A stretch of DNA of 57,973 nt from assembly GCA_021108005.1 (NCBI GenBank), contig JAIORS010000022.1, forward strand, positions 1 to 57,973, written 5' to 3'. Under the pieces are notes generated by a model, which did not search any database, had not been told where the DNA came from, and saw only the letters and a list, made by a program, of their open reading frames with translations. The DNA comes from Candidatus Aegiribacteria sp. GTDB lineage: Bacteria > Fermentibacterota > Fermentibacteria > Fermentibacterales > JCC-6. Positions within the stretch are counted from its first letter, which is position 1, and each line of letters opens with the position of its first letter. This document shows, piece after piece, positions 1-57,973 of this stretch. Both the position numbers and the translations under genes were made by a program.

Positions 1-2
1 GG

Positions 3-131
3 GGGGGGGTATTTCGACATAATCATGTATCCTCTCTGTTTTTTATGCGTAACGGCATCTCAGACAGCTTGCCTGCTGATCTTACAGGTGATCCAGGGAT
101 TCCTGTACGACAGCAGTTCCTAATCTTATAA
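3..131 (+). CDS. 3' end of an unidentified gene (partial)
   Basis: The frame is open from the first bases of the window to a TAA at 129-131, giving about 42 codons ending in DLTGDPGIPVRQQFLIL. The hydrophobic, alternating tail would fit the last strand of an extracellular or outer-membrane protein, but no family is recognisable. No start lies inside the window, so most of the gene would be upstream. The run of nine G at positions 1-9 reads as glycines in this frame. The call rests only on the open frame and residue composition, and chance is not excluded. Confidence 0.3.
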   Translation, partial: GGVFRHNHVSSLFFMRNGISDSLPADLTGDPGIPVRQQFLIL

Positions 132-310
132 GATGATAGCAAGAATAATAGTGCACTGTCAATAACACCGAAAAACAGAATAATACGCTATCTGATTGTG
201 TTTCTTTTCTGTCTGCTCGACACTTGCGAATCAGCGGTCACAGGAATCATATTAGAAGTTGCTGTAATTGTTCATTCATATCAGTATTACTTTTAACCAG
301 GGAGACAGAA
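132..310 (+). other. Intergenic leader of serC
   Basis: This AT-rich stretch separates the partial upstream frame from serC. It holds no RNA gene or clear hairpin that I can see. The only useful element is a GGGAG ribosome-binding site about six bases before the ATG at 311. No convincing -35/-10 pair stands out, although a promoter is likely here. Confidence 0.4.
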
Positions 311-1392
311 ATGCCCGAACGTGTATACAACTTTTTCGCAGGACCAGCTACTCTTCCGTACGAAGTAGTGAAGGAATCATCAAAGGGTGTTGTGAATTTC
401 AGCAACATGGGAATGTCCATTATGGAGATATCCCACCGCTCCGCCCAGTTCGACAGTATGTTCTGCGAAACACAGAGGAACATGCTTGATATCATGGGGC
501 TTTCAGAGAACGAGTACGCGGTGCTTTTCCTCGGCGGCGGAGCCAGCACCCAGTTCTGCGCAGTTCCGTTCAACTTTCTGAAGGATGGAATGACGGCCGA
601 TTACGTTGTTACGGGCGGATGGGCAAAGAAGGCGGTCAAAGAGGCAAAATTCTTTGGCAATGTGAACATCGCCGCCAGCAGCGAGGATGCCAACTTCAGC
701 TACATCCCCAGAGAATTCAACCTTACTCCGGGAGCTGCATACGTTCATACCACCAGCAACAACACTCTTGTGGGAACCCAGATGAAGGACTTCCCTGAAA
801 CAGGTGATGTTCCTCTGGTCAGTGACATGTCATCCGGATTCCTTTCAAGGAAGATTGACTTCAGCAAATTTTCTCTCATTTACGCCGGCGCCCAGAAGAA
901 TATAGGACCTGCAGGCGTTGTGGCGGTTATTGTCAGACGATCCTGGGTTGAGCAGGCAAACAAAGAAGTTCCAACGATGCTTTCCTACTCTACCCATCTG
1001 GATAAAAACTCACTCTTCAATACTCCTCCAGCCTTCCCTGTCTACGTTGTGGGCCTTGTAATGAAATGGATTCTGGAACAGGGCGGCCTTGAAGCCGTTG
1101 AGGCGGCAAATGTAAAAAAAGCCGGCCTGCTCTACTCCTATATGGACGATAGTAATGGTTTCTATAAGGGTACCGCGGAAAAGGACAGCAGATCTTTGAT
1201 GAACGTAACGTTCCGCCTTCCCTCCGAGGAACTTGAGAAGAAGTTCATATCTGAGGGTGCCGGGAACGATCTTGTCGGGCTGAAGGGTCACAGATCGGTT
1301 GGCGGTTGCAGAGCCTCGATCTACAACGCAATGCCCTTCGAAGGTGTTGAAACTCTCGTGGAATTCATGAAAAGGTTCAAGGCAGCAAACTA

Positions 1393-1393
<1 letters not shown>
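311..1393 (+). CDS. serC: Phosphoserine aminotransferase
   Basis: SerC is a cytosolic PLP enzyme that converts 3-phosphohydroxypyruvate and glutamate to phosphoserine and 2-oxoglutarate in serine synthesis; it can also act in the PLP synthesis branch. The protein begins MPERVYNFFAGPATLP, the typical SerC N-terminus, and is 360 residues, the usual length. The PLP lysine is K196 in YAGAQKNIGPAG. The frame is open upstream to 224, but the ATG at 311 has a GGGAG site and matches the family start, so the shorter form is chosen. It stands alone on the plus strand. Its TAA lies at the edge of a large palindrome that separates it from convergent ligA. Confidence 0.95.
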
Positions 1394-5524
<4,131 letters not shown>

Positions 5525-5560
5525 ATCAGTTATTCTCCGGAATCTACAGTGTTAGCCGGG

Positions 5561-7705
5561 TTATATGTCATTCGGTTCGTTATTGATACGTCTGTAAACG
5601 ATATCGGCGGGTAGAATTCGATCAGGATCAATGTCTATCGCCAGAACCCTCTCTTGAGTAGAGGGCAAACCACCTCTATACAATCCCTCTTTGGAACCGT
5701 GGGAAAGGTCAAGGTCAATGGGGCCGGTTTCGCTGAATGATACACGAACTTCATCAAGTATGGAACCAAGAGGAAAATCCTGCCCGGGCTGTAACTGCTC
5801 TACCCAGAGTTTTAGCGTACCGGAAGAATCCATCCAGGAAATTTCCAGCTGCGGCACACCGGGGCTGTATAGCCACTGAAAGAACATCTCTCCGTATCCA
5901 CTGCTTTCCCAGATTCCCATAGCTGAAAACAATCTGCTGAAAGAATCACCAGAATGACGTAGATTGCCGAGTGCCCTGGGAATAGCTCTTTCAAATGCAG
6001 GGATCTCATGTATGAGAAACTCTATGACAACCGGAGCCTTTCCGAATATTACAGGATCATAAAGTGGAGATTCGCTCAATTGTGGATCCGCTAGGGCGAA
6101 TTCGATTCCTCCGGTAACCTCAGAAGTGAACAGGTAGTATTTTCTAAAAGCCTCAAGCAGCTGTGGTGAAACTGATTCATCCGATGGAAGTGAAAATTTG
6201 TAGACTGACCATGCCGCAAGCATATCCCTGAGACTCGAGGAAAGGTATGTGCTTCCGGCCAGGTAGGCCTTTGCCGTTTCAAATACTATTGAAGCGGGGG
6301 GAACAGCTGTCCCGTGGATAAGAGAATCGGACCACGTTTCATATCCCCTCACAGAGGCGAGCATATCCGTTGAAAGGAACACACATCCCGGTCCAGTAAT
6401 AAGTACTGGTACATCCAGACTTTTTACAACAACAATGTCAAGCCTGGCCCCGTCGTAACCCATATTACTCCAGAGAACTTCAGCAATATCGTCCGCGATA
6501 TCGATCATCCCGAGCGCTGTGGAATCCGATTCGGGACAGATGTACCTGCTTCTGCCCCCTGCAATGCTATTCTCATTGAAACCACCCGTCGCCCAGGAAA
6601 GGGGCCCCTTGATCCCCCCCAACGGTGAAACATAGGAAATGGTAAGCAGTGAATCATTTATTTCTCTTGAGACTTCCTGAAGTGGTGCATAAACCTCGTA
6701 GCAGTTGTCAGGTACTGAAATATCGAGTGTGTAAATCGATGGATTGCTACAGCCCGGATAGAACCACATACCGCTCTGAAATGATGTGAATGGATTTATA
6801 TGGAGCCCGTCTACCGTAATTCTGTTTGTGGAAGATGAAATGAATCCGCTCCAGTTGCCGGAATATATACCTGAGAATATTCTGGTGGAGTCAGCAGTGC
6901 ATAATACCGAATCATCTGAGTTCGCAGCAGATCCGGCAAGCGCCTCAAAACTGGTTCCATCATGGCAATATGGAAGGTACATCATCAATTGACTGTCGGA
7001 TTGAGTTGGCCGGAAATCGATTGTCAGCGAATCCAGTACACTCATTTTCCTTTCCATCGGATCAACTGATAGAATTATCCTGTGTGTGATTTCGGGGGGT
7101 ACGGTAACGTCCGCATTAACTTCTTCAACAATCTCGCTCCTGCGACGGTCGGAGAGGTATACCGAACGGGTGAAACCACCTGCAGGTTCAACGACTTCAG
7201 CAGTGCTCAGCAGCCCACTGGTGGATGCCAGAAGAATACTGAAAGAAGTATTCCCGGACTTTACCTGAAGAACTGCAAGTTCGCCACCACCCCTGTTCCA
7301 CACCCTTTCCACCACACTGGAATCACCTTTCACATACATTACGATTGTAAATCCGGGATTCTCATCAGACGTTCTCACAAAGCTTGTATCAAGATTCCTG
7401 ACACCACTGCCGGACAGGTATTCCAATCTGTCCGAAGGCTTTGAACCGCAACCAGGTACAAGCATCGCAGTCATGGTTGAAACGCAATTATCCGATGACA
7501 CTCTTAATTCAATCGGTATTTCGTCTCTGTACAGTAGAGAGTTTTCAAGTTCCTCTGAAGCAAGAGTCATTCTGATGAATGCACCTTTGCCGGCAACAAT
7601 GGAAACGGTTTCATCGTGCAGTTCAACCGAGGCTTCACTGCCCCCTCCACATGAGATAAAAAGAACAGCAACCGAAAGAGATACAAGAAACCGTACTGAG
7701 TTCAT
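5561..7705 (-). CDS. Lipoprotein resembling an M1 aminopeptidase without zinc ligands
   Basis: The N-terminus has a signal peptide ending in a lipobox, LFISCGGG, so the protein is probably a lipoprotein anchored after cleavage before C19. The 714-residue layout resembles M1 peptidases: a beta-rich N-terminal half with a DSLTIDF segment, a central domain, and a C-terminal part with FGKAPVVIEFLIHEI and FFQWLYSPGVPQLEISW, which recall the M1 C-terminal catalytic region. Where HEXXH is expected (about residues 475-479) it reads FETAK: the glutamate is kept but both histidines are gone. A catalytically dead fold is inferred. An unrelated hypothetical lipoprotein is the alternative. It lies 36 bases upstream of the GH57 gene on the same strand. 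Confidence 0.55.
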   Translation of the reverse strand: MNSVRFLVSLSVAVLFISCGGGSEASVELHDETVSIVAGKGAFIRMTLASEELENSLLYRDEIPIELRVSSDNCVSTMTAMLVPGCGSKPSDRLEYLSGSGVRNLDTSFVRTSDENPGFTIVMYVKGDSSVVERVWNRGGGELAVLQVKSGNTSFSILLASTSGLLSTAEVVEPAGGFTRSVYLSDRRRSEIVEEVNADVTVPPEITHRIILSVDPMERKMSVLDSLTIDFRPTQSDSQLMMYLPYCHDGTSFEALAGSAANSDDSVLCTADSTRIFSGIYSGNWSGFISSSTNRITVDGLHINPFTSFQSGMWFYPGCSNPSIYTLDISVPDNCYEVYAPLQEVSREINDSLLTISYVSPLGGIKGPLSWATGGFNENSIAGGRSRYICPESDSTALGMIDIADDIAEVLWSNMGYDGARLDIVVVKSLDVPVLITGPGCVFLSTDMLASVRGYETWSDSLIHGTAVPPASIVFETAKAYLAGSTYLSSSLRDMLAAWSVYKFSLPSDESVSPQLLEAFRKYYLFTSEVTGGIEFALADPQLSESPLYDPVIFGKAPVVIEFLIHEIPAFERAIPRALGNLRHSGDSFSRLFSAMGIWESSGYGEMFFQWLYSPGVPQLEISWMDSSGTLKLWVEQLQPGQDFPLGSILDEVRVSFSETGPIDLDLSHGSKEGLYRGGLPSTQERVLAIDIDPDRILPADIVYRRINNEPNDI

Positions 7706-7864
7706 CTATACCTTCCATGTATTAAACATCTGCCTGCTATAATAATCACAATGGAACACCATCGGTACACTTGAATATATGACTATACTGACCACCTTGT
7801 GCAAACATCGCTTGTTGACGATGACCACACAATTTTGCAAATTTGCCCGAAGGAAGGGAGGAAC

Positions 7865-8572
7865 ATGGGTATTCTTGATATACTGACCGGTAATCTCTTT
7901 CTTGAGGCTAATCTCACTTTAAAGGATTATGCTGTAACCGGTTTCTTCGCTATTGCTTCCTTTCTTCTTTTCATTTTTCTTCAGCTTCTCGGAACCAGGC
8001 TCTTCGTCAAAATCAACGAAACCGGTCAATCAGGCCCAAGAATATTCGTCCTGATACTTCTTGTCCTCGGGCTGGCTGGAACGATTTTCAGCTGCTTTAT
8101 CGGTAACGAAGAAGCCTCCCTTGTTCTTGGTTTCACCGCAGGGCTGTTTATTTGGACCGGATTATGCGATATACCTGAACAGTTGAACTGGATTTCCCCT
8201 CTTAACAGAAACGCAATCCTTGTCTTTCTGCCCCTGGTCCTTTTGTGGACTATCGCGATGCTGTTTCTCAGGGATATTCCCGCGGCAGTCTATGGCGCGA
8301 CCGGATATCCTCTCGTGGTCTGGGGAATTCAGCTCACAAGGGTTAGAGTGATATCAAAATGGGGACCGTCATCCCTTGCGGCAACTATCCTGATACTGCT
8401 TACCGCTGCGATTGCAGGCTGTTCGCTTGCGCTTGGTATTGTGCACGGAACCATATTCTCTGGAATTATCGGAGGCGTAGTATTTGCAATAGCAACATGG
8501 TCGTCACTTGAGATAATCTGGGAACGTGGAATGGCCCAGAAACCATGGAAAAGCAACCAGTCTAAAAAATAA
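7865..8572 (+). CDS. Multi-pass membrane protein of unknown function
   Basis: The 235-residue product is almost wholly hydrophobic, with about six to seven likely membrane helices, for example around YAVTGFFAIASFLLFIFLQL and again in the final third. No signature motif or family is recognisable. The frame is open from 7799, but the ATG at 7865 has an AGGGAGG site at ideal distance, so that start is used. It is transcribed away from the M1-like lipoprotein gene across a 159-base AT-rich gap that should hold divergent promoters. Its 3' end overlaps the convergent gene at 8562 by 11 bases. Confidence 0.75.
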   Translation: MGILDILTGNLFLEANLTLKDYAVTGFFAIASFLLFIFLQLLGTRLFVKINETGQSGPRIFVLILLVLGLAGTIFSCFIGNEEASLVLGFTAGLFIWTGLCDIPEQLNWISPLNRNAILVFLPLVLLWTIAMLFLRDIPAAVYGATGYPLVVWGIQLTRVRVISKWGPSSLAATILILLTAAIAGCSLALGIVHGTIFSGIIGGVVFAIATWSSLEIIWERGMAQKPWKSNQSKK

Positions 8573-9872
8573 AGTACATCAACCCGGCATGAATACCCAC
8601 CGGACCCTGTTTCAATTCAGTGTAATAAAGTTCATCCGGTTCGGCATCCCTGACTTGACCTGTATACTCCTGCACTGTCCAACTGGAAGCGGATGTACCC
8701 AGAAAACCGGTAATCCCGAACTGAAATCCCAGATGTCCTGAAAAAAGGTATTCCATTGTGGCATCGGCAATAGCCGAGACGGAAATAGCTGTTGCGTTGG
8801 ATGACAGTTCTTCTGACCTTACGTTCTGCATATGGAAGGCAAGCATACCTCCCGCAGACAACCTCAACCCAAGGGATGGGCTGCTGAGCGGAATTCTACT
8901 GCCCGCCTGAAGATCGATTCCAATAATGGAAGAATGTTCCAGTCCTCCAACGGTTGCTCCACCTCCAAAACAGAATCCCCATTTTGCCATTTCCGCGCCT
9001 ACCCTGATATTGTTAATCAGCTCAGTACCATGATTATCAAGCCCCGCTCCCGGTTCAGATGATATCAAACAGCCATTGTACTCAAGAAAAATAACGGCAG
9101 GGGCTGACTGTTCTACCGCGGTTACGGTTCCGCCATCTATCAAATGGCCGGACAGCAGCCTTGCTGTTGACTGAGTATTCCCCACCTCAATTATCTGAAG
9201 AAGACCTCTGCTTCTGAGGTGCTGGCATTCAGAAATATCATCAGGTATTCCAAAAGATGAAGCGACGACAGCCATAATGGTTCCATTACTTATTCCCTGA
9301 TCACTTCCCAGGGGGACTGTAAATACTTCGCTGTCCGAAGCGGTAAAGGTAACCTCAATCGGAAACAGCTCCAGTATCGCCCTTGAGGCCAGCTCCCGTG
9401 CTGAAATAATAGCGAGCCTGTGTTTGTCCGGGGAATACGGCAGGACTTCCTCTCTTGAGACTGTATTCCTTATGTTTCCGATCAGGTTTCCGGTAGATGA
9501 ATAGAATCTGCCGAGTACGTCAACGGAAACAGTTCTGAAGGTTATCAGCGAATCGTTACGGAAAACTGTTCGATCATTTTCTTCCGGATAAAGCATTTCT
9601 ATTGCAAGAAATACGTCAATTCCCCGATCTGCCGCAAGTGTCCTGATGTAATTGATAAAAGAATCCGGGGTGGTGTTCATGAAAGCATCTTCTCCCAGTT
9701 CAACCAGTTGAAACCTTCCGCTTTCTGAAAGCTCGGCGATAATCTCGCCCAGAATGACACTGTCTGGCGCGAATTCATCAAAATCTATGGATACGACTGC
9801 TAGTCTGGGCAGAGAGGCTGAAAGAACACCGGTAATTACTAGTGTAAATATGGCTGATCTGATTAATCGCAT
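8562..9872 (-). CDS. Secreted CsgG-like protein with outer-membrane-type C-terminus
   Basis: A signal peptide (about residues 1-18) is followed by LPRLAVVSIDFDEF, a start that recalls CsgG/TolB-like envelope domains in which a short peptide is built from system components. The second half is rich in alternating Gly/Ser and aromatic residues, and the protein ends GLMYFIF with a terminal phenylalanine, as in outer-membrane barrels. A periplasmic domain joined to a small barrel is inferred. A GGGAG site precedes the ATG, 11 bases after the anti-sigma gene, so it is probably the last gene of the sigma-factor operon and a candidate envelope-stress output or sensor. No precise family is identified. 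Confidence 0.6.
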   Translation of the reverse strand: MRLIRSAIFTLVITGVLSASLPRLAVVSIDFDEFAPDSVILGEIIAELSESGRFQLVELGEDAFMNTTPDSFINYIRTLAADRGIDVFLAIEMLYPEENDRTVFRNDSLITFRTVSVDVLGRFYSSTGNLIGNIRNTVSREEVLPYSPDKHRLAIISARELASRAILELFPIEVTFTASDSEVFTVPLGSDQGISNGTIMAVVASSFGIPDDISECQHLRSRGLLQIIEVGNTQSTARLLSGHLIDGGTVTAVEQSAPAVIFLEYNGCLISSEPGAGLDNHGTELINNIRVGAEMAKWGFCFGGGATVGGLEHSSIIGIDLQAGSRIPLSSPSLGLRLSAGGMLAFHMQNVRSEELSSNATAISVSAIADATMEYLFSGHLGFQFGITGFLGTSASSWTVQEYTGQVRDAEPDELYYTELKQGPVGIHAGLMYFIF

Positions 9873-9883
9873 CCTGTATCTCC

Positions 9884-11050
9884 CTACTCAATAGTTTCAG
9901 CGGGTACATTATTTTCGTTCATTAACAAATCCTGAACACCAGCAAGGGGAACGATCAGGACGGTATCCCTGCAATGAAATGGAATATAATCACTCCAGTC
10001 GATAAAAAGTGAATCAAGAAGCAACGCTGTGATACTGTCAGGAATACCGCTAGCGTCGAATGCAAGTTCAACATAAACCTCTCCATCAGGCGTCTCGAAG
10101 TCATCGCCATACAAATCATCAAACCGGGAGTAAGACTCAGTGGATTGGTGAGATATCCTGTTGTCTTCCGTTTCCTCAGTAGCTGATGCCGTTAATGTGA
10201 CAGTTGTTGCAGTCTCAAGCCCTGTGGTGTCGGCATCCAATGAAAGTGTAATATCTCTGTACGTTTCAGCAGGTTCTTCGCAGACGGGAATTACTTCTGC
10301 CCCCATGAAAATGATCTCATCCGTGGTTTCGGACTCTTCGGATTCCTCAGGTGCGTTGTAGAAACCGCTGCCGCCACCGCTTCCCGCAACTGCGCCACCT
10401 GTGGTGATCTGTCTGTCGGTTTCATGGACAAATCCGACTGCGCCTCTTAGCGATTCTCCATTATCCGTTTCCTCCACCGCGGCTTGCGGTTGAACCAATT
10501 CCACAACGGTAGCACCATCAATTTCCGGTCCGTTGACTGATGTTTCCTCTGCGGCATCTTCCGAAACTAAACTAGCCGAAGATCCTAAAGCAGGTGCGGA
10601 TTCCGCAGCAGTTTCATTTTCAAAATCACCATCGTCTGAAGACAGGTATTCGGTCTGTTCTTCCCCGGACTTCTCGGCATCAGTTGTATACTCCATACGT
10701 TCGGTTCTCGATAAATCGGTAACTCTGTCAAGGGATGGCTGATTATTCAGAATGAGTTTGACTCCAAGGAGTACAGCGATGATTCCCGCAGCGGCGGGAA
10801 CTATAGTTCTCCACCGCCAGCGGCGGTTTATTCTACTGAATATACTACGTTCCATACTGCGGAATTCTTCATCGTCCGGTTCTACGAAACTGTCTCTCCA
10901 TGATGCTTCAAGCTTCCTCTGGGAATCAATAAGTTTCCTGCACTTGCTGCAGGACATCACATGTTCAGATACCGCCTTTAGCTGCTCTTCCCGCAGTTCG
11001 CCGTCGAGCATCATCATCAGAGTATCAAAATCGGGACAGTTCATTGCCAT
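9884..11050 (-). CDS. Anti-sigma factor with zf-HC2 domain
   Basis: The first 50 residues form a zinc-finger anti-sigma domain (HxxxCxxC, seen as EHVMSCSKC), which normally binds and holds an ECF sigma factor. One membrane helix follows at about residues 80-100 (IVPAAAGIIAVLLGVKLIL). The rest, about 280 residues, would be periplasmic and is very acidic and low in complexity up to about residue 290, then ends in a small ordered segment. The start overlaps the sigma gene by 10 bases; a second ATG at 11044 gives an ATGA overlap and may be the true start. Regulation by release of the partner sigma factor is inferred from the pairing. Confidence 0.85.
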   Translation of the reverse strand: MAMNCPDFDTLMMMLDGELREEQLKAVSEHVMSCSKCRKLIDSQRKLEASWRDSFVEPDDEEFRSMERSIFSRINRRWRWRTIVPAAAGIIAVLLGVKLILNNQPSLDRVTDLSRTERMEYTTDAEKSGEEQTEYLSSDDGDFENETAAESAPALGSSASLVSEDAAEETSVNGPEIDGATVVELVQPQAAVEETDNGESLRGAVGFVHETDRQITTGGAVAGSGGGSGFYNAPEESEESETTDEIIFMGAEVIPVCEEPAETYRDITLSLDADTTGLETATTVTLTASATEETEDNRISHQSTESYSRFDDLYGDDFETPDGEVYVELAFDASGIPDSITALLLDSLFIDWSDYIPFHCRDTVLIVPLAGVQDLLMNENNVPAETIE

Positions 11051-11640
11051 TCTCCAAGCATCAAACCCAGTTCTTCCCTTATCTTATCCCTTGCCCGGTT
11101 AAGTCTTGACATTACGGTTCCCATGGCAATATCAAGGCTCTCGGCTATCTCCGAGTAACTCAGCTGCTGATCGACCCTTAATACGAATACAACTTTCAAT
11201 GCGGGGGTAAGTTTTTCTACAGCCTTGCTCACAGACCTTGCCAGCTGTTCACCTGCGGCTCTATCAGCCAGGTTGTCTTCAATCACCTGCTGTCCCTCGG
11301 CACTGTAAGCTTCTTCGAAATGCACTTCCCGCCTTCTCATCTTCTTCTTCGAGTAGTTAATCGCCAGGTTAGTTGTAATCCTGTATATCCAGGTAAAAAA
11401 ACGGTATCGGGTATCGAATTTATCCATTGCCTGCATAGCTCTGATAAACGCGTCTTGAGTAATATCCCAGGCTTCGTCATCACTTCCGCACATCCGCCTG
11501 GCCACTCTGAATACCCGTTTCTCGTATTTCCTGAACAATTCCCCAAATGCATCGCGGTCTCCATTCTTTGCTTTCATGAGCAGTTTGATGTCAGGATTCT
11601 CCTCCTCACCTGCCATCATCAGTAATACACTCAGAAGCAT
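11041..11640 (-). CDS. ECF RNA polymerase sigma factor
   Basis: This 199-residue protein has the two-domain ECF layout. Region 2 spans about residues 30-105 (LFRKYEKRVFRVARRM, DITQDAFIRAMQ). Region 4 is near the C-terminus (LSYSEIAESLDIAMGTVMSR), a helix-turn-helix for the -35 element. It should redirect RNA polymerase to an envelope or stress regulon under control of the membrane anti-sigma factor encoded next. An AAGGA site lies before the ATG at 11640, although a second ATG pair a few codons in could also serve. It starts 13 bases after the DUF5683 gene, so it may be reached by transcription of the long lpx operon. Confidence 0.92.
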   Translation of the reverse strand: MLLSVLLMMAGEEENPDIKLLMKAKNGDRDAFGELFRKYEKRVFRVARRMCGSDDEAWDITQDAFIRAMQAMDKFDTRYRFFTWIYRITTNLAINYSKKKMRRREVHFEEAYSAEGQQVIEDNLADRAAGEQLARSVSKAVEKLTPALKVVFVLRVDQQLSYSEIAESLDIAMGTVMSRLNRARDKIREELGLMLGEWQ

Positions 11641-11653
11641 TTCTTATTCCTTT

Positions 11654-12136
11654 TCACAGATCAATGAAGACTGCGGCGCCAATGCCTGTTTCTTTCTCGA
11701 ATTCCTCGTTCTCTGTGCTGAAAGAATACAGATAGGCATCAACGTACGCGTCAAGCATGCCGAAGATCCAGGCCGCGGAAGTGTACCAGATAAGGTCTAG
11801 TCTTCTCTGGCTGTGCAGCTGGTAAGCCGGGTCGTTATTGCTGGTTCTGGCGTCTTCAGAAGCTATATGTTCAACTATCAGCCATGAAAGCAGTCCCAGT
11901 TCCACCGTACCGAAGAGTACGCCCTTCAGAGGTTCTTCGTTGTAGAATTGGCCCCACCCGGGTAGTACCGCGGATCGCAGAATGGCGGTTGATGGGTTTT
12001 TTCTTACAACTGAGTTAATGGCTGGATTTTGAACATGACTTATTTCTATACTGTCATTATCGAGGCTGTCCCCGTTGAGGCTATCTGTAATAAGAACAAA
12101 CAGAATCGGTAGCAGAAGACAGCATGATACCGTCAG
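11654..12136 (-). CDS. DUF5683 membrane protein, apparent CTG start
   Basis: The frame from 12136 encodes about 160 residues: a hydrophobic leader (CCLLLPILFVLIT), then PSTAILRSAVLPGWGQFYN, the hallmark of DUF5683 proteins, then two further hydrophobic segments. Between the upstream in-frame stop and this domain there is no ATG, GTG or TTG. The first GTG, at 11905, lies after the conserved motif and would destroy the domain. A CTG at 12136-12134 overlaps the lpxA stop as CTGA and has AGGAG seven bases upstream, so it is chosen. Envelope location is inferred; the function of the family is unknown. A sequencing error at the start codon is possible. Confidence 0.65.
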   Translation of the reverse strand: MTVSCCLLLPILFVLITDSLNGDSLDNDSIEISHVQNPAINSVVRKNPSTAILRSAVLPGWGQFYNEEPLKGVLFGTVELGLLSWLIVEHIASEDARTSNNDPAYQLHSQRRLDLIWYTSAAWIFGMLDAYVDAYLYSFSTENEEFEKETGIGAAVFIDL

Positions 12137-12894
12137 CGGATGACTCCTCTTGAGCTTGATAGAACGAAATCGGCCAGCTGTCTTGCGTCATCGGAAATAC
12201 TGTTATCTTCCATCAGACCACGAGCCTTTGAAGTCAGAATCCCTTCTTCTTTGAAGAGATATCTGAATACTGCGTCCAGGTTGTCCAGTCTTTCACGTGA
12301 AAAACCTTTCCTTCGGAGCCCGACACTGTTCAATGCAACCGCGGTCAGAGGTGCCCCTCCCGCAAGAACGAAAGGAGGAATATCTTTATTGACCCTGAAT
12401 CCTCCTCCGATCATGGCATGGTCTCCAATTCGAACGAACTGGTGAATCGGAACAACACCTCCAATGGTAACATCGCAGCCTATCTCCACATGTCCCGCCA
12501 TGTTTACGGCGTTAGCCAGAATTGTCCTGTCGCCTATGATGCAATCATGAGCAATGTGTACATAAGCCATTATAAGACATTCTGATCCAACAACTGTTCT
12601 GCCGGACTCTACCGTTCCCCTGTTGATGTTGGCGAACTCTCGAATTACGGTTCCTGAACCTATTATCACCTCTGTCCGCTCACCGCTATACTTCAAGTCC
12701 TGCGGGTCCGTACCTATAACTGCTGATGGACCGATAGAAACAGAATCACCTATCAGCGCAGGTCCGGTTAAATAGGCATGGGGTCCGATTCGTACGCTTT
12801 TTCCAAGTTGTACTTCCGGACCGATGATCGCATAGGGACCGATTTCGACATCGCCTGGCAAATCGGAGTTAACGATGGCAGTCGGGTGGATCAT
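12133..12894 (-). CDS. lpxA: UDP-GlcNAc O-acyltransferase
   Basis: LpxA performs the first step of lipid A synthesis, moving a 3-hydroxyacyl chain from acyl carrier protein to UDP-GlcNAc in the cytosol. The 253 residues start MIHPTAIVNSDLPGDVEIGP and contain many hexapeptide repeats forming a left-handed helix. The expected catalytic histidine lies in the MAYVHIAHDC region and the segment GGVVPIHQFVRIGDHAMIGG matches the family, followed by a helical C-terminus. The ATG overlaps the stop of lpxC-fabZ as ATGA. The gene follows lpxD and lpxC/fabZ, the expected pathway context. Confidence 0.96.
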   Translation of the reverse strand: MIHPTAIVNSDLPGDVEIGPYAIIGPEVQLGKSVRIGPHAYLTGPALIGDSVSIGPSAVIGTDPQDLKYSGERTEVIIGSGTVIREFANINRGTVESGRTVVGSECLIMAYVHIAHDCIIGDRTILANAVNMAGHVEIGCDVTIGGVVPIHQFVRIGDHAMIGGGFRVNKDIPPFVLAGGAPLTAVALNSVGLRRKGFSRERLDNLDAVFRYLFKEEGILTSKARGLMEDNSISDDARQLADFVLSSSRGVIR

Positions 12895-14207
12895 TCCTTC
12901 TCCAGCAGCATAGCCATAAGCATCGCCTCCACCACAACCTTGCCGTCAACCTTTGCGACACCTTTCATTTTGCACATGGGACCTCTTCTCTGAATCATTT
13001 CAAGTTCAAAAATAACCTGATCCCCTGGTTGAACCGGGTTTCTGAACCTGACCTTGTCCAGTCCTGTAAAGTAAACAAGCCAGTTGGTAGGCTTATCAAC
13101 CGAGTTGAACAGCATAAGCCCGCCTACCTGTCCCATTGCCTCGATTATCAGCACACCGGGCATTATGGGTTTCCCTGGAAAGTGTCCCTGAAAGAAGGAT
13201 TCATTGATGGAGACATTCTTAAGACCGACTATTCTCTTGTTGGCTTCAACTTCCAGCACCCTGTCCACGAGAAGAAAGGGATACCTGTGTGGAAGCAGAT
13301 TCATAATATCGTTGATATCCCATTTCTTTTCTGAAAGCGGGAGTGAATTCTTGATTATCTTATGTGCTTCGCCGATTTTCTTAACTAATTGCACATTGGA
13401 TGCGTGACCGGATTTGGCAGATATGATATGACCATGAAGCCTTGCGCCTAACAGGGAAAGGTCTCCAACCAGATCGAGTATCTTGTGACGGACGAATTCA
13501 TCGGTAAATCTTAATGGTTCATCGTTGAGAATTCCATCGTCTCCAACTACAACGGCGTTTTCAAGCGTTCCGCCCTTTATCAGATTTTTTTCCTGCAGGT
13601 GTTTCACGTCTTCGTAAAGGCAAAACGTTCTGGCTGGCGCGATTTCATTCTTGAAAGTCTCCGGGGTAAGGTCAATTGAAAGGTACTGTGTCCCAAGAAC
13701 AGGATTATCGTAATTGATCGTGAAGCTGATCTTCAGACCATCGTACGGTACAGCTGTAAGGCTGGCTCCAAATGCGTCAATGCTGATTGGTTTTTCGATC
13801 TTGACTATCTTGCAGAGCTTGCCTTTAATCTCCTTAATTCCGCCATTTTCAAGCACTTCTACATATTTTCTAATAGAACCGTCTTCTGGTTCAGGGGGTT
13901 CATCGGAATCAAGTTCAATGATGCAATTATCAATCCCGAGACCGTACAACGCAGAAAGAACGTGCTCAACAGTATGAACTTCGTAGTAATTGTGACCGAG
14001 AGTCGTTCTTCTTGACTGCTCCTCTACCTGCCTGACATTCTCAACGCAAGCTTTAATCTTGGGCCTGCCCGGCACATCCATTCTCACGAATACAATTCCT
14101 GTATCCGCGGGTGCGGGTTTGAAAGTAATGGAAGTCTCCTTGCCGAGATGAAGACCAATTCCGCTGCAAACCACCTGCTGTTCAAGTGTGGTCTGGTAAT
14201 GGTTCAT
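12891..14207 (-). CDS. lpxC-fabZ: Bifunctional LpxC deacetylase / FabZ dehydratase
   Basis: Residues 1 to about 290 are LpxC, the zinc-dependent UDP-3-O-acyl-GlcNAc deacetylase that commits flux to lipid A. The zinc ligands are visible in VHTVEHVLSALYGLG and in RHKILDLVGDLSLLG, and the catalytic histidine in SAKSGHASN. Residues from about 300 are FabZ, the 3-hydroxyacyl-ACP dehydratase of fatty acid synthesis, with LLPHRYPFLLVDRV and GHFPGKPIMPGVLIIEAM. The two compete for the same 3-hydroxyacyl-ACP pool, so fusion fixes their ratio. Such fusions are known in Bacteroidetes and related groups. It lies between lpxD and lpxA; the total of 438 residues fits two full domains. Confidence 0.96.
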   Translation of the reverse strand: MNHYQTTLEQQVVCSGIGLHLGKETSITFKPAPADTGIVFVRMDVPGRPKIKACVENVRQVEEQSRRTTLGHNYYEVHTVEHVLSALYGLGIDNCIIELDSDEPPEPEDGSIRKYVEVLENGGIKEIKGKLCKIVKIEKPISIDAFGASLTAVPYDGLKISFTINYDNPVLGTQYLSIDLTPETFKNEIAPARTFCLYEDVKHLQEKNLIKGGTLENAVVVGDDGILNDEPLRFTDEFVRHKILDLVGDLSLLGARLHGHIISAKSGHASNVQLVKKIGEAHKIIKNSLPLSEKKWDINDIMNLLPHRYPFLLVDRVLEVEANKRIVGLKNVSINESFFQGHFPGKPIMPGVLIIEAMGQVGGLMLFNSVDKPTNWLVYFTGLDKVRFRNPVQPGDQVIFELEMIQRRGPMCKMKGVAKVDGKVVVEAMLMAMLLEKE

Positions 14208-14210
14208 TTA

Positions 14211-15233
14211 TTATTCCTTTTCTGTAATACTAAAATCCTTCATGAATTTCATAACTTTTCTTCTGAAATCGGGTAAATCAACCAGTGCGGCATTCACACG
14301 AAGTTGTTTTTCATGAGAACGGGCCGGATAACCGGATACTGTAACACCTGATGGTATGTCTTTCGATACGCCAGCCTGTGCAGCAATTACGGCGCCATCA
14401 CTGATGGTTATATGCCCGACTATACCCGACTGGCCGCCAAAAATCACCCCTGATCCAACTGCAGTACTCCCCGCTATTCCAGTTTGTGCCGCAATCAGGC
14501 AGCCCGAACCAACCGTTACATTATGAGCTATATGAACAAGATTGTCCAGCTTGGAAAATCTGCCTATTACAGTACTGCCAACCACAGCTCTGTCGATTGT
14601 TGATCCGGCACCGACTTCTACATCATCCTCTATAATGACATTCCCGTTCTGGGGAACCTTGAGATGACCTTCAGGGTCAGGTACGAAACCGAATCCGTCG
14701 GATCCGATCACTGCCCCTGAATGAATTATCACTCGGCTGCCTATGACGCAGTCATGATAAACCGAAACTCCCGAATTGATAATACTGTCGGAGCCAATTG
14801 TAACTCCCGGTCCGATGAAAGTACCTGCAGCTATCGAAGTACCGCTATCAATCCTGGTGCAGGCATCAATGACAGCATTCGGCCCTACTGTTACACCCTG
14901 ATCGAGTATCGCGTCGGGATGTATAACAGAACTTGGATGGATTCCGCTGAAACCAGATGGGGTCTCATTCCTGAACAGGATCAGGACATCCCTGAAGGCG
15001 TGATATGGTTTCTCCACCAGAATGATGTTTGCCGCTGAGGATTCAACCATTTCCCTGGATATTACAGCAAGTGCTCTGGTGGACTCAAGGTATTTCTTGT
15101 ATAGCTTATTGCCGTAATAGCAGATCTGGTCAGGTTTCGCATTCTGAAGTGTGGAAACACCCTCAACTTCTTTGTCTCCATCCGGTCCTTCAAGTTTTCC
15201 GTTGAGCTTTCCGGCCAGGATGGATAGTTTCAT
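14211..15233 (-). CDS. lpxD: UDP-3-O-acylglucosamine N-acyltransferase
   Basis: LpxD adds the second 3-hydroxyacyl chain to form the UDP-2,3-diacylglucosamine precursor of lipid A. The 340 residues have the N-terminal uridine-binding domain (about 1-100), then left-handed beta-helix hexapeptide repeats with the catalytic-histidine region [16 protein letters not shown], and a helical C-terminus. The frame opens further upstream to a TTG, but the ATG at 15233 begins [16 protein letters not shown] as in the family and sits one base after the ompH stop, so that start is used. It is coupled to lpxC-fabZ, whose ATG begins four bases after its stop. Confidence 0.95.
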
Positions 15234-15234
15234 A

Positions 15235-15741
15235 TCAGTCGCTGCTTCCGGTAGATAGTTTTTCAAGAACAATATCTGTTATATCAATTGAATTGGATAC
15301 ATATACTACCAATCCACCCGATGTGTCCAATACAATATCGTAACCTTCCTCAAGGCTTATCTCCTGAACCGCTTCGTTAATACTGGCTACTATTGGTGAG
15401 ACAAGCTGACTGTTTCGAGTTTCGACAAGACCTCCCGGTCCGAATGTCAGTGAAAGGAATTCCTGGAGCTCCAATGACTTCTCCTCAAAAAGGACTTCCC
15501 TCTCCCTTCTCCGTTCAGGGCTCATTACCATCGTATACTCAAGATCAGTCTTAATGGCATCGATCTCTTCCTGAAGTGAATCCGCTCGGGCTTCCCATTC
15601 CAGTATCTCATTTTCAAGAAGTTCTTTAGCGTCGGTAACCTCACCAAGATTTTCGAATATTCTGTCCGAATCGATTACCGCGATTGTCTGTGCTACAATA
15701 ACAGAAGAAACAACGACTGCAGAAAGTAGAGCGGTTTTCAT
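15235..15741 (-). CDS. Periplasmic chaperone, OmpH/Skp family
   Basis: Skp-type chaperones carry unfolded outer-membrane proteins across the periplasm to BamA. The 168-residue protein has a signal peptide (about residues 1-20), then [20 protein letters not shown], a typical Skp start, a long charged coiled-coil segment (about 35-100) and a short beta-rich end. Length and layout match the family. It lies directly downstream of bamA and upstream of lpxD, the conserved arrangement in many diderms. A GGAGG site precedes the ATG. The gap of 77 bases to bamA is the largest in this part of the operon but shows no clear promoter. Confidence 0.9.
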
Positions 15742-15818
15742 AACTGTAATCCTCCAAATACGTAACGGTCAATCTTGAAATCAGCGATACTGGACTCCGG
15801 CCGCGGTTCGGTCACCTG

Positions 15819-18050
15819 TCAGAATATTGTGCCGAACTGAAAATGCGGTTCCCAGCCGCGATTCGGGCCATCAAAGCCGTAGGCGTAATCGAATCCTATG
15901 ACGCCCAGCATAGGCACTTCTATCCTTACTCCGATTCCAACGCCACGGTTCAGATCGGAAAAATCACTGGAAGACCAGGAATCCCAGGTATTCCCCGCAT
16001 CGGCAAATACAGCCAGTTGAAGCTGGTCGATTATACGGCATCTGTATTCAGCGGTCAGTATCAGCATTGATCTTCCGCCTACAGTCGCATAACCGTCTCG
16101 GGCAACGATGGTCTCGGAACCGTACCCCCTGATGCCGTAGAAACCTGTTCCCCCCAGTTCGAAGAGTTCGTATGCCGGAGGTTCATTGCCAGACAGAGAT
16201 GTTACCATTCCAACTCTTGCTCTTAAGAAGAAGATGAACTTCCAGAAAGATGGCACGTACCAGCTTGAGTCGATACGATATTTCTGGAATCCGATATTGC
16301 CGCCCAGAACACCCCCTGCAAACTCACCCGTCAGGCTGTTTCGGGAGCCACTGGAGGCAAACATCTGTCTATCCCTGCTGTCTCTGGTAAAATTCAACCT
16401 GACAGAACTTGTCCATCTGGGCCAGTCTATATCGCGAAGCGAGTAGTAGTAACTTGTTGTATCGGATGTAATATCGAATACATCAACCTTTTCAAGGCTG
16501 TACTTTATTGATGCTGATCCGTAATCCACCCACGGAAGAGGACGGCCTACCATCACAGCTCCCCCTGTTCTCCGGCGGTCATATTCCGATTCATTATAGG
16601 TAGTATGAAAAAGCTCGCCACCAAGTGATAGAGGTGTATCCATAAACCACGGCTCTGTGAAACCCACCTGGATATCCTGCTGGGTTTTGGAGAATTTATA
16701 ATTAAAGGAAAGATTTTGTCCTCGTCCGAAGAAGTTGGTTTCACCCAGTTCGACAAATCCGCTGAACCCTGTTCCGCCTCCGTATGCGGCTCCTATTCCG
16801 GCTTTTCCGGTAGTTTTCTCTTCCAGATCAAAGAGAACGTCAACGTCCGGTGAATCTTCCAGGTAGCGGAAATCCACACCAACATTACTGAAATAGTTCA
16901 GGTAGTAGATATTCCTGTAGCTTCTCATAAGAGCTGACCTCTGGAACATGTCTCCGGGATAAACGGTTAATTCCCGCCTGATTACATTTTCCAGCGTTCT
17001 GTTATTTCCGGTGATTTCTATCCTGCGGATATGAGCCCTTTCACCTTCGGTTAGAACGTAAGCGACATCAAGAGAGCCCTCCAGTTCACCTGAAGAGATA
17101 ACAGGATCGATACCCGCGTAGAAATATCCACGTTCCTGAAGTAGTTCGTATACCGTCATAAGGGAAGAACTAAGCTTTTCATTGCTGTACTCATCCCCAG
17201 CTTCCATATCCATGGCTGATAGAAGAATTGAGTCAGAAAAAGCTTCATTACCCGAAAATGAAATGTCACCAAAGGTGTAGTATCCACCCTCATCCAGAGT
17301 TATCTCAAACCTGAGATGCCGTCCGTCTTCGAGCATCGACTCCTCGACATCAAGAATTCCGGCTTCTGGATATCCGTGATTCTGGTAGTAGGCTATCACT
17401 GAATCAAGGCTGGCTTCAAATTCATTTTTTCTGTACCTTCCCGACCGCCAGAAGGAATCCTGCCTTGTATCCATCTGGCCGCGGAGCTTTCTATCATTGA
17501 ATACCGTATTTCCAAAAAAGTCTATCTCCCCGACTCTGATGTCCTGACCCTCTTCACATTCGAACACAAGTACGCTTCTGTTGTCAGTATCCGGTTCAAG
17601 CCATACGGGCGTAACCAGAGCCTGGTGCCTGTGTTTTTCAGCGTAGAAATGCATCACCACCTTGCGAGCTTCTTCAACCTGTCCCGGTGAGACAGTCTGA
17701 CCTGGGAATAGTGAAAGCGAATCCAAAACATCGTTCTCATTAAGATGTCCGGAGTTGCTGAATTCAATTCTGCTTAGCAGCCTGTTCTCGTTTACGACAA
17801 TGAGAAGGTTCGCAACTCCACCGGATGTATCAGCCTGCAGTTCGATATCGCTGAAATATCCCAGTCCGAAAAGATCCCTGGTTCCCCTGCTGGCGGCAGC
17901 AGATGTATAAATATCCCCTGCGACCAGTCCGAAAACCCTGGTGATAAGGTCAGTGCTTACGAAGGAATTGCCGGTCACTTCCACCGTACCTACCTCAAGC
18001 GCAAGCGATGTTGATATAACAAGTGCCAGAAATGCTATGCTATTTCTCAA
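15819..18050 (-). CDS. bamA: Outer-membrane assembly factor BamA
   Basis: BamA is the Omp85 pore that inserts beta-barrel proteins into the outer membrane. The 743 residues comprise a signal peptide, about five POTRA domains (roughly residues 20-400) and a C-terminal 16-stranded barrel with GTGFYGIRGYG near the expected lid-loop region, ending FQFGTIF with a terminal phenylalanine. The start codon is TTG and overlaps the clpC stop as TTGA, so translation is probably coupled to ClpC. The skp-like, lpxD, lpxC and lpxA genes follow, tying barrel assembly to LPS supply. Confidence 0.96.
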   Translation of the reverse strand: MRNSIAFLALVISTSLALEVGTVEVTGNSFVSTDLITRVFGLVAGDIYTSAAASRGTRDLFGLGYFSDIELQADTSGGVANLLIVVNENRLLSRIEFSNSGHLNENDVLDSLSLFPGQTVSPGQVEEARKVVMHFYAEKHRHQALVTPVWLEPDTDNRSVLVFECEEGQDIRVGEIDFFGNTVFNDRKLRGQMDTRQDSFWRSGRYRKNEFEASLDSVIAYYQNHGYPEAGILDVEESMLEDGRHLRFEITLDEGGYYTFGDISFSGNEAFSDSILLSAMDMEAGDEYSNEKLSSSLMTVYELLQERGYFYAGIDPVISSGELEGSLDVAYVLTEGERAHIRRIEITGNNRTLENVIRRELTVYPGDMFQRSALMRSYRNIYYLNYFSNVGVDFRYLEDSPDVDVLFDLEEKTTGKAGIGAAYGGGTGFSGFVELGETNFFGRGQNLSFNYKFSKTQQDIQVGFTEPWFMDTPLSLGGELFHTTYNESEYDRRRTGGAVMVGRPLPWVDYGSASIKYSLEKVDVFDITSDTTSYYYSLRDIDWPRWTSSVRLNFTRDSRDRQMFASSGSRNSLTGEFAGGVLGGNIGFQKYRIDSSWYVPSFWKFIFFLRARVGMVTSLSGNEPPAYELFELGGTGFYGIRGYGSETIVARDGYATVGGRSMLILTAEYRCRIIDQLQLAVFADAGNTWDSWSSSDFSDLNRGVGIGVRIEVPMLGVIGFDYAYGFDGPNRGWEPHFQFGTIF

Positions 18051-20521
18051 TTCTCAACTCTTCCTTGTATTGTGTTCGATGTAATTTCATTTCCATTGTT
18101 TTCCCTTGGTATTCTGAAAACGATTCGATTTCCATCCCGCACTGCAAGAACCGTGTCTCCGGATGAGAATTCACTTCTCAATATCGAATCCGTCAGCGGA
18201 TCCTCAAGCAGCCTTCTTATTGTTCTTCTTATATGTCTTGCTCCGGCTTCAGGATCGTAACCGGCTTCTGCTATCAGTGTTATCGCTTCAGGGGACAGGA
18301 CAAGAGAGATACCAAGTTCTTCCAATCGCTCTTCAACACCTTCCATCTGAAGGGAGACAATTGTCTCCATATCCGAAAATTCAAGAGGATTAAAAATCAC
18401 AATCTCGTCCAGCCTGTTGAGGAATTCGGGATTGAACTGGTTTTTAACGGCATCCATCACCAATCCGTCAATACGTTCAGTTTCAGCTTCTTTATCATCC
18501 GTTGAAAAGCCCAGTTTACCGTTGCTGAGAAGGTCTCTGGAGGCGATGTTGCTGGTCATTATCATGATTGTGTTCGTAAAATCTATCTCTCTGCCGTAAT
18601 TATCGGTCATTCTGCCGTAGTCCATAACCTGCAGGAGCATATTGTAAAGATCGGTATGTGCTTTCTCGATTTCGTCAAAAAGTACAATGGAGTAAGGTCT
18701 TCTACGAACTTTTTCTGTCAGTTGCCCTCCTTCATCGTAGCCTACATATCCTGGAGGTGCGCCAATCAGCCTTGATCCAGCAAAACTCTGCTGAAATTCG
18801 GACATATCTATCCTGATAAGAGCAGATGGATCTTCGTATACCAGTTCAGCAAGCATTCTTGCTGTCTCCGTTTTCCCAACCCCTGAAGGACCCAGGAAAA
18901 GGAATGTTCCAGCCGGTCTGTTCGCATCCCTCAGCCCTACCCGGCTACGTCTGATTGCGCTGGTGATACTTGCGATCGCCTCCCTCTGTCCTACTATCCT
19001 TCTCTCAAGTCTGCCTTCAAGATCAAGAAGTCTGGCTGTTTCACTCTTTCCAACCCTGCTTACCGGAATGCCTGTCATGTCCGCAACTACTTCAGCCACC
19101 TGCTTTTCTGAAACCGGAGAAATCTGAACACCTGCCAGCCAGCTGGAGCGTGCTTCGGCAAGTTCCTTTTCACTGTTCTCTATTTCCTCCCGCAATCTCA
19201 GGATACTTTCGAATTCCTCGTTCCGAGATGCTTCATTTTTTCTGTTTTTAAGTACCGCAAGACCATTCATCATTTCCTTTATGTTATCGGGCAGAGTACA
19301 ATGTGATACTCTATTTTTCGCTCCCGCTTCATCCATTACATCGATAGCCTTATCGGGGAGAAATCTGCCGCTGATATACCTGGCAGCCAGTTTTGCGGAA
19401 GCCTGAATCGCCTCATCTGTATATACCGTTCCGTGATGTTCTTCGTACCTCTGCCTCAGGCCTTCAAGGATCTCGATTGTTTCATTCACACCCGGAGGAT
19501 CAACAGGTACAGGCTGAAATCTTCTCTCAAGCGCTCCATCCTTCTCAATACGTTTCCTGTACTCATCGAGTGTTGTAGCCGCTATACATTGTAATTCCCC
19601 CCTTGCGAGGGCCGGTTTAAGAAGATTGGCCGCGTCCATAGCACCCTCGGCCGCACCGGCTCCTACGAGTACATGCGCTTCATCGATAAAGAGTATGATA
19701 TCTCCGGATTCGGAAATCTCTCCAAGTAGCTTTTTCAGCCTTTGCTCGAACTGTCCCCGGTATTTCGTTCCGGCGACCACCGCAGCCATATCAAGGGCAA
19801 GTATCCGTTTTCCAGCTATCAGATCTGGTGTTTTTCCCTGGGCGATAAGCCCAGCAAGGCCTTCCACAATCGCCGTTTTTCCAACGCCCGGTTCCCCTAT
19901 AAGAATAGGGTTTGATTTCTTCCTTCGGCACAGAACCTGCATTAACCTGTCTATCTGCCGTTCCCTGCCGATAACAGGATCGAGTTTACCCTCTCTTGTC
20001 ATCCTGGTCAAATCCCTGCAGAAATAATCTATTCCCGGTATTTCCTGCAGATTTTTCTGTTTTTCAGCATTATCTGATTCAATATGAGGTGGTAGTTCTG
20101 CGGCGGCTTCTTCAGCGGCCTTTAGAAATACCCCCTTTTCTCTGAGAATGCTGGAAGCCTGGCAGTTTCCTACTGACATGAGACCCAGCAGAAGATGATG
20201 GGTACCTGTTTCAATCGCACCGCTGCTCACAGCTCTTCTTATGGCCTCACGTCTAACCAGACGAGCTTTGGTAGTCCAGCCTACCTCGCGCAGAGTTATC
20301 TCGTTTGCTACCGGTCTGCGCATAAGGTTTTCGAGTCTTGTTCTCAGTATGCCAATTCTTACGCCAAGCTCATGAAGAATTATCAGAGCCGCCGAGCCCT
20401 TTACTGAAATCAAACCAAATAGAATATGCTCGGAGGCCACCTTACTCTGTCCTGATCGTTCAGCTTCATTAACTGATATCTCCAGAGCAGCCCGTGCTTT
20501 CTCTGTCAGTTTCTCCGGCAC
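18047..20521 (-). CDS. clpC: AAA+ unfoldase of the ClpC/ClpA type
   Basis: This 824-residue protein has two Clp_N repeats (about 1-145), a first AAA+ module with Walker A GEPGVGKTAIVEG and Walker B LFIDEAHV, a short coiled middle region (about 405-460), and a second AAA+ module with GPSGVGKTETARML and LFDEIEKAH. A KLGFS loop in the second module matches the hydrophobic tripeptide that docks on ClpP, so it should feed substrates to ClpP rather than act as a ClpB disaggregase. No clpP is in the window. The start is GTG at 20521 with AGAGGAGG six bases upstream. Its position between lolD and bamA is unusual and suggests envelope quality control. Confidence 0.92.
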   Translation of the reverse strand: MPEKLTEKARAALEISVNEAERSGQSKVASEHILFGLISVKGSAALIILHELGVRIGILRTRLENLMRRPVANEITLREVGWTTKARLVRREAIRRAVSSGAIETGTHHLLLGLMSVGNCQASSILREKGVFLKAAEEAAAELPPHIESDNAEKQKNLQEIPGIDYFCRDLTRMTREGKLDPVIGRERQIDRLMQVLCRRKKSNPILIGEPGVGKTAIVEGLAGLIAQGKTPDLIAGKRILALDMAAVVAGTKYRGQFEQRLKKLLGEISESGDIILFIDEAHVLVGAGAAEGAMDAANLLKPALARGELQCIAATTLDEYRKRIEKDGALERRFQPVPVDPPGVNETIEILEGLRQRYEEHHGTVYTDEAIQASAKLAARYISGRFLPDKAIDVMDEAGAKNRVSHCTLPDNIKEMMNGLAVLKNRKNEASRNEEFESILRLREEIENSEKELAEARSSWLAGVQISPVSEKQVAEVVADMTGIPVSRVGKSETARLLDLEGRLERRIVGQREAIASITSAIRRSRVGLRDANRPAGTFLFLGPSGVGKTETARMLAELVYEDPSALIRIDMSEFQQSFAGSRLIGAPPGYVGYDEGGQLTEKVRRRPYSIVLFDEIEKAHTDLYNMLLQVMDYGRMTDNYGREIDFTNTIMIMTSNIASRDLLSNGKLGFSTDDKEAETERIDGLVMDAVKNQFNPEFLNRLDEIVIFNPLEFSDMETIVSLQMEGVEERLEELGISLVLSPEAITLIAEAGYDPEAGARHIRRTIRRLLEDPLTDSILRSEFSSGDTVLAVRDGNRIVFRIPRENNGNEITSNTIQGRVEN

Positions 20522-20624
20522 TTATCCTCCTCTGTGAGCGATTACGGAATGCTTCTATCCAAAAATGCGGTCCTTTGTTCCTGAAAGATAATTCTGCGGA
20601 TAAAACTCTGCAATCATCGACATC
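20522..20624 (-). other. Gap between lolD and clpC
   Basis: These 103 bases are the only sizeable gap in the run from prfB to bamA and may hold a promoter for clpC and the lpx genes. I see the strong AGAGGAGG ribosome-binding site for clpC but no clear -35/-10 pair or terminator hairpin, so read-through from lolD is also possible. Confidence 0.35.
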
Positions 20625-21305
20625 TCAAGAGCAGAGTATCCCGTCTTCCAGTTCAAGACATCTATGAGCTCTCCCGGCAAGCTCGATGCTGTGAGTCGCG
20701 ATGATGAAAGCCTGGTTTCTTCTTTCGGCCAGTTCGAACATCAGATCCTCGACAATTCTGCTGTTGGCCGAATCAAGGTTTCCCGTTGGTTCATCAGCCA
20801 GCACAACTGAAGGGGATAGTATTAATGCCCGTGCTACAGCAATCCTCTGTCGCTCACCTCCTGAAGCCTCCGAAGGGAAGTGTCGGCCTCTGCTGGATAA
20901 TCCTACTTCTTCAAGAAGCTCCGATGCGGATTCAAGAGCATTCCGCCGTGAGTTCCCGGCCAGCATGGACGGCATAGCAACATTCTCAAGAAGTGTGAAC
21001 TCATCAAGCAGGTGATGAAACTGAAATACAAACCCCAGATCAGTATTCCGCAGTTTTGCCCTTCTGGATTCATTCACAGACCATACATCAGTTCCTCCGA
21101 CGGATACGGTGCCTCTATCGGGAGGGTCGAGTACACCGCAGACATGCAAAAAAGTGCTTTTGCCCGAACCGCTCGGGCCCACGATTGATACAACTTCACC
21201 TTTGGACACACTAATACATGAGCCCCTTAGAATCGAAAGAAATGTGTCTCCTTTACCGTACGATTTCCATATATCAACTGCTGATAAAACAACAGTATCA
21301 TTCAT
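20625..21305 (-). CDS. lolD: Lipoprotein-releasing ABC transporter ATPase
   Basis: LolD powers release of outer-membrane lipoproteins from the inner membrane. The 226 residues carry Walker A (GPSGSGKSTFLH), the Q loop (FVFQFHHLLDEFT, typical of LolD), the ABC signature (SGGERQRIAVARAL) and Walker B (VVLADEPTGNLDS). It overlaps the permease gene by 8 bases, so the pair should form one transporter. Homologues of the MacB/FtsE type look alike, but the paired permease and the lysS-lolCD-bamA context support Lol. Confidence 0.92.
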   Translation of the reverse strand: MNDTVVLSAVDIWKSYGKGDTFLSILRGSCISVSKGEVVSIVGPSGSGKSTFLHVCGVLDPPDRGTVSVGGTDVWSVNESRRAKLRNTDLGFVFQFHHLLDEFTLLENVAMPSMLAGNSRRNALESASELLEEVGLSSRGRHFPSEASGGERQRIAVARALILSPSVVLADEPTGNLDSANSRIVEDLMFELAERRNQAFIIATHSIELAGRAHRCLELEDGILCS

Positions 21306-22548
21306 ATCTCACCGCTTCCGATGGAGACACTCTAATTGCGTGCAGAGCAGGAATAATGGCTGCTACAAAGCACGCTGCAATGGTTGCACAAATTATTCCA
21401 ACAATAAGATGCGGCTGCACTTTCCCGGGAAGCATATCAATCCAGTATACACTGCTTTCAAGCCTTATGGGAAAGTATCTGTTTATAAGAATAACGGCAA
21501 GCGCTGCAAAAATGCTCCCTGAAAGCGCACCGCCTGCTCCAATAATGCCGCCCTGCATCAATCCTGTGGAAACGATAATACCCGGAGATGCTCCCATGGA
21601 TCTCAGAACTCCGGTATCTCTCCGGTGCTCAATTGCGATCATATTAAGGGCACTGAGAAGGTTCAGCAACGCAACAACACTTATCAATGCAAGCACAATG
21701 GTCATTCCTGTTTTCTCCAGCCCCAGAGCAGCGAAAAGATTTCTATGAGCTGATATAAAAGCACTGCAAATCATATAATCACATTCTCCTGCAATATAAG
21801 ATTCTCTAAGAAGATGTGATATATTCTCAGCTTCAGTTACAGGATCCGCGTCCTGTACCAGACCTACGCTCAGTGAAGTAGCCATAATCGGGTTTTTGAA
21901 AAGCAGTGAAACTGTTGAAATGTCCGTGATTATAATTGAAGAATTGTATTCCTCTATACCAAAATTCGTTACCTCACTTATACGAACGGATACAATGGTG
22001 TCAACCAACAACCTTCCCATAGCAGAAAACTGGGTTGCATCCGTAGAAGCAAGTCTGACTGTATCTCCCCTGGAGACACCAAGCCTTTCTGCAAGTGTCG
22101 TGCCCAGTACCGCTCCCCTTCCGGATACGTCGAGATCACGAAGCCTTTCACCGGTAACCAATGAAGGTTCTATATCCCAATCCACTCCCCTTATACGGAC
22201 TCCGGCAACGTCTCCGCTGTTCCCGGCAGCAACTACTGTTTTTTCAAGCACAGGTGAAACAGATGTGATATTTCCTAATGTGCCGGCCAGACTGTCTGCA
22301 AACTGAATAGCTTCCGGCTCAAGTACAAAACCGCCGGGAGTCCTGATCTCCATTGGGGGATGAATGGAGGAAAGCTGGTTCAGTATGGATTCAGAGAATC
22401 CGTCCATAAAGGAATTCAGTATCAAGAGCGCGGCGACTCCTATGGCTATCCCCGCAATGGAAAGAAAAGAAACAGTCCTTATAAAACCGGAGTTCGATCT
22501 GCTGAGTATTTGACGCCATGCAATACGGAAAACAAGTGAAAGTTTCAC
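21298..22548 (-). CDS. lolC: Lipoprotein-releasing ABC transporter permease (LolC/LolE type)
   Basis: The 416-residue protein has one N-terminal membrane helix (FLSIAGIAIGVAALLIL), a large periplasmic domain (about 45-265) and three C-terminal helices of the FtsX type. This is the LolC/LolE layout, which extracts mature lipoproteins and hands them to LolA. Only one permease gene is present with lolD, so a homodimer is likely, as in lineages with a single LolF-like permease; distinguishing LolC, LolE and LolF needs comparison. It overlaps lysS as ATGA and lolD by 8 bases. Confidence 0.88.
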   Translation of the reverse strand: MKLSLVFRIAWRQILSRSNSGFIRTVSFLSIAGIAIGVAALLILNSFMDGFSESILNQLSSIHPPMEIRTPGGFVLEPEAIQFADSLAGTLGNITSVSPVLEKTVVAAGNSGDVAGVRIRGVDWDIEPSLVTGERLRDLDVSGRGAVLGTTLAERLGVSRGDTVRLASTDATQFSAMGRLLVDTIVSVRISEVTNFGIEEYNSSIIITDISTVSLLFKNPIMATSLSVGLVQDADPVTEAENISHLLRESYIAGECDYMICSAFISAHRNLFAALGLEKTGMTIVLALISVVALLNLLSALNMIAIEHRRDTGVLRSMGASPGIIVSTGLMQGGIIGAGGALSGSIFAALAVILINRYFPIRLESSVYWIDMLPGKVQPHLIVGIICATIAACFVAAIIPALHAIRVSPSEAVRYE

Positions 22549-24008
22549 TGATCATTCCGTTTTAAATGCGGAAAGAGGATGGTATCCCTTATCTTGCCTG
22601 TATCTGTAAGAACCATCACAAGACGATCAACACCAATTCCCATGCCGCCTGTTGGAGGCATGCCCGTTTCCAGAGCGTAGAGGAAATCTTCATCAAGCTC
22701 GCCTTCTCTGTGTTTGCTGGCATCAGCCTGTTCTTTCAGAATCCTTCTCTGAAGCACAGGATTGTTCTGCTCGCTGAACGCGTTTGCTAACTCCAGCCCG
22801 GCAATAAACACTTCGAACCTTTCGGTTACGCCTGAAGCGCCCCTCTTCCTTTTTGCAAGTGGCGAAAGCTCTTCTGGATAATCAATTACAAATGTTGGCT
22901 GCTGAATCCGATGGGCAACATAATGATCAAATAGTTTGTCAAGCATTGTGATGCGATCATCAGCCTGAGTAATTATATCATTTCTATCGATAAGCTTCCT
23001 GAGATCCTCAGTCTCCCAGGAGAAAAGATCCTCACCACTTGCTTCCCGAAGAGAATCCAAAAAACCTATTCTCCGGAATGGAGGTGAAATATCTATATTG
23101 TCTCCCTGGTATAGTACACTGCCACTATGATCGGCAGACTCAGCTGCAGCGCAGAACATCTCCTCGAATCTGTTCATCATTACATTGTAATCAGCGTATG
23201 CTTCGTAAAGTTCAAGCTGAGTAAATTCGGGGCTGTGTGTTCTGTCAACACCCTCGTTTCTGAAGTCTTTTCCAAGCTCGTATACCCTGTCAATCCCTCC
23301 GGCTACCAACCTCTTAAGATACAATTCGGTGGCTATTCTAAGATAAAACTGCTGGTTCATGCTTCCGTACATTGTTTCAAAAGGCTCTGCCGCAGCACCT
23401 CCGTATAATGGCTGAAGTACAGGGGTTTCAACTTCCAGAAATCCGCTGGAATCCAGGTGTGACCTTAAAGCGGATATGATTCTGCTTCGTTTTACAAATC
23501 TGTTAAGTGAATCCGTATTCACCTGTAGATCCACGCACCGATGTCTGAAGAGAAAGTCTCTGTCGGTAACTTCATCGTGAGCCACTCCAGTGGCATCAAC
23601 TTTAACAACAGGAAGCTGTCTCAGACTTTTGCAGAGCAGTCCCAGCTCTTCACATTTTATAGTCAGCTCCCCCATCCTCGTTGTGAATATTGATCCTTTC
23701 ACCTGAATAAAATCCCCAAGATCAAGAAGATCAAGTACAGACCAGTCCCTCTCGCTCAATATCTTTTTTCCGAAATAGATCTGGATCGATCCTGTTGCAT
23801 CCCGCAGGTCTGCAAACACTGTCTTTCCATGTTCCCGCTTGCCTGTAAGCCTTCCCGACGCGGTAACAGTGCTTTCGGTTTCACCTGCATCCCTTATCAC
23901 GTTTATTGGTATTGATTTATGGCAACACGAAGGGTAAGGGTCAACACCAAGTTCTTCCTTCAGTCGAAGGAGTTTCTCCTCTCTTACAGTATTCTTCTCA
24001 TCACTCAT
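22545..24008 (-). CDS. lysS: Lysyl-tRNA synthetase, class II
   Basis: LysS charges tRNA-Lys. The 487 residues show the N-terminal OB-fold anticodon-binding domain (about 45-150, ASGRLTGKREHGKTVFADL) and the class II core with motif 2 (FRNEGVDRTHSPEFTQLE) and motif 3 (GGMGIGVDRLVMVLTD). The length is standard. The ATG overlaps the prfB stop as ATGA, and the end overlaps the lolC start. The prfB-lysS pairing is common in bacteria; joining it to lolCD and bamA recalls arrangements known in some Deltaproteobacteria. Confidence 0.97.
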   Translation of the reverse strand: MSDEKNTVREEKLLRLKEELGVDPYPSCCHKSIPINVIRDAGETESTVTASGRLTGKREHGKTVFADLRDATGSIQIYFGKKILSERDWSVLDLLDLGDFIQVKGSIFTTRMGELTIKCEELGLLCKSLRQLPVVKVDATGVAHDEVTDRDFLFRHRCVDLQVNTDSLNRFVKRSRIISALRSHLDSSGFLEVETPVLQPLYGGAAAEPFETMYGSMNQQFYLRIATELYLKRLVAGGIDRVYELGKDFRNEGVDRTHSPEFTQLELYEAYADYNVMMNRFEEMFCAAAESADHSGSVLYQGDNIDISPPFRRIGFLDSLREASGEDLFSWETEDLRKLIDRNDIITQADDRITMLDKLFDHYVAHRIQQPTFVIDYPEELSPLAKRKRGASGVTERFEVFIAGLELANAFSEQNNPVLQRRILKEQADASKHREGELDEDFLYALETGMPPTGGMGIGVDRLVMVLTDTGKIRDTILFPHLKRNDQ

Positions 24009-25112
24009 TGCTGACTGCTCTTTCTCAGATATTCCTCTATGAATTCCTGGATTTCACCGGATAGGAAATCATCTATGTTGGATGTTTCTATTCCGGTTCG
24101 GTGATCCTTTACCATCCTATAGGGATGCATAACGTACGATCTTATCTGATGACCCCATGATACATCCTTTTTCGTTTTCTCCAGTTTGGCCTTCTCTTCC
24201 AGCCGTTTCTCCTCTTCGAGTTCGTACAGCTTCGCCCTAAGGATTCTCCTGGCAACTTCCCGGTTACGGTGCTGAGACCGCTGATTCTGGCATGTTGCCA
24301 CTATCCCCGTGGGAATATGGGTCATTCTCACAGCCGAATCTGTTTTATTAACATGCTGGCCACCCGCTCCGCTTGCTCTGAAAGTATCAACTCTGATTTC
24401 ATCGTCATTAAGCTCAATTTCTATCTCATCTTCGATATCCGGCAGCGGAAACACCGAAGCAAAACTCGTATGCCTCCTGTGGTTCTGGTCAAAAGGTGAT
24501 TTTCTAACCAGGCGATGAATACCGCCTTCGGCCCTCAGGTACCCATAAGCCCAGGAACCTTTAACAGATAAAGTAGCTTCTCTGATACCACCCTCCGAAC
24601 CGCCTTCACTTAAGCTGAGAACCTCAATATCAAATTCCTGCTTTTCAGCCCAGTAAATGTACATCTTCATCAACATTTCAGCCCAGTCCTGGCTGTCCTG
24701 CCCGCCGGCTCCGGAACGGATTGTCAGGATTGCATCGTTCCTGTCATGCTGACCGGAAAGCATTTGTATGAATTCCAGTCTGTCAAGCTTTCTGGCTATT
24801 GCGGAGAGATTGATAGCGCTATCATTCAGAAGTTCTTCATCGGAACCGTCCTCAAGCAGTTCCAGAGCAATTACAATAGTATCAAGCCTGTTTTCCAAGC
24901 CACGAATGGGATCAAGCCATATCTGAACCTGTTTGTTCTCCTCAATGGTCTTCATGGCACTATCCCTGCTGTCCCAGAAACCCGGTTCAGCCATTATCTT
25001 ATTGAGTTTCCCTTCCTTTTCCTCAAGTCCGGCAAAGTCAAAGACCCTCCTTTAGTCTTGACAGCCTGTCGAATGCTCTTGAATAACCGCCTTGTATTTC
25101 ATCCAGATTCAT
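24005..25112 (-). CDS. prfB: Peptide chain release factor 2 with programmed +1 frameshift
   Basis: RF2 ends translation at UGA and UAA. The start is the ATG at 25112, and the first 24 codons (MNLDEIQGGYSRAFDRLSRL then KEGL) end at an in-frame TGA at 25040-25038. Reading resumes in the +1 frame at GAC (25039) and gives DFAGLEEKEGKL, continuing to 24005, about 368 residues in all. The anticodon-like SPF tripeptide (RKSPFDQNHRR) and the GGQ motif (ASGAGGQHVNKTDSAVR) are present. RF2 levels thus feed back on their own synthesis, as in E. coli. It is the first gene of the minus-strand run. Confidence 0.96.
25037..25052 (-). promoter_or_regulatory. RF2 +1 frameshift signal
   Basis: On the minus strand this reads AAGGAGGGTCTTTGAC. 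A Shine-Dalgarno-like AGGAGG lies two bases before the slippery CTT, which is followed by TGA and C, the poor termination context used by prfB genes. When RF2 is scarce the ribosome slips from CTT to TTT and continues in the +1 frame. Confidence 0.95.
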
Positions 25113-25247
25113 CGTATCTCACTTTCACATCAATATTGTAGTTTATCTTGAATCAAGGGAATATATGACTTCACTGGATAAATACCTAAGCTAAGGTTGA
25201 CCCGAAGGCTTTACCGAATTATTCTGGTGCCCTGTTTGGGAGGTCTG

Positions 25248-26480
25248 ATGTTTTCAGAAATAACAGGTTATCTGCTGGAACTGCGCGAAGTTTTCAGCCA
25301 CCATGTCGTATTTGGGGTCGGGATTCTTCTCATGGGAAGTTATTTCATGGGTCGGTTTGCGGAGAAAGTGCGGCTTCCGGCTATAACCGGTTTTATACTC
25401 GCGGGCCTGCTGCTGGGACCTTCATGCATTGGCCTTGTTCACGAAGACCTAGATGAGACCCTCGCTTCGATAACCGAAATCGCCCTTGCTCTTATCGCCC
25501 TGGTTATCGGAAGCGAATTCAGCTTGAAAAAACTTAGAACCATCGGAAAGCCGGTGGTAATCATTACGCTTTTCCAACTTTGCGGTACATTCATTCTTGT
25601 TACAGCCGGCCTGGTTATCGCGGGAATGAAGTTCGAATACGCTGCAATTCTGGGAGCTATAGCATCCGCAACGGCACCTGCGGCTACAGTTGCGATCATC
25701 AGAGAGCTCAAGGCAAGAGGTCCATTCGTCGACCATCTCTACGGTGTCGTAGCTCTTGATGATGCGGGATGCGTACTGCTCTTTGCTGCGGTTACCGCCA
25801 TTGCCGGTAATTCTCTTGGATCAGCTACCGGCCTTGTTAATTCGGTTTTCCATGCTGTAATTGAGATTTTCTCATCAATTGCACTTGGGGCATTTGCAGG
25901 ATTGGTACTGCATCTTCTGACCCGAAAAAGAAGAAGAGCCAACGAAGTACTGATAGTATTACTTGGGGTTGTACTCATTCTTTCAGCGATCTCCAACTGC
26001 TTTCATCTCAGCGCGCTTCTCGCCAGTATGGCTGCGGGTACTATGATGGCGAACCTGTCAAGGAAAACCCACAGGATCATCAATACTCTGGATTCAATTT
26101 CTCCACCCCTTTACGCAGCCTTCTTCGCGATTGCCGGTGCCGAATTGAACTTAGCCATTCTTACCTCGCCTCATATCCTGCTCATGGGTGGAATATTTGT
26201 CCTGGCCAGAGCCGCCGGAAAAATTCTTGGAGTACATTTCGGAGCGTCCGCAGCCAATTCGGATCCGCTGATTAAGAAATATCTTGGCTTCGGAATGCTC
26301 CCACAGGCCGGAGTGGCTATAGGTCTTGTACTGTTTCTGGATACGATGCCTTATTTTGCGATTAACCGCTCCATCACTACTACTCTTATAAATATTGTAC
26401 TGTTCTCTGTACTTGTTAATGAACTTACCGGACCGCCGCTTTCAAGATACGCTGTAGTTCACGGCGCTAAATTGGAGTAA
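25248..26480 (+). CDS. CPA2-family cation/proton antiporter
   Basis: The 410-residue protein has about 12 to 13 membrane helices and no C-terminal soluble domain. The N-terminal RLPAITGFILAGLLLGP and the later GAIASATAPAATVAIIRE and LYGVVALDDAGCVLLF match the Na+/H+ exchanger fold of CPA2 (KefB/NapA-like) proteins, the paired polar and acidic residues of the crossed helices included. It should exchange Na+ or K+ for protons. The frame is open to a TTG at 25197, but the ATG at 25248 has GGGAGG just upstream. The next gene starts two bases after its stop and encodes an EIIA-like regulator, so the two probably work together. Confidence 0.88.
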   Translation: MFSEITGYLLELREVFSHHVVFGVGILLMGSYFMGRFAEKVRLPAITGFILAGLLLGPSCIGLVHEDLDETLASITEIALALIALVIGSEFSLKKLRTIGKPVVIITLFQLCGTFILVTAGLVIAGMKFEYAAILGAIASATAPAATVAIIRELKARGPFVDHLYGVVALDDAGCVLLFAAVTAIAGNSLGSATGLVNSVFHAVIEIFSSIALGAFAGLVLHLLTRKRRRANEVLIVLLGVVLILSAISNCFHLSALLASMAAGTMMANLSRKTHRIINTLDSISPPLYAAFFAIAGAELNLAILTSPHILLMGGIFVLARAAGKILGVHFGASAANSDPLIKKYLGFGMLPQAGVAIGLVLFLDTMPYFAINRSITTTLINIVLFSVLVNELTGPPLSRYAVVHGAKLE

Positions 26481-26482
26481 TA

Positions 26483-27313
26483 ATGGATATTTCTAAATAC
26501 CTTTCACTTGAATCCTGCACAATTAAGCTTGAAGAAAAAACAAAAGAAGAAGTTATCAGGAGCCTTGCCGAACTTATCGTAAAATCCCCGAACGCTGCCG
26601 GAGCAAATCTGGAAAGTATCAAAAATGGCCTTCTGGAAAGAGAAAAAATGGGATCCACCGGTTTCGGCAAAGGAATCGCTATTCCTCACTGCAAGGTGGA
26701 AGGGATAACGGATTTCGCAGTGGCCCTGGGTGTTTCAAACAAGGGGGTGCCATTCGATGCTATGGACAAAAGAAGTGTGCACATCTTCTGTGCTATTGTA
26801 GGCCCCCCTGATGACCCGGAAATGCATCTGAGGCTCCTTGCCGCAGCAAGCAGAGTACTTAGTGCAGGCAAATCCCGATACGAGATGCTGAGCAGTTCTA
26901 CCTCGTATGCCCTAAGGGAAGCCTTTCTCTATCACGCCGCACCTGCAACTGCAATTGATTCCTGCAAAGACAAAACCTTTAACAGGCTTATGCTTGTAGT
27001 TGTTCAGGAGGAGGATGTTTACAATGACATAATCGAACTCTTTCTTGAAATGGGCCTTCCAGGGGCTATAACCCATGAGGGAAACCTTATGAGTCAGATC
27101 CTTTCTGGAGCGCCTGTTTTTGCGGGTTTTCTTGATGTACTCGGCAGTTCCAAGCCCGAACCAAGAACCATTCTCGCACTCGTTCCAGCCGATACCCTTG
27201 ATGAAATGATAGCCTCTATCGAAGAGATAACCGGAGATTTGGATAATCACCGGGGAGCCTGCATTATAGTACTGTCACCGAACATGGTAAGAGGATCTCT
27301 GGAAACAATATGA
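26483..27313 (+). CDS. PTS EIIA-like domain fused to a PII-like domain
   Basis: Residues 1 to about 150 form an EIIA domain of the fructose/nitrogen type, with the phosphorylatable histidine H69 in GIAIPHCKV. Residues about 160-276 (FNRLMLVVVQEEDVYNDIIE and following) look like a ferredoxin-like, PII-type domain, although no exact family is assigned. No EIIB or EIIC is nearby. Stacking directly on the antiporter gene suggests that phosphorylation state, nucleotide or ion binding controls the transporter. This is inferred from context and from the known habit of CPA antiporters to carry or neighbour EIIA domains. Confidence 0.75.
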   Translation: MDISKYLSLESCTIKLEEKTKEEVIRSLAELIVKSPNAAGANLESIKNGLLEREKMGSTGFGKGIAIPHCKVEGITDFAVALGVSNKGVPFDAMDKRSVHIFCAIVGPPDDPEMHLRLLAAASRVLSAGKSRYEMLSSSTSYALREAFLYHAAPATAIDSCKDKTFNRLMLVVVQEEDVYNDIIELFLEMGLPGAITHEGNLMSQILSGAPVFAGFLDVLGSSKPEPRTILALVPADTLDEMIASIEEITGDLDNHRGACIIVLSPNMVRGSLETI

Positions 27314-27343
27314 ATTAATTAAAAGCCGATAAGGAGCAGAATC

Positions 27344-28801
27344 ATGGCCGATTTGTCGAAAAATATGGATGAACTATTTGGAAGAATTCGCGAAAACAAT
27401 TTATGGAGACAGAGGAAGTGTGTTAATCTTATCCCTTCTGAAAATACCGCCAGTCCCCTTGTTAAAATCTGCGAATTGTGTGATCCTGCGGGCAGATACG
27501 CTGAGCATAAAAGGATGAAGGGCAAGGAAGTATATTTCTATCACGGAACCGAATTTATCAGAAAAATAGAGATAGAAGCGGTGGAAGCGATAAAGGAATA
27601 TTTCCATTGCCAGGAGGCTGAATTGAGGCCGATAAGCGGCCAGATGGCAAATCAGATCGTCTTTGAAGCAGCAACGAAATTCGTTAACCGGTCAACCCCT
27701 GATGGAACTTTCAGAAAACTACACTCCGTTATGAATAACAATCTGGGTCTGGGAGGTCATCTGTCAAGCCAGCCTTTCGGAGCCCTTTTCAATTTCGTGG
27801 ATATAAATCCTGATACAGGCAAAGAGAACTGCGTCAATTTCCCTGTGATGGAAAGCAATCCCTACAGGATAGATGTACCGAAGATGCTCGAAACTGTCCG
27901 CCAGACTCGTCCGGAACTTGTAATCTTCGGGAAGAGCATGTTCCTCTATCCTGAACCGGTCAAGGAAATGGCCGACGAGGTTGCAGGTTGGGATGACAAG
28001 CCAATTATCATGTACGACATGGCTCATGTGCTCGGTATTTACGGAGCATTTCAGTCTCCGCTGACTGATGGCGCTGATGTTGTTACAGGATCGACCCACA
28101 AAACTTTTTTCGGACCGCAGCGTGGCGTTGTCGTAAGCAATATGGCGAAAAAGACTCCTCTTAGGAAACTCTGGCTTGATATCACGAGCAGAGCCTTCCC
28201 TGGCAGCACAAGCAACCATCATCTTGCCACCCTGCTTGGTCTTCTTGTTGCTACCATAGAAATGAATGAATTCAAGGATGAGTACCAGAAACAGGTACTT
28301 TCCAACGCAAGAGCCTTCGCGAAACACCTTGCGGATAACGGGCTTGCGGTCGAAGGTGACCCTGCTGACGGTTATACCTGTACACATCAGGTTGTTGTTC
28401 GTGTGGCAGAGCACGGAGAGGGATCTGAGATAGCAGACAACCTTCAGGCCAATAACATCATAGTCAACTATCAGGCTCTTCCGGATGACGAAACGTTCCT
28501 TTACTCAAGCGGTATCCGGACAGGTGTATCCGAAATGACCAGGTATGGAATGAACGAGGATGATTTCGGCACCCTTGCGGAACTCATGGCCAGAGTAATC
28601 TTAAAGAACGAAGATGTTGCCGATGAAGTGTCCGATTTCAGGAAAAGATTTACAGTAATGCGATATACACTGCCGCTTGAAGAAAGTATCGGGCTTGCTT
28701 CGGGCGCCCTCGAATCAGCGTTCCCGACCGGCGAATACGCAAAACTCTTCGCCGACAACCTCAGTATCCTGGGTGCCGGGCCTAACAATCAAACATTTTA
28801 G
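27344..28801 (+). CDS. glyA: Serine hydroxymethyltransferase-like PLP enzyme
   Basis: The protein is of the SHMT family, interconverting serine and glycine with tetrahydrofolate in one-carbon metabolism. The PLP lysine is K253 in GSTHKTFFGPQRG, and YDMAHVLGIYG carries the cofactor aspartate and histidine. At 485 residues it is longer than the usual 415-430 and is a divergent member, so a different folate or pterin is possible. The last nine residues (GAGPNNQTF) are encoded by a 26-base repeat that matches the ends of the downstream RAYT element. The gene follows the antiporter/EIIA pair by 30 bases and ends at a terminator-like hairpin. Confidence 0.85.
   Translation: MADLSKNMDELFGRIRENNLWRQRKCVNLIPSENTASPLVKICELCDPAGRYAEHKRMKGKEVYFYHGTEFIRKIEIEAVEAIKEYFHCQEAELRPISGQMANQIVFEAATKFVNRSTPDGTFRKLHSVMNNNLGLGGHLSSQPFGALFNFVDINPDTGKENCVNFPVMESNPYRIDVPKMLETVRQTRPELVIFGKSMFLYPEPVKEMADEVAGWDDKPIIMYDMAHVLGIYGAFQSPLTDGADVVTGSTHKTFFGPQRGVVVSNMAKKTPLRKLWLDITSRAFPGSTSNHHLATLLGLLVATIEMNEFKDEYQKQVLSNARAFAKHLADNGLAVEGDPADGYTCTHQVVVRVAEHGEGSEIADNLQANNIIVNYQALPDDETFLYSSGIRTGVSEMTRYGMNEDDFGTLAELMARVILKNEDVADEVSDFRKRFTVMRYTLPLEESIGLASGALESAFPTGEYAKLFADNLSILGAGPNNQTF
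28772..28797 (+). repeat. RAYT end-like repeat inside the glyA 3' end
   Basis: This 26-base segment begins GGTGCCGGGCCTAACA and ends AAACATT. It differs at only three positions from the right end of the RAYT element (read as its complement) and shares the first 12 and last 7 bases with the left end. It lies in the same orientation as the left end, 113 bases before it, and codes for the C-terminus of the hydroxymethyltransferase. Confidence 0.85.
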
Positions 28802-28841
28802 GAATAAATAAAGGGTTAATCAACCCACTCATTTGATGTTT

Positions 28842-28877
28842 AACAGGCGCTGTTCGCTAGAATAGTGCCTGTTTTCG
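28842..28877 (+). terminator. Terminator after glyA
   Basis: A ten-base stem, AACAGGCGCT paired with AGTGCCTGTT (one G-T pair), closes around ten loop bases and runs into TTTTCG. It lies 40 bases after the glyA stop and just before the left end of the RAYT element. A rho-independent terminator is the simplest reading. Confidence 0.65.
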
Positions 28878-28884
28878 TCCTTAT

Positions 28885-28910
28885 GGTGCCGGGCCTGATA
28901 TCTAAACATT
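28885..28910 (+). repeat. Left inverted end of the RAYT element
   Basis: This 26-base end starts with GGTGCCGGGCCT and finishes with TAAACATT. It pairs with 29933-29958 with three mismatches and repeats directly the copy at 28772-28797. Confidence 0.85.
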
Positions 28911-29037
28911 TCAAGTAGATTTGCTTTCTTATTTCACGATACCCTATCATGTATTTATCATTTCAACAAAGGTGCATTTATTTATGTTTTCATTTTCAAC
29001 ACTTGCAATACATCTCATTTATGAGTAAACTGTTTGT

Positions 29038-29934
29038 ATGAGCAGGCAATTGAGAATCGAGTATCCGGGTGCATTATATCACGTCACCGCACGTGGCAAC
29101 GGTAAAGCCACAATCTTCCTTGACGATGAAGGCAGGCTTAAGTTCCTTGACATTCTTGAAGACTGCTCGAAAGCATTCAAATTCATATGTCATGGATACT
29201 GCATAATGAGCAATCATTACCACTTGCTCATAGAAACTCCCAACGCAAATCTTTCGGCAGGAATACACAGGTTAAACTCGGTTTATGCCAAGTTTTTCAA
29301 TAAACAATATGAGCATGTTGGTCATGTATTTCAGGGTAGATTCAAAGCTATTTTAGTACAAAGGGATAACTATCTTCTTGAATTGTGCAGATATATAGTT
29401 CTCAATCCTGTAAGAGCCGGTATCGTAGATCATCCAGCAAATTACCGGTGGAGCAGTTATTGTCAGACAATTGGCGCTACTGAAACAAATCCCACTCTGA
29501 CCACAGATTGGGTTTTAGCCCAGTTTGACAGTGACATTTCTCTTGCTCGCAAAAGCTATATAAACTTCGTTATGGACGGCATCAACGCTGATTCACCAAT
29601 GAAGGATGTAAGAGCTGGTCTTGTTCTGGGCGACAAGTGTTTTATGGAAGCACTTCGTAACAGAATCGGCAAACACCAGGATGATATATACATTCCAAAA
29701 GAACAGAGATATGCATGTAGAGAAGATCTACCTTCACTATTCAAGAATCTCAAATTCCTTATTAAAGAATCAAGAAATAAATTGCTCTTTACTGCATATA
29801 CCAAGCATGGATACACTATGAAGGAACTTTCTGAGTTTTTACATCTTCATGTTATAACAGTCGGAAGAATAATCAGAGAAATGCAAATTTCTCAAACTAT
29901 TGACTCACAAAATATGAGCAATAAATCGACATAA
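29038..29934 (+). CDS. REP-associated tyrosine transposase (RAYT, Y1_Tnp)
   Basis: This HUH-type single-strand transposase starts MSRQLRIEYPGALYHVTARG, typical of RAYTs. The HUH motif is H60-Y-H62 in MSNHYHLLIE, and the catalytic tyrosine should be Y112 or Y119 in the segment DNYLLELCRYIVLNPVRAG. A C-terminal helical part (KHGYTMKELSEFLHLHVIT) looks like a helix-turn-helix related to the DnaA end often fused to this family. At 298 residues it is full length, with no stop or frameshift, so it may be active. RAYTs usually serve one host and mobilise or maintain REP-like repeats. Confidence 0.92.
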   Translation: MSRQLRIEYPGALYHVTARGNGKATIFLDDEGRLKFLDILEDCSKAFKFICHGYCIMSNHYHLLIETPNANLSAGIHRLNSVYAKFFNKQYEHVGHVFQGRFKAILVQRDNYLLELCRYIVLNPVRAGIVDHPANYRWSSYCQTIGATETNPTLTTDWVLAQFDSDISLARKSYINFVMDGINADSPMKDVRAGLVLGDKCFMEALRNRIGKHQDDIYIPKEQRYACREDLPSLFKNLKFLIKESRNKLLFTAYTKHGYTMKELSEFLHLHVITVGRIIREMQISQTIDSQNMSNKST

Positions 29935-29958
29935 TGTTTATATGTTAGGCCCGGCACC
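29933..29958 (-). repeat. Right inverted end of the RAYT element
   Basis: Read on the minus strand it begins GGTGCCGGGCCTAACA and ends TAAACATT, matching the left end at 23 of 26 bases. It is even closer to the glyA copy in the first 16 bases. Its last base (29958) is shared with the TAG stop of the convergent gene. Confidence 0.85.
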
Positions 29959-31361
29959 TAGAACAGGTTGTCGTCGATACTCAGTTCACCATAATCCCTG
30001 TCCTGCTCCCAGGATGATATTACCCATCTGTTTAGATCCGGAAAACAGGGCGGGTGCATTCTCGTAAGTGCCTGATTCCAGGCAATAGCAAGCTCATAGC
30101 CTTTTCCGCCCATCCCTGTCAAACCAAAATGATTAAGAATAAGACCTCCATATATCGTAAATCTCATGCCAGGATCCGGCATGCCGGGATTTTGCGCTCT
30201 CAGGCAGCCATTCGGAGCGGCAACTACAGCACGAATCTGCAGATGCTGATCAGTCTCAATACTCCAGGGATAAGGCCAGTCTTCATCACCTGACAGGTCA
30301 GGATCTTCCGCTATGATTATGTCTGCCAGGGAAACAATTCCCAATGGTCCAGAATCATCATGCCTTGGCTTATCTATCGATCCGGCGACGAATATCGGTC
30401 CGGTACTCACAAGAGTGATCGCATTATCGGGGCTTCCGGAAGTCTTCAGATAAACGCGGCCACCACCACACTGGATGTAGACTATTTCCTTTCCAGTAAG
30501 ATCGATTGTATCCACGGGAGAGTCTATTCCATTTTTGAAAAGGAGCATGTCATCCTTAAGAATAATCCTTCCGGTTCCGAGGATCATTGTTCCCTGCAGG
30601 GCGGCCTCATTCTGCAGTTGCCTGAACCATTGAGATATGGCGTGAAAGTCAATGCTGTCCGCCTCGGTTTCCCAGTATGGACTCCCCCTGGCATGATGTC
30701 GGTACGGTCTGATCCAGATATTTGAATTCGCCGGATGGGGTACATCGGAGTAACCGGCATCAGCAAAATAGAAATCCTCCAGACTCGTAGAAATCGCCGC
30801 CACATAAGGATCGTCAGTTGAATCAGATGAGAGACTGGAAAACCCTATTGAACCGTTGGAATGAACCGGACCATCTATAAAGGTTCCATCAACAAAAAAA
30901 CCCTGGGAAATACTTCTGTTCATAAGAAGAGCATACCTGGACGGATAATCGGGGGAAGCGCGTATCACAACATCTCTTGTTACGTTGCCGCACAGCCCTC
31001 TGCTTCTTATTTCAACGGCTCCTATTGAATTAGGAATAGTATTGCCATCGTACGGATCAATTATAACACGTGCCTTACCGTCTCCACCCTGAATACTCAT
31101 CCATTGAGCACTGTCCCCCGGGAGCGAATATGGTGCCGTTTCAGCAGGCGCTCCGTTTCCAAGCGCAAGTTCATGTAACGCTATATTCGCTCCGGCTTCC
31201 GCTGTCGCCATTGCCTGTATTCTATCGGACGTGTTTCTGTAGGAATCTATATTCGCGTTGAACAGAACAAAAACTGCGGTAAAAAGAATGAACAGAACAA
31301 CGGCTAGCACCATTGTAATTGCCAGCACGGCACCTTTTTCGCCGGTCCGACCTCTTTTCAT
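29958..31361 (-). CDS. PilX-like minor pilin component (paralogue 1)
   Basis: The 467-residue protein starts with a short charged stretch and one membrane helix (AITMVLAVVLFILFTAVFVL), then AMATAEAGANIALHEL, the PilX-type N-terminus. The rest is beta-rich and resembles a right-handed helix or jelly roll (DUF4900-like, tentative), with a conserved DDPY segment and IIAEDPDLSGDEDW. It is a clear paralogue of the next gene upstream. A role as a type IV pilus or pseudopilus minor subunit is inferred from the N-terminus and neighbours. Its stop codon abuts the right end of the RAYT element. Confidence 0.65.
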   Translation of the reverse strand: MKRGRTGEKGAVLAITMVLAVVLFILFTAVFVLFNANIDSYRNTSDRIQAMATAEAGANIALHELALGNGAPAETAPYSLPGDSAQWMSIQGGDGKARVIIDPYDGNTIPNSIGAVEIRSRGLCGNVTRDVVIRASPDYPSRYALLMNRSISQGFFVDGTFIDGPVHSNGSIGFSSLSSDSTDDPYVAAISTSLEDFYFADAGYSDVPHPANSNIWIRPYRHHARGSPYWETEADSIDFHAISQWFRQLQNEAALQGTMILGTGRIILKDDMLLFKNGIDSPVDTIDLTGKEIVYIQCGGGRVYLKTSGSPDNAITLVSTGPIFVAGSIDKPRHDDSGPLGIVSLADIIIAEDPDLSGDEDWPYPWSIETDQHLQIRAVVAAPNGCLRAQNPGMPDPGMRFTIYGGLILNHFGLTGMGGKGYELAIAWNQALTRMHPPCFPDLNRWVISSWEQDRDYGELSIDDNLF

Positions 31362-31386
31362 TCCTATACAATCACGTTTACTCAGT

Positions 31387-32889
31387 TTAATACCTGTTCC
31401 ATTCTATACTTTGCAGATTTAAATCAGATATATTTTCCCAGTATATAGTTGACCATTGTCCCGTTTGAGGGAAGTATGGTGGATGCCTGGTCATCAGTCT
31501 TGTATCGTAATCGATTACTATATTATGCCCTTTGTTAGAAGTGCTTGTATATCCTTCAGCCTGAGCGAGGTAACCTCCGATGATATGGAAATCCGCAACG
31601 AAGGTGCTTGGCTGACTATAGTTCTCAGCATGAACGTCTCCGTCCAGAGCCATGAATGTACCACTGAAATATATGTTGCCGTCAGTTGTCATTCTCCATG
31701 GGGCAGGCCAATCAGATGCATCACCCGGATCCTCCGCGATAACGATATCTCCGTGTACGCTGATGAGACCAAGCAGATCATCATTGTTTTCATCAAGAAT
31801 ATCGGTATTGATATAATAATGATCACCTGAAACGTATATGTCTCCGTTCACACCGATCGTTAAAGGCATATTGATTCCACGTGGCAAAAGGTCAGGATAC
31901 TGCTTTATGTAAACCTTGTCGCCATTGCCGTTATCGATCCATACGACAGGTTCTGTTAATGCGGAAAGAACAAAAATTTCCTCTACAGCAGCTGCATCCC
32001 TTTTCACATACAGAGTATCGTGAGCTATCATAATCCTTGCGTTGTCTGGAAGTTCGCCGTTCGGAGAAGATGAATCGAAGTACAGACCGTCATCTATCGC
32101 TTTTGTCCTTGCCCTCTGCCAGTTCACAGAACCTGAATTGAACGGTATCGGCTCGGCGTGCATATCGAAGTAGGGAGGCCCCATGAGCATTCTTTCGTAC
32201 GGCTGTATTTGAAGATCACCTCTTTCGGGTACAGTAGTTAAACCTCCGGCTGTTTGACTCGTTCCATAGTAGTAACCATCGCCACCTGCTCTGCTGGCAA
32301 GCTCTAAACTGTAGAAGTATGGATCGTTAGCTGTGGAAGAATTACTGCTTGCTATATTTATCGGACCATTTGAGAAAAACGGTCCACTGAAAACATAGCC
32401 GTCGCAGTAGTAGCCAGATGAAAATCCATCATCCTGAAAACAGGCGAACCGGGCAAAGTTCTCAGGCATCATCTTAACTTCCATGCCGTATGTGAATGAA
32501 TTGTCTTCAGTCTGCACGCGGCCGAGCACTCTTACTCCGTAGGCATTTGCAGCCTCAATCCTTTTGTTATCATCATCAGGATCGATCCAGACGACAATTT
32601 CACCCAGGTCTCCTCCGACAAGACTGTACCAGCCAATTCCATCATCCGGAAGTAACTGCCTGGGGTAAGTGTCCTGAGGCATTTCAATGCCGGCCATAAT
32701 TATGCATACAGCAAGGTTCGTTCCCGCTTCCGCTGTATATCTGGCCTGAAGCAGCTCTTTCTGCCATTCGTAGGATGATACGTTCGCCTGAAATAATGTA
32801 TAGACTCCGCTTCCGATGATCATCAGAACCACCATAATGATTACGGTCATCACTAGCGCGGAACCGTTTTTCTTCCCTATGTTTTTCAT
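31387..32889 (-). CDS. PilX-like minor pilin component (paralogue 2)
   Basis: At 500 residues this is the tandem paralogue of the gene at 29958-31361. It has the same membrane helix (ALVMTVIIMVVLMIIGSGVY), the segment ARYTAEAGTNLAVCI, and matching blocks such as ANDPYFYS and IVIAEDPGDASDWPAPW. The body is again beta-rich and tyrosine-rich. It starts 12 bases after the oversized prepilin gene and ends 25 bases before its paralogue, so they form one operon. Tandem duplication followed by divergence is the likely origin. The exact function is unknown. Confidence 0.65.
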   Translation of the reverse strand: MKNIGKKNGSALVMTVIIMVVLMIIGSGVYTLFQANVSSYEWQKELLQARYTAEAGTNLAVCIIMAGIEMPQDTYPRQLLPDDGIGWYSLVGGDLGEIVVWIDPDDDNKRIEAANAYGVRVLGRVQTEDNSFTYGMEVKMMPENFARFACFQDDGFSSGYYCDGYVFSGPFFSNGPINIASSNSSTANDPYFYSLELASRAGGDGYYYGTSQTAGGLTTVPERGDLQIQPYERMLMGPPYFDMHAEPIPFNSGSVNWQRARTKAIDDGLYFDSSSPNGELPDNARIMIAHDTLYVKRDAAAVEEIFVLSALTEPVVWIDNGNGDKVYIKQYPDLLPRGINMPLTIGVNGDIYVSGDHYYINTDILDENNDDLLGLISVHGDIVIAEDPGDASDWPAPWRMTTDGNIYFSGTFMALDGDVHAENYSQPSTFVADFHIIGGYLAQAEGYTSTSNKGHNIVIDYDTRLMTRHPPYFPQTGQWSTIYWENISDLNLQSIEWNRY

Positions 32890-32901
32890 GTCATCCTCCT
32901 T

Positions 32902-35286
32902 CTAGATACTATCTCCATAAATCTGGATATTATCAAGATTCCAGCCACCGCGAAAATCATTTAAATTAGAACAAAGACCATACCTGAGGAAGAAGTACGA
33001 ACTTGTGGAATAATCATTGAATTTGCTGCTGATGTCTTTATTCTCGTAAGCCCAGCTATTCTGATTATCGATATACGTTCTAACCAGCTGCCAATCGGTT
33101 GAAACAGAGTCAGGTGGCGTTTCCGTATCGGAAAAACCCACCCAGACCAATCCATTATCCGCCGGCGCCAGCCTGACGCATCGGTAGTGCCTCAGAGTTA
33201 TCTTGTTATATGTGCCTGCTGCGGGCATTTCGTAGGCAGGTGAAACCAACAGGGAAAACGCGTCATTTTCGTAGTATCCATCGTAGGATCCTGGTAGATC
33301 CGGTGGGATTACGATTCCGAGATCTGTTCCGGCTATTCTATCGCCATTATCAACGGTCAGGGCCGGATCAATATCCGGTACAAATACAGGTTCACCAAAT
33401 TGCCAGTCATCTTTCTTTCCGCTATGTACCCATTCGTTAACAGGGAAAAGGTCAGGTGTGTATATTCCTTCAAAGTCGGAATACTTGAACATCGTATTTA
33501 CAGGTACTTCTTCCCTGCTATCTGATCTCTCGATCATCTCAATTGTTCCATGAATAGCCGTATTCAGTTTTATTACAGGAAGGAAGCTGTTTCTAGGCAG
33601 GCTGTTCGGATCAGTACCGTTATCGGAGTTGTCGCGACACTGATAATCCGTTCCTGTGTTGATACATCCCCATTCAAAGGATCCTGAAATATCCTCATCA
33701 TGCTTCTCTATTTTTATGGCGAGATTCTCACCGGCAGGAAGCACGAAGGGGGTATCGAGAACGATCTTATTCCAGCAGCTGCTGTCCGCTTCCCATGTGG
33801 CTGTCCATTCAACATCCGCTGCGACGTAATCCATGGTTGCCTTGACCCATTCGCCGGTTGCAGCAAAAACATCATCGCTAATTGCGCTCATGTAGACATC
33901 GACATCTTCGTATGTAAATGAGTCAGCAAATGTAGGACAGAAAGTCGCTTCGAATTCAATTGATGTGATGATCATTTCCGGGAAATCTTCATCCGTTCTT
34001 TCGAAATCCTCCAGCGGCATGATAGGTTCACCAATATCCTCTTCCGGGTACCAGATTCCCCACGCTACCGTGTTGCTGAAGAGCAGCCAGCCATCGCTGG
34101 TGTATTTTAAAGCTTCCCATGGGGAGTAATGCACTCTGCGTGTTGGGTCATCACCGATCTGCTGAAAACATACCCCGGAGTAATCGTCACCGTCATTCGC
34201 TTTTGTCAGCAAAGTTGTTTCGGCATCGAAATCGTACAGGACCGAATGCTCTCCAGCTTCGGAATAGACTGAGAACAACGGGTCCGGGAGATCGTTGTTT
34301 ACCGGATGTGTGTTTTCGATTACCCTCATTATAGTTCCCGTTTCGTCTTTGAAACTGCTGCCCATCACAAACGTTCCTGAGGCCTCCTCCGCATTCATTG
34401 TGATTATGGGAACTTGAAGAGTTTTCAGGAATTCAGCAATGGGAGAGGGGTGAATACCCGACTCCATGTGTCTGAGAATAAGCAGGTTAATACTTGAATA
34501 ATCGTAAGTTTGCAGACAATCGTCTGTCAATAACGATACTGTATAACCCCACAAGCACAATCTGTTCACCATCAAGCTTTCATGAATGGTTGGAACCGAT
34601 GAGCCAGCTACACCTGGAACATTGAAGGCGATATTTCCTTTGATTTCCGGCCATCCACCGAAACTAGGATCGATGTTATGGCTAAGTCCAAGGTTCCGAG
34701 GTGTTACAGTTGTAAACATCACGGTCTGATATACATTACCAGCGTATTCCGATGAAAGTTCAACTCTTATCTGAATATGCCTGATCAGATCCCGCTGTTC
34801 CTCTGTAGTAAGGGTATCAATTGTTACTCCGTCTTCATCAAGGTAAGTAAACGAGAGATTGGTTAGATCGCTACCTACCGTCTGTAGAACTGCACCAGTT
34901 CTATCGGTTATCTGAACGTGTCCGGATGTGAGAAGTTTGATTCTTCTGTATTCCGTATCCCCCAGAACCGCCTCAGCAGGGGAGTATGGATCGAAGTCAG
35001 CGTAAAACTCGATCTCATTTATAGCTGCCAATGTAATCGGGTGCCATTCATCATCGTCCCAATTCGGATTGGGCATATAGCCGGCCCAGATAATCGAGTT
35101 CGTCAAGGCTTCAATAACTTGCCTTCCTGAGATATTCAGTTCATTCTGCCTTCTTGAGAAATGGAACTCCTCTGTCCCCCTCGTAAGCAGAAGAAACACC
35201 GCTCCAAGCACAACTCCCAGGATCAAGGTTACAACCGTGATCTCGACAAGTGTCATGCCTTTTCTGCTTTTTTTCAGCCAATTCAT
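32902..35286 (-). CDS. Oversized prepilin with several surface domains
   Basis: The N-terminus KGMTLVEITVVTLILGVVLG is a type IV prepilin signal with the glycine cleavage site and E5-type glutamate, as in PilW-like subunits. It is 794 residues, far longer than normal pilins (150-350). After a pilin-like region (to about 210) comes an alpha/beta segment (about 225-335) resembling a ThuA/amidotransferase-like fold. A beta-sandwich follows (about 440-560), and then a C-terminal MAM- or jelly-roll-like domain ending NDFRGGWNLDNIQIYGDSI. A tip adhesin or carbohydrate-binding role is inferred. Domain assignments are by eye. An AGGAGG site precedes the ATG. Confidence 0.65.
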   Translation of the reverse strand: MNWLKKSRKGMTLVEITVVTLILGVVLGAVFLLLTRGTEEFHFSRRQNELNISGRQVIEALTNSIIWAGYMPNPNWDDDEWHPITLAAINEIEFYADFDPYSPAEAVLGDTEYRRIKLLTSGHVQITDRTGAVLQTVGSDLTNLSFTYLDEDGVTIDTLTTEEQRDLIRHIQIRVELSSEYAGNVYQTVMFTTVTPRNLGLSHNIDPSFGGWPEIKGNIAFNVPGVAGSSVPTIHESLMVNRLCLWGYTVSLLTDDCLQTYDYSSINLLILRHMESGIHPSPIAEFLKTLQVPIITMNAEEASGTFVMGSSFKDETGTIMRVIENTHPVNNDLPDPLFSVYSEAGEHSVLYDFDAETTLLTKANDGDDYSGVCFQQIGDDPTRRVHYSPWEALKYTSDGWLLFSNTVAWGIWYPEEDIGEPIMPLEDFERTDEDFPEMIITSIEFEATFCPTFADSFTYEDVDVYMSAISDDVFAATGEWVKATMDYVAADVEWTATWEADSSCWNKIVLDTPFVLPAGENLAIKIEKHDEDISGSFEWGCINTGTDYQCRDNSDNGTDPNSLPRNSFLPVIKLNTAIHGTIEMIERSDSREEVPVNTMFKYSDFEGIYTPDLFPVNEWVHSGKKDDWQFGEPVFVPDIDPALTVDNGDRIAGTDLGIVIPPDLPGSYDGYYENDAFSLLVSPAYEMPAAGTYNKITLRHYRCVRLAPADNGLVWVGFSDTETPPDSVSTDWQLVRTYIDNQNSWAYENKDISSKFNDYSTSSYFFLRYGLCSNLNDFRGGWNLDNIQIYGDSI

Positions 35287-35304
35287 TACAATCCTCCTGC
35301 TCTA

Positions 35305-35679
35305 TTAAAACACTGTACTCAAAGTTACCGATTCGGACGAACCTGAGCCGCTCCATGTAACTTTGCATACAACAAGTTTTGCCTCTGAATACTCCACACT
35401 GTAATCACTGACAGTCAGTTCCCTTGTGTAAGTCATCCCTCCAAGGACTATGTCTATTGAAGTTACCCCTGTGGCAAGCTCAACCGTTCTGCACTGCTCA
35501 AGACCCTGCCTGCACAGTTCCAGTGCTTTTGTTTTATCATCGACTTTATTTGAGTTGTCTATCATCTGGGTGATGAAATAACCAAGACTCACAATAAGAA
35601 TCGCCAGTATAACACTTGCGACAAGCAACTCAACCAGGGTAAATCCTCCCTGATTGCTTCTACGAAATTTGCTTCTCAT
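35305..35679 (-). CDS. Type IV prepilin-like protein (PilV/GspI type)
   Basis: The 124-residue protein has a textbook prepilin leader: a short basic stretch, then GGFTLVELLVASVILAILI with cleavage after the glycine. The C-terminal two thirds are short, with two cysteines in LCRQGLEQCRTVE. Small size and position in the cluster suggest a minor pseudopilin that primes assembly. It follows the gene at 35692 by 12 bases and precedes the large prepilin by 18, so the genes are co-transcribed. Confidence 0.85.
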   Translation of the reverse strand: MRSKFRRSNQGGFTLVELLVASVILAILIVSLGYFITQMIDNSNKVDDKTKALELCRQGLEQCRTVELATGVTSIDIVLGGMTYTRELTVSDYSVEYSEAKLVVCKVTWSGSGSSESVTLSTVF

Positions 35680-35691
35680 AATTCCCTCCCG

Positions 35692-36087
35692 TTAATAGTT
35701 AATCGACTTGATTTCAATATCGTTTCCACTGCTACGATTTAGATAAATCCTTCGTACAAGTTTAACTTCTTCTCCCGAAGACGATGTGACCTCCACAGAC
35801 AGTTCGCGTTCATTCTCTGAAAGTGTAAATACAGATGTTCTGATAATGAAATCGGAATTGCCGGCAATCTCACTGTAAGTCGATGAACCGTCTTCTGGAA
35901 CATCCGCCAGATAGTCAATATCGGCCATTCGATCTGTCGCCAGTATCAGAGCGTTTCTTTTGTCTGACAGCTCCATTCTTCCCAAAATGAAAAATTTCAT
36001 GGAGAACAGGATTGCGGAGACAATCAGTATCAGGGCTATCGCTGGAAGCAACGCTTTCTGAAGGGAAAAATGATTTCTATTCATCAT
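35692..36087 (-). CDS. Small pseudopilin-like membrane protein
   Basis: The 131-residue product has an N-terminal helix (LLPAIALILIVSAILFSMKF) and an ordered, charged remainder. It lacks a clear prepilin cleavage motif but has the size and layout of PilV/GspI-like subunits and lies in the pilin operon. The frame is open slightly further upstream, but ATG at 36087 overlaps the stop of the previous gene as ATGA and is the likely start. No family is certain. Confidence 0.65.
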   Translation of the reverse strand: MMNRNHFSLQKALLPAIALILIVSAILFSMKFFILGRMELSDKRNALILATDRMADIDYLADVPEDGSSTYSEIAGNSDFIIRTSVFTLSENERELSVEVTSSSGEEVKLVRRIYLNRSSGNDIEIKSINY

Positions 36088-37538
36088 CCCCTGCCCCCCC
36101 ACACCGGTGTTGATAAAACCATCCTGTCTCTATTCGAAGAACCAACTCTGAATGTATATGTATTGTCCAGAACGGGTTCCTCACCGGGTATACCTGTTGA
36201 AATTTCCAGTTCCACCAGAACGTCTTCGGATCCGGACGGATCCAGATACAGCAGCAGAGTTTCTTCTGAGATGACAGCTACATCAATTCCCCCCGAACCA
36301 TTGAAATCCTCCGGAATGCCTCTGTCAATCGAGAATAAGCTCCGGTTCGAGGAATCGGAATTGACTATTTCAAGATTATCGTTTCTGTTACCAGTTAAAG
36401 TATTCCGATAAGAATAAATTCTTCCTTTGTACTCTTTGAGAACCGCGCTGTAACTATCAAGATTTTGAAAACCATTTATAAGATACTTCCTCCAGCGTAT
36501 CTCCGAATCCTCATGATTCCATAGTCCTCCCAATCCTTGTCTGCCTTCGATATATCCCCATGCGATTAACTCAGCGGAATCTAATTCATCTTTAATAAGC
36601 ATTCCTCTGGCCGAAGATATGCAGGCGAGACATCCCTGGCTTGCCCAAACCGTATCGTAATTCCCGTCAAGATCAAAATCTCCGAAAAAGACATCTTTAA
36701 TCACAGGAGGATCGAGTATGAAAACCGCAGATCCATCAGGCGACGTTTCACCGTATATTCTTCCATCCGGCATAATCACAGGACATGTTCCGAATACAGA
36801 ATACAGATATCTGGTTTCTCCGGTATCGAGTTCAATGGCAATCCCTGCGTTAAGTCCATCAGTTATAACAACTACAGGACCTGATTCTGTAAGGCCTGTG
36901 GTGATAACCGAATGTTCTGAAATCCCTAAATCCCCAAGAGAATAGGATGATGATGTGCCATCACCGGATATGGTGAAAAGAACATCAACCGTAGGGTTAT
37001 CGCAGGCAAGGACACAGAGAGGTTCAATATTGGGCATGCACTCCTTTAAAATCCAGCTGTCCGGTATGGAACAAATCGCTATTGGAAAACCTGGTCTGTT
37101 CCTTACCGCATCCAGTTCTCTCAGATATACCAGAATACTGTCATCCGTATTTCCCGCAACCAGTAGACCACTGCGGGATGGAACAACTGATAATCCGGAA
37201 ATCCCTGGAAACTCGTATCGAAGTGTTCTGCTTTCGACTGGTGCAGATTCAATAATCCGGAATTGCGATACCATTCCACCGGTTTCAACAGGCGGGATGG
37301 AATCCTCAGGAGATATCCTGCTGGAAGCATACATGAATTCGGCATATTCAACTGCTGCATCGTGTGATAATTCTGCCTGCGCCGATTTTTCCATCGTTTT
37401 CTGTCTTTCAGATACTTTCGAGACGTATCCGAATAGAAGTGATATAGAAAGCAGAACGGATGCGGAAGCAGCCGCGGTAAGGCCAAGAGCTGTTCCCATT
37501 GAAGTCTTGTTAAACGATCTGTCTTTTTTTCTTTTCAT
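36084..37538 (-). CDS. Membrane-anchored propeller-like protein of the pilin operon
   Basis: The 484 residues begin with basic residues and a membrane helix (ASASVLLSISLLFGYVSKV). They continue with repeated beta-rich units that resemble a propeller, including FGDFDLDGNYDTVWA, a DxDxDG-type calcium loop as in FG-GAP/VCBS repeats. It is the first gene of the six-gene operon with prepilins and PilX-like proteins, the position PilY1-type propellers often share with minor pilins. A role as a PilY1 analogue is my inference; there is no sequence match I can claim. No strong Shine-Dalgarno precedes the ATG. Confidence 0.55.
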   Translation of the reverse strand: MKRKKDRSFNKTSMGTALGLTAAASASVLLSISLLFGYVSKVSERQKTMEKSAQAELSHDAAVEYAEFMYASSRISPEDSIPPVETGGMVSQFRIIESAPVESRTLRYEFPGISGLSVVPSRSGLLVAGNTDDSILVYLRELDAVRNRPGFPIAICSIPDSWILKECMPNIEPLCVLACDNPTVDVLFTISGDGTSSSYSLGDLGISEHSVITTGLTESGPVVVITDGLNAGIAIELDTGETRYLYSVFGTCPVIMPDGRIYGETSPDGSAVFILDPPVIKDVFFGDFDLDGNYDTVWASQGCLACISSARGMLIKDELDSAELIAWGYIEGRQGLGGLWNHEDSEIRWRKYLINGFQNLDSYSAVLKEYKGRIYSYRNTLTGNRNDNLEIVNSDSSNRSLFSIDRGIPEDFNGSGGIDVAVISEETLLLYLDPSGSEDVLVELEISTGIPGEEPVLDNTYTFRVGSSNRDRMVLSTPVWGGRG

Positions 37539-37565
37539 AACAATTAATATAGATGCAAGAAACTT

Positions 37566-37594
37566 ACCATATCCGGAAAGATGAATATAGCCAA
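37566..37594 (-). promoter_or_regulatory. Possible promoter of the pilin operon
   Basis: On the minus strand, TTGGCT (37594-37589) and TATGGT (37571-37566) are separated by 17 bases, about 28 bases before the ATG at 37538. Two matches short of consensus at each box make this tentative. Confidence 0.35.
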
Positions 37595-37672
37595 TTTATT
37601 CACATATTTGTTACATATTATGACTAATTTAGCGCGGTGTATGCACGTTCTTTCACATCGCATGCAAGTGGA

Positions 37673-38692
37673 TTACACTATTCTCCCAAGAAGGTCTGAT
37701 TCTGTAGTCTCCTGAAGCTCTGCCCGTTTAATGGTATTTCTGGCATGTTCCAGCCCTACATAGAACCTCTCAGAATACAGTTCGTAGTCATCGCGCAGCC
37801 TCGGTGGTGTCATGTTCACAGTAATTACGTTCGCTCCTGCGTTGAAACACTTCAGCTGTCCATCCTCCCTCAACCGCTCGAAAGTACTGGTGGCAGGAAT
37901 GAGAGTGTTCTTAAGGTACAGCCTCATGGCTGCGATGAACCGCAGCCCCAGGTCCACATTTCCTACCTGATGATCTTCAAGAGGCGTACCCCGGGCTGGA
38001 AGGAACACTGAAATACTTGACATTTCAACTTTCAGCTCCTTCATTAGAAACAGATCATCAACCAGTGAGTCTATCGTCTGCCCCGGCAGGCCCAGCAAAG
38101 GTCCGGAGCCAATGTGATACCCGTGTTTTCTAAGGGTCCGCAACCACTCAATTCTCTTCGAAAGGGTAAATCCAGGTTTCATCTTCGAGAAGAGGTCTGC
38201 ATTGGAGGTTTCATGCTTCAATATGAATTTCCTCGCCCCCGCCCTGTACCATATATCGAGGTCATTCACATTATGAATACCCACACACAGCAAAACCATC
38301 ATCCCCATCTCGGATATTCTACTGATTACGCTTCCAAGCCATTCCGCATTGTACTCTTCGCTCTCCGCAGCCTGCAGAAAGAAAGTTTTGATACCGTTTT
38401 TCCTTGCCCTCCGGGCAACGGAAACTATCTCGTCCGGTTCAAGTGTAAACCTTGGCGCTTCTGTGTTTTCAACACGCATGCCGCAGTACAGGCAACTGCA
38501 CCTGCAGGTGTTCGCGAATTCTATAACAGCCCTGATGAAGGCTCTTTCTCCAAAATATTTCTTTCTTACTTCCCTTGCAGCTCCGTAAAGCAGGTCAGCT
38601 TCGGAATCGGATGACAGGAGAACAGCTTTCAGATCATCCTTCGCAAAACCATGATTCAAACATTTCTCAATCCAGTTATTATCAATTTTCAA
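37673..38692 (-). CDS. HydE-like radical SAM enzyme
   Basis: The protein carries the radical SAM cluster motif C63-x3-C67-x2-C70 (CRCSCLYCG) and resembles HydE, the [FeFe]-hydrogenase maturase, over its length. Matching blocks include KTFFLQAAES, LKHETSNADLFSKMKPG and GPLLGLPGQTIDSLVDDL. HydE, PylB and biotin synthase share this fold. No hydF, hydG or hydrogenase gene is in the window, so a maturase role is not proven. The start appears to be TTG at 38692, seven bases after the AroE-like stop. It ends a three-gene operon with an AroE-like protein and another radical SAM enzyme. Confidence 0.72.
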   Translation of the reverse strand: MKIDNNWIEKCLNHGFAKDDLKAVLLSSDSEADLLYGAAREVRKKYFGERAFIRAVIEFANTCRCSCLYCGMRVENTEAPRFTLEPDEIVSVARRARKNGIKTFFLQAAESEEYNAEWLGSVISRISEMGMMVLLCVGIHNVNDLDIWYRAGARKFILKHETSNADLFSKMKPGFTLSKRIEWLRTLRKHGYHIGSGPLLGLPGQTIDSLVDDLFLMKELKVEMSSISVFLPARGTPLEDHQVGNVDLGLRFIAAMRLYLKNTLIPATSTFERLREDGQLKCFNAGANVITVNMTPPRLRDDYELYSERFYVGLEHARNTIKRAELQETTESDLLGRIV

Positions 38693-38698
38693 CAGTCG

Positions 38699-39508
38699 TT
38701 ACGACCCTTCTTCAAGTCTCTTGCGCACCATTTCAAGAACCTCATCAATATCAGGTGCAATACCCGTCCATATTTCAAAGGATCTCGCAGCCTGATTCAC
38801 AAGCATGACTTCCCCTGTATATACTTCCACCTGATTAACATGAAGATCGTTTCTCCAGTGCCAGTTTCTGTTGTAATTCATGTCAGCGAATATTCTGTTC
38901 TCAAGCAGTGATTTCTCCACCGGAAATGCATCATCGTTTTTCCATCCAAGTGTAGTTGCGTTCACCACAGTCCCGCCGTCAGTTCTTCTTAAAGCATCGT
39001 TAAGCTCATCCAGTTTCATAGCGGAGGAAAAGCCAGTCCAGTTCTCGGGATTCCTGCAGTATAACCCATATCGCAAATGCTTCTTGTGCATAACGTAATC
39101 TACTGCGCGGGCTGCGCCTCCGCTGCCAACAATGAAAAAAGGTTCGATAAGACCATTATCATCGATACAGCGGTCGAAACCGTAAATATCTGTGTTGTAA
39201 CCGGCAATATGCCGGCCAACCGCTTTCATCGTGTTTATTACTCCTGAACCTTTTGCATCATTACTTATCTCATTACACATTTCCGCAGCCGCTGCCTTGT
39301 GAGGATAAGTAACGTTCAGGCCGGTGATGCCGCTATTGAACAATTCTGAAACCGATTTCGTGAATCTGTTTGGAAAAACAGGATAGGGTGCATATTCACC
39401 ACTTAAACCGGATGACCTGAAGAACTCTTCATGAATCAGTGGTGACAGAGAAAAAACTAACGGCCAGCCTATCAGACCAAATCTGAAACCGTTCTCTGTA
39501 TCAGTCAT
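38699..39508 (-). CDS. aroE: Shikimate 5-dehydrogenase family protein
   Basis: AroE reduces 3-dehydroshikimate with NADPH in chorismate synthesis. This 269-residue member has the substrate-binding start GWPLVFSLSPLIHEEF, the catalytic lysine in GLNVTYPHKAA, the aspartate in AGYNTDIYGFD, and the nucleotide loop FIVGSGGAARAV. All key residues are present, so it should be an active dehydrogenase of the AroE/YdiB group. The start overlaps the radical SAM gene by 8 bases. Being sandwiched between two radical SAM genes, with no other aro gene near, leaves open a specialised substrate. Confidence 0.85.
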   Translation of the reverse strand: MTDTENGFRFGLIGWPLVFSLSPLIHEEFFRSSGLSGEYAPYPVFPNRFTKSVSELFNSGITGLNVTYPHKAAAAEMCNEISNDAKGSGVINTMKAVGRHIAGYNTDIYGFDRCIDDNGLIEPFFIVGSGGAARAVDYVMHKKHLRYGLYCRNPENWTGFSSAMKLDELNDALRRTDGGTVVNATTLGWKNDDAFPVEKSLLENRIFADMNYNRNWHWRNDLHVNQVEVYTGEVMLVNQAARSFEIWTGIAPDIDEVLEMVRKRLEEGS

Positions 39509-40748
39509 GTCTCATTCTCCGTATCCTCTGGAAAAGTCTGTATAGCCAATCTCCAGGACCATGTTTTTTGTAAAACACAGGCTCAAAAAAGGTACACTCT
39601 TCGTCTACCCGGGCTTTTCTTTTCAGATATTCCGCAAGTGGAGAATGTGCGTATACCCTTATCGTACCGATATTCACAAATGTCGACTTCCACCCGAGCG
39701 TAAGTCTTACCCTGAGCATGAACCAGATTTTCACGAGGAAAGCCCAAAATCCCTCAGAGGGATTACCATTGAAAAAATTAATACCGACCTGAAGCCCCGC
39801 CTCCCTTGCAGATCTTACAGCAGGTAGAAGATCCGCAGCTTTCATCCTTTTCCCGAGCATTTTCAGGCCCTTATCTGTTATTGCATCCGGAGAGAAGTCA
39901 ACCTTTACAGCACCTGCAATTTTCATTCTCTCAAGCTGTTTACGTGTTATGTTCTCATCGATCCATGCACTCCAGGATATTTCGCAGTCAGCTTGCTCAA
40001 GAGCTTCAAGCAGTTCTTCAAAATATTTCTCCGGAGCGTTGAATACGGAATCAACGAACTGAAATCGGGATACTCCCAGACTCATAAGTTCCGTGACATC
40101 CCTGATGACCTGGTCTACAGGTCTCTCTCTGATACGAGCCCCGCTTAAATATCCATATGTGCAGTAAGTGCAGCCAAAGGCACAACCTCTTCTGCTCTGT
40201 ATACCTATTGCGTCAGGAAGTGTATAAGAGGATACATCAATAAATCTGTAATCCGGAGATGACAGTTTCCCGAGATCCGCCGGTTTCCAGGGCAGAATCC
40301 TCCCGCCATTCCATCCTTCTACCATAGTATCCCTCTCAAGGTGATCTATAAGTTCGGGGAATATTATCTCTCCCTCACCGGGTATTCCATAATCGATTCT
40401 GGAGTACTGCTCCATAATGATATCCGAATATATCGAGAACCCTGTGCCTCCAGCTATCACAATTCCATCCCAGGATTCAAGTACCTTCATTATTTCAGCA
40501 AAAGGTTTTACATAGGAGTAGGTAACCGGATACGAACTGTCATCAATATTCCTCAGGGATATCGCTATAATGTCGGGATTAAAGGTATGAATTGCTTCAT
40601 GCAATACTGTTCTGTAGTCATTGTCCAGGCTAAGATCCAGCCCTCTGACCTCGTGACGCGAAAGCTGACCCGCGAGAAAGGCCAGTCCGATGGGGAAAAT
40701 CGGAGCCTCAGGACGGCCTGTGGGGGATTGCGCCAGAAGAATTCTCAA
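39501..40748 (-). CDS. B12-type radical SAM protein
   Basis: The N-terminal 140 residues resemble a cobalamin-binding Rossmann domain (GLAFLAGQLSRHEVRGLDL, VIAGGTGFSIYS), but the DxHxxG base motif is not seen. The radical SAM core has C189-x3-C193-x2-C196 (RGCAFGCTYCTYG). The layout is that of class B radical SAM methyltransferases and related enzymes. The start is TTG at 40748 with GAGGG upstream. It heads the operon with the AroE-like and HydE-like genes. Its substrate cannot be told from sequence; the 48-base divergent gap to the CAP gene must hold its promoter in part. Confidence 0.75.
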   Translation of the reverse strand: MRILLAQSPTGRPEAPIFPIGLAFLAGQLSRHEVRGLDLSLDNDYRTVLHEAIHTFNPDIIAISLRNIDDSSYPVTYSYVKPFAEIMKVLESWDGIVIAGGTGFSIYSDIIMEQYSRIDYGIPGEGEIIFPELIDHLERDTMVEGWNGGRILPWKPADLGKLSSPDYRFIDVSSYTLPDAIGIQSRRGCAFGCTYCTYGYLSGARIRERPVDQVIRDVTELMSLGVSRFQFVDSVFNAPEKYFEELLEALEQADCEISWSAWIDENITRKQLERMKIAGAVKVDFSPDAITDKGLKMLGKRMKAADLLPAVRSAREAGLQVGINFFNGNPSEGFWAFLVKIWFMLRVRLTLGWKSTFVNIGTIRVYAHSPLAEYLKRKARVDEECTFFEPVFYKKHGPGDWLYRLFQRIRRMRHD

Positions 40749-40796
40749 GTTAATGCCCTCTTTTCATTCTTTTGTCAAAGAGTATTTTCAAGTATA

Positions 40797-41831
40797 ATGA
40801 AATATATGAGAATTTGTTTTTACTCAGCAGTTGTGATATCCATATTCCTGTGTTCGGTAAGAACTGAGGCAGGTGTGTCTCCTCAGCGAATCCCACAGCT
40901 TGATAGCCTCGCCTCTGACATATCATTTCTTGGATATATTCCGTCAGGGGGAAGATTTACCATCCTGGCTGCTTACAATAACTGGTTCGGTCTTCTTACC
41001 AGTGTAAGGCTGCTTCCAGGAGACAGCGATGAAATGGCAGCTTTACTTATGGATACTTCGGGGAAATACAGGTATTACGGAGCTGCCCCCTGGACTCCCG
41101 ATGGGGATATGGTTCTGGTTACTGCTCCTCAGTATATCTGTCTGCCTTCCAATCTGCAACCGGCAGTTGCAGTTGGCTCTCAAGCGTTCTTCTTCATTGA
41201 CGGATACGAATTGCTGAGCGAACCTCAGACGGCTATAGGAACGCCGAATCTCGAAGTATTTGAAATTTGCCCTGATTCAGCGGGCCGATTCCTGTTTAAC
41301 ACTCCACTGAAAGGAGTCTACTGGGTAGAGGTTATGCAACAGACATCTTCAGGACCGTCTATTGAGCTTCTTTTTCCTATTATTGCAGGCGGAACAGCAG
41401 CAGATGTATTCAACGGCACAATGAGAATAACCGGTTCCGAGGCTGACAGCCCATCGGAAGTATTTCGTGAATTGAACAGTATAAGACACAGCAAGGGGAT
41501 ACAGATTCTGCAGCCCAGCGGAACACTTGACAGTCTCGCCTCTATAAGAGCGGAAAACCTTGCGTTTTCCGGATCGTTTTCACATTTCGGTCTCAATACC
41601 GGCAGCCTGCCAGAAATCCTTTCACAGAGTATATCAGTGTACGGTGAGAATATCGGAAGAGGAAGAGGATATCAGGAGGCATGGTCAATGATTCTTATCA
41701 GCCCTTTCCATCTTCAGACCTGCATGGCTGAAGCTTATACCCATATGGGAATATCGGGAGCAGTGGAAACCTCAGAATACGAATGGCAACTGGTTCTGGT
41801 CCAGGTATTCGCGTCGGGAGTAAACGAATAA
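40797..41831 (+). CDS. Secreted CAP-domain protein
   Basis: The protein (344 residues) begins with a signal peptide (ICFYSAVVISIFLCSVRTEA). The middle is beta-rich and unassigned. The C-terminal third is a CAP/SCP domain (LNSIRHSKGIQILQPSGTLD, FSGSFSHFGLNTGS, VYGENIGRGRGYQEAWSMI), with the usual histidine and glutamate residues. CAP proteins bind ions or lipids outside the cell; function here is unknown. The reading frame runs on upstream to 40341, but that part is antisense to the radical SAM gene and the signal peptide sets the start at 40797. The next gene overlaps it as TAATG. Confidence 0.82.
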   Translation: MKYMRICFYSAVVISIFLCSVRTEAGVSPQRIPQLDSLASDISFLGYIPSGGRFTILAAYNNWFGLLTSVRLLPGDSDEMAALLMDTSGKYRYYGAAPWTPDGDMVLVTAPQYICLPSNLQPAVAVGSQAFFFIDGYELLSEPQTAIGTPNLEVFEICPDSAGRFLFNTPLKGVYWVEVMQQTSSGPSIELLFPIIAGGTAADVFNGTMRITGSEADSPSEVFRELNSIRHSKGIQILQPSGTLDSLASIRAENLAFSGSFSHFGLNTGSLPEILSQSISVYGENIGRGRGYQEAWSMILISPFHLQTCMAEAYTHMGISGAVETSEYEWQLVLVQVFASGVNE

Positions 41832-43459
41832 TGATTGTGCAGATATCCGAGATTATTGGCAACAGCACTCTTGAAGTAACAGCTGGAATCGGGCACGATT
41901 CCATGATCCTTCTTGCGATATTGGCCCTTGGCAGTGCTGTAACCGGAGGATTCCCGATGCTGTCCGCACCTTCCTTCGAATTCTCACTGAATAGAGTTTT
42001 TATTCTATCCCTCTTCTTTCTCTGTCCACATAATCCAACTGTCTATTTCGCCCTTGCCTCCGTTGTCGCAGGCGCTGCTCTTCGAAGAACTGTATCGAGC
42101 AGACAATTCTGGCGGTACGTCACTTCTGGAATTCTTATGGTTCTACTGCTTGAATTCGGTCCTGTCGTATACCAGAAACTAAATCCCGGAGTTCCCGTCC
42201 AGATGATTACTATTTCAGTTCTACCTGTTCTGATCTTAATTGAGGTCATCATCACAATAATATTCTCTGTAAAGGGATCAGATATCAGTAAACTTTCAGG
42301 ATGGATACTGATTTCATATATAGCCGCTATCCCCCTCTCACTCATGACTGTAATCATGGTTATCAAAGCTGACGTTCTCGGAGCCGCACTGGCTTCTGTA
42401 GGATTGACCGGTTTCTCTTTCATCGGAAGGTCCATAAACAGGAAAAATCAGTGGAATGCACAGAGAATAAAAGAGATTAGCCTCCAGGACAGACTGGCCG
42501 CACGCCTGATGAAATCATCTTCATATATTGAGTACATCTACATACTGCAGAATAATATCTTCAAGTATTCAGGCAGCCGCATAAGAGCACTCACCAGATC
42601 AACTGGAACCTATGACTGGATTCTTTGGAGCTCGGATGAACAATCCTGTTGTATGAAGAACGATGTTACAGGCACCATACCCTCCAAAAGCCAGTTTACA
42701 AATAACTTTTCAGTGAAGAGCATCAAGGGGACAGCTCTTGGATTAACGGATAATAAAGATGTGATAATTGTGTTCTCCGGTCCTGAAAAAGATATCCTCC
42801 AGAAGATACCTTTCAATCTTCTCGAAAACCTTGTGCTTTTACTGGTTCATTCATGGGAGACAGTGGGTCATGCCCTGCGAAGCGAAAGGTCATTTCTTGC
42901 TGCCGCGGTTATGCTTGCGCGGCTGGCCGATTCAAAGGACAATTATACTCACGGTCATTCGCTGAGAGTTGCCAACCTTTCATACTCACTCGGCAAGTAT
43001 CTACACCTTTCCCCTGAGAACATTCAAACACTGCGTGTCGCTGCAATACTCCATGACATCGGGAAACTGGCAATACCAGCATCAATTCTCACCAAAAGAG
43101 GCCTTCTGACAAAAAAAGAACGGGAAATCATGGAAGCTCATCCCGAAGAAGGCGCAAGAATTGTCTCCGGATTATCAGGTTACGAAGAAGTGGTAGAAAT
43201 AATCAGAAGCCATCATGAAAGACTCGATGGAAATGGATATCCGGATGGCCTTCGCAATGGGGATATTCCTTTCATGGCAAGAATCGTTGCAGTAGCCGAT
43301 ACCTATGATGCGATTACAAGCAACAGATCGTACCATTCAATATCCGGGGGCGAAAACGCGCTTGAATCTATAAGAGCGGAAGAGGGAAGTAAGTTCGATT
43401 CAAGGATCGTCAGCGCACTTGAATCGATACTCAAAAACGAAAAAGTGAGCATGGCATGA
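41831..43459 (+). CDS. Membrane HD-GYP phosphodiesterase
   Basis: The first about 230 residues contain six or so membrane helices. A GAF-like segment follows (about 240-345), then an HD-GYP domain that should hydrolyse cyclic di-GMP. The metal and catalytic motifs are complete: THGHSLRVAN, H408-D409 in ILHDIGK, H461-H462 in RSHHERLDGNGYPDG, and VADTYDAIT. The start ATG overlaps the CAP stop (TAATG). The frame is open for 16 more codons, but the overlap fits better. It is followed at once by a degenerate paralogue. Confidence 0.9.
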   Translation: MIVQISEIIGNSTLEVTAGIGHDSMILLAILALGSAVTGGFPMLSAPSFEFSLNRVFILSLFFLCPHNPTVYFALASVVAGAALRRTVSSRQFWRYVTSGILMVLLLEFGPVVYQKLNPGVPVQMITISVLPVLILIEVIITIIFSVKGSDISKLSGWILISYIAAIPLSLMTVIMVIKADVLGAALASVGLTGFSFIGRSINRKNQWNAQRIKEISLQDRLAARLMKSSSYIEYIYILQNNIFKYSGSRIRALTRSTGTYDWILWSSDEQSCCMKNDVTGTIPSKSQFTNNFSVKSIKGTALGLTDNKDVIIVFSGPEKDILQKIPFNLLENLVLLLVHSWETVGHALRSERSFLAAAVMLARLADSKDNYTHGHSLRVANLSYSLGKYLHLSPENIQTLRVAAILHDIGKLAIPASILTKRGLLTKKEREIMEAHPEEGARIVSGLSGYEEVVEIIRSHHERLDGNGYPDGLRNGDIPFMARIVAVADTYDAITSNRSYHSISGGENALESIRAEEGSKFDSRIVSALESILKNEKVSMA

Positions 43460-45039
43460 CTTCAAATGATACAGACAGTGGATTGACTCTTTTCACCGGA
43501 GCAGCAGTTCTTCTGCTTATTCTGTGGGTACCTGTTAAGCATGTTCTGCTTCCGGGCGTCAATGAATACTTCATGCTGTCCTGCATATGGATCGGACTCA
43601 TTTACACTATAGGGATGCAGAGCCACAGAACAACAGGATATCCTGTGACTCTGTTTCCTGTCTTTCAGGGATACATGGCACTGACCGGGTATACGGTTCT
43701 GCAGGAAACAGGCTTCATTCTATCCGTCTTTACCGGTATGTTCATTTATACAGTCAGAATTGGTGAAACATCCAGAAACTGTTTTCTCAACTCAATTAAA
43801 ACTGCGCTGGTATGTCTTCTGTCCTTAAGAATTACAGCTTTCGTACTTTACCAATTCCGCGATAGGATATTTGGAAACGAATACCTGACCGCTGCAGCAC
43901 TTTCAGTTGCGGTACTGATAGTGGTATTTCTGAATCAGCTTCTCGGATTCTTAACCGAAGCCTCCGGAATGAAAGTTATGAAGCGGACTTTCAGTAAATA
44001 TGTCAGATCGGTTATCTATCCCGGATTCTTCATCCTCTTTCTTCTTCCCGCTGCATTGCAGACTGAAAATCTTTCCTCAAATGTTTGGGAATGGAATCTT
44101 ATTGCAGGCGTGATTACTATACTTGTATTTCAAACAGGGCTGTCAATGCTTCTGGACAAAGCAAGATTCTCCTATTCAAGAACCAGATTTCTAGATAAAG
44201 AACTGAGCAAACACTCTGAGATCCTCACCAACCTTGACACTCCAATTGAAGCCCTGAGAATTCTCGCAAATTTCTGGTTTCAGGCATCTGAACCGGAAGC
44301 TGTGAGAGTAACCTGGAAGAACATCTCAATGACATATCCCACCGGCTTTGAAACCTCTGGAACAATCCCTCTGTCTCGAAAGGGAGAGGAAGGCCTCTTT
44401 CTGGAAGTATGGCCTTCACCAAAGACAACACTGGATAAAGAACGCATTGAGATCTTCATACTGCAGACCGAAACGGTACTGAAAAATCTCGAACTCCGGG
44501 ATAACGTATTCAAGAGCGGCTGGAAATGTCTTGAAGCGATGGTATACTCCCTTGATATGTCGGACAGCAGACAGACCGGCTACAGTAGAATCGTTGCGAA
44601 TATTGCGATGGAAATAGGACGAAAAATGGGGATGACAACCGATGCGCTTGAGGATATTGAAATGGCTGCCATGCTTCATCTGACAGCCACAATTCTGGAA
44701 AAGGCAGAGGAGGACTGGCATGAAGCTTTTTCATCTGATCCTGTCAGAATCCAGTTTCAACTGCCTCCTGAAGTTGTCGAGGGAATAAGACATTTGACCG
44801 AGAACTACGACGGATCCGGAAAACCTGATAATTTGCATGGAAAATCAATCCCTGCTATCTCAAGAATTCTATCGGTTTCCAGCAATTTCGCGGCTAATCT
44901 ATCTAACCAGTCACTGGATAATGCCATTCTCGAACTCAAAAGAAGAGCCGGACTCATATACGATCCGGACATCGTTGAGATACTTGAAAACATATCCGAA
45001 CAGAAGGATAGAATGGCTTTCTCAGATTACAGAATCTAG
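43456..45039 (+). CDS. Degenerate HD-GYP paralogue with membrane domain
   Basis: This 527-residue protein has the same layout as its neighbour: several membrane helices (to about 245), a GAF-like region and an HD-GYP-shaped domain. The catalytic motifs are lost. ILHDIGK has become MLHLTAT (H408 kept, D replaced by L409), HHE has become LTE near residues 447-449, and GYP has become GKP. It should not hydrolyse cyclic di-GMP but could bind it, or pair with the intact copy. The ATG overlaps the upstream stop as ATGA, so the two proteins are probably made together in similar amounts. Confidence 0.8.
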   Translation: MTSNDTDSGLTLFTGAAVLLLILWVPVKHVLLPGVNEYFMLSCIWIGLIYTIGMQSHRTTGYPVTLFPVFQGYMALTGYTVLQETGFILSVFTGMFIYTVRIGETSRNCFLNSIKTALVCLLSLRITAFVLYQFRDRIFGNEYLTAAALSVAVLIVVFLNQLLGFLTEASGMKVMKRTFSKYVRSVIYPGFFILFLLPAALQTENLSSNVWEWNLIAGVITILVFQTGLSMLLDKARFSYSRTRFLDKELSKHSEILTNLDTPIEALRILANFWFQASEPEAVRVTWKNISMTYPTGFETSGTIPLSRKGEEGLFLEVWPSPKTTLDKERIEIFILQTETVLKNLELRDNVFKSGWKCLEAMVYSLDMSDSRQTGYSRIVANIAMEIGRKMGMTTDALEDIEMAAMLHLTATILEKAEEDWHEAFSSDPVRIQFQLPPEVVEGIRHLTENYDGSGKPDNLHGKSIPAISRILSVSSNFAANLSNQSLDNAILELKRRAGLIYDPDIVEILENISEQKDRMAFSDYRI

Positions 45040-45045
45040 AAGAAA

Positions 45046-45076
45046 ATCGCCGGCTGGTCGTAACCATGCCGGCGAT
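45046..45076 (-). terminator. Bidirectional terminator between convergent genes
   Basis: The perfect nine-base stem ATCGCCGGC / GCCGGCGAT closes around 13 bases. On the minus strand it is followed by TTTTCTTC, so it should end transcription of the TPR gene. It also lies just after the plus-strand HD-GYP gene. Confidence 0.7.
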
Positions 45077-45101
45077 AGTTTACAGAGTGTATCTTAGTAG
45101 T

Positions 45102-46667
45102 TTACTGACTGTACCTCTCAACTCTGTCGATCTTCTCCTGGCAGAGAGAGATAGAATTATTAGCAGCCTGCACCATGTTCTGGGCGCTTCCTGCCCTGTA
45201 TCCGGTTACATGCGACAGGTACGATATTGCAGTGTTCAAATCGGTTATAGCATTCTGCCATGTGGGTATATTCTCGGAAACAAGTTCCGATATGCGAGCC
45301 TTGTTTGAGCCGCTCTGGTAGTAGAATGCCCCCATCATATAGTTGGCAAGTGGATCATTAGGATAGGAGTTGCTGAGGCGGGAAAACACGCCCTGCATTG
45401 CACCCCGCTGTCCGCTGTCACGGTAGATTGACGCAAGAAGTATATACGCTTCTCTGTTTCCAGTACTTGAGATAAGAGATTCCAGCCTGTTGACAGCGCT
45501 GGTTGTTCTGCCAGCCCAGGATTCTACCTGTGCGGTGTAGAGAATCTTCTGTGAATTATCCGGGTCTGATTCCAGATAGATCACCGCATTGTCAGCAGCT
45601 TTTCCGTAATCGCTTATCTTCACGTAGGACTGTATGAGACGCTGCCTGAGGCCGCTCATATTAGTGTTTACAGCAAGTATTTCCTCCATATAGGGTATAG
45701 CCTTGGAGTACTCCTCCGTCTGGAAATAGAGAAGACAAAGTGGGAATTTAATAGAAAGGTTATCCGGATTGGACGCAAGTGCTGTCTCGAAGCTCGCAAC
45801 TGCTTGATCCAGCTCTCCAAGTGCCTGATATGCTTCAGCCAGTCCGAGATAAGCATCCGCATTCTCCGGATCGATATCCACAGCATTCTCAAAGTAAATT
45901 TTCGCGCTGGCGGCATCATCCTGAGCAAGGTGTACGTTTCCGATTCCGGTTAACGCGTCTGCGTTTGTTTCGTCTTCAGCGAGAATCTCTTCATACATAT
46001 CGAGGGCTTTGTCCACTGAATCCACTTCTGCCTCTAGGTAGATATCAGCAAGCTGGAATCTTGCCTCAAGTAGAGACGGGTCAACGGAAAGTGCCTGGTT
46101 CAGGAACATGATAGCCATGGACCAGTTTTTCATCTGGATACTGAATGCGGCCTGGTCAAGCGCCTGCTGTATTCTGCCGCCAACGAGCTCCGAAATCTCA
46201 TCAATCATGCTTTCAGCAAGTTCTTTCACGGGATCGGAGTTCTTCGGAACCATGGCAGGATCCGCGTTAATCGTGTTACCTGAAACGGGTATACTTACAT
46301 TCCAGTAAACCTGAAATTCATCTCCAGAAGGGGCTATGTTACCGTAGAGTATTATCTCTGCTCCAAGAGCAATACCGGCATCAGCGACAAAGTCCGGTGG
46401 AACTCCGTATTCGAAATCAGATGGATTGAAACCCAGATTTTCGAATGCATCGTCAAGATCATTATCGGAAATGAAGGAATAATCGGGACTCTCCTCAAAA
46501 ATATCCTTAAGAGCGTCGTAAAGTTTCTCGCTAACCCACCGGGCATCAGAACCACTATAACCGAAAGGTACTATACCGACTCTTGCGGATTCGGAATCCT
46601 CCGAAGCAACCGCGATACCGCAGGCCAGCAGAATCAGGCATACTGTCGCGAACATTATTCTCATCAT
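45102..46667 (-). CDS. Secreted TPR protein with CsgG-like N-terminal domain
   Basis: After a signal peptide (FATVCLILLACGIAVASE), residues about 30-150 begin ARVGIVPFGYSGSDARWVSE and resemble CsgG/TolB-like domains. From about 180 there are seven or more tetratricopeptide repeats, such as NADALTGIGNVHLAQDDAAS and NADAYLGLAEAYQALGELDQ. It should act in the periplasm as a scaffold. The start is placed at the ATG with GGAGG five bases upstream (46667). It lies alone, between a terminator and a 124-base gap before dinG. No specific pathway can be named. Confidence 0.75.
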   Translation of the reverse strand: MMRIMFATVCLILLACGIAVASEDSESARVGIVPFGYSGSDARWVSEKLYDALKDIFEESPDYSFISDNDLDDAFENLGFNPSDFEYGVPPDFVADAGIALGAEIILYGNIAPSGDEFQVYWNVSIPVSGNTINADPAMVPKNSDPVKELAESMIDEISELVGGRIQQALDQAAFSIQMKNWSMAIMFLNQALSVDPSLLEARFQLADIYLEAEVDSVDKALDMYEEILAEDETNADALTGIGNVHLAQDDAASAKIYFENAVDIDPENADAYLGLAEAYQALGELDQAVASFETALASNPDNLSIKFPLCLLYFQTEEYSKAIPYMEEILAVNTNMSGLRQRLIQSYVKISDYGKAADNAVIYLESDPDNSQKILYTAQVESWAGRTTSAVNRLESLISSTGNREAYILLASIYRDSGQRGAMQGVFSRLSNSYPNDPLANYMMGAFYYQSGSNKARISELVSENIPTWQNAITDLNTAISYLSHVTGYRAGSAQNMVQAANNSISLCQEKIDRVERYSQ

Positions 46668-46791
46668 TCTTTCCTCCATTAAGCAGATGATGCAAGAAGT
46701 GTATTGTTACATATTATTCGAATAGTAGATGGCAAATATGGTGCCATTAAGCATTTCAGGCAAGAACCTGATATTCCGTCAAAAAACATAA

Positions 46792-48702
46792 TTATTCATC
46801 CTGATCCTGCTTTTCCGTAAGACCCTTCATTGATGATACACCTGAGGAGGAACAGTGTTCCAATACGAAGTCCATAACCTGATTCTCCGAGACTATCCTG
46901 AAGGGTGGAATGGATCGTAAAAATACACTGCCGTAGTTCTTCGTAAGAATTCTTCTATCCATGATCATTACAACTCCGGTATCATCAAGCGACCTGATCA
47001 ACCTTCCCACCCCCTGCCTGAGGCGCACTGCAGCCAGGGGCAGAGAATACTGTCCGAAGGAACTTCCCCCATGCTTTTCTATCAGCTCCATTCGCGCCCT
47101 GATAAGAGGATGCCCCGGAGAAGCGAAGGGAAGCCTGTCAATAATGACTGCCTGAAGCATGCTTCCGGGAAGATCAACGCCTTCCCAGAATGAGGAAGTA
47201 CCCAGAATAATCGCCCTGCTCGATTCTCTGAAATCCTTTAGTATACCATTCCTTGACATCTCGCCCTGAACAAAAAGCCTTATGTCGGGATTAAGCTCCT
47301 TTTCAGCTATCTGTTTTACCAGTTTCAGGTTTCTGTAACTGGTGAACAGCATGAGAGTCCTTCCATTCAGTTGCTCTGCGATTTTTTTGCCCCATCCCCA
47401 GGCGGCCATGGCCAGATCTTCATGTGAGTTGTGAGGAGGAAGATTGTCAGGTATGGACAAGACAGCCTGTGAAGAGTAATCAAAAGGGCTTCCAAAGCTT
47501 TTTGAAAGGGCATCCCATGCCCCAAGCCTGCTGCGGAAAAAATCAAATTCATCGGCTACAGTCAGCGTGGCTGAAGTCAGAATAGTAGTATCAAACCTCG
47601 AGTATACCGTATCGATCAGATCTGGTCCGATATTCAGAGGTACACCCTTCAAAACATGCTGTTTTCGACCGGTTTCCACGAAACAGCAATACTCCTCTGT
47701 GCTGATATCCAGAAATCCACCGGATGTAAGTACAACAGCAGAGGCAGCCTGCGCAACAGGGAGCATATCCTCTATTTTTTCAACATCGGAAACAAGTTGT
47801 CTGGCGATGTTTTGAACGTTTAGAAGTCCCTCACTGTTATCAACAGGATCCCACACGGATGTTTCTTTTATCCCGTCGGTAAGATCGGCAATTGCGGCGG
47901 ACAACTGCCTGGTTCTTTCCAGAAGAGAAGCCTTTTTCACCGTATCCAGCTCGCTGAAAGCAATTCCATCGAAAATCGGTATAAGCATGCCTTCACCAAG
48001 TGAGAGACCCAGGCAGGAGCTTGCTGCGTCCTCAAGTCGATGGCCCTCATCTATTACAAGCACATCGGCTCCGGGAAGTACTTCATCGGCCATCAGTCCG
48101 GATATCAGCAGATGATGGTTCAGAATAAGAATGTCCGATTTCCTGGCTTGATTTCTTGCTCTGAAAAAATGACAGGCACCCCTGAAACTGCAGGAAGATC
48201 CGATGCAGTCAAGATGGTCAGATCTAAAATGCCTCCATACCTGGGAAGGAAGCTCTTCCGGGAAAGATGAGATATCACCGTCCTCCGTTGTTTCGGCCCA
48301 CCGCTCAAAATCGCTTTCAATCCTGAATGATGGGCTCCCCGATTTCCATTTCCTCAGGCACAGGTAATTATTTCTCCCCTTCAACACACTTACCAGAGCA
48401 TCGGAATCCAGTGCCGAAAGCACAGCCGGAGCGTCCTTGTTGGCCAGCTGGTCCTGAAGGGTTATCGTTGCTGTTGATATGAATATCTTTCTGCCGGACA
48501 GCACAGCGGGAATAATGTACGCAAGGCTTTTACCGATCCCGGTTCCGGCCTCGAAGAGATGAATACCCCCTGTATCCATTGCGGAACCTACCGCCTGAGC
48601 GAATTTCACCTGGAGGGGTCTTACCGAATATTCCGGAATTGAAGAATTCAGAATATTTCCGCTGAAAACATCGTCTATTTTCTCCGAAATGGCTGACTTC
48701 AA
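46792..48702 (-). CDS. dinG: DinG-type ATP-dependent helicase
   Basis: This XPD-like superfamily 2 helicase unwinds DNA or R-loops in a 5' to 3' direction. Walker A is FEAGTGIGKSLAYIIP, the DEAH-like box is VLVIDEGHRLEDAAS, and four cysteines for the iron-sulfur cluster are seen in NNYLCLRKW and CIGSSCSFRGACHF. The C-terminal motor motif is QGVGRLIRSLDDTGVV. There is no exonuclease domain, so it is DinG/YoaA-like. It overlaps recJ as ATGA; the pair would be repair partners. Confidence 0.88.
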   Translation of the reverse strand: MKSAISEKIDDVFSGNILNSSIPEYSVRPLQVKFAQAVGSAMDTGGIHLFEAGTGIGKSLAYIIPAVLSGRKIFISTATITLQDQLANKDAPAVLSALDSDALVSVLKGRNNYLCLRKWKSGSPSFRIESDFERWAETTEDGDISSFPEELPSQVWRHFRSDHLDCIGSSCSFRGACHFFRARNQARKSDILILNHHLLISGLMADEVLPGADVLVIDEGHRLEDAASSCLGLSLGEGMLIPIFDGIAFSELDTVKKASLLERTRQLSAAIADLTDGIKETSVWDPVDNSEGLLNVQNIARQLVSDVEKIEDMLPVAQAASAVVLTSGGFLDISTEEYCCFVETGRKQHVLKGVPLNIGPDLIDTVYSRFDTTILTSATLTVADEFDFFRSRLGAWDALSKSFGSPFDYSSQAVLSIPDNLPPHNSHEDLAMAAWGWGKKIAEQLNGRTLMLFTSYRNLKLVKQIAEKELNPDIRLFVQGEMSRNGILKDFRESSRAIILGTSSFWEGVDLPGSMLQAVIIDRLPFASPGHPLIRARMELIEKHGGSSFGQYSLPLAAVRLRQGVGRLIRSLDDTGVVMIMDRRILTKNYGSVFLRSIPPFRIVSENQVMDFVLEHCSSSGVSSMKGLTEKQDQDE

Positions 48703-50402
48703 TTTGCAGCCTTCCTATGCTTGCGGATACCCTTGAGAATAAGCTGTATACTTCCGTCCCCGCGATAGGTATCCAGTGCCAGAGTAAACGCGAGATCAAC
48801 TTTTCCGTTGAACAGTGACTGGCTGTTCACCATGTTAAAACCGATAGCCTTATGAACAGCTGAACCAATTCTGAAATTGCAGCTGAGGTGTTTCGCGCTT
48901 TTCCCGACCGCTCTCCATTGTACAGGATAGGCTCCCCTTGCCAACCATACGGGTTTTTTGTTGCCCTCTCCGAATGGTTCAAGTATTTCTATAGCTCGCA
49001 GAGTTTTAGCATTGTAATCCTGTTCCTCGAGTTTACCGTCAATATAAAGAACCGAACCCAGACGCGCTTCCCACTCCGTTCCCGAAAGAATGCTGATCAG
49101 CTCTTCTCTGAGAATGGAGATGTTGCCTGTTGGGATCCTGAAACCCGCTGCCATCGGATGACCTCCCAGACTATCCATTATCCCATGTTCCGCCTGTATT
49201 CCGGTGAGAATTGAATAAATCGGTATTCCTGGAACGCTTCGTGCAGAACCATAACCGTTGCCTTTCTCGATAGAAATTATAATCGATGGTACACCGTACC
49301 TTGAAACAAGCCTCGATGCGACTATTCCTATTACGCCCCGGTGCCATCCTTCGTCCGCCATTACGATGCAAGAAGGATTATCAAGAGCCTCAACAAGCTG
49401 AATAATATGTTCTTCAATTTCACTGTCCAGTTTTCTACGTATCCGATTGTATTCTTCCACGGTTTTTATCAATTCCCCCGCCTCTTCACTGCTACCCGCG
49501 AGAAGCAGCTTAACCGCGTCCTCCGCGTGACCTATCCGACCGCAAGCATTGATCCTGGGTCCAAGATAGTATGCCAGATCCGTTGAATTCATTTGCTGAA
49601 TATCAACAGACGAGGATTCTGCGAGAGCGGATATACCTGGTAACGTCCTTGTGCGAAGCAGCTTCAGACCCTCGGAGACCAGAATTCTATTGTCATCGAT
49701 AAGCTCCACCACATCTGTCACTGTACCTATCGCCACAAGCTGGAGCAGTTCATGAAGATATTCTTTATCGGCGTCAAGAAGATCGTAAACAGCTCTGACA
49801 ACCATCCAGGCAACACCGGCACCGGCAAGTTTTGAGTAAGGAGTATCACCATCCAGCACGGGATCAACAACTGCTTCGGCATCAGGCAGGATACTTCCGG
49901 GCTGATGATGATCGGTGATGATAGTATCTACGTTCATGCTCTTTAAATTTTCAACATATCCGGCAGCTGTGATACCGCAGTCAACGGTAATGAACAAATT
50001 GGTATTATCAGCCTTGCATACTTCGATACTGGATTCGCCCAATCCGTATCCGTCTTCGAACCTGTCTGGAATAAAGTAGTCAATATGGGCTCCGAGTGAT
50101 CGCAGCCCCATGTAGACTATTGTGGTGGCTGTAATTCCATCGGCATCGAAATCGCCGTGAACCATGATGTTTTCATTATTCTGAATCCCGTGAACGATCC
50201 GTTCAGCGGCCTTGCGGACTCCTCCGATGTCCTGCCAGCAAGACAACGAATTCATATCCGGATGAAGAAATCTGTCCAGTTTTTCGCCAGATAATCCCCG
50301 CCTCGTCAGAAGAAGAGAAATGGATTGCGGAAGATTGCGAGGGTTACTTGCTTCTTTGATATTCAATCCAGGCGCAGGTCTGGCTACCCAGCGTTTCCTC
50401 AA
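48699..50402 (-). CDS. recJ: Single-strand DNA exonuclease RecJ
   Basis: RecJ degrades single-stranded DNA 5' to 3' in recombination and mismatch repair. The 567 residues contain the DHH metal motifs (VHGDFDADGITATT, ITDHHQPGS), GTVTDVVELIDDNR, the DHHA1 segment with LGGHPMAAG, and the C-terminal OB fold. The start is TTG at 50402 with GGAGGAG four bases upstream. It lies directly after the RNase P RNA gene and overlaps dinG. Confidence 0.94.
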   Translation of the reverse strand: MRKRWVARPAPGLNIKEASNPRNLPQSISLLLTRRGLSGEKLDRFLHPDMNSLSCWQDIGGVRKAAERIVHGIQNNENIMVHGDFDADGITATTIVYMGLRSLGAHIDYFIPDRFEDGYGLGESSIEVCKADNTNLFITVDCGITAAGYVENLKSMNVDTIITDHHQPGSILPDAEAVVDPVLDGDTPYSKLAGAGVAWMVVRAVYDLLDADKEYLHELLQLVAIGTVTDVVELIDDNRILVSEGLKLLRTRTLPGISALAESSSVDIQQMNSTDLAYYLGPRINACGRIGHAEDAVKLLLAGSSEEAGELIKTVEEYNRIRRKLDSEIEEHIIQLVEALDNPSCIVMADEGWHRGVIGIVASRLVSRYGVPSIIISIEKGNGYGSARSVPGIPIYSILTGIQAEHGIMDSLGGHPMAAGFRIPTGNISILREELISILSGTEWEARLGSVLYIDGKLEEQDYNAKTLRAIEILEPFGEGNKKPVWLARGAYPVQWRAVGKSAKHLSCNFRIGSAVHKAIGFNMVNSQSLFNGKVDLAFTLALDTYRGDGSIQLILKGIRKHRKAAN

Positions 50403-50420
50403 AACTCCTCCAAAATAGTA

Positions 50421-50826
50421 AGGGCCAGGCTGTAAGCCGGGTTCTGTTCCGCCATAAGGCGGCAGTGGTCATCCATCTGGGATGCCAGTTGCCTGACACC
50501 TCTAGCGACCAACCCGGAGGTCAAAGGGAACGGGCAGCTCCCTGGTCTCTAAGAGACCTCCCTCTCTATTCGGCCTTGCACCGGACAAGGTTTACCATGC
50601 GAACGCTGTTACCAGCATCCCGGTAGGCTCTTACCCCACCTTTTCACCCTTACCCCCGACAATAGCATCGTTATTCAATTGGAATAGACCTGCAAAACAC
50701 ATCGGGGGCGGTTTCGTTTCTGTGGCACGTTCTTTCCGTCGCCGGAACCGGGATTTCCCCGGTGTCCCGCCCTGTGGAGCCCGGACTTTCCTCCCCCTGG
50801 TGGGGGGCGACCACTCACCTGACCCT
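50421..50826 (-). ncRNA. rnpB: RNase P RNA, bacterial type A
   Basis: The catalytic RNA that trims tRNA 5' ends is read on the minus strand. The 5' end contains GGAGGAAAGTCCGGGCTCC and the 3' end ACAGAACCCGGCTTACAG, both conserved core sequences. The P1 stem pairs AGGGTCAGG (50826-50818) with CCTGGCCCT (50429-50421), which sets the ends at about 406 bases. It falls between the zinc-ribbon gene and recJ. Only 14 bases separate it from the upstream stop, so the transcript may be processed from a longer one. Confidence 0.96.
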
Positions 50827-50840
50827 ATAGTAAAATATAG

Positions 50841-51566
50841 TTATTTTGCTCCTGCCATGGAGCTGTCATTTTTCCATATCACAAATCGTCCACAGATTGG
50901 ACAGATATAAGTCTCACCCTGGCTTATCTCAACAGCGGTTTGTGGCGGTATATTGGTCAGGCAGCCTCCGCAGGTTCCGTTTTGAAGCCCCACAACTACC
51001 AGACCCCTGCCTTTTGCGTGAAGCTGTTCGTACTTGTCAAGCATACGCTTACCGATATCCAAAGCTGTGACTTTTCTTTCAGCCATCAGTTCTTCAATGT
51101 TCTCCTTAAGAACTTCAAGCTGTCCTTCGAGGATATTCTGTCTTTTCTCCGATCTCTTCTTGTTTCGCTCCCATATTTTTCTGGCTTCTTCCAGATCTTT
51201 CTCGCCCTGTTCCTCTTCGTACATCTTTTCAATTATCTGACTGTCAAGACCGCTGACCTTGTTCCTGGCGTATTCGATCTGTTCCAGCATGGCTCTGTAG
51301 GCATCGTTCGTTTTCATCTCAAGAAGCTTGCCCTTGAATTCAGCCATCCTGTTCTCATGAGCTTCCTTGTTTTCGATGCATTTTCTGCTGGATTCCCTCG
51401 TTTCCTCCAGTTTTCTTTTTTCCTTCTCGTATTCCGCTTTCTGCGACTTAAGTTCCCGTTCATGGATCAGCTTCTCCCGGGGGATTTCATCCATTTCCGC
51501 AGATACTCGATCTATACGGGAATCAACGTCCTGTAAAAGCAATATTTTCTTAAGATCCTCTCTCAT
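50841..51566 (-). CDS. Coiled-coil protein with C4 zinc ribbon
   Basis: The first two thirds form a long charged coiled coil (about residues 10-170), and the C-terminus is a zinc ribbon with four cysteines in CGGCLTNIPP and YICPICGRFVIW. Proteins of this type (zf-RING_7 family) are widespread and of unclear function. The start at 51566 (MREDLKKILLLQDVDSRID) fits the family; the frame is open 30 codons further, but that part holds a terminator hairpin. The gene begins 24 bases after the tRNA terminator and ends 14 bases before rnpB. Confidence 0.82.
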   Translation of the reverse strand: MREDLKKILLLQDVDSRIDRVSAEMDEIPREKLIHERELKSQKAEYEKEKRKLEETRESSRKCIENKEAHENRMAEFKGKLLEMKTNDAYRAMLEQIEYARNKVSGLDSQIIEKMYEEEQGEKDLEEARKIWERNKKRSEKRQNILEGQLEVLKENIEELMAERKVTALDIGKRMLDKYEQLHAKGRGLVVVGLQNGTCGGCLTNIPPQTAVEISQGETYICPICGRFVIWKNDSSMAGAK

Positions 51567-51589
51567 CGTTACTACCCCCATACGTTCAA

Positions 51590-51621
51590 CAAAAAGAAAT
51601 GGGGTACCCCGAGGGTACCCC
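51590..51621 (-). terminator. Terminator of the tRNA-CAU/tRNA-Val unit
   Basis: On the minus strand GGGGTACC and GGTACCCC form a perfect eight-base stem around CTCGG, followed by ATTTCTTTTTG. This is a rho-independent terminator for the two tRNAs. It lies just upstream of the zinc-ribbon gene, which must escape it or use its own promoter. Confidence 0.8.
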
Positions 51622-51695
51622 GTTAAAACCGGTTTCAAATTTGATGCATGCATCATAGTACATAATCACAGCACCACTTATTCCGCTTCATGGAA

Positions 51696-51772
51696 TGGTG
51701 GGCGGGACAGGATTTGAACCTGCGACCCCAAACGTGTGAAGCTTGTGCTCTAGCCAACTGAGCTACCCGCCC
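51696..51772 (-). tRNA. tRNA-Val (anticodon CAC)
   Basis: On the minus strand it begins GGGCGGGTAGCTCAG and ends CCCGCCCA plus an encoded CCA. The seven-base acceptor stem is perfect. The anticodon arm is CAAGC-TTCACAC-GTTTG, giving anticodon CAC (valine GTG codons). The T arm is GCAGG-TTCAAAT-CCTGT. It is 77 bases long and probably co-transcribed with the next tRNA. Confidence 0.95.
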
Positions 51773-51790
51773 TTCCAGGCAAAATGATAC

Positions 51791-51867
51791 TGGTGGGCCC
51801 ACCTGGACTCGAACCAGGGACCGACCGGTTATGAGCCGGTGGCTCTAGCCAACTGAGCTATGGGCCC
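51791..51867 (-). tRNA. tRNA with anticodon CAT, probably tRNA-Ile2 or elongator tRNA-Met
   Basis: The sequence GGGCCCATAGCTCAGTTGG to TGGGCCCA plus encoded CCA forms a full cloverleaf. The anticodon arm ACCGG-CTCATAA-CCGGT has anticodon CAT. The acceptor stem is fully paired, so it is not the initiator tRNA. The general pattern resembles tRNA-Ile(CAU), which is modified to lysidine to read ATA, but elongator Met is not excluded. It is the first tRNA after the promoter at 51880-51908. Confidence 0.9.
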
Positions 51868-51879
51868 GATAAGAGAACG

Positions 51880-51908
51880 AATTTATCTCAAAAAGGCTCA
51901 TTTGTCAA
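51880..51908 (-). promoter_or_regulatory. Promoter of the tRNA-CAU/tRNA-Val unit
   Basis: On the minus strand TTGACA (51908-51903), a perfect -35, and TAAATT (51885-51880) are 17 bases apart, and transcription should begin just before the tRNA 5' end at 51867. This is the best housekeeping promoter in the window. Confidence 0.85.
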
Positions 51909-51940
51909 GATGAAATATTCTTTCATCAGTTTGGAAGCCC

Positions 51941-51969
51941 TTGCATTCTCTCTCTGTAATCGTTCATAT
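51941..51969 (+). promoter_or_regulatory. Possible promoter of tRNA-Leu
   Basis: TTGCAT (51941-51946) and TCATAT (51964-51969) are 17 bases apart, about 49 bases before the mature tRNA. The boxes are imperfect. Confidence 0.45.
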
Positions 51970-52017
51970 TCCCCGGGGCAGTGATCTCCGTTTACTGAAA
52001 GCGTTTTTTAGAATTAT

Positions 52018-52105
52018 GCCGGAGTGGCGGAATCGGCAGACGCGGCGGACTCAAAATCCGTTGTCCCTTGTGGACTTGAGGGTTCAAGTCCCTCCTCCGG
52101 TACCA
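52018..52105 (+). tRNA. tRNA-Leu (anticodon CAA)
   Basis: The 88-base gene starts GCCGGAGTGGCGGAATCGG and has a long variable arm, as in leucine tRNAs. The anticodon arm GCGGA-CTCAAAA-TCCGT gives anticodon CAA for TTG codons. It ends CTCCGGTA plus an encoded CCA and is followed at once by a terminator. Confidence 0.96.
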
Positions 52106-52107
52106 GA

Positions 52108-52144
52108 AAGAGGGCACTCTTCAATAGGGTGCCCTCTTCTTATT
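52108..52144 (+). terminator. Terminator after tRNA-Leu
   Basis: AAGAGGGCAC pairs perfectly with GTGCCCTCTT around 11 bases, followed by CTTATTC. It ends tRNA-Leu and, in reverse, could serve the subtilase gene that stops at 52154. Confidence 0.85.
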
Positions 52145-52153
52145 CAAACAGCT

Positions 52154-53878
52154 CTACCTAATAATTGTCATCCTTGATGAAACGGTAGTATCGTTTAATT
52201 TGGCACGAACGAAGTAGATACCGTTCCCCACTGTTTCGGGAACCATCCAGCTGCAGGCATGGGTTCCTGAAGCGATTTCTTCAGCACTGATAATCGCAAT
52301 CCTGCGGCCCGATATATCGAAAACACCTATCTCAATCATTCCTGTATCCTCGGTGTAAATTTCAAAAGAAGCCAGGCCATGAACAGGGTTGGGGTTGATA
52401 GAGCTGATCAGAATTCCCGCGGGATCAGCAGACTGTGGGCCATCTTCAATACCAACCACAAGTGCGGCCTGAACAGCTGCAAGCGCGTCTACTCTTCCAG
52501 CGCCGTAGGTGTTGTCCTTCCCGCTGGCCCCGAGATCAAGTGACGTCACTTCGATAATGCTGTCGATCTTGGCCACACTCAGCGCTGGATTCGCATCAAG
52601 TATGAGCGCAGCAACACCGGCAATGTGCGGAGTAGCCATCGATGTTCCACTCATGGTTGTATATCCACCGCCCCAGCAGGTACTTACCACATCTACTCCC
52701 GGTCCGCAGATGTCAGGATCGATAAGAGGTTCCGTATCACTGTAATCGTTCCAGGGAGATACGGAGCCCCACCAGCCGACGGGTCCTCGGCTTGAGGAAC
52801 CCGCTATAACATCGCTGCTATTTGTAGATCCTACAGTAACAACCGCGCTCCGTCCCCCATGGTATGTCTGATTGGGGTGGAACCATGGAGGCGGGCAGTC
52901 TCCGCTGGAAAGAATGGTTCCTGCGCCAGGGCCACTATTGCCGGCTGCGACACTATGGTAAACTCCAGCGGTAAGAAGGTTCTCTTCCGCGGTTCTTAGC
53001 GTAGCATTACCGGTTCCGGGAGCGCCAAGGGACATAGTAAGAACTGAAGCGCCGTTGTCGGTGCCGAACTCCATGGCCTGTATCCATGTATACTCGCCAC
53101 CGCTGTAGTAGTTAATACGGAGAGCCATGCAGGTTGCGCCGGGAGCTACACCCGTTTCGGTACCTTCTGTACCGTAGCCGCAGACAGAACCTGAAGTGTG
53201 GGTTCCATGACCGTGGTCATCCATTGGATCATCATCCCCATTGTAAAAATCCCATCCGTAATGATAGCCTGCAGCAGTATCGTGCCACATGTTATTGTGA
53301 AGATCCATGTGGTTGTAGTCGGTACCGGTGTCAATTACACCGACTATGACTCCACTGCCGTTATAACCAAGGGCCCATACATCGTCAGCGTTTATCTTTG
53401 TAACGCTCCAGGTTATCGCCTTACCGAGTTCTTCCGGTGTTGCATCCCGTACATCGTAGGGATAGATCAGCCCTGCGTTTTCATGGGCTGCACGTTCAAT
53501 GACTGTTACATCACTTCGTGAAGCAATGTGACTGATAACAGAAGGTGTCGCTTCGCAGTAAACAGCATTTGCCAACCAGAGCGAGACGATGTTGCAAACA
53601 CTTTCTGTAGTATAGATCCCAAGCTCTCTGATAATGCTCCTCTGGGATACATCGGCAATATCCTTCAGCGCATCAACAACGAATTCCTGTCTTTCCTCGC
53701 GAATCATATTCACCGAGACAGCATCGATCCAATCGGTGTCGAGTTCTCCCTGGGCAAGTATGAAAACAGGAATGAGTTCAGTTTTCTCGGAGGTCTGAAT
53801 CAGATCCTGTAGATCCGGGTGAATGGTTCCTGAGAATGCGGGTACAGCAGCTATAAGCAGCAGAATAATATACTTCAC
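52154..53878 (-). CDS. Secreted subtilisin-like protease with type IX-like C-terminal tail
   Basis: This is an S8 serine protease with a signal peptide (KYIILLLIAAVPAFSG), a propeptide and a catalytic domain. The triad is D183 (VIDTGTDYNH), H224 (DDHGHGTHTSG) and S413 (SGTSMATPHIAG). The last about 80 residues (INPNPVHGLASFEIYT, FDISGRRI, NGIYFVRAKL) match the Por/type A sorting domain of type IX secretion, so export to the cell surface is likely. The start is set at GTG 53878 with AAAGG upstream; the frame is open 17 codons further. Other type IX components are not in the window. Confidence 0.9.
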   Translation of the reverse strand: MKYIILLLIAAVPAFSGTIHPDLQDLIQTSEKTELIPVFILAQGELDTDWIDAVSVNMIREERQEFVVDALKDIADVSQRSIIRELGIYTTESVCNIVSLWLANAVYCEATPSVISHIASRSDVTVIERAAHENAGLIYPYDVRDATPEELGKAITWSVTKINADDVWALGYNGSGVIVGVIDTGTDYNHMDLHNNMWHDTAAGYHYGWDFYNGDDDPMDDHGHGTHTSGSVCGYGTEGTETGVAPGATCMALRINYYSGGEYTWIQAMEFGTDNGASVLTMSLGAPGTGNATLRTAEENLLTAGVYHSVAAGNSGPGAGTILSSGDCPPPWFHPNQTYHGGRSAVVTVGSTNSSDVIAGSSSRGPVGWWGSVSPWNDYSDTEPLIDPDICGPGVDVVSTCWGGGYTTMSGTSMATPHIAGVAALILDANPALSVAKIDSIIEVTSLDLGASGKDNTYGAGRVDALAAVQAALVVGIEDGPQSADPAGILISSINPNPVHGLASFEIYTEDTGMIEIGVFDISGRRIAIISAEEIASGTHACSWMVPETVGNGIYFVRAKLNDTTVSSRMTIIR

Positions 53879-53931
53879 TACCTTATTCCTTTCAGATGTA
53901 ATTACACTTAACTGTAGAATAACTTGCATAA

Positions 53932-53960
53932 GTAATAATTACATCAGAAGTTGAACGCAA
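53932..53960 (-). promoter_or_regulatory. Possible promoter of the subtilase gene
   Basis: On the minus strand TTGCGT (53960-53955) and TATTAC (53937-53932) are 17 bases apart in the short gap before the gene. Neither box is perfect. Confidence 0.35.
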
Positions 53961-53976
53961 TAGATCGTGCATGAGA

Positions 53977-55950
53977 TCAAACGTTCTGCTTCGCCTGTTT
54001 TCTCGCAAGACTGATTACTGTTCTCGCAGCGGCTATTCTTATTTCCCTGGAATCGTGTCTAATAAGTTTTTCAAGATAGGTTTTTGAAAGAGCATAATTA
54101 CCCATTGAAGCCCATCGGAGCATAGATACGATACCTTTTCTTGTGAGTTTTAATCTGTTCTTCGCGATTTTGTCAACGATCCTCGCAAGATCGTAGCCTC
54201 TGGGCGCGACTTCTCTGGATTTCAGAGTCTCCAGAAGAGCTTCAAATTCATCTGAATCAGTGCTTTTGTCAAGATTGTCAAGGAGCCAATTCGAAGTTTC
54301 ACCGGATGCTTTGCCAGCCAGTCGTCCAATGAATTTCAGAATCTGTATGCGATCGCTGCGTCTCTTGGGTTCAAGAGAAATAAAAGATAGTTCCAGTTTC
54401 TCAACCAATTTATCAGGCAGTCCATCAGGATCGAACCTGTCAAGCTGCGGCAGAAGTTCAAAATAGTCTTTACTGTCAATTGCTTTCAGCATTTCATCAA
54501 CGCAGATCTGTCCTCCGAGCGTAATCAGCGTTTTCCATATGGTTTCTTTATCAACACCCGGATTTCCCCTGAGAATAGAAACCACCGAGTCTGCCAGGAG
54601 CGGATTCCCAAGAAATGCAGCCCCTTCCAGAGCTGCGGCAAGTTCCTGTCTGAAGTTCAGCCAGAACCTCCCCCCGTTCGGTTTTCCAAGTTCGTTTTTC
54701 AGGATTTCTACCGCTCCCTGCCAGCCGCTTATACCCAGACCCCGGAGAGCCGCCCTTCGAACCCAGGTATTTTCATCGTTAACGGCATCCTTCAGAAGGG
54801 CTCCCGCTTCGCTTCCCAGAACAAATGGCAACGCCATCGTCGCAGCGGTTCTGACGTGTGCGTTACTATCCTTCATCGCAATCTTCAAAGCCTCCACTGA
54901 ATCCTTTCCCGCAACGTTCCCAAGTGCCCTGGCAGCACTCTTACGGACTTTGTAATCCTTTTCACTGCTGAGGATTTCAATGAGGCAACAAGCCATTTTT
55001 TTATCTCCCAGGATACCCGCTGATTCGATAAGAGCTTTGATCTGCAAAATATCGGGATCGGAATTCCGCAACCATTTTCTGAAATCCTGATATCCGGGCA
55101 TTCCATCCCCGCCGCTGAGAAAGCTCGCGACAGTATCGGGAAGGAGCTCTCCCTTAAGTCTCTTCTTCTCAAGTCCGGCCAGATGCGCAAGTTCTTCCAC
55201 GCTGCTGCATTCGGTTCCGTCAACTACCGATACGGTAAGATCCATAATGGGATAGAACCGGAATTCTCCGGATCTGTCCAGGGCTTCGATTCCGCCCGCG
55301 GCGTGATCTCTGCCACTGTAGAAACCGCCGGCCCTTCCGTTGAAAATTCTGCTGGCGCGTTTGACGGACTCAACAAATTCGTCGCCTTTCCCTACCGCTA
55401 TAAAATCATCGCCGCCTACATGACCAACAAAATACGCCGGAAGGTTCTCAGTCAGTATTGCCGCTACCGCTCGGAGTACGGCATCTCCTCTGCTGAAGCC
55501 GTAGTAATCGTTAAAAGGTTTGAAACCGGATATATCGAAGTAAGCTGCCAGCCCGTGCCCATCGATGACAACGGATTTAATTTTGGATGTAATTGAGATA
55601 TTTCCGGGAAGCCCCGAGAGAGGATTTCTTGTGCTTGCGTTTTCGAGGAGCTTTAAAATACCACGAAGAGTTGCCCGAATGGTCTTTTCCGATGTTCCGG
55701 CCGGAATAAACCCGGCAGCTCCGGTATCAAGCCACTGCTCGATGTTATTATCCGAGCAGTACACCAGCCAGGGAATTTCAGAACCGCAAAAGCCTCTGAT
55801 CGTTTCCAGCACTTTATCGGGGTCCTGATCTCCAGAAACAAGAACTGCAAAGCAGTCTCTTCGGTTGCATCTGTCTATATCAATGGAACCTGAAAACGGG
55901 GAGTTTTCATCTCCCATCCATACGAATTTACCTGATAACTGCTCTCCCAT
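53977..55950 (-). CDS. Receiver-like, GGDEF-type and HEAT-repeat fusion protein
   Basis: Residues 1 to about 105 resemble a response-regulator receiver without a clear phosphoacceptor. Residues about 110-275 are a GGDEF-type domain with NPLSGLPGN and the signature GGDDF (about 179-183), in which the last acidic residue is D instead of E, so cyclase activity is doubtful. The rest, about 380 residues, is built of HEAT-like helical repeats (KVRKSAARALGNVAG, HVRTAATMALPFVLGS), suited to protein binding. It is cytosolic. The ATG at 55950 is chosen; a TTG four codons earlier is also open. It overlaps the upstream membrane protein gene by 23 bases. Confidence 0.8.
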   Translation of the reverse strand: MGEQLSGKFVWMGDENSPFSGSIDIDRCNRRDCFAVLVSGDQDPDKVLETIRGFCGSEIPWLVYCSDNNIEQWLDTGAAGFIPAGTSEKTIRATLRGILKLLENASTRNPLSGLPGNISITSKIKSVVIDGHGLAAYFDISGFKPFNDYYGFSRGDAVLRAVAAILTENLPAYFVGHVGGDDFIAVGKGDEFVESVKRASRIFNGRAGGFYSGRDHAAGGIEALDRSGEFRFYPIMDLTVSVVDGTECSSVEELAHLAGLEKKRLKGELLPDTVASFLSGGDGMPGYQDFRKWLRNSDPDILQIKALIESAGILGDKKMACCLIEILSSEKDYKVRKSAARALGNVAGKDSVEALKIAMKDSNAHVRTAATMALPFVLGSEAGALLKDAVNDENTWVRRAALRGLGISGWQGAVEILKNELGKPNGGRFWLNFRQELAAALEGAAFLGNPLLADSVVSILRGNPGVDKETIWKTLITLGGQICVDEMLKAIDSKDYFELLPQLDRFDPDGLPDKLVEKLELSFISLEPKRRSDRIQILKFIGRLAGKASGETSNWLLDNLDKSTDSDEFEALLETLKSREVAPRGYDLARIVDKIAKNRLKLTRKGIVSMLRWASMGNYALSKTYLEKLIRHDSREIRIAAARTVISLARKQAKQNV

Positions 55951-56920
55951 CGCACCACTCAATCAGTTTTTCAGACGAAACTTCAACTTTTGAAGCTGTT
56001 CCCGTTTCTCCCAGTAAAGAATCTATAATATCATCCAGAATCGCAATACCCGCGGGCTGCCCGGTCTTTCCTAATACGATCCCCGCGGGAGCGTCTGACC
56101 TCCTAAGTTTTGCCGTTACACTTATAAGATCATCCCCTGCTTCAAAATAAGGTAACCCCTCAACCCCGTTCCCATCGAGTACGCTGCTGGATTTTACTAT
56201 TGAATTGCCATCCACATATCCCCGAATGGTCTCGCCATCCTTTTCACATACCAGCAGAAAGGAGTACTCCGTATCGATAAGCTTCTCAAGAATTGCATTC
56301 CTGGTCTCTCCTATTCCGGTAACGGGTATTCCTCTGAGTTTCCTCATGACATTACCAATTCTCACATCGTTCATTCTAAGAATTCTCTCCGCGATGTGCC
56401 CGGCATCCGATGAGGAATCGGTAAGAAGCCCAAGAATTTCGCTCTTGCTTTCAAATACGCCTGAATCACTCGTTCTGCCTACAATCAAAGATGAAAAGAA
56501 ATCGGCGATGAGGATAACAGGAAATAGAACTATTCTCAGTACAAGCAGTGGGAATGAAAAGTTCGAGACCACGCTTTCCTTCGATACCAGCATAAGATGT
56601 TTGGGGATCAACTCCGCGAATATCAGTATGAAGAAAGATAGGAAAGTTATGAGAACCGGTTCAACCCAGAGAATATCAAATCCTTCTGAAAACCTCGAAG
56701 TAATACTTGATGCCAGAACAACGCCGACATTCGTTCCAACAAGAGTCGTGGTTAGATATCTGCGGGGATTCTCAATGAAGTTCAGTGAAAGACGAGACCA
56801 TTTTTTGCCTTCCCTGAGGCGGCTGTAAGCTCTTATTTTGCTAGCTGCAGAAAATGCGGACTCCGCACCGCTGGAAAAAGCTGCCAGTATTACCGCGAGA
56901 ATAAACAGAAACAGCATCAT
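55928..56920 (-). CDS. CNNM/DUF21 membrane protein with CBS region (copy 1)
   Basis: The 330-residue protein has an N-terminal DUF21 transmembrane domain (GAESAFSAASKIRAYSRLRE, then VGTNVGVVLASSITS) with three to four helices, followed by a CBS-pair-like region (about 185-315). There is no C-terminal CorC_HlyC domain. Family members transport or sense Mg2+ or Co2+. The ATG overlaps the stop of its longer paralogue as ATGA, so the two may form a heteromer. Confidence 0.85.
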   Translation of the reverse strand: MMLFLFILAVILAAFSSGAESAFSAASKIRAYSRLREGKKWSRLSLNFIENPRRYLTTTLVGTNVGVVLASSITSRFSEGFDILWVEPVLITFLSFFILIFAELIPKHLMLVSKESVVSNFSFPLLVLRIVLFPVILIADFFSSLIVGRTSDSGVFESKSEILGLLTDSSSDAGHIAERILRMNDVRIGNVMRKLRGIPVTGIGETRNAILEKLIDTEYSFLLVCEKDGETIRGYVDGNSIVKSSSVLDGNGVEGLPYFEAGDDLISVTAKLRRSDAPAGIVLGKTGQPAGIAILDDIIDSLLGETGTASKVEVSSEKLIEWCDGRAVIR

Positions 56921-57973
56921 GATTCAGGCTCCTCTTTGCTGATGAGCCTGACTTCCATACGATCCATTCTGGGTCCCTCTCTGGAAGTTATTCTGAAAAG
57001 ATAATTCGAAATTTGAATTTCCTCTCCCTCTAACGGTATCCTTCCAGTGACCTCCTGAACCAGCCCGCTGCATGTTTCAGCGAACCTGGCACGAAAATCC
57101 TTTCCCGTAAGCTCCGAAAGGGTTGAGAGCTTCATTGCGGCAGGTATTTCGAGCCATCCATCCTTTACATTTACGCCTTCGGGAAGGGTACCAGGTTCCA
57201 GGGCGGAACTGAACAGGAAATAATCAAGGATATCATGTACTGTGACAATACCTGTCCAGTCACCATATTCGTCAAATACGGCACCGGTTTCTTCGTCTGA
57301 ATCCCTCAATCCCTTCAGAACTGCTTCAAGAGGAGCATTCTCGGGAAAAGATGGAAGATGATGAATGTTAAGGGGCTCTCCGTCACCGGAGGTAAAATAC
57401 TCCCTGGAATCAATGTAACCCGCCACCTTCTCCATGGGACCGTCCAGTACGGGAAATCTGGTATGTCCGGTGCTTCTCATGACTTCGCTGAACCGTTTCT
57501 CGTTCCATCCCGTCCTCAGAACTGCCACTTCCGACCTTGGTCTCATTACATCGGTGCACTGCGATTCATTCAGTGTCAGAAGGTTCAGTGTTGCTCCTCC
57601 CTCGGATCCGAGAAGACCTTCTGACTGACCCAGTTCAACCATCGCTATTATCTCATCTCGGGAGAGCCTGCTGGCAGGACTCTTGATGCCTATTTTTCTA
57701 GAGATGAACTTCGAAAATTTAGAGAGAGTAAAAGCGATGGGAGTACATATTCTCATGAAAACCAGCAACGCCAGGGAACTTCTTGATGCCCATTTCTCAG
57801 CGTGAGACACCGCCAGTGTTTTGGGTGATATCTCACCGAAAATCAGAAGAAGAAATGTCGTTACACCCACGGCCAGTGCCAGGCTGATGCCTTTGCTGCC
57901 GGGAAGCATCCCTGCTGCGATGGTTGCCGCAATGGCCGAAGTGGTAATATTCACAACCGTATTACCGAAGAGA
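56917..57973 (-). CDS. CNNM/CorC-type membrane protein (copy 2, 5' end cut by the window)
   Basis: The visible part (about 350 residues) has the DUF21 membrane domain (GVTTFLLLIFGEISPKTLAV), a CBS pair (DVMRPRSEVAVLRTGWNEKR and following) and a C-terminal CorC_HlyC domain (GLVQEVTGRIPLEGEEIQI). The frame stays open to the window edge and reads LFGNTVVNITTSAIA, which is family sequence, so the gene begins outside. The internal GTG at 57954 is therefore not the true start. A role in Mg2+/Co2+ efflux is known for the family. Confidence 0.88.
   Translation of the reverse strand, partial: LFGNTVVNITTSAIAATIAAGMLPGSKGISLALAVGVTTFLLLIFGEISPKTLAVSHAEKWASRSSLALLVFMRICTPIAFTLSKFSKFISRKIGIKSPASRLSRDEIIAMVELGQSEGLLGSEGGATLNLLTLNESQCTDVMRPRSEVAVLRTGWNEKRFSEVMRSTGHTRFPVLDGPMEKVAGYIDSREYFTSGDGEPLNIHHLPSFPENAPLEAVLKGLRDSDEETGAVFDEYGDWTGIVTVHDILDYFLFSSALEPGTLPEGVNVKDGWLEIPAAMKLSTLSELTGKDFRARFAETCSGLVQEVTGRIPLEGEEIQISNYLFRITSREGPRMDRMEVRLISKEEPES

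Follow-up and report, generated by a model that had tools for sequence, protein, structure and literature searches.

The window considered here is a stretch of 57,973 nucleotides of contig JAIORS010000022.1, from a Candidatus Aegiribacteria genome (G000; 97% complete, 3.2 Mb). On its minus strand lies an operon of three open reading frames, the first of which encodes a B12-type radical SAM protein of 415 aa (39501-40748), the second a shikimate dehydrogenase, AroE, of 269 aa (38699-39508) and the third a HydE-like radical SAM protein of 339 aa (37673-38692). The first two genes overlap by 8 bp and a gap of 6 bp separates the second from the third, such that the tight packing given in a preliminary description of the locus is borne out by the coordinates. 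So too are the domain identities given there, through Pfam matches to Radical_SAM and B12-binding in the first protein, Shikimate_dh_N and SDH_C in the second, and Radical_SAM and BATS in the third, as well as the statement that no hyd or further aro genes lie nearby, none having been recognised among the examined window genes around the trio. No trio protein attains the curated cutoff of any listed NCBIfam equivalog model, and there is no aminotransferase in the cluster. No riboswitch was found upstream of or near the operon, and a scan for promoters and terminators returned signals no better than those in shuffled sequences. Downstream of the trio on the same strand (32902-37538), two genes encode prepilin-like N-termini (GMTLVEI, GGFTLVELL); the gene adjoining the trio (36084-37538) has no Pfam match and is syntenic in Aegiribacteria, where it is mostly only 25-30% identical.

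The neighbourhood of the trio, a survey of which had been proposed in the preliminary description, was examined across one genome per species (GTDB r220). Scanning with an alignment of the HydE-like protein gave 34 loci, in a survey that relies on short motifs and that far relatives in other phyla could escape. All 34 are titled Candidatus Fermentibacteria, Aegiribacteria, Sabulitectum or Fermentibacter, or candidate division Hyd24-12. The order B12-type radical SAM protein, AroE, HydE-like protein recurs in 32 of these Fermentibacterota loci and the remaining two are cut by contig ends; the grouping is therefore not due to chance. Within the alignments, identity to the window protein is 61-82% for the HydE-like protein, 48-76% for the B12-type radical SAM protein and 40-68% for AroE. 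Literature searches found no account of this gene set.

Outside the window's genus, most lineages have aroK, the gene for shikimate kinase, directly after the trio. It follows the HydE-like gene co-directionally in genomes G019-G022, and convergently in Sabulitectum, G045 and G047, where HU and FtsK come next. In Aegiribacteria, aroK remains beside HU-FtsK and the trio is located elsewhere. The simplest reading of these arrangements is an ancestral cluster of genes for the B12-type radical SAM protein, AroE, the HydE-like protein and AroK, in which case the two radical SAM genes would sit with the enzymes that make shikimate and shikimate-3-phosphate.

AroE scores 155 bits against TIGR00507, below the cutoff of 200. 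The preliminary description held that it carries all catalytic residues, and indeed the complete catalytic and shikimate-binding set is found, with equivalents of E. coli S14, S16, T61, K65, N86, D102, Y215 and Q244. S14 is replaced by T in one protein and, in the NADP motif, G126 and G128 are retained while G129 becomes S in two. By these residues the protein qualifies as a shikimate dehydrogenase, and it is predicted to reduce 3-dehydroshikimate. It is also the sole Shikimate_dh_N protein found in a search of G000, and each of the other same-order genomes with a Shikimate_dh_N match has exactly one, nearly always beside a HydE-like gene. A second aroE elsewhere in the genome, for which a search had been suggested, was not found, the trio AroE being the only copy detected, and the notion that it is a redundant extra is rejected. 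The want of a second aroE is accounted for by the missing ordinary chorismate branch, described below.

The third protein raises the question of hydrogenase maturation, since its nearest known family and fold are those of HydE, the [FeFe] hydrogenase maturase (T. maritima 3ciw and others). Its AlphaFold2 model has the HydE fold, with a TM score of 0.91 to T. maritima HydE (3iiz) at 35% identity (25% to PylB). Like HydE it has a CxxxCxxC motif (C63/C67/C70), and it retains the HydE residues R54, Q107, E161, M224, T268, Y303 and Y306. Against a maturase with an accidental neighbourhood, however, several observations stand. The maturase works with HydG (and HydF), whereas in G000 neither a HydG over the cutoff, another gene that the preliminary description had proposed to look for, nor another HydE was found. 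HydG exceeds the cutoff in 13 of 30 genomes searched, many of which also have a second, true HydE that shares about 33% of its residues with the trio protein. Three such true HydE proteins score 268-292 bits on TIGR03956, above its cutoff of 254.6, whereas the window protein scores 242.9 and three other trio orthologues 223-238. Moreover, in a tree the trio proteins form a single clade with full support, set off by a long branch from the HydE of Fermentibacterota and T. maritima, and barrel positions conserved in HydE are altered in all 12 of them (S136C, T269S, A270T, M291T, P292V), as are, clade-wide, the further HydE-conserved positions R155K and E280L. The maturase reading is thus hardly credible, and for the window's genome a role as hydrogenase maturase is excluded. 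These sequences define a distinct clade of HydE-like radical SAM proteins, whose role is predicted to lie outside hydrogenase assembly. The clade has extra cysteines (C65, C136, C282) which are not conserved in HydE and could bind substrate or a cluster. One orthologue (L010 424-1431, on G004:C76) contains a single internal TAG, in a genome that is 67% complete, which reflects either sequencing error or decay.

The first protein matches the Pfam Radical_SAM family at 54 bits and, at its N-terminus, B12-binding at 38.7 bits (threshold 32.1), from which match its use of cobalamin is predicted. Its CxxxCxxC motif (C189/C193/C196) is invariant in 11 orthologues. Its best NCBIfam equivalogs are TIGR04072 (207/360) and BzaD (168/450), models for ladderane-type lipid biosynthesis and for a benzimidazole ligand, respectively; it is under the cutoff for all. 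The predicted structure is nearest to TsrM, AprD4 and MgmA, radical SAM proteins with a Rossmann N-domain with which it has the overall fold in common and, in the case of AprD4 and MgmA, a similar length, although identity to the three is just 18-21%. AprD4 is a radical 1,2-diol dehydratase. Considered as a methyltransferase, the protein gives a divided picture, with a B12-binding score above the threshold yet a diol dehydratase as fold neighbour. A second B12-binding radical SAM protein of G000 (C26:16832-18622, L165; 596 aa), TIGR04013-like at 74 bits and also found in G005, is unrelated to the trio.

Beyond the operon, Fermentibacterota keep three further enzymes of the route to shikimate-3-phosphate. 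AroB (3-dehydroquinate synthase) occurs in 36 of 42 genomes, AroQ (type II dehydroquinase) in 39, including all 24 of good quality, and shikimate kinase (AroK, SKI) in 35. G000 possesses all three, with AroB and AroQ encoded away from the trio in neighbourhoods (tatC, a transporter, GPDH, EF-P) that are uninformative; its AroK and AroB keep the expected active-site motifs, and AroB, as does AroE, scores below its NCBIfam equivalog cutoff. Chorismate synthase (AroC) is absent from 23 of 24 genomes of the same order, G000 among them, and is found in G018 only. A search of 11 genomes for the EPSP family gave one match each, except for G018 with two. Upon classification, the single matches of G000 and G020 proved to be MurA and the second match in G018 a true AroA; the remaining eight single matches were taken as MurA without separate classification. 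Chorismate-binding enzymes (TrpE/PabB/MenF) are absent from 40 of the 42 genomes, and those of the other two, G018 and G047, both score best as TrpE rather than PabB. A separate PabB was found in none of the 42, although TrpE-type proteins can have PabB activity, so that those of G018 and G047 might supply it. By contrast, dihydropteroate synthase (DHPS) is encoded in 40 of the 42 (in G000 at 305 bits, against a cutoff of 163). These absences are not a failure of the searches, because all searched families match in control genomes. Set against the canonical shikimate pathway (AroB-AroQ-AroE-AroK-AroA-AroC), the first four enzymes are present with their catalytic motifs, whereas AroA and AroC are missing in most genomes and AroE appears to be co-transcribed with two radical SAM enzymes.

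It might be argued that such a pattern is a relic, in which aromatic amino acid synthesis was recently lost, AroB, AroQ, AroE and AroK are its remnants and the radical SAM genes are unrelated neighbours. The retention of TrpE in G018 and G047, and of AroA and AroC in G018, fits such a history and indicates that the chorismate branch was lost lineage by lineage. The four remaining aro genes, however, are undamaged and present in nearly all members of several families, catalytic residues are retained in AroE proteins at 40-68% identity and the order with the radical SAM genes is fixed, which together make a relic improbable. Slightly less probable still is that the two radical SAM enzymes substitute for AroA and AroC by unrelated chemistry, giving chorismate or prephenate for the aromatic amino acids. 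The normal AroA substrate, shikimate-3-phosphate, would be on hand through AroK, but the enzymes that would draw on chorismate (TrpE/PabB/MenF types) are almost everywhere missing, and G018 has the trio's HydE-like gene in addition to ordinary AroA and AroC. Moreover, the MLS_C genome, a member of the group, has been reported to be without the synthesis of certain amino acids (PMC4846661), gaps which are consistent with loss of the chorismate branch.

What emerges instead is a conserved gene set in which a truncated shikimate pathway feeds the two radical SAM enzymes, a reading that we consider likely. The tie between trio and pathway is made by the single copy of AroE, the retention of AroB, AroQ and AroK alongside the loss of AroA and AroC, and the adjoining aroK. 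The proposal in the preliminary description of a small biosynthetic pathway is well supported, and its interpretation as a whole holds in part; what escaped it was the tie to a shikimate pathway that appears truncated and whose sole AroE lies in the operon. Gene set, synteny, residues and absences all point this way, whereas the use of shikimate(-3-phosphate) by the radical SAM enzymes, the order of their steps, the product and the source of its amine are what we infer in the following scheme. AroB and AroQ, encoded elsewhere in the genome, would make 3-dehydroshikimate, which the operon's AroE would reduce to shikimate and AroK phosphorylate to shikimate-3-phosphate. In genomes lacking EPSP synthase and chorismate synthase, shikimate or shikimate-3-phosphate would then pass to the two radical SAM enzymes, one of which may take a hydrogen from the ring carbon that neighbours the C3 phosphate (or a hydroxyl) and so expel that group. 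A radical at C4 beside the C3 phosphate would expel phosphate in the manner of radical diol dehydratases. AprD4 is such an enzyme and, with TsrM and MgmA, one of the solved structures nearest to the predicted model of the B12-type protein. The outcome would be an aromatic acid made without chorismate, anaerobically and, from shikimate-3-phosphate, in a redox-neutral manner.

As to the identity of this acid, shikimate (C7H10O5) and hydroxybenzoate have the same oxidation level and differ by two molecules of water, and the conversion of shikimate and NH3 to p-aminobenzoate (pABA) and three molecules of water requires no oxidant. pABA is favoured for this reason, and is the most economical guess given that DHPS is nearly universal and that none of the 42 genomes yielded a separate PabB. 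The assignment of the product as pABA for folate is nevertheless a tentative one; the lack of an aminotransferase gene in the cluster and the separate position of aroK in Aegiribacteria speak against the scheme, and pABA could be imported instead. The proposal as a whole, of an operon that ends a truncated shikimate pathway by a radical exit to an aromatic acid, with pABA as the leading guess, is to be taken as plausible at somewhat below an even chance. More speculatively, operon and AroK might be the genetic basis of an oxygen- and chorismate-independent radical SAM route from shikimate to pABA.

A phylum with a shikimate pathway that runs to shikimate or its 3-phosphate, mostly without the last two steps, and that is joined to two radical SAM enzymes, points to an undescribed exit from a central pathway, and the data suggest that shikimate is turned into some other compound, perhaps pABA, by a route not described before. 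Were the product pABA, it would bear on how genomes with the pterin branch of folate synthesis but no pABA branch obtain pABA, an open question raised by comparative genomics, for which a dehydroquinate-derived route has been named as a possible answer (De Crecy-Lagard et al. 2007, PMC1971073). Chorismate-independent pABA synthesis has likewise been predicted in Methanococcus maripaludis, and is known from CADD in Chlamydia and Nitrosomonas. CADD is reported to be a heme-oxygenase-like dimetal oxidase which sacrifices its own tyrosine and, unlike the trio, acts without radical SAM (PMC11965152).

The truncated pathway may also lead to something other than pABA, for instance to a quinone, a lipid or a cobamide ligand derived from a hydroxybenzoate or a cyclohexene, in which case the B12-type protein would act as a C-methyltransferase. 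The resemblance of this protein to the lipid and benzimidazole-ligand models noted above speaks for such a product, as do a weak UbiA-like domain joined to IspH in G000 and another weak UbiA match, of similar size, across the phylum. On the other hand, the gene set has no evident tailoring or transfer enzyme, and the main UbiA match is a decaprenyl-phosphate phosphoribosyltransferase (DPPR synthase; 279 bits, cutoff 234) and not a quinone prenyltransferase. A non-pABA product is given a chance not much below that of pABA, which is kept as the tentative choice. For the quinone in particular, a route through a UbiA-type prenyltransferase is judged improbable on the identity of that main match, although the weak domain fused to IspH might still serve it. 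The fusion itself (C181:13462-15183 of G000, L178:5463-7184) is an unusual protein of 573 aa with a C-terminal UbiA-like membrane domain, and a weak UbiA match in frames of similar size recurs in most Fermentibacterota.
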